From positions 1 through 19,135 of the forward strand of contig JAOZFT010000021.1 of the NCBI GenBank assembly GCA_027492035.1: a stretch of 19,135 bases of DNA. The letters are read 5' to 3'. The notes beneath the pieces are model-generated. The model was given only the letters and a program-made list of their open reading frames with translations, had not been told where the DNA came from and did no database searches. The DNA comes from Thermoproteota archaeon (lineage in GTDB: Archaea > Korarchaeota > JAOZGF01 > JAOZFZ01). The position numbers and the translations under genes were made by a program. Shown one piece after another: positions 1 through 19,135 of this stretch; positions within the stretch are counted from its first letter, which is position 1; each line of letters begins with the position of its first letter.

Positions 1-464
1 TTTCTTTGAATATTTCTAAGCCTCATTTTGTTCTGGAAGTAATGGATACTAATGGAAGCAACGTAAGAACTATTTATGATGGAGAGGATAACGTGTCAAC
101 TCCGTGTTTCCCTCCAGGCGTATACGACCCTTCCTGGAGCCCCGATGATCAATGGATAATATTTGAAAAACCTGTACATTACAACGGGGAAAATGGAGGA
201 GCGGGAGTGTGGCATATTTTCAAAATTAGGTCAGACGGAACTAATTTAATTGATTTAAGTGAATCAGGTGGACATGTAGACTGGGCTGAGTACACCCCTT
301 CATTTTCAAACAATGGGGAATTCGTTGTTTTCAGTGCTAGATACAGCCTCTTTAACTCATCCAAAGTAAATATAGATATATTTGAAATGGACAGTCGAGG
401 AGGGTTACTGAAAAAACTTACAAACAACAAGTTTTACAATGAATTCCCGATTTGGGTTAAGTAA
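1..464 (+). CDS. TolB-like beta-propeller protein, C-terminal fragment
   Basis: This is the 3' part of a gene that enters from the left edge; a TTG at 6 is in frame, but no ribosome binding site can be judged and the true start is probably outside. The about 153 visible residues contain repeated PD40/TolB-type blades: YDPSWSPDDQWIIF, then YTPSFSNNGEFVVFSAR, then an IFEMDSRGG...LTNN...FPIWVK closing strand. Each blade has the usual P-W/F-S-P-D/N-G-x-x-I/V-x-F core. Such propellers usually act outside the cell or at the membrane as protein-interaction platforms or as part of secreted enzymes; the partner is unknown here. It ends 27 bp from the convergent mini-gene on the minus strand. Family assignment is solid; specific function is not. 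Confidence 0.75.
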   Translation, partial: SLNISKPHFVLEVMDTNGSNVRTIYDGEDNVSTPCFPPGVYDPSWSPDDQWIIFEKPVHYNGENGGAGVWHIFKIRSDGTNLIDLSESGGHVDWAEYTPSFSNNGEFVVFSARYSLFNSSKVNIDIFEMDSRGGLLKKLTNNKFYNEFPIWVK

Positions 465-491
465 ACAATTTATTGGTTTCATTAAGTGTCT

Positions 492-659
492 TTATTCTTT
501 CAAGTAAGAATTTATTTCCTTTTTTAATTCATCTATTTCTCTAAGGAATTTTTTGATAGTCCTAGGTAAATGTTCCTCCTGTGCATTGATTGCTTTAGCT
601 GCTTCCTTAAACAGTTTATTTCTCTTTTTTAGTTTCAACAACTCTTCTTTGTTTAACAT
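492..659 (-). CDS. 55-residue helical mini-protein overlapping alaS 3' end, AlaRS-linker-like
   Basis: A small, highly charged, Lys/Glu-rich helical protein of 55 residues. An upstream in-frame start at 680 exists, but the ATG at 659 is preferred because the mRNA-sense sequence AAGGTG lies about six bases upstream. It overlaps the last 44 bases of alaS in another frame, so translational coupling is likely. Residues 20-52 (AAKAINAQEEHLPRTIKKFL...) align without gaps to residues 745-777 of the adjacent AlaRS (LASLLKVNEENVPEAVKNVF...), with 8 of 33 identities and matching hydrophobic positions; this is the A-x(10)-LP-x-T/A-I/V-K helical linker that follows the editing domain in AlaRS. It may be a stand-alone helical partner of AlaRS or a duplicated remnant. 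No known name is recognised. That it is expressed is inferred from the ribosome site. Confidence 0.6.
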   Translation of the reverse strand: MLNKEELLKLKKRNKLFKEAAKAINAQEEHLPRTIKKFLREIDELKKEINSYLKE

Positions 660-3024
660 TTTTAGGCACCTTTTTCTCAAAAAATTTTTTCCTTAACTTC
701 CTCGCCTTTTTTCTTAGGCTCTTCCATTCCTGAAAAACATTTTTTACAGCTTCGGGGACATTTTCTTCGTTTACTTTCAAAAGTGAAGCTAGTTCCCCCA
801 GCATTTCCTCCCTTTCCCTTAATTTCTTAAGGGCTGCTTCTCCAGCACAGAACTCTACCCTAACTACACCATCTTGGATTCTTTTAGTTCTTAGGATCAT
901 TATTACACCTACTTCTCCAGTAGTTTTACAATGTGTCCCGCCACAAGCTTCCACATCTATTCCTGGAATTTCTACAATCCTTAAAGTGCTTTGAGGAACA
1001 GCTCCTCCTTGATAAATTCTGAAACCATAAGTTTCTTCAGCTTTCATTCTTGGCATCCATTTTATTTTAACAGGTAAATTAAGCTCAACTATTCTGTTAG
1101 CTTCATTCTCTATTGCTTCAACCTCGTCTTCACTTAAGGATTTGTAGTGGGTGATGTCAAGTTTTGCGTGGTCAACATCTTTGAAGGCTGAATGTTGAAA
1201 AACCCAAGAACCTAAAACTTTCCTGGCAGCTGCGTTTACTATGTGTGTTGCAGTGTGATGTTTCCTTAAAGCTTCCCTTCGTTCTTTGTCAATATTTCCA
1301 GTTACTGTTTCACCTTCCCTGAAGCTTATTTCATCAAGTTTATGAAGAATAATTTCACCTATTTTTTCAACATCTAAAACTCTGCAACCATTTATGAAAC
1401 CTGTATCATGCAGCTGCCCACCTGAAGTTGGATAAAACAAGGTTTGATTTAACACTGCGAAGCTTCTAATTATCTTTAAAACTTCTGCTTTAAATTTGTA
1501 AGAGTAAGGCTCCTCATAAAAAAGTTTTTTAGTTTCAGGCAGTCCTTCTACAGGCAAAGAAATTCTGCTTTCTTCTTTTTCAACAGGTTTCTTTCTGGTG
1601 ATTTTGAAGTAAAAGTCTTCGGGGATTTTTATGTTTGGGAAATGTTCCTTGATCAAATCTGGAGTTATTCCGTGTGATTCATAGAGTTGAATAAGTTTCT
1701 TTTCTCCTATTTCAGACTCTTCCAGTTTAGACAATGTTTCTTTAGCTCTTTCCATCATTGATTTAAATCTTTGAGTTTCAATGTTTAATATTTCGTTGAT
1801 TTCATCTAGATGTTCCTCAAGTTCAGGGAAAAGAGGCTTAAGCTGTTTAGCATGAAGTTCACAAACATCTATAAGTTCAAAATCCCACTTAAACCTTTTA
1901 ATTAAGCTTAAAGCCCTTCTAAGAATGACTCTAAGGTTGTAACCCCCACCAACATTGCTTGGAATCATTCCGTCAGTTATGGCAAAAGTCAAGGCTCTAG
2001 TGTGATCCGCCACTGCATAAAGAGCTTGTAAAGGCTCTAAATTTTCATTGAGTTCATTAATTGAAACCCCTAATTTCTTAGCTATCACAAGCTTAGCTTT
2101 CCCTACATCCTTCACTTCGTCCAGGTTAAGTACACCAGCGAGTTTCCAGTAACTTAGCAAGAGGTTATTATCAACTGAAACACCTATTACCTTCTTCAAT
2201 TTACTTAAAACAGGTTCAAAAACAACATCATAACTTGTAGGTGAACCTGAAGATATCCAAGGGAACCTTTCCAAACCAGCACCCATATCGATAACTTTAT
2301 AAGGCATAGGTTTAGAGCCTGAAGGGGTGATAAGGAACTCTGTGAAAACAGCGTTACCAAGCTCTAAACCCCTAACAAAATACTCTAAACTGTAACCGAA
2401 AGCACCAGTTCCAAGCCATAAATCCTCCACAAAAACTATTTCTTCCGGTTTAATGCCGAAAACTTGAGTGAGCAATTTATAATCTAACTCTATGCATTTT
2501 TCCTTCCAGTACCCCTCCTTACCATTGTAAAGGCTATGCTGACCAACCATAACGAAACCTGTGTAATGTTTACCTGTTAAACCAACATTTGCGACATCGT
2601 TGAAACGGAGACAAGTTTGCGGCACAATCAAGGGATTAGCTGGAAACTCAAAAATAACATTTCCGTTCTCTACACGGTAAAAATCCACAATAGAAGCGCT
2701 TGTAAAATAAAGGGGGGGATACCATCTTGCCACTACAGGGTAACGAGCTATACTTTTATGTCCATTTTCAACAAAGAATTTTTCTATAGCTTTCCAAGCT
2801 TCAACATAGCTGAATTTTTTCTTTGTAGGAGGGTTTCCGATAAATTGGTAGGGACTGCAGGGTTGATCTGGACAAATTTCTCTTTCGGAATCCAGTGTCC
2901 AAAACCCTTTACCGCATTTCTTACATGTTTTTCTTTGGAACCCTTTGTTAATTAAGAAGGCAAGTTTGTAGTATTTCTGCCACTCCTTCGAAAACCTTTT
3001 TTTGAGAAAGTCTTTAGTGATCAT
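616..3024 (-). CDS. alaS: Alanyl-tRNA synthetase, archaeal type, lacking the C-Ala domain
   Basis: Charges tRNA-Ala with alanine in the cytoplasm and clears mischarged Ser/Gly in a second site. The 802 residues show the archaeal N-terminal zinc cluster (C34, C37, C51, C56), the class II catalytic core (PQTCLRFNDVANVG at 135-148, a glycine-rich stretch at 247-252 with DMGAGLER, and NVGGGYNLRVILRRA at 357-371), and the editing domain with its zinc ligands H590, H594, C694 and H698 (HHTATH and CGGTHC). After the editing domain a charged helix (735-785) runs into a Lys/Arg tail and stops. Archaeal AlaRS proteins are usually about 880-915 residues long, so the C-terminal C-Ala/DHHA1-like domain used for tRNA binding and dimerisation is absent. 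The ATG at 3024 has a GGTGA site nine bases upstream. The mini-ORF at 492-659 overlaps its end. Confidence 0.96.
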   Translation of the reverse strand: MITKDFLKKRFSKEWQKYYKLAFLINKGFQRKTCKKCGKGFWTLDSEREICPDQPCSPYQFIGNPPTKKKFSYVEAWKAIEKFFVENGHKSIARYPVVARWYPPLYFTSASIVDFYRVENGNVIFEFPANPLIVPQTCLRFNDVANVGLTGKHYTGFVMVGQHSLYNGKEGYWKEKCIELDYKLLTQVFGIKPEEIVFVEDLWLGTGAFGYSLEYFVRGLELGNAVFTEFLITPSGSKPMPYKVIDMGAGLERFPWISSGSPTSYDVVFEPVLSKLKKVIGVSVDNNLLLSYWKLAGVLNLDEVKDVGKAKLVIAKKLGVSINELNENLEPLQALYAVADHTRALTFAITDGMIPSNVGGGYNLRVILRRALSLIKRFKWDFELIDVCELHAKQLKPLFPELEEHLDEINEILNIETQRFKSMMERAKETLSKLEESEIGEKKLIQLYESHGITPDLIKEHFPNIKIPEDFYFKITRKKPVEKEESRISLPVEGLPETKKLFYEEPYSYKFKAEVLKIIRSFAVLNQTLFYPTSGGQLHDTGFINGCRVLDVEKIGEIILHKLDEISFREGETVTGNIDKERREALRKHHTATHIVNAAARKVLGSWVFQHSAFKDVDHAKLDITHYKSLSEDEVEAIENEANRIVELNLPVKIKWMPRMKAEETYGFRIYQGGAVPQSTLRIVEIPGIDVEACGGTHCKTTGEVGVIMILRTKRIQDGVVRVEFCAGEAALKKLREREEMLGELASLLKVNEENVPEAVKNVFQEWKSLRKKARKLRKKFFEKKVPKNVKQRRVVETKKEK

Positions 3025-3353
3025 GGTTTATTTCACCGAAACAGAAAGGATAAAAATTTTTACTTTTCCCCTTTTTAAAAGAAGAGACTGTAAAAAGTTT
3101 TAAATAAATCAGGAAATGAAAAACCTTCTTCCTTTTTCCTTTCTTCAAAGAATCCCTACTTATTCTTTAGAAAATTTATAAAAATCTCTGAATTAACCCA
3201 AACATGACGTAATAATTAAAAAGAAACAGAAAAGAAATGAAAAATATTTCAATGTACCACCATAAAATTTATAAGTTAATCTCTTGTAAGTTCAAGGTTG
3301 TATTCACCCTTTACAAGTATTTAATGGATTAATTTGAGAGGTGTTGAGAAGAA
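3025..3353. promoter_or_regulatory. Divergent intergenic region between alaS and the cyclase gene
   Basis: This AT-rich stretch of 329 bp has no convincing reading frame and must carry the two divergent promoters. For the rightward gene a TATA-like AAAATTTATAAG at 3264-3275 would place transcription start near 3296, giving a leader of about 58 bases that includes GAGAGGTG at 3336-3343. For alaS a TATA-like CTTTTAAAAA (minus strand, 3072-3081) would place the start near 3050. A second AAAATTTATAAAAAT at about 3172-3186 has no obvious partner. Assignments rest on motif and spacing only. Confidence 0.4.
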
Positions 3354-4142
3354 ATGGTTAAGTTGTATGATTTATCTCAACCTTTAGGCATACACACGCC
3401 TTTCTGGCCTTGGTATCCCCCTTTTAAAATGTACTATTTCAAAAGGAAAGTTGAACACGGAGTGAACGCCCAAATTATTGAAAGTTCCAATCATATAGGA
3501 ACCCATCTTGATGCTCCGCGACACTTCGTAACCGGAGGAAAAACAATAGATCAAATTCCTCTTGAGGACCTTTACGGACCTGGTGTAATAGTTGATTTAA
3601 GTGATGTACTTACTGATTTAGATGTTTACACTCCGGAGATGATTGAAGAAAGGGTTGATGTACATGATGGAGATATTCTAGTGTTGCACACAGGCTGGAG
3701 TAGATATGCGTGGTGTGGTTCAGAACCTGATGAGGAACGCTATGTTTTCTTCCATCCAGGAGCCCATCCTGACATGGTGGAGTGGCTGAAGAAAAAGAAG
3801 ATAAAGCTATGGATGGTTGATGCAGTTTCTACAGATCATCCAATGGATTTACCAATAGGTAGATTTCTTGGAAAAGGAACTTTTGGAACATGCGACAAAG
3901 TACGTGCCTTGGCTGAGAAAAAATTCGGCAAGGAGGGAGTGAAAAAACTTTTCCCACCTGAAGATTACCAGTTAACCCATAACAAACTTTTCCCTTACGA
4001 CATAATCCACGCAGAAAACCTTGGAGGAGACATTGACAAACCTGAGTTGCAGAATAAACGTTTAACAATTGGTTGCTTCCCATGGAAATTTGAAGGAGGA
4101 GAAGCAGCTTTCGCACGGGTAGTAGCATTCCTTGAAGAATAA
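3354..4142 (+). CDS. Cyclase-family (kynurenine formamidase-like) metal-dependent hydrolase
   Basis: A 262-residue soluble protein of the cyclase/KynB fold (Pfam cyclase family). The diagnostic metal-binding signature HxGTHxDxPxH is complete: H47, H51, D53 and H57 in NHIGTHLDAPRHF. Further family features are DGDILVLHTGWS near the middle, a FHPGAHPDMVEWL segment, and DAVSTDHPMD, which supplies conserved second-sphere residues. Members hydrolyse amides or lactone-like rings (N-formylkynurenine, isatin, and others); the substrate cannot be told from sequence. No tryptophan-degradation genes are nearby, so kynurenine formamidase should not be assumed. The ATG at 3354 has GAGAGGTG ten bases upstream. 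It appears to be its own transcription unit, ending before a T-rich run. Confidence 0.9.
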   Translation: MVKLYDLSQPLGIHTPFWPWYPPFKMYYFKRKVEHGVNAQIIESSNHIGTHLDAPRHFVTGGKTIDQIPLEDLYGPGVIVDLSDVLTDLDVYTPEMIEERVDVHDGDILVLHTGWSRYAWCGSEPDEERYVFFHPGAHPDMVEWLKKKKIKLWMVDAVSTDHPMDLPIGRFLGKGTFGTCDKVRALAEKKFGKEGVKKLFPPEDYQLTHNKLFPYDIIHAENLGGDIDKPELQNKRLTIGCFPWKFEGGEAAFARVVAFLEE

Positions 4143-4161
4143 AGAAAAACTTCTTCCCCCT

Positions 4162-4168
4162 TTTTTTC
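4162..4168 (+). terminator. T-rich run after the cyclase gene
   Basis: Seven T residues after a C-rich stretch, about 20 bases past the stop of the cyclase gene. Archaeal RNA polymerase can terminate at such T tracts without a hairpin. There is no stem here, so this is a plausible but weak call. Confidence 0.35.
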
Positions 4169-4270
4169 CATTACTTTTTTATTTCTGTAACTTGAATAAA
4201 TTAGGATCTTTTTCTAGAGGAAAGTAGGGAACAGAAGGGAAAAAGTTAAGCTTTAAAAGGGCTTTCTTTA

Positions 4271-4279
4271 CTTATAAAA
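4271..4279 (+). promoter_or_regulatory. TATA box of the SPFH gene, probably short-leader or leaderless
   Basis: CTTATAAAA is centred about 41 bases before the ATG at 4316. With archaeal spacing of about 26 bases, transcription would begin near 4300, leaving a leader of some 16 bases. No GGTG-type site precedes the ATG, unlike most genes in this window, which fits a short or absent leader. Confidence 0.4.
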
Positions 4280-4315
4280 AAAATTGTTTGAAAAAATTTT
4301 CTTCAATTTCCCAGA

Positions 4316-5287
4316 ATGAAACAAGGTGAAATAGTATTGTTTAACTCCTTTACCCAAGCCCTTACTTATATTCCGTTAACGTTTAATTCTTTCCAAGCGT
4401 TTGAAGACTTCTTTACATTAATTGTTTTAGCATTAGTTGTTTTAATTCTACTTGCTTTCTTGGGGTCAGCAATAAAAGTGGTTAAGGAATATGAGAGAAT
4501 AATTGTTTTCCGTTTAGGAAGATGCATAGGTGCAAAAGGACCTGGGATAGTTTTCTTAATTCCAATAATTGACAGACCGACGAAAGTAGACTTGAGAGAA
4601 ATGTATTTGGAAGTCAGCCACCAAACATGTTTTACAAAGGACAACGCCCCCACAGACATCGACTTCCTCATTTATTTCAAAGTCGTAGACCCTACCAGAA
4701 GCGTGTTACAAGTTCAAAACTTTGAAGGAGCCGCCACAGGAATAGCTACAACCACCTTAAGAGCTGTTGTTGGAGACATCATGCTTGACGAAGTGTTAGC
4801 CAAAAGGGAACGCATTAATGAAGTGTTGAGAACTAAGCTTGATGAAGTCACTGAACGTTGGGGAGTTAAGGTTACAAGTGTTGAAATACGTGAAATCCTC
4901 CCCCCTAGAGATGTTCAAGACGCAATGGTTAGACAGATGTCGGCAGAAAGAAACAGAAGAGCAATGGTTACGGAAGCTGACGGTAAAAGAGAAGCTGCAA
5001 TACTTGTTGCACAAGGTGAAAAGGAGTCAGCCATACTCAAGGCTGAAGGTGAGAGGAAAGCAGCCATACTTAAAGCTGAAGGCTATGCAAAGGCCTTAAG
5101 AACAGTTTACGAAGCAGCCAAAGAAGTTGACCCAAAAACCATGACTATTCAATACTTTGAAACCCTGAAATCTTTGGGAGCAAGTCCCTCAACAAAGTTT
5201 ATTTTTCCAATGGAATTTGCAGAGTTACTGAAACCTGTAAAGGAATTTGCTGAAAAATCAGTTAAGAAGGAGAATAGGAAGGAGTAG
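4316..5287 (+). CDS. SPFH/band-7 (stomatin-prohibitin-type) membrane protein
   Basis: A 323-residue protein with one N-terminal membrane segment (about 32-53, FFTLIVLALVVLILLAFLGS) followed by the SPFH domain (about 55-220). Recognisable stomatin motifs are EYERIIVFRLGR, GPGIVFLIPIID, TKDNAPTDIDFLIYFKVVDP and GVKVTSVEIREILPP. A long Ala/Glu/Lys coiled coil follows, with three near repeats of the form AILKAEGE/Y (about 225-262), and then FETLKSLGASPSTKFIFP, typical of stomatins. These proteins oligomerise at the membrane and organise lipid or protein complexes, often with an NfeD-type partner or protease; none is seen next to it here. Start at 4316 is the only good ATG ahead of the membrane segment. 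Family is certain, role is not. Confidence 0.93.
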   Translation: MKQGEIVLFNSFTQALTYIPLTFNSFQAFEDFFTLIVLALVVLILLAFLGSAIKVVKEYERIIVFRLGRCIGAKGPGIVFLIPIIDRPTKVDLREMYLEVSHQTCFTKDNAPTDIDFLIYFKVVDPTRSVLQVQNFEGAATGIATTTLRAVVGDIMLDEVLAKRERINEVLRTKLDEVTERWGVKVTSVEIREILPPRDVQDAMVRQMSAERNRRAMVTEADGKREAAILVAQGEKESAILKAEGERKAAILKAEGYAKALRTVYEAAKEVDPKTMTIQYFETLKSLGASPSTKFIFPMEFAELLKPVKEFAEKSVKKENRKE

Positions 5288-5407
5288 GGAGGAAAGAAAC
5301 ATTTTACAGGTTTCATGAACTTAACCTGGAACGTGTTGAAGGATCATTTTGTAATGGCTACATCCCTACAAAGTCTTCATTTTTCTTGAAAAGGATTTGT
5401 TTGACCC

Positions 5408-5413
5408 TTTTTT
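5408..5413 (+). terminator. T tract downstream of the SPFH gene
   Basis: Six T residues after GACCC, about 120 bases past the SPFH stop. It could end that transcript. No stem-loop supports it. The rest of 5288-5573 shows no gene; a TTTTTAAAG at about 5486-5494 may be the TATA box of the next gene. Confidence 0.2.
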
Positions 5414-5573
5414 AATGAAATAATTGATCTAACTTAATTTCCTCTGGAACAAAAATAAGGAAACCGAAAAGATTCAATAGAAAGGTTTTTAAAGGAAATA
5501 AAAATTCACAGGTTCAAAAATAAAGTATACACTTGGCAAGGGAAGTAAGTGCAACCTAAAAGGTGTTAATTTA

Positions 5574-6221
5574 TTGAAGGAAACAAAAGATTTAACTGTT
5601 AACTCAGCTGACAAGTTGACTGTTAAATTATCTGGTGCAGCTGTTTTAGCTGCTTTATCAGTGATTTTCCAAGCCTTACCCCCAATTTTCTTAACACCTT
5701 GGTTTATGAGAATAGATTTAGTTGCTGTGCCGTGGGTGATTTGCTGGGTTTTATTTGGTTACCGCGCTGCTTTAATTTCAATGATAGTTAGTGTTCCTAT
5801 AGTTGGTGCATTGGGTCCTTTTGCGGGAGGTTTCGTGGGAGCCGTCATGAAAAGTTTAGCTAGTGTTTGGATGTTCACTATCCCAGCTGTTTTCACCTAT
5901 AAGTCGAATGTAAATAGGTTATTGAAAAATAAGAAAATACTTTTAGCAGCTACTGTCGCAGCCATTGTAATTAGGGATGCAGCTACAGCTATAGTGAATC
6001 TTTACTTTGCAATACCTGTCTTTTTCGGGATGACACCAAACCAAGTAATAGATTTCTTCACAAACCCTAGGTTTCAAAGTTTTTTAGGCAAACAACTTGG
6101 TTTAATCGGTTTCACAGCTTACTTTGCAGAAGTTTTCTTCTGGAATACCGTCCAAGGGGTAATAGATATTTATTTGGGTTTAACTTTAGCCGTAATGGTT
6201 AAGAAAAGACTAAAGACGTAA
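5574..6221 (+). CDS. ECF transporter S component (vitamin/cofactor-type substrate binder)
   Basis: A 215-residue integral membrane protein with about five to six hydrophobic spans and a short hydrophilic N-terminus. The pattern WFMRIDLVAVPWVICWVLFGY (residues about 43-63) followed by GALGPFAGGFVGAVMKS matches the S-component fold of energy-coupling factor transporters, where a conserved D/P motif precedes a short-chain-G segment. Such proteins bind a vitamin or metal-cofactor precursor and work with a shared EcfT/EcfA energising module, which is not in this window. The substrate is not identifiable; a riboflavin-transporter-like pattern is only suggestive. The start is TTG at 5574, with AGGTG eight bases before it; no upstream ATG is in frame. 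No riboswitch fold was recognised in the leader. Confidence 0.8.
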   Translation: MKETKDLTVNSADKLTVKLSGAAVLAALSVIFQALPPIFLTPWFMRIDLVAVPWVICWVLFGYRAALISMIVSVPIVGALGPFAGGFVGAVMKSLASVWMFTIPAVFTYKSNVNRLLKNKKILLAATVAAIVIRDAATAIVNLYFAIPVFFGMTPNQVIDFFTNPRFQSFLGKQLGLIGFTAYFAEVFFWNTVQGVIDIYLGLTLAVMVKKRLKT

Positions 6222-6229
6222 CAGTTCCT

Positions 6230-6460
6230 CTACTTATGGGGGAAGAGTAGATTACCTACTTCTTCAAAAACTGCTTCAAAACCTTTCACGAATTCACCTT
6301 TTCCTAAAATCCTTTAAAATACAAGGGTTCCTTCATTTTTATAAAGCTTGATAATGAAGTGCAGAAGTTCATGAACCTTACTATATTTAAACAGAGTATT
6401 TAAACAGAGGATCCGCTTTATAAGCCTCAATAACTTTTACTTCGCACATTTACTAAACAT
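6230..6460 (-). pseudogene. Possible decayed small gene with two in-frame stops
   Basis: On the minus strand an ATG at 6460, preceded by AAAGGAG about ten bases upstream, opens a 77-codon frame interrupted by TAA at codon 8 (6437-6439) and codon 49 (6314-6316), ending in TAG at 6230-6232. The stretches between the stops read like protein, for example KVHELLHFIIKLYKNEGTLVF and, after the second stop, GKGEFVKGFEAVFEEVGNLL. The 13-bp tandem repeat falls inside it, and a 13-bp duplication would shift the frame. No family is recognised. The frame could be chance in AT-rich DNA, so this is tentative. Confidence 0.3.
6384..6409. repeat. Perfect 13-bp tandem repeat, two copies
   Basis: TATTTAAACAGAG occurs twice back to back (6384-6396 and 6397-6409) without mismatch. 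It lies in the convergent gap and inside the suspected decayed frame. Likely a replication-slippage duplication; each copy also resembles a TATA element. Confidence 0.9.
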
Positions 6461-6554
6461 CCTTCGTTCTCCTTTCCTAAAAAAAGTATTTTGAAACAAA
6501 AACCTTTTAGACATTTATTCAGGAGATAACCTAATTACCAGAAAAGTATTGGTT

Positions 6555-8147
6555 TTAAAGAGGGCTTAATAGTAAAGCTTTCATTGTTAAAGCTGGTGTA
6601 ATGAAGGCTTCAATGAACGCTGCTATACAGTAAAGCACCAAAACCCCAACTACCGCAGGAAGCAAATCTTCTATGAGAGAAGATGCCTTTTCTAGGCTGC
6701 TTTTCCCTTTAATCAATTTCAAAGTTTCTAAACTTAAAACTAAGCCTTGACCTGCTGTAATAATGAATACAGGTATTTCAATTACTCCGTGGGGTAATAT
6801 ACTTATTAAAAGGTATTTGCCGGTTACCCCCTTCAAGAAACCTAAAACAGCCCCCACTATGTAACCATTGATGAAGATCCCCATAAATTGAGTTATAAAG
6901 GGTATGAAACCTGAAAAAATTAACCCTATACTTGTTTGCCAGTTTTGGAACCAGATTCCTACGAAGAAGTTTGGAAATCGGGGAAGGGTAAATTTCCCAG
7001 GTAAATTTTTGATTTCTAATTTTTCAAGAGCTTCCGAAAACAAGTTCGCGTATTTGTTTGCGAAGTCTAAACCTGAAGAGAAACCTAAGAAATAAGAAAT
7101 AACAAGGGTTATGGAGAGCAGAATCAACCAATACCTAGCCTTCTTTGCAAATGAAACAAACTTGACAAACCCAGTTTTCACTCCGTTAACTGACCAGTTT
7201 AACCAATTCATTTCCGAAACAGGTTCAAAACCAATTTCTTCATTGCGAAGCTTCATATAGACCCCTGTTTTTGTACCCATGAGTAGAGGGTTTATTAGGA
7301 AAAGATTAAAGGCTCTGGTGAAAGTTGAACCAAAAACACCTAAGAAATTTAAAATAAACCCTAAAATAATTACTATCACATCTAACAAAACAACCAAGGC
7401 GCAGTAGCTGAAAGTTACTTTGAAATTTTTTAAAGAAAGAGAAACAGCTTTTTTAAAGGCTGTAAACAAATCTATGTCTTCAACAGAAATCAACGGGTAA
7501 ACATAAACCAAGAAGAAACTTAAAAAAATAAAGGAGACCCCAGTTAGAGACAAATACAGGGATAAATTGAAAACCTGAATTATTAAAGCTTTAATATTTA
7601 AGGGGGAGATTTCTCTAAATATTGAAGGCAAGGACTCAACTGTCAGAATTATTAAAAAAAAGAGGAATGGAAGAAAGTAAACGAAAGTAACTGCTAAAGA
7701 TTTCCACCACTTCCCTTTAATATTTTCCAAGCCAAACTTTACTGAAAAATTATTTGTTTTTAAACCCTCATAAAACATCGAGAAACCCACAACCATACAT
7801 AAGGCGGTACCTAACAAGTAGAAGAAGAGGTAAAATGTAAAGGAGAAGATAGCTGAAGGTGAATAAATTACTCTTTCAACAAATAAACTCAAGTTATTTA
7901 TAGGATTCTTTAATAAAGATTTGAAAAGAAAAGAAAGTTCTTTATTATAAACTAAATTGTTAACCAAATTCATTAGAAACAGCATGGGAATTAAACTTCC
8001 AAGGGAAGCAAAGCCAACATATAAGAAGTAAGGAAAAACTATAACTGGCTTACTGTAAAAAACTTTAAGCGACAATTTCAACAAATCAAAGACACGTATT
8101 TCTTCTTTTTCATCACCAATCAATTTATTATGGGGAAACTTTTCCAA
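6555..8147 (-). CDS. SpoIIM (stage II sporulation M-like) membrane protein with extra N-terminal membrane domain
   Basis: A 530-residue protein with roughly ten or more membrane spans. The C-terminal part (about 310-530) has the SpoIIM/DUF95 signature: GIFINGYIVGAVLGFL, then ILPHGVIEIPVFIITAGQGL, and a closing segment FIEAFITP. The N-terminal part (about 35-275) contains five hydrophobic spans separated by polar loops and resembles the membrane domains found in archaeal proteins of unknown function. SpoIIM homologues are common outside sporulating bacteria and their role in archaea is unknown; sporulation is not implied. The start is TTG at 8147, with a weak purine-rich GAGGGAAGG upstream; a later internal start would cut the first span. 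It stands alone, divergent from the NAD(P)HX repair gene. Confidence 0.82.
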   Translation of the reverse strand: MEKFPHNKLIGDEKEEIRVFDLLKLSLKVFYSKPVIVFPYFLYVGFASLGSLIPMLFLMNLVNNLVYNKELSFLFKSLLKNPINNLSLFVERVIYSPSAIFSFTFYLFFYLLGTALCMVVGFSMFYEGLKTNNFSVKFGLENIKGKWWKSLAVTFVYFLPFLFFLIILTVESLPSIFREISPLNIKALIIQVFNLSLYLSLTGVSFIFLSFFLVYVYPLISVEDIDLFTAFKKAVSLSLKNFKVTFSYCALVVLLDVIVIILGFILNFLGVFGSTFTRAFNLFLINPLLMGTKTGVYMKLRNEEIGFEPVSEMNWLNWSVNGVKTGFVKFVSFAKKARYWLILLSITLVISYFLGFSSGLDFANKYANLFSEALEKLEIKNLPGKFTLPRFPNFFVGIWFQNWQTSIGLIFSGFIPFITQFMGIFINGYIVGAVLGFLKGVTGKYLLISILPHGVIEIPVFIITAGQGLVLSLETLKLIKGKSSLEKASSLIEDLLPAVVGVLVLYCIAAFIEAFITPALTMKALLLSPL

Positions 8148-8235
8148 CTGCCGCCTTCCCTCTTTTCCACATAAATTAAAAAGTACATTTCCTTAGGAAC
8201 CAGGGAATCTTTAAATTTACTTATTTTCATTTAAC

Positions 8236-8247
8236 ACATTTAAAAAG
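8236..8247 (+). promoter_or_regulatory. TATA-like element upstream of nnr
   Basis: CATTTAAAAAG lies about 75 bases before the ATG at 8315, which would put transcription start near 8268 and give a leader containing the AAGGTG site at 8300-8304. Motif and spacing only. Confidence 0.3.
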
Positions 8248-8314
8248 ATTGAGGATTCAGAGGAAACCCTTTTTTGTAAGGGTTTAAGAAGTTACAGGGA
8301 AGGTGTAGCTTGTT

Positions 8315-9844
8315 ATGCTTTTCGATTCGGTTGAAGAAAACCCGAAAATAGTCGATTTAAATTCTGTAAGTTTAGGGTTGCCTACCTTACTCCTAATGGA
8401 GAATGCAGGAAGGGAAGTCGCGAAAGAAATAATTAAAAGAAGGAAAGTGGAAAAAGAAAAAGTGATTGTTTTCTGTGGTACAGGAAACAACGGAGGAGAT
8501 GGTTTGGTTGCGGCACGCCACTTAGCTAACTATGGAGCAAAGGTAACTGTTGTTTTATTGGGTAAACCTGGAGAAATAAAAACTGAGGAAGCTAAAACTA
8601 ACTGGAAAATTATCCAAAACATGGTTTTCACAGTGAAGAAACAATTTTTAAGGGATACTTCAAACCTTAAAAAAATAAAGGAGTTAATTAAAGAAGCAAA
8701 AGTCGTGGTGGATGCTATACTGGGGACAGGTTTAGAGGGGAAACTAAGAGAACCCTACCTCTCACTCGTGAAATTAATAAACGAATCAGAAATCTTCAAA
8801 GTTTCAGTTGACACACCAACTGGTTTAAACCCTGAAACAGGAGAAATTCACGGTATAGCTGTAAAGGCCGACTTAACAGTTACAATGGGTAAAATGAAGA
8901 AAGGGTTCAAAGGCAAGGAAGAGGTAACAGGGGAAGTAGTAGTTGCAGAAATAGGTTCACCGAAAGAAGCTGAAGTAATAGCTGGGGGAGGAGACTTAAT
9001 GCACGTAATTAAACCCAGAAACATTTACTCACACAAAGGAGACTTTGGAAGAGTACTTATAATTGGGGGAAGCAAGTACTACAGTGGAGCTCCTGCACTT
9101 GCAGCCTTAGCAGCCCTTAACACAGGGGTTGATTTAACTTTTATATTCTGCCCTGAAGAAATAAGTAATGTGTTGAGGGGGTACAGCCCAAACTTGATAG
9201 TTAGAAGCTACCCAGGGTCCTACCTAAACAAAGAAAGCATCAACCACCTCAAAAAACTACTGGACGAAAGTGACAGCGTAATAATTGGTCCAGGTTTAGG
9301 GCTGGAAAGAGAAATAAAAGAAGCAGCTGTTAAAATTTTGAAGGAAGCAGTTAGGAAAAATAAACCAGTACTTGTTGATGCTGATGGTTTAAAAGCCTTA
9401 AAGGGAAAGCTTCAACAAATTAGGAGTGAAAAAATTGTTTTGACACCCCACAGTGGAGAATACAAGTACTTGTTCGGCGAAGAATTACCTGAACAAAGAA
9501 ACCTTGAAGAAAGAGTGTTAAAGGTTAAGGAAACAGCTAAAAAACATGGTTTAACCTTAACTGTTAAGGGACATGTAGACATTGTTTCTAATGGAGAGAA
9601 AGTGAAAGTCAATTTTACAGGGAATCCTGGAATGACTGTTGGAGGAACAGGTGACGTACTTTCAGGGATAATAGCAGCTTTTCTTTCATGGAAAACAAGC
9701 ACTTTCAGAGCTGCGGTTGCAGGAACATACCTGTGCGGTTTAGCAGGTGACAAAGCATTTGAAAAGAAGGGATACCAATTAACAGCTACAGACGTAATCA
9801 AAGAAATACCCTACATACTTAAAAACCAACAAATAAAAGCTTAA
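8315..9844 (+). CDS. nnr: Bifunctional NAD(P)H-hydrate repair enzyme (epimerase + ADP-dependent dehydratase)
   Basis: Repairs damaged (hydrated) NADH and NADPH in the cytoplasm: the N-terminal half epimerises R-NAD(P)HX and the C-terminal half dehydrates S-NAD(P)HX using ADP. Residues 1 to about 215 form the YjeF_N domain, with LLMENAGREVAKE (26-38), CGTGNNGGDGLVAARHL (54-70) and SVDTPTGLNPETG. Residues about 235-509 form the ribokinase-like dehydratase domain, with IGGSKYYSGAPALAALAAL, VDADGLKAL, LTPHSGEY and NPGMTVGGTGDVLSG, where D447 is the expected catalytic residue. The 509 residues match the usual fused length. The ATG at 8315 has AAGGTG ten bases ahead. It appears monocistronic, ending in a hairpin shared with the convergent neighbour. 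Confidence 0.95.
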   Translation: MLFDSVEENPKIVDLNSVSLGLPTLLLMENAGREVAKEIIKRRKVEKEKVIVFCGTGNNGGDGLVAARHLANYGAKVTVVLLGKPGEIKTEEAKTNWKIIQNMVFTVKKQFLRDTSNLKKIKELIKEAKVVVDAILGTGLEGKLREPYLSLVKLINESEIFKVSVDTPTGLNPETGEIHGIAVKADLTVTMGKMKKGFKGKEEVTGEVVVAEIGSPKEAEVIAGGGDLMHVIKPRNIYSHKGDFGRVLIIGGSKYYSGAPALAALAALNTGVDLTFIFCPEEISNVLRGYSPNLIVRSYPGSYLNKESINHLKKLLDESDSVIIGPGLGLEREIKEAAVKILKEAVRKNKPVLVDADGLKALKGKLQQIRSEKIVLTPHSGEYKYLFGEELPEQRNLEERVLKVKETAKKHGLTLTVKGHVDIVSNGEKVKVNFTGNPGMTVGGTGDVLSGIIAAFLSWKTSTFRAAVAGTYLCGLAGDKAFEKKGYQLTATDVIKEIPYILKNQQIKA

Positions 9845-9863
9845 AACTTTCTTAAAAAGTTTT
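9843..9863 (+). terminator. Hairpin overlapping the nnr stop
   Basis: AAAACTTT (9843-9850) pairs fully with AAAGTTTT (9856-9863) across a five-base loop, overlapping the TAA at 9842-9844 and ending in four T residues. The 92-bp gap here separates two convergent genes, so a terminator is expected. The stem is all A/T apart from one G-C pair, which limits confidence. Confidence 0.4.
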
Positions 9864-9936
9864 GGCAAAAAGAAATCAAAAGAAACCCTTAGAAACACTC
9901 CAGAAAAAAGGTTAAGGTTTCCCTTTCAATGAAAAT

Positions 9937-10998
9937 TCAGTGTGTTACCTTTTTTAGTACTTGGTTAAAGTAGTTTGGGCCATAACTTAAAGCAATTTGT
10001 TTATATACTCTTTCACTGGTTACAACTTCTTCTACTCTACCCTGAACTACCCCCTTCTCCCCTTCTTTCAATTGACCCCTGAATTCTTCAACAAAGGAGA
10101 TTACCTGCATAACTTCTTGTCCCTCTCCTTTCAAAACCTTAACTGGTTCAATTTTGTAAATTGAAGGCATGAAGAAGGCTTCTGATGCATCTGTCACTTC
10201 AAACAAGATTTTACACCAACCTAAATCCTTTATTTCTTTTATTTCTAAATAGTTGTTTTTTATTTCGTTCCATTCCTTAACTGGTTCAAACTCAACTTTA
10301 ACTTTCCTCCCTAATTTTTTTGGGTTATAAACTGCGTAAATGAGTTTCCTTTTCTGATGAAACCAAAACTCTTTCTTTGTTAAGTTTGTGAAGTGCCAAT
10401 GGTGGAGGGGTGTTTCGCTGTTCCATTTTTCAAATTCGTTTCTTAAATTTGAAAATTGTGAATTATAGATTTCTTTTAATGTTTCACGAAGTTTGTGAAG
10501 GTTTCTTCTACCGTAAATAATTAAGTCTATGTCACTGTATAGGGGATTATGGAAATTATGCAGTATAGAACCGAAAACCCCAAAAGCTCTTAGTTTTAAA
10601 CCGGATAAACTCTGAATTTCAGAAATTAGATTTTTTAAGGTTAAAATTAATGGGTCGCCATTCCCTTTTTCAAGGATTTCTTTCAGTTTATGTTTAGGCT
10701 TCCTTAACTCCTTTATTTGGTTCATTTTCAAACCTACAAGTTTCTTCTTTAGTGGAGCATAGTATATCCTGTACTTGGGGAAGTTCTTTTCAATAAACTT
10801 TAAACCTCCATCAAAATAGAACTTGAAAAATTTTCCGTTTCTCCCTTCCCTTAAAGCTTTAGGTTCATCTGGCTTGTACAGTTTTTCAGGTGCATATTCT
10901 AAGTCACAAACACAACCGTCAGGTGGATGAGTGTAACCGTATACTCTAAAAATTAAACCCTCCTCGGTGACAGGCGCATCCCTATCTCTAAAAAACAT
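9937..10998 (-). CDS. Archaeal nucleotidyltransferase (pol-beta superfamily) with OB-like C-terminal tail
   Basis: A 353-residue protein. The frame is open to 11067, but ATG at 10998 is chosen because GGAGGT lies eight bases upstream and because MFFRDRDAPVTEEGLIFRVYG is the typical beginning of this archaeal family. The nucleotidyltransferase core is GVFGSILHNFHNPLYSDIDL (140-159): the GS motif at 143-144 and the metal-binding aspartates D156 and D158. A PPDGCVCDLEYAP segment (25-37) near the start is conserved in relatives. The last about 60 residues (MQVISFVEEFRGQLKEGEK...VVQGRVEEV...) have the look of a small beta-barrel nucleic-acid-binding domain. Substrate unknown; tRNA or other nucleotide transfer is possible but unproven. 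It is convergent with nnr. Confidence 0.8.
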   Translation of the reverse strand: MFFRDRDAPVTEEGLIFRVYGYTHPPDGCVCDLEYAPEKLYKPDEPKALREGRNGKFFKFYFDGGLKFIEKNFPKYRIYYAPLKKKLVGLKMNQIKELRKPKHKLKEILEKGNGDPLILTLKNLISEIQSLSGLKLRAFGVFGSILHNFHNPLYSDIDLIIYGRRNLHKLRETLKEIYNSQFSNLRNEFEKWNSETPLHHWHFTNLTKKEFWFHQKRKLIYAVYNPKKLGRKVKVEFEPVKEWNEIKNNYLEIKEIKDLGWCKILFEVTDASEAFFMPSIYKIEPVKVLKGEGQEVMQVISFVEEFRGQLKEGEKGVVQGRVEEVVTSERVYKQIALSYGPNYFNQVLKKVTH

Positions 10999-11497
10999 TG
11001 AAGAAACCTCCAAATAATCTGAGCACAGGAGAAAGTTAAGAAGCAAAATTTGTTTAAGAATTTTCAAAAAGGAAACATTAAAAACTTTTTTTAGTCACCT
11101 TAAACGCGGTGCTTCCTGCCTTTTCGTTAGCTTAATTTCTTTTTAACCAAGCTTTAGTTCTATGTAGGGGAAAGGATGTAGGAACAAGTTTTACTTATTT
11201 TTAACCTTTTTTTAGCTACAGTTCTGATTCTTATCCTATATCTTCCACTTGGAAGCCTTATTGCTTTAATTTTGCCCTCTTTAATTCATTTAACTACCAT
11301 ATGCCCATCGAACCCAAGAATAAGAGACATATGAATCTATCTAAACATTAATAGTTTCACAAGACGTGGGAAGTGGGTAAAAATAAAAAGAAACACAATT
11401 TTCTATAACTTTGAAAGAAGGAGTTGAAAAACATGTCTTTAAAGACTTCAAGGTTTGAAGAAGATTCCAGAAGAAACTTTAGTTAATGTGAGAAAAA
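10999..11497. other. Divergent intergenic region between the nucleotidyltransferase and RNase J-like genes
   Basis: Almost 500 bp without a confirmed gene. It holds the GGAGGT site and probable promoter of the leftward gene (TATA-like region near 11078-11090), a hydrophobic frame preceded by ATG-TAG at 11176-11334, and a 17-codon mini-frame at 11433-11486 with a GAAGGAG site. A TTTCTATAA-like element at about 11399-11408 could drive the rightward gene. No RNA gene was recognised. Confidence 0.5.
11176..11334 (+). pseudogene. Possible small membrane-protein remnant, ATG followed by TAG
   Basis: After ATG-TAG (11176-11181) the same frame stays open for 50 codons to TGA at 11332-11334 and encodes a strongly hydrophobic stretch (FLATVLILILYLPLGSLIAL and onward) followed by a polar tail. 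Either it is chance, a decayed small membrane protein, or a frame started at an internal non-ATG codon. No family recognised. Confidence 0.15.
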
Positions 11498-12820
11498 TTG
11501 ACTTCAATAACCTTTTATGGGGGAGTAAATGAAGTAGGTGGAAATAAGGTTTTAGTGAAAGATGAAGACGCGAAAGTATTCTTGGATTTCGGGACAAGCT
11601 TCACCAAAAAGAGGAATTTCTACCAAGAACCTTTAATGAAGCCTAAAATGTTTAAGGAACTTTTCAAATTTAATTTATTACCGGAAATTGAAGGATTATA
11701 CTTTTTTAGCACTTCGCAACCCGAAATAGATGGTGTGTTTATTTCTCACGGCCACAGGGATCATTCTGGCTACATCTCATTTTTAAAAAGGGAAATACCT
11801 GTTTTTTGCGGGGAAACAACAAAGGAAATACTGGAGGGGGTTTTTGAAACCCAGCCTAGGAGCTACGAAAACAATATTTCAGGTTTAAAATTTAAAACCT
11901 TCAGGACAGGTGACAAAATAAAAATAGGCTCTTTAACAATTGAGCCGGTTCACTGTGACCACTCAATCCCGGGAGCCTACGGCTTTATTATTTACACTTC
12001 TTCGGGAAGCATTGTTTACACGGGAGATTTCAGGATGCATGGAAAAAAACCTGAGTTGACACAGGATTTCGTAGAAAAAGCTGAAAAAGCTGAACCAGTT
12101 GCCTTAATCACTGAAGCCACAAATTTAACATCTGGGAAAGTTATGAGTGAAAAGGAATTGAAAGAGAAACTGAAAAAATCTGTTAAAAAAACAAAGGAGT
12201 TAGTTTTAGTTAATTTTGCATTAACAGACACGGATAGGTTAAACAGTTTCTACAATGTAGCCGAAGAAACCGGTAGAAAATTAGTTGTAACAACCAAACA
12301 AGCTTACTTGCTTAAAAAACTTGAAAAGGACAAAAGGCTAAACCTACCCAAACTGAGAGAATTAACTGTTTTTTCAAGAGAGAAAAAAAGGGTTTATAGG
12401 TGGGAGAAGGAAATAATTGAGCAAACAGAAACAATTGATTCAGCTTCGCTAGCTAAGAAACAAAACAAATACATAACCATACTTCCATTCTACAGCTTCC
12501 AAGAACTGTTGACAATTAAACCTGAACCAGGAAGCGTTTTTATCCACTCCTCTTCAGAACCTTTCAACGAAGAACAGGAAGTAGAGTACGAAAAACTGGA
12601 AAACTGGTTAATTGCCTTCGGTCTACCGCAGTACCATTTACATGTGTCCGGTCACATAATGCCGTTGGAGTTGCGGGAAGTAATTGAAAGAATTAAACCT
12701 AAAAAGGTTTTCCCAATCCACACTGAACACCCTGAACTCTTCAAAAAATTCATGAAAGACTTAAAAGGAGAAATAGAAATAGTTGAACATGGAAAGGAAT
12801 ATACCTTGGACAAAATTTAA
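11498..12820 (+). CDS. RNase J-like metallo-beta-lactamase/beta-CASP hydrolase
   Basis: A 440-residue cytoplasmic protein of the metallo-beta-lactamase/beta-CASP family that includes archaeal RNase J and related RNA exonucleases. Metal-binding motifs are complete: HGHRDH with H84, H86, D88 and H89; H155 in HCDHSIPGAYG; D177 in GDFRMHG; and the C-terminal H386 in HVSGHIMP. ITEATNL (204-210) matches beta-CASP motif A. A final PIHTEHPELF segment is also typical. It starts with GGVNEVGGNK, a variant of the GGxxEVGxN opening of RNase J, but is shorter than bacterial RNase J and lacks its long C-terminal domain. RNA 5'-end processing or decay is the likely role. The start is TTG at 11498; an in-frame TGA nine bases upstream leaves no alternative. 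Confidence 0.85.
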   Translation: MTSITFYGGVNEVGGNKVLVKDEDAKVFLDFGTSFTKKRNFYQEPLMKPKMFKELFKFNLLPEIEGLYFFSTSQPEIDGVFISHGHRDHSGYISFLKREIPVFCGETTKEILEGVFETQPRSYENNISGLKFKTFRTGDKIKIGSLTIEPVHCDHSIPGAYGFIIYTSSGSIVYTGDFRMHGKKPELTQDFVEKAEKAEPVALITEATNLTSGKVMSEKELKEKLKKSVKKTKELVLVNFALTDTDRLNSFYNVAEETGRKLVVTTKQAYLLKKLEKDKRLNLPKLRELTVFSREKKRVYRWEKEIIEQTETIDSASLAKKQNKYITILPFYSFQELLTIKPEPGSVFIHSSSEPFNEEQEVEYEKLENWLIAFGLPQYHLHVSGHIMPLELREVIERIKPKKVFPIHTEHPELFKKFMKDLKGEIEIVEHGKEYTLDKI

Positions 12821-12937
12821 TTACGGAAAAAAGAAATTTCCTAATTTTAAAAAAAAGTTATTAATGGCAAGGTGATTAGAGAAGTTTAAGGGATTATTTT
12901 GCTAAAAGGTTTAGAGTTGCTTCGGTGGTGTCTTGTT

Positions 12938-13768
12938 TTGGTCGTTATCGGCTTAGATTTAGGAGGCAGCACAACCAAGGCTGTTGCCATGGATGAAGAT
13001 AAGATTTTGGGTTTTGCTTCCATAAAGGCCTCCGACCACATTTCAGCAGCTTCTGGGGCTTTAGGGAAAATTCTTTATAATTTAGAGATGAAATTAGTCG
13101 ATGTAACCAAGGTGGCTGCCACAGGTGTAGGTTCATTTAGTATACCTAACCGTTTCTTAGGGGTTGAAACGGTTAAAGTTGACGAAATAACTTCTATTGG
13201 TTCAGGAGGTGTTTTTCTTTCCAAGAAAAAAAGGGCTTTAGTTGTAAGTATAGGAACAGGCACTGCAATGGTTGCAGTTGATAAAGATAAGAATTTTATT
13301 AAGCACGTGGGAGGGACTGGTATTGGAGGAGGGACTTTATTTGGTTTAGGTAAGGCTTTGTTAAACAAGGATCGACTGGACACCTTGATTGAGCTAGCGA
13401 AGAAAGGAAATATTAGAAAGGTTGATTTAACGGTGGGTGAACTAGCTGGAAAATCAGTTGGTATATTATCTGAAACTGTTACTGCTTCTAATTTCGGAAA
13501 AATAAATGACAGAACAGAAAAGGAGGACTTGGCTCTTGGCTTGTTCAACTTAGTGGGCCAAGTAATCGGAACTTTATCCGTTTTTGCAGCTAAAGCTTAT
13601 GGGTTAATTAGAGACATCGTTTATGTTGGAGGATTAACTAAGGTTGAACTTTTTTCTAAACCTCTTCTGTGGTCAACAAACCTTTTCGGAGGAAAAGCCT
13701 TAATTCCGAGAAATTCTGATTACTGCACAGCAATAGGAGCAGCTTTAGCTGCGAAAAAGGGGGAATAG
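12938..13768 (+). CDS. Type II pantothenate kinase-like protein (ASKHA fold)
   Basis: A 276-residue ASKHA-fold kinase most similar in pattern to bacterial/eukaryotic type II pantothenate kinases, which phosphorylate pantothenate in CoA synthesis. Motifs: the phosphate-binding IGLDLGGSTTK (4-14); E83 in KVDEITSIGSGG at the position of the catalytic glutamate; VSIGTGTAM (103-111); HVGGTGIGGGTLFGLGKALL (123-142); TASNFG in the distal part; and a closing CTAIGAALAA. TTG at 12938 is preferred to the TTG at 12899 because GGTGGTG lies seven bases upstream and because family members begin right at the first glycine loop. Archaea generally use pantoate kinase and phosphopantothenate synthetase instead, so the substrate may be pantothenate or another small molecule. 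A BadF/BadG-type or other ASKHA activity is the main alternative. Confidence 0.75.
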   Translation: MVVIGLDLGGSTTKAVAMDEDKILGFASIKASDHISAASGALGKILYNLEMKLVDVTKVAATGVGSFSIPNRFLGVETVKVDEITSIGSGGVFLSKKKRALVVSIGTGTAMVAVDKDKNFIKHVGGTGIGGGTLFGLGKALLNKDRLDTLIELAKKGNIRKVDLTVGELAGKSVGILSETVTASNFGKINDRTEKEDLALGLFNLVGQVIGTLSVFAAKAYGLIRDIVYVGGLTKVELFSKPLLWSTNLFGGKALIPRNSDYCTAIGAALAAKKGE

Positions 13769-13776
13769 ATCAACTA

Positions 13777-13795
13777 TTACCCAATTAATGGGTAA
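13777..13795 (+). terminator. Hairpin just downstream of the PanK-like gene
   Basis: TTACCCA (13777-13783) pairs perfectly with TGGGTAA (13789-13795) around a five-base loop, starting eight bases after the stop codon. No T tract follows directly, so it may be a terminator, an mRNA-stabilising stem or a protein-binding palindrome. The remaining 13796-14047 holds only a TATA-like TTTTTTAAATTC (13989-14000) in front of the next gene. Confidence 0.35.
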
Positions 13796-14047
13796 CAAAG
13801 GAATTTAAATTTCTAATGTAAGAAAATTAACTGCGAAGTAAAGGAAGAGATTATGGTTCAAATGGTTTTTAATAATAGAAAAAAGGAAGGACTTTGAAAA
13901 AAGTAATTAATTTTGTAACGATGTAAAAATCGAATTTACTCCCCTATAAGGCAGTTAAAATTTTCTTTATGTCAGTATGGCATTGTTCTTTTTTAAATTC
14001 ATGAAATTAAGATGTTAAAGGGGTGTTTTCAGGTTTTGAATTGTCCT

Positions 14048-14057
14048 GGAGGTGATG
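14048..14057 (+). promoter_or_regulatory. Near-perfect Shine-Dalgarno site of the deaminase gene
   Basis: GGAGGTGATG is an essentially complete match to the archaeal 16S rRNA 3' tail and sits four bases before ATG at 14062. It fixes this start and shows the consensus from which the shorter GAGGTG and AGGTG sites elsewhere in the window derive. Confidence 0.8.
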
Positions 14058-14061
14058 TACT

Positions 14062-15390
14062 ATGGTTGATTTGATGATTAAGAACGGTTTAGTTTTGACA
14101 ATGAATAAAGAAAGGTTAATTATTAAGGATGGCTGCGTAGCAGTTGAAGAAGGTAAAATTGTTGATTTAGGCAAGACAAAAGAAATTGAAGGGAAGTACA
14201 AAGCTGACGAAGTTATTAATGCCTCTGAAAAAATCGTCGCACCTGGTTTAATTAACACCCACACTCATTTATCTATGACTTTGTTCCGTGGCTTGATTGA
14301 CGATAAAAAACCGAAGGATTGGCTTCCTACGGTTTGGAAAATTGAGTCAAACTTAACAAGGGAAGAAGTTTATTGTGGAGCTCTTCTTGGGGCTTTAGAG
14401 TTAATTAAATCAGGAACAACAACTTTCTCCGACCATTATTTTTTTATGGAAGAAGTTGCGAAAGCTGTTAGGGAGAGCGGTTTAAGGGCTTGTTTGGCTC
14501 AAGCTCTACTGGAGCTGATGGGGCCAGATTTAGGCCAAAACAAGTTAAGTTACACTGTTGATTTCGCAAAAAAGTTTAGGGGTGCTGCTGGAGGAAGAGT
14601 TGAGACCTTCTTAGGGCCGCATGCACTTTATTCAGTAACTGAAGAAACCCTAAAGAAAATAAGGGAGGTAGCTGATAAAGAAAATTTCAGGATTCACCTC
14701 CACATGGCTGAAAGCAAATGGGAAATTGAAATGGTGAAAGAGAAGTATGGTAAAACGACAGTGGAGAAGCTTAACGAGATGGGTTTTCTTAAGCCTGACG
14801 TGGTGGGGGCTCATTCAATTTTTGTTTCTGAAAATGAAATAAAGATACTTGCCGAAAAAAGGGTGAATGTGGCCTACTGCCCAACGACCCCTATTAAAGC
14901 CGGAGTAGGAGTTGCTCCTATACCTGAAATGCTGCAAGAAGGGGTTAATGTTTCTTTGGGAACTGACGGGGCTGGAAGCAACAACACCTTGGATTTATTT
15001 AGGGAATTGAGGATGGCTGCAGTTATACATAAATTAAGAAAATTAAACCCTGAAACCTTACCAGCTTTTCAAGTTTTAGAGATGGCTACAGTTAATGGAG
15101 CAAAAACTTTAGGGATGGAGAAAGGAATAGGAAGTTTAGAAAAAGGAAAGAAAGCAGATGTAATAATTGTTGACTTCAAAAAACCTCATGTTACACCTTT
15201 CCACAACATCCCCTCTACATTAGTTTACTCAACAGTGGGTGGAGACGTGGATACAGTTATAGTGGATGGAAAGGTGGTTATGAGGGAAAGGAAGGTTTTA
15301 ACTTTGAAAGAGGAGGAAATTATTGATAAAGCGAACGCATGTTTCAAAGAATTAGTTGAAAAAGCAGGTATGGAAACGAAATTAATGTAG
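14062..15390 (+). CDS. dadD: Amidohydrolase of the SAH/MTA/5'-deoxyadenosine deaminase family
   Basis: A 442-residue zinc amidohydrolase that probably deaminates the adenine ring of 5'-deoxyadenosine, S-adenosylhomocysteine or methylthioadenosine, by-products of SAM chemistry. Zinc and catalytic positions are visible: H67 and H69 in INTHTHLSM, H214 and E217 in HLHMAES, H251 in GAHSIF, and D302 in GTDGAGSNN; GPHALYS (185-191) provides the substrate-contact histidine H187. The C-terminal IGSLEKGKKADVIIVD closes the composite beta-sandwich. Length and order match the archaeal DadD/MtaD family. The segment CPTTPIKAGVGVAPI (273-287) departs from the commoner CPxSNxKLASGxAP loop near the active site, so substrate preference is uncertain. 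The symbol is given by family similarity. The dodecin-fold gene follows 96 bp downstream with its own promoter-like element. Confidence 0.85.
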   Translation: MVDLMIKNGLVLTMNKERLIIKDGCVAVEEGKIVDLGKTKEIEGKYKADEVINASEKIVAPGLINTHTHLSMTLFRGLIDDKKPKDWLPTVWKIESNLTREEVYCGALLGALELIKSGTTTFSDHYFFMEEVAKAVRESGLRACLAQALLELMGPDLGQNKLSYTVDFAKKFRGAAGGRVETFLGPHALYSVTEETLKKIREVADKENFRIHLHMAESKWEIEMVKEKYGKTTVEKLNEMGFLKPDVVGAHSIFVSENEIKILAEKRVNVAYCPTTPIKAGVGVAPIPEMLQEGVNVSLGTDGAGSNNTLDLFRELRMAAVIHKLRKLNPETLPAFQVLEMATVNGAKTLGMEKGIGSLEKGKKADVIIVDFKKPHVTPFHNIPSTLVYSTVGGDVDTVIVDGKVVMRERKVLTLKEEEIIDKANACFKELVEKAGMETKLM

Positions 15391-15414
15391 AAACAGGTTT
15401 AGAAAATAGTATAG

Positions 15415-15424
15415 AAATATAAAG
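15415..15424 (+). promoter_or_regulatory. TATA-like element upstream of the dodecin-fold gene
   Basis: AAATATAAAG lies about 67 bases before the ATG at 15487; transcription would start near 15446 and the leader would include GAGGTG at 15472-15477. Spacing fits archaeal promoters, but this is motif-based only. Confidence 0.3.
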
Positions 15425-15486
15425 GAAAGGGGAAAGATAAGATTATTTGAATAAAAGATATGGATTTATTTGAGGTGTTTGTTTAA

Positions 15487-15696
15487 ATGGCTATAGTGAA
15501 AGTAATTGAACTCGTCGGTTCTTCACCTAACAGTTTCGAGGAAGCAGTTAAAAACGCTGTTGAAACAGCTGCTAAAACAGTTCGAAACATTAAAGGAGTA
15601 GATATTGTGGGTTTCACTGGAAAAGTGAAGAATGGAAATATAATTGAGTTCAGAGCTAATGTGAAACTGGCCTTTGAAGTAGAAACAGTTGAATGA
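15487..15696 (+). CDS. Dodecin-fold small protein without the usual flavin-stacking residues
   Basis: A 69-residue protein covering the whole dodecin fold: strand KVIELVGSSPNS, helix FEEAVKNAVETAAKTVRNIK, then two strands ending VKLAFEVE. Dodecins form hollow dodecamers that store or buffer flavins. In flavin-binding members a Trp follows the conserved N-(L/I)-(R/K) step and stacks on the isoalloxazine, and a Gln sits in the last strand pair; here those places align with G37 and R56. It therefore belongs to the fold but may bind another ligand or a metal, as the low-flavin dodecin relatives do. GAGGTG lies nine bases before the ATG. Convergent with the phosphoribosyltransferase gene. Confidence 0.88.
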   Translation: MAIVKVIELVGSSPNSFEEAVKNAVETAAKTVRNIKGVDIVGFTGKVKNGNIIEFRANVKLAFEVETVE

Positions 15697-15698
15697 AA

Positions 15699-15765
15699 AA
15701 GGAGGAAGTAAACTTTAACCTCTTAACCCACGATTAAAAAGAGAAATTTTCTTTCATTCCTCCTT
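15699..15765. terminator. Inverted repeat between convergent genes
   Basis: AAGGAGGAA (15699-15707) and TTCCTCCTT (15757-15765) are exact inverted copies separated by 49 bases, spanning the junction of the dodecin-fold and phosphoribosyltransferase genes. It could form a bidirectional terminator stem, but the long loop makes this uncertain. Confidence 0.25.
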
Positions 15766-16374
15766 CCTTTTTATTTCTAGTTTGAAATCTTTAAGGAATA
15801 GGTTAATTATTGGCTTCTTTAAACCGGTTTTCAATAATTCATTATTTATTTCCGGGTAGGATTTTCCTTCATTGAGGAGTTTAGAGGCTATTTTAAAGAT
15901 TGTTTCCCTTACCTCCCACGGGAAAATTATCCACGCAGAAGTTTCCTTTACGTAATAGTCAGGGATGATTATGGACCATGGCTTATAGAAGAGGGTTGCT
16001 ATTTTTACATTTGATGCCTTCTTGTTAATTACGTGCCTTTTAGCAACTAACAGGCTTTTCCCTGAATCAGCAACATCATCCACCACCAAAACTTTTTTGT
16101 TTGCAACTTCCGTAGATAGGGGCTGAGTTAGAATAGGTGTTTCCTCTGTTTCCTTTATTCCCTTGTAAAACTCAATCTTTATATTGGCCGTGTATGGGTT
16201 GTCCAGTAAATCTGACAAGATTCTGGCAGGTATCCAGCCACCTCTAGCTATTCCCACAATTACTGCAGGCTTAAATAAGCTTTTCTTTATTTTCTTAGCT
16301 AAAAAAATACACATTTCATATATGTTATTCCATGTAGGGGCAATGTACTCCTTTTCACCCATTACCATGACCAT
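15754..16374 (-). CDS. Purine-type phosphoribosyltransferase
   Basis: A type I phosphoribosyltransferase of about 206 residues, probably joining PRPP to a purine base (xanthine, guanine or hypoxanthine) in salvage. The PRPP-binding motif is VLVVDDVADSGKSL, with the two acidic residues and the GKS loop, and the upstream PPi-loop region is VIVGIARGGWIPARIL. A conserved FPWEVRET follows near the C-terminus, as in archaeal Gpt/Hpt-like proteins. An extra C-terminal helical tail of about 45 residues follows. The frame opens at TTG 16395, with in-frame ATGs at 16374, 16368 and 16362; none has a clear ribosome site, so the start is uncertain and 16374 is taken as the first ATG after the inferred transcription start. 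It is divergent from an HD phosphohydrolase, also a likely nucleotide enzyme. Confidence 0.82.
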   Translation of the reverse strand: MVMVMGEKEYIAPTWNNIYEMCIFLAKKIKKSLFKPAVIVGIARGGWIPARILSDLLDNPYTANIKIEFYKGIKETEETPILTQPLSTEVANKKVLVVDDVADSGKSLLVAKRHVINKKASNVKIATLFYKPWSIIIPDYYVKETSAWIIFPWEVRETIFKIASKLLNEGKSYPEINNELLKTGLKKPIINLFLKDFKLEIKRKEE

Positions 16375-16414
16375 TAATTGATTCAAAAATGACAAAAACG
16401 AAGTAATCTATTGA

Positions 16415-16424
16415 TAAATATTTA
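16415..16424. promoter_or_regulatory. Palindromic TATA element between divergent genes
   Basis: TAAATATTTA is a perfect 10-bp palindrome in the middle of the 77-bp gap between the phosphoribosyltransferase and HD-domain genes. With about 26 bases to the transcription start it would serve near 16446 on the plus strand and near 16393 on the minus strand, both just ahead of the two coding starts. A single shared, bidirectional TATA box is inferred. Confidence 0.4.
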
Positions 16425-16451
16425 AACTTTATTGAAAAAAAGGTGGGATGT

Positions 16452-17123
16452 ATGGGTTCACTTAGTGAAATTGAGGAGAGAATTTATAGGTTTGTTAAAA
16501 AGAATGTTTCAGGAAGTGACTTAGCCCATGCCATGGATCATGTGGAATGTGTAGTGAAGTTTGTGAAGAAGATAGGTGCTGAAGAGAAGGTGAACATGAA
16601 AATTTTGTTGGCTGCAGCCTACCTTCATGACATAGTTCCAAGAAACAGAGTAAAGGGAAATAGTTCACATTATGTGGAAAGTGCACGTAAGGCTGAAGAA
16701 TTTTTGCAAAAGATAGGTTTCGAAAAGGAAGAAATAAAAGGAGTAATTGGTGCTATCTTAACTTCCTCTTACGAGGCTTATTTGAGAGGGGTGAAACCTG
16801 CATCTAGGGAAGCTGAAGTCTTAAGGGATGCCGACTTATTAGATGCTATGGGTGCTAGAGGAATAGCCAGAGTTTTTGCTTTCGCGGGATATTACGGCTC
16901 ATCTGAACTTGGAAAAGTAAACTGGGACCCTGAAAATCCTCCAAAGTACAAAATGAACACCGAAGGGCCTGACCCTAACCCTATTTATCACTTCGCCTCC
17001 AAGCTTTTGAGGCTGAAAAAATTAATGTTAACAGCGACAGGGAGAAGGTTAGCTGAGGAGCGACATAGGTTCATGGTTGAGTTTTTGAAAAGGTATAAGT
17101 TGGAGATGGAGTGTAAACTATGA
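16452..17123 (+). CDS. HD-domain phosphohydrolase
   Basis: A 223-residue soluble protein of the HD superfamily, which uses metal ions to cleave phosphoesters, often in nucleotides. Counting from the ATG at 16452, the metal-binding set is H30 (in AHAMDHVE), H59-D60 (in AAAYLHDIV) and D128 (in LRDADLLDAMGA), the classic H...HD...D pattern. Additional family positions are H73 in SSHYVESA and the late LRLKKLMLTATGRRLAEER segment seen in YedJ-like proteins. The frame also opens at GTG 16443, but AGGTG at 16441-16445 overlaps that codon and is spaced correctly for 16452. Substrate is unknown; the divergent phosphoribosyltransferase suggests nucleotide metabolism. Confidence 0.87.
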   Translation: MGSLSEIEERIYRFVKKNVSGSDLAHAMDHVECVVKFVKKIGAEEKVNMKILLAAAYLHDIVPRNRVKGNSSHYVESARKAEEFLQKIGFEKEEIKGVIGAILTSSYEAYLRGVKPASREAEVLRDADLLDAMGARGIARVFAFAGYYGSSELGKVNWDPENPPKYKMNTEGPDPNPIYHFASKLLRLKKLMLTATGRRLAEERHRFMVEFLKRYKLEMECKL

Positions 17124-17241
17124 ATTTTTTCAAGGGAGAAGTAATCCTTCACAGGTTTTTAGCGTGGAAAGTTAAGCTAGGAACCCAGAACTGAAAATTT
17201 AGAAAAGAGGTTTTCTTTCGGAAATAAGGGGGTGGAAGGAA

Positions 17242-17910
17242 GTGGATGTTAAGGATGTTGAGAGAATTGGCGTGTTAGGTGCTGAGTAATGGGCATGAAA
17301 CGGCGTAAACTGTTGCAAAAGTCTGTTATGAAACTTGTTTTATGAGATGTTTCCGACAAAATTCTTAAAAAGGCTTTAAAACTTGTAAAAGAGGGGCCTT
17401 TAGCCTTAAAAACTTGTTGAAGGAGGTAAAGTGACTGACAAAGAAGTGGAAGAAGTTTTGAAGAGGATAGAACCACTATAAACCTTAAAGTTTTCGATAA
17501 AGACCTGGATTTATTGATTAAAGACAGTGTTTTGAAAATAGCTAGTTTGAAAAGAAAATTTTTTCAGAGCTTGACCCATTTTGTCCAGAAAAAACAGTTT
17601 TTGCCTCAAACATTCGGAAATAATGATAATAGACCTCGCCTCCGAAGTTAAGAGGTAACAAAAATTTATTGGCATGTCTTGGTTCAATCCAGCGCATGTT
17701 ACACGCCTCATTGAAGTTGCGAATGGAATGAATACCCCCGATGAAACCTTCAATTCCATCAGGGATTTTTCAAAGAAAATCGGGAAAGCTCCTGTTGAAA
17801 GCCAAAGATAGATCCAGTTTCTTCACAGCAGGATTTATCACATACTGGTCATTTGAAGCGATTAATTTTTTCGAGTTAGGGTTGGAGCACAAAGAAGGAG
17901 GAGAAATAGC
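17242..17910 (+). pseudogene. Decayed 3-hydroxyacyl-CoA dehydrogenase gene
   Basis: The stretch reads as the NAD-binding and early substrate domains of 3-hydroxyacyl-CoA dehydrogenase broken over all three frames. Segments in order: MDVKDVERIGVLGA (from GTG 17242), DVSDKILKKALKLVKEGPLA (17346), LVEGGKVTDKEVEEVLKRIE (17413), LKVFDKDLDLLI (17484), ELDPFCPEKTVFASN (17567), then EIMIIDLASEVKR, stop, KFIGMSWFNPAHVTRLIEV (from 17617), and AKDRSSFFTAGFITYWSFEA (from 17801). These follow the family order: Rossmann loop GxLGAG, VTDKEVEE, VFD..DL, EKTVFASN, GM.WFNPAH.., and DR.GFF. At least six frame changes and several stops, plus loss of the C-terminal third, rule out a working protein. Flanking genes are intact, so sequencing error is unlikely. 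Lost fatty-acid oxidation capacity, or replacement by another copy, is inferred. Confidence 0.88.
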
Positions 17911-18045
17911 TTTGCAGGGAAAAAAGAAGAGTATCAAAACATTCCTTCCTCTTCCTCCACCAGAAACCTGAGTCTATTGTTAATGTTCAACCCTTACCCT
18001 AGAATTGATGAACTTACGTATTTCAAACTTCTTAATACTTTCTCC
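17911..18045. other. Non-coding tail after the decayed dehydrogenase
   Basis: The family's C-terminal domain would be expected here but cannot be traced in any frame. Together with 17124-17241, which holds only a 24-codon frame whose ATG overlaps the HD stop as ATGA, it forms a gene-free flank of the pseudogene. Confidence 0.5.
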
Positions 18046-18816
18046 TTAAGGGTTAAACCCTCCCTTTTTAAGTAAGTAAATGGCTAAAACTGTTACAGTT
18101 ACTATTGCAACCACGGCAGCTATAAAGTAAAGTAGGTAATTAAGATTTGGAGGTGGAGTTTGGGTTGGAAGAGGTGAAGGAGTAACTGAGGTTTTTTGAG
18201 GCTGCAAAGTGACAGTTTCAGTCCACCAAACATGGGCATGGCAGTGGCCATTAGGTTCTTGCCATGCTTTATAGGGTTTTTCTTTCAAAGGCAGCAGAAT
18301 AGTTATTGTTGTTGAAACGTTGTTGATGGTTCCTTTCCAAGACAGGCTGTTTCTCGCTTCTTTGAAATTGTCTTCGATAAAATCTAGTTGGGAGGGTTTC
18401 AGAAGCCAGAAGAAGTCAGCTGTATATTTGTTCCCGTTTTTCGAAATGCACCCCTGGATTTCACAGTTAAGTGTAGTGGATCTTTTTCCTTCGTTAAAGT
18501 CAATTTTTATCCCTGTAACCTTTAAGTTCCAATTTGCTGCTTCATTAGTAAATGTTGACATCACCATTTTCACGAAATCATCTTTGTCTTGCAGTATACT
18601 TTGAAATCTTTTTTTATTCCAAGTGATTTCTTCAGAGTAGAGAATGGTAGTATCCTTCACAGCCAAAGTAATGTTTCTACTTGTTATTCCTCCTTGGTTT
18701 AAAAAATTTTCTTCTGCTTTACAAGAAGGAACAATGGAGGAAAAGGGATAAATAAAGTTTAGGGTGGAGAGTAGAGTTAGACCCATTAAAATTGCAGCTG
18801 TTTTCTTTAGAAACAT
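18046..18816 (-). CDS. Secreted protein with C-terminal membrane anchor, function unknown
   Basis: A 256-residue predicted cell-surface protein. An N-terminal signal peptide is clear (MFLKKTAAILMGLTLLSTL, cleavage probably near residue 33), and a single membrane segment closes the protein (about 227-248, LLYFIAAVVAIVTVTVLAIY), followed by a short basic tail KKGG on the inside. A Thr/Pro-rich linker (about 207-224, SVTPSPLPTQTPPP) joins the anchor to the external domain. The outer domain has cysteines C118 and C123 and the cluster EPNGHCHAHVWWTE at 187-200, with H191, C192, H193 and H195, a possible metal site. No family was recognised. The ATG at 18816 has a GGGGGAG site twelve bases upstream. 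The same-strand partial gene upstream may be related. Confidence 0.75.
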   Translation of the reverse strand: MFLKKTAAILMGLTLLSTLNFIYPFSSIVPSCKAEENFLNQGGITSRNITLAVKDTTILYSEEITWNKKRFQSILQDKDDFVKMVMSTFTNEAANWNLKVTGIKIDFNEGKRSTTLNCEIQGCISKNGNKYTADFFWLLKPSQLDFIEDNFKEARNSLSWKGTINNVSTTITILLPLKEKPYKAWQEPNGHCHAHVWWTETVTLQPQKTSVTPSPLPTQTPPPNLNYLLYFIAAVVAIVTVTVLAIYLLKKGGFNP

Positions 18817-18972
18817 TTAATTTTCTTCTCCCCCTTAACTTCTTCTTAATAAGGAGAATTATTTCATTTCTTGATTTTTATTTTTTCCTTTGAAAGTCTT
18901 TTAGGAGTTAACGATGTTTGAAACCCTTCAATAGTATCTTTTTCAAGAAAGGGAAGGTTTGTTGAGGAGAGA
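18817..18972 (-). promoter_or_regulatory. Probable promoter region of the secreted-protein gene
   Basis: An AT-rich gap of 156 bp between two minus-strand genes. An A-rich, TATA-like AAAAAATAAAAATC on the minus strand (about 18876-18889) would put transcription start near 18855. No gene is visible here. Confidence 0.25.
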
Positions 18973-19135
18973 TTACTTTGTTACTTTCTCTATTCTCCAG
19001 ACAGGGTGGATTTCACTCCATGAACCATGGTCAGTGTCTACTACCCAGACACCTGTAAATTTTATGTAGTCCCCTTTTTCTGGGGAAGCTACTTCGTTTT
19101 GGTTCCCTGGAACTATTTCAACGTGAATGCATCCC
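18973..19135 (-). CDS. C-terminal fragment of a protein with an OB-like DxDHG-EIHP motif
   Basis: Only the last 53 residues are in the window; the gene continues beyond the right edge. The minus-strand frame is open from the edge to TAA at 18973-18975 and reads with beta-strand-like segments: CIHVEIVPGNQNEVASPEKG, DYIKFTGVWVVDTDHG, then SWSEIHPVWRIEKVTK. The pairing of an HxEIxP strand, a GDYIKFTGVWVVD strand and a D-x-D-H-G-x-W-x-E-I-H-P-V ending recalls a small OB-fold-like domain found in bacterial and archaeal proteins of unknown function. The N-terminal part, and so the full function, cannot be seen. It shares strand and orientation with the secreted-protein gene. Confidence 0.7.
   Translation of the reverse strand, partial: GCIHVEIVPGNQNEVASPEKGDYIKFTGVWVVDTDHGSWSEIHPVWRIEKVTK

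Follow-up and report, generated by a model that had tools for sequence, protein, structure and literature searches.

A free-standing helix-loop-helix gene overlapping archaeal alaS as a proposed small subunit of alanyl-tRNA synthetase

The window (the whole 19,135-nucleotide stretch of archaeal DNA analysed here) carries on its minus strand a gene for an archaeal-type alanyl-tRNA synthetase (AlaRS) and, overlapping the 3' end of that gene, a short open reading frame, referred to here as the mini-gene and its product as mini. The features of the locus are as follows.

492..659, minus strand: mini-gene, 55 aa helix-loop-helix protein, proposed AlaRS zipper subunit (open reading frame, homologues beside alaS, AF2 pLDDT 95)
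498..578, minus strand: mini helix 2, residues 28-54, with the K37-F38..E41-I42 motif (AF2/DSSP, motif counts)
591..650, minus strand: mini helix 1, residues 4-23 (AF2/DSSP)
616..659, minus strand: 44 nt shared by alaS (3' end) and mini (5' end) (coordinates)
616..3024, minus strand: alaS, archaeal-type alanyl-tRNA synthetase, 802 aa, without C-Ala (TIGR03683 positions 3-801 of 902, 863 bits; 3WQY match 16-779)
667..672, minus strand: AAGGTG, Shine-Dalgarno-like, 7 nt upstream of the mini ATG and within alaS (sequence)
679..837, minus strand: AlaRS helix-loop-helix, residues 730-782 (aligns to 2ZVF/3WQY; column counts)

The mini reading frame runs from an ATG at 659-657 to a stop at 494-492, with an alternative in-frame TTG at 680, and its frame differs from that of alaS; it is a separate ORF and not a covalent part of AlaRS. 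The overlap with alaS and the AAGGTG site, both described in an earlier note on this DNA, are borne out, and AGGA/GAGG-like sites precede the mini ATG in many relatives too. The ORF stops after helix 2, without a GG motif or a globular C-Ala subdomain, and a Pfam search of mini gave no match to tRNA_SAD or another editing domain. A frameshifted C-Ala fused to alaS was rejected as an explanation of the ORF, as no C-Ala sequence lies downstream of it. The AlaRS itself has catalytic, tRNA-recognition and editing regions followed by the first post-editing hairpin; the TIGR03683 and 3WQY matches indicate an intact enzyme, editing included, to residue ~782, and the chain ends where the globular part of C-Ala would start. 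The match to TIGR03683 (archaeal AlaRS) reaches only position 801 of 902 and C-Ala is absent, so the enzyme is indeed shortened, as the earlier note had proposed. That note was also right that AlaRS has its own linker: the hairpin is retained and mini is an extra, duplicated one.

The likeness of mini to the AlaRS linker is real, although the figures first given for it (8 of 33 identities at AlaRS 745-777) are not those obtained: BLASTP of mini against its own AlaRS finds 10 identities in 33 positions at 734-766 (E 7e-4). The ORF also matches NCBIfam TIGR03683 at model positions 740-786 of 902 (E 1.4e-4). Against a profile of AlaRS hairpins taken only from archaea lacking mini it scores 36.4 bits, a score reached by none of 5000 composition shuffles (maximum 14.6) and by none of 5000 shuffles that keep the hydrophobic pattern (maximum 30.6). 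With 0 of 10,000 shuffles reaching the mini score, chance similarity of charged helices is ruled out. All eight founding minis match archaeal AlaRS models; Pfam and NCBIfam hold no family for mini, and the AlaRS models are its only consistent matches. Pfam matches to ATP-synt_D, GAS and prefoldin were set aside, being weak, below cut-off and not common to family members.

The same relationship is seen at the level of fold. Searched against the sequences of solved structures, the mini profile gives convincing matches only to 2ZVF (E 4e-8) and 3WQY (E 6e-7). AF2, run with the family alignment, predicts for the window mini a helix (4-23), a loop and a second helix (28-54) with a pLDDT of 95. Foldseek places 2ZVF, the C-terminal dimerization domain of Archaeoglobus fulgidus AlaRS, at ranks 1 and 2 for this model (probability 0.94 and 0.93) and another AlaRS at rank 3; so small a hairpin gives only weak E values (about 0.9). 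The helical subdomain of AlaRS C-Ala is a helix-loop-helix zipper that mediates dimerization (PMC10485164). By sequence profile and predicted structure, then, mini matches specifically the dimerization zipper of AlaRS (PDB 2ZVF), and it likely originated by duplication of the AlaRS hairpin.

A profile built from eight copies detects stand-alone mini in about 70 of 156 Aenigmatarchaeota genomes. A second archaeal phylum has it in 10 of 19 genomes, and in every one of these it overlaps or abuts the end of alaS. Divergent copies are additionally present in five genomes (G115, G181, G182, G190 and G193); since more such copies turned up, the family counts are lower bounds. Mini starts no more than 200 nt downstream of alaS, or overlaps it, at 45 of 74 stand-alone loci, on the same strand and often with an ATGA overlap, and in the second phylum it overlaps or abuts alaS at all 8 further loci and in genome G312. 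For 19 of the 74 there is no alaS in the DNA stretch examined and the neighbours are aMBF1, pus10, thrS or other genes; most of the genomes concerned have an AlaRS of the same type elsewhere. Within family f57, genomes in which this type of AlaRS is not detected also lack mini. Seven of them (G129, G130, G132, G134-G136 and G144) have no archaeal AlaRS of this type at E <= 1e-50 and their sisters have it; replacement by another AlaRS is possible. The earlier note had named two findings that would refute the idea, absence of the ORF from all relatives and a lack of purifying selection outside the alaS overlap, and neither was borne out. Mini occurs beside alaS in two archaeal phyla. Selection was examined with the first, overlapping codons left out. 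Between genomes of one genus or family it is the third codon positions that change most, and the unsaturated pairs have dN/dS values of 0.03-0.44 with a single exception (G194/G195, 0.92). The window mini is not among these pairs, its nearest relative being only about 24% identical. Judged from these substitutions, purifying selection acts on the mini family in its own frame beyond the overlap. Two genomes (G159 and G160; loci L109 and L106) have mini copies with a basic N-terminal extension of 30-40 residues. No description of such a mini-gene was found in the literature searched. The reading given below would provide a probable function for a widespread unannotated small ORF of DPANN archaea, where gene callers readily overlook genes of this kind, small and overlapping as they are.

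The window AlaRS groups with Aenigmatarchaeota AUK218 (67-68% identity, support 1.0), and the AlaRS of the window genome's relatives in its own phylum is only about 40% identical and not accompanied by mini. Two other genes of the window have their best matches within the genome's own family or order (11498-12820 in G001, 8315-9844 in G002). With an Aenigmatarchaeota-like AlaRS among genes of the genome's own lineage, the alaS-mini pair appears, on sequence affinity, to have been acquired horizontally from Aenigmatarchaeota. A misbinned contig was rejected in favour of transfer on account of the same two genes; the contig end could still be a chimeric assembly, since the pair, at window positions 1-3024, lies near it.

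Where mini is present, the second helices of the two hairpins differ in a complementary way. Helix 2 of the AlaRS hairpin in many archaea without mini reads [RK]FFxEWK. In genomes with mini the AlaRS helix reads xLFxxWK, with the first F in 0 of 62 sequences and the W in 59 of 62, and helix 2 of mini reads [RK]FxxE[IVL], with [RK] in 56 of 56, F in 45 of 56 and W in none of 56. An F at the F1 position is found in 0 of 62 AlaRS of mini-containing genomes against 20 of 28 from archaea without mini (Fisher 6e-14), and [RK]F is kept in the AlaRS of all 31 mini-lacking Aenigmatarchaeota read. The window pair fits the partition, with N762-V763-F764..W767 in AlaRS and K37-F38..I42 in mini; in minis of the second phylum L often replaces F. 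Neither these motif counts nor the C-Ala association described below are corrected for phylogeny. Complementary loss in two homologous hairpins is what would be expected if the hairpins now pair with each other, which is an inference.

Families f72, f73, f75, f76 and f9 have no mini gene and a longer AlaRS. In all 17 full-length sequences read from them a mini-like hairpin is followed, in one chain, by the [LIVM]F..[WY]K helix, the order being editing domain, helix 1, mini-like [RK]F hairpin, spacer, [LIVM]F..[WY]K helix and C-terminal region. The mini-like part has a marginal profile score in G201, G202 and G204, where the assignment rests on the motif. As far as profile and motif can tell, the mini-like hairpin inside the AlaRS chain is a natural fusion; the AlaRS of family f67 has an ordinary single hairpin. 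In a tree built on the catalytic-to-editing region of AlaRS, in-chain forms stand next to separate ones, G239/G240 with G153-G165 and G222/G230 with G176-G178, and G209 neighbours G174/G175 weakly. Since the two forms are adjacent several times, the module has switched form, or moved, more than once.

AlaRS lacks C-Ala in four or more separate regions of the tree. Mini is present in 27 of these 28 genomes (Fisher 4e-7, without correction for kinship), the exception being G123, a genome that is 74% complete. Loss of C-Ala thus occurs essentially only with a mini gene. Full AlaRS with C-Ala is retained in many mini-containing genomes, from which it follows that mini arose before, or independently of, C-Ala loss and that the homodimer need not be lost.

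Several reduced or rearranged forms were noted in addition. A free-standing AlaX-like protein with editing domain, hairpin and C-Ala is encoded by a 431 aa frame at L164:2740-4035 (contig G000:C8, about 31739-33034), near a proline-racemase-like gene; the AlaRS of that genome lacks C-Ala, and the C-Ala of the AlaX-like protein might act in trans. In G101 a truncated AlaRS is directly followed by an 89-aa frame of its own for C-Ala (L105:3866-4135), through gene split or frameshift. In family f77 (G242, G243, G245, G246, G248 and G252; L187 and L189) AlaRS lacks C-Ala and about 60 residues corresponding to 280-336 of the window AlaRS; the frames are 590-766 aa long, some ended by contig ends, and mini is unlinked to alaS and adjoins pus10 or thrS.

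The reading we favour, and consider probable, is that mini is a free-standing AlaRS helix-loop-helix dimerization zipper acting as a small subunit of the enzyme. It sets out from what is observed: a gene family that is under selection, linked to alaS and homologous to the zipper, whose motifs are partitioned with those of AlaRS and which has an in-chain counterpart. That the two proteins bind physically is inferred only, as are their stoichiometry, the disappearance of the homodimer and any effect on tRNA charging. The hairpin is what joins two AlaRS chains in ordinary archaea. Here the mini hairpin would substitute for that of the second protomer and pair with the hairpin retained by AlaRS; taking the second protomer's place in this way, it would give an AlaRS-mini hetero-oligomer. 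The gene overlap would couple translation and stoichiometry of the two proteins, the hairpin within the AlaRS chain of related families would be the intramolecular version, and with the zipper supplied in trans the enzyme could lose C-Ala, as in the window. The wider proposal of a detachable zipper, in which the interface was split by complementary motif loss, cis and trans forms were exchanged more than once and the presence of mini permits C-Ala loss, is held with less assurance, the balance of evidence being modestly in its favour. The subunit reading also draws on the confinement of C-Ala loss to mini lineages and on the joint absence of mini and this AlaRS in family f57; weighing against it are the minis that lie away from alaS, the many mini-containing genomes with a full AlaRS and the L in place of F in the second phylum. 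AF2 of a natural read-through of the AlaRS tail and mini (L074) predicts the helices, and their packing is not readable (pTM 0.54).

The chief rival holds that mini is an AlaRS-associated tRNA-binding (or DNA-binding) factor, either holding tRNA-Ala in trans in place of C-Ala or autoregulating alaS. Mini is rich in lysine and arginine, C-Ala loss accompanies it, and the 54-residue C-Ala of Caenorhabditis elegans mitochondria offers an analogue (PMC10485164). We regard this role as unlikely, given that complete C-Ala is kept in many genomes with mini, that the best-conserved mini residues are those of the hydrophobic and [RK]F hairpin core, and that the complementary motif loss in AlaRS indicates an interface between proteins. 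Less likely still is an independent homodimeric helix-loop-helix protein whose role has drifted (to regulation, another synthetase or a ribosome-linked partner) and whose linkage to alaS merely records where it arose; the placing of mini by aMBF1, pus10 or thrS in some families would suit it, and it is opposed by the in-chain versions with their repeated cis/trans switches, by the motif partition with AlaRS and by the joint absence of mini and this AlaRS within family f57. Short helical ORFs arise commonly by chance and mini is a paralogue of the AlaRS hairpin that overlaps alaS, yet a leftover tandem duplication, pseudogene fragment or chance ORF is hardly credible and is refuted for the family by its presence in about 70 genomes, by purifying selection in its own frame outside the overlap and by the shuffles, none of which reached its score.

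Of the two possibilities the earlier note had left open, tandem duplication is retained as the likely source, and mini, being conserved and selected, is not a mere leftover. The other, a trans-acting helical subunit, is strongly favoured by conservation of the gene beside alaS in two phyla and by selection, with binding to AlaRS inferred; the link that note made to a shortened enzyme does not stand, as mini also accompanies full-length AlaRS and is not tied to shortening.

The form described for bacterial and archaeal AlaRS is a homodimer (or tetramer) of nearly invariant four-domain layout (PMC10036535). If the proposal is true, a lineage-wide subunit that replaces half of the dimer interface is a new quaternary architecture for AlaRS and mini is among the smallest synthetase subunits; the system would let one follow how a homodimer interface is subfunctionalized, with the module occurring fused, duplicated and free. 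The closest known element is the zipper of A. fulgidus AlaRS (PDB 2ZVF/3WQY), which has the two-helix hairpin in common with mini by sequence profile and predicted fold; mini differs as a separate product of 35-60 aa whose helix 2 no longer has the W and which no globular C-Ala follows. In C. elegans mitochondria C-Ala is likewise reduced to a short two-helix element, a 54 aa helical remnant, but there it is a covalent part of AlaRS and binds tRNA and DNA (PMC10485164), whereas mini is free-standing. The mini-AlaRS of Tupanvirus is, like the window enzyme, a natural AlaRS without C-Ala; unlike the window AlaRS it is missing the editing domain too (PMC10036535), and no partner gene was found reported in the text consulted. 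AlaX editing proteins resemble mini as free-standing relatives of an AlaRS module, but they carry the editing domain, of which mini has none. In Nanoarchaeum equitans, a DPANN archaeon, AlaRS is likewise encoded by two genes (alpha and beta). There the break falls in the tRNA-recognition domain and the beta subunit has editing and C-Ala (PMC10036535); the window AlaRS is unbroken through editing and keeps its own hairpin, and mini is an additional one.
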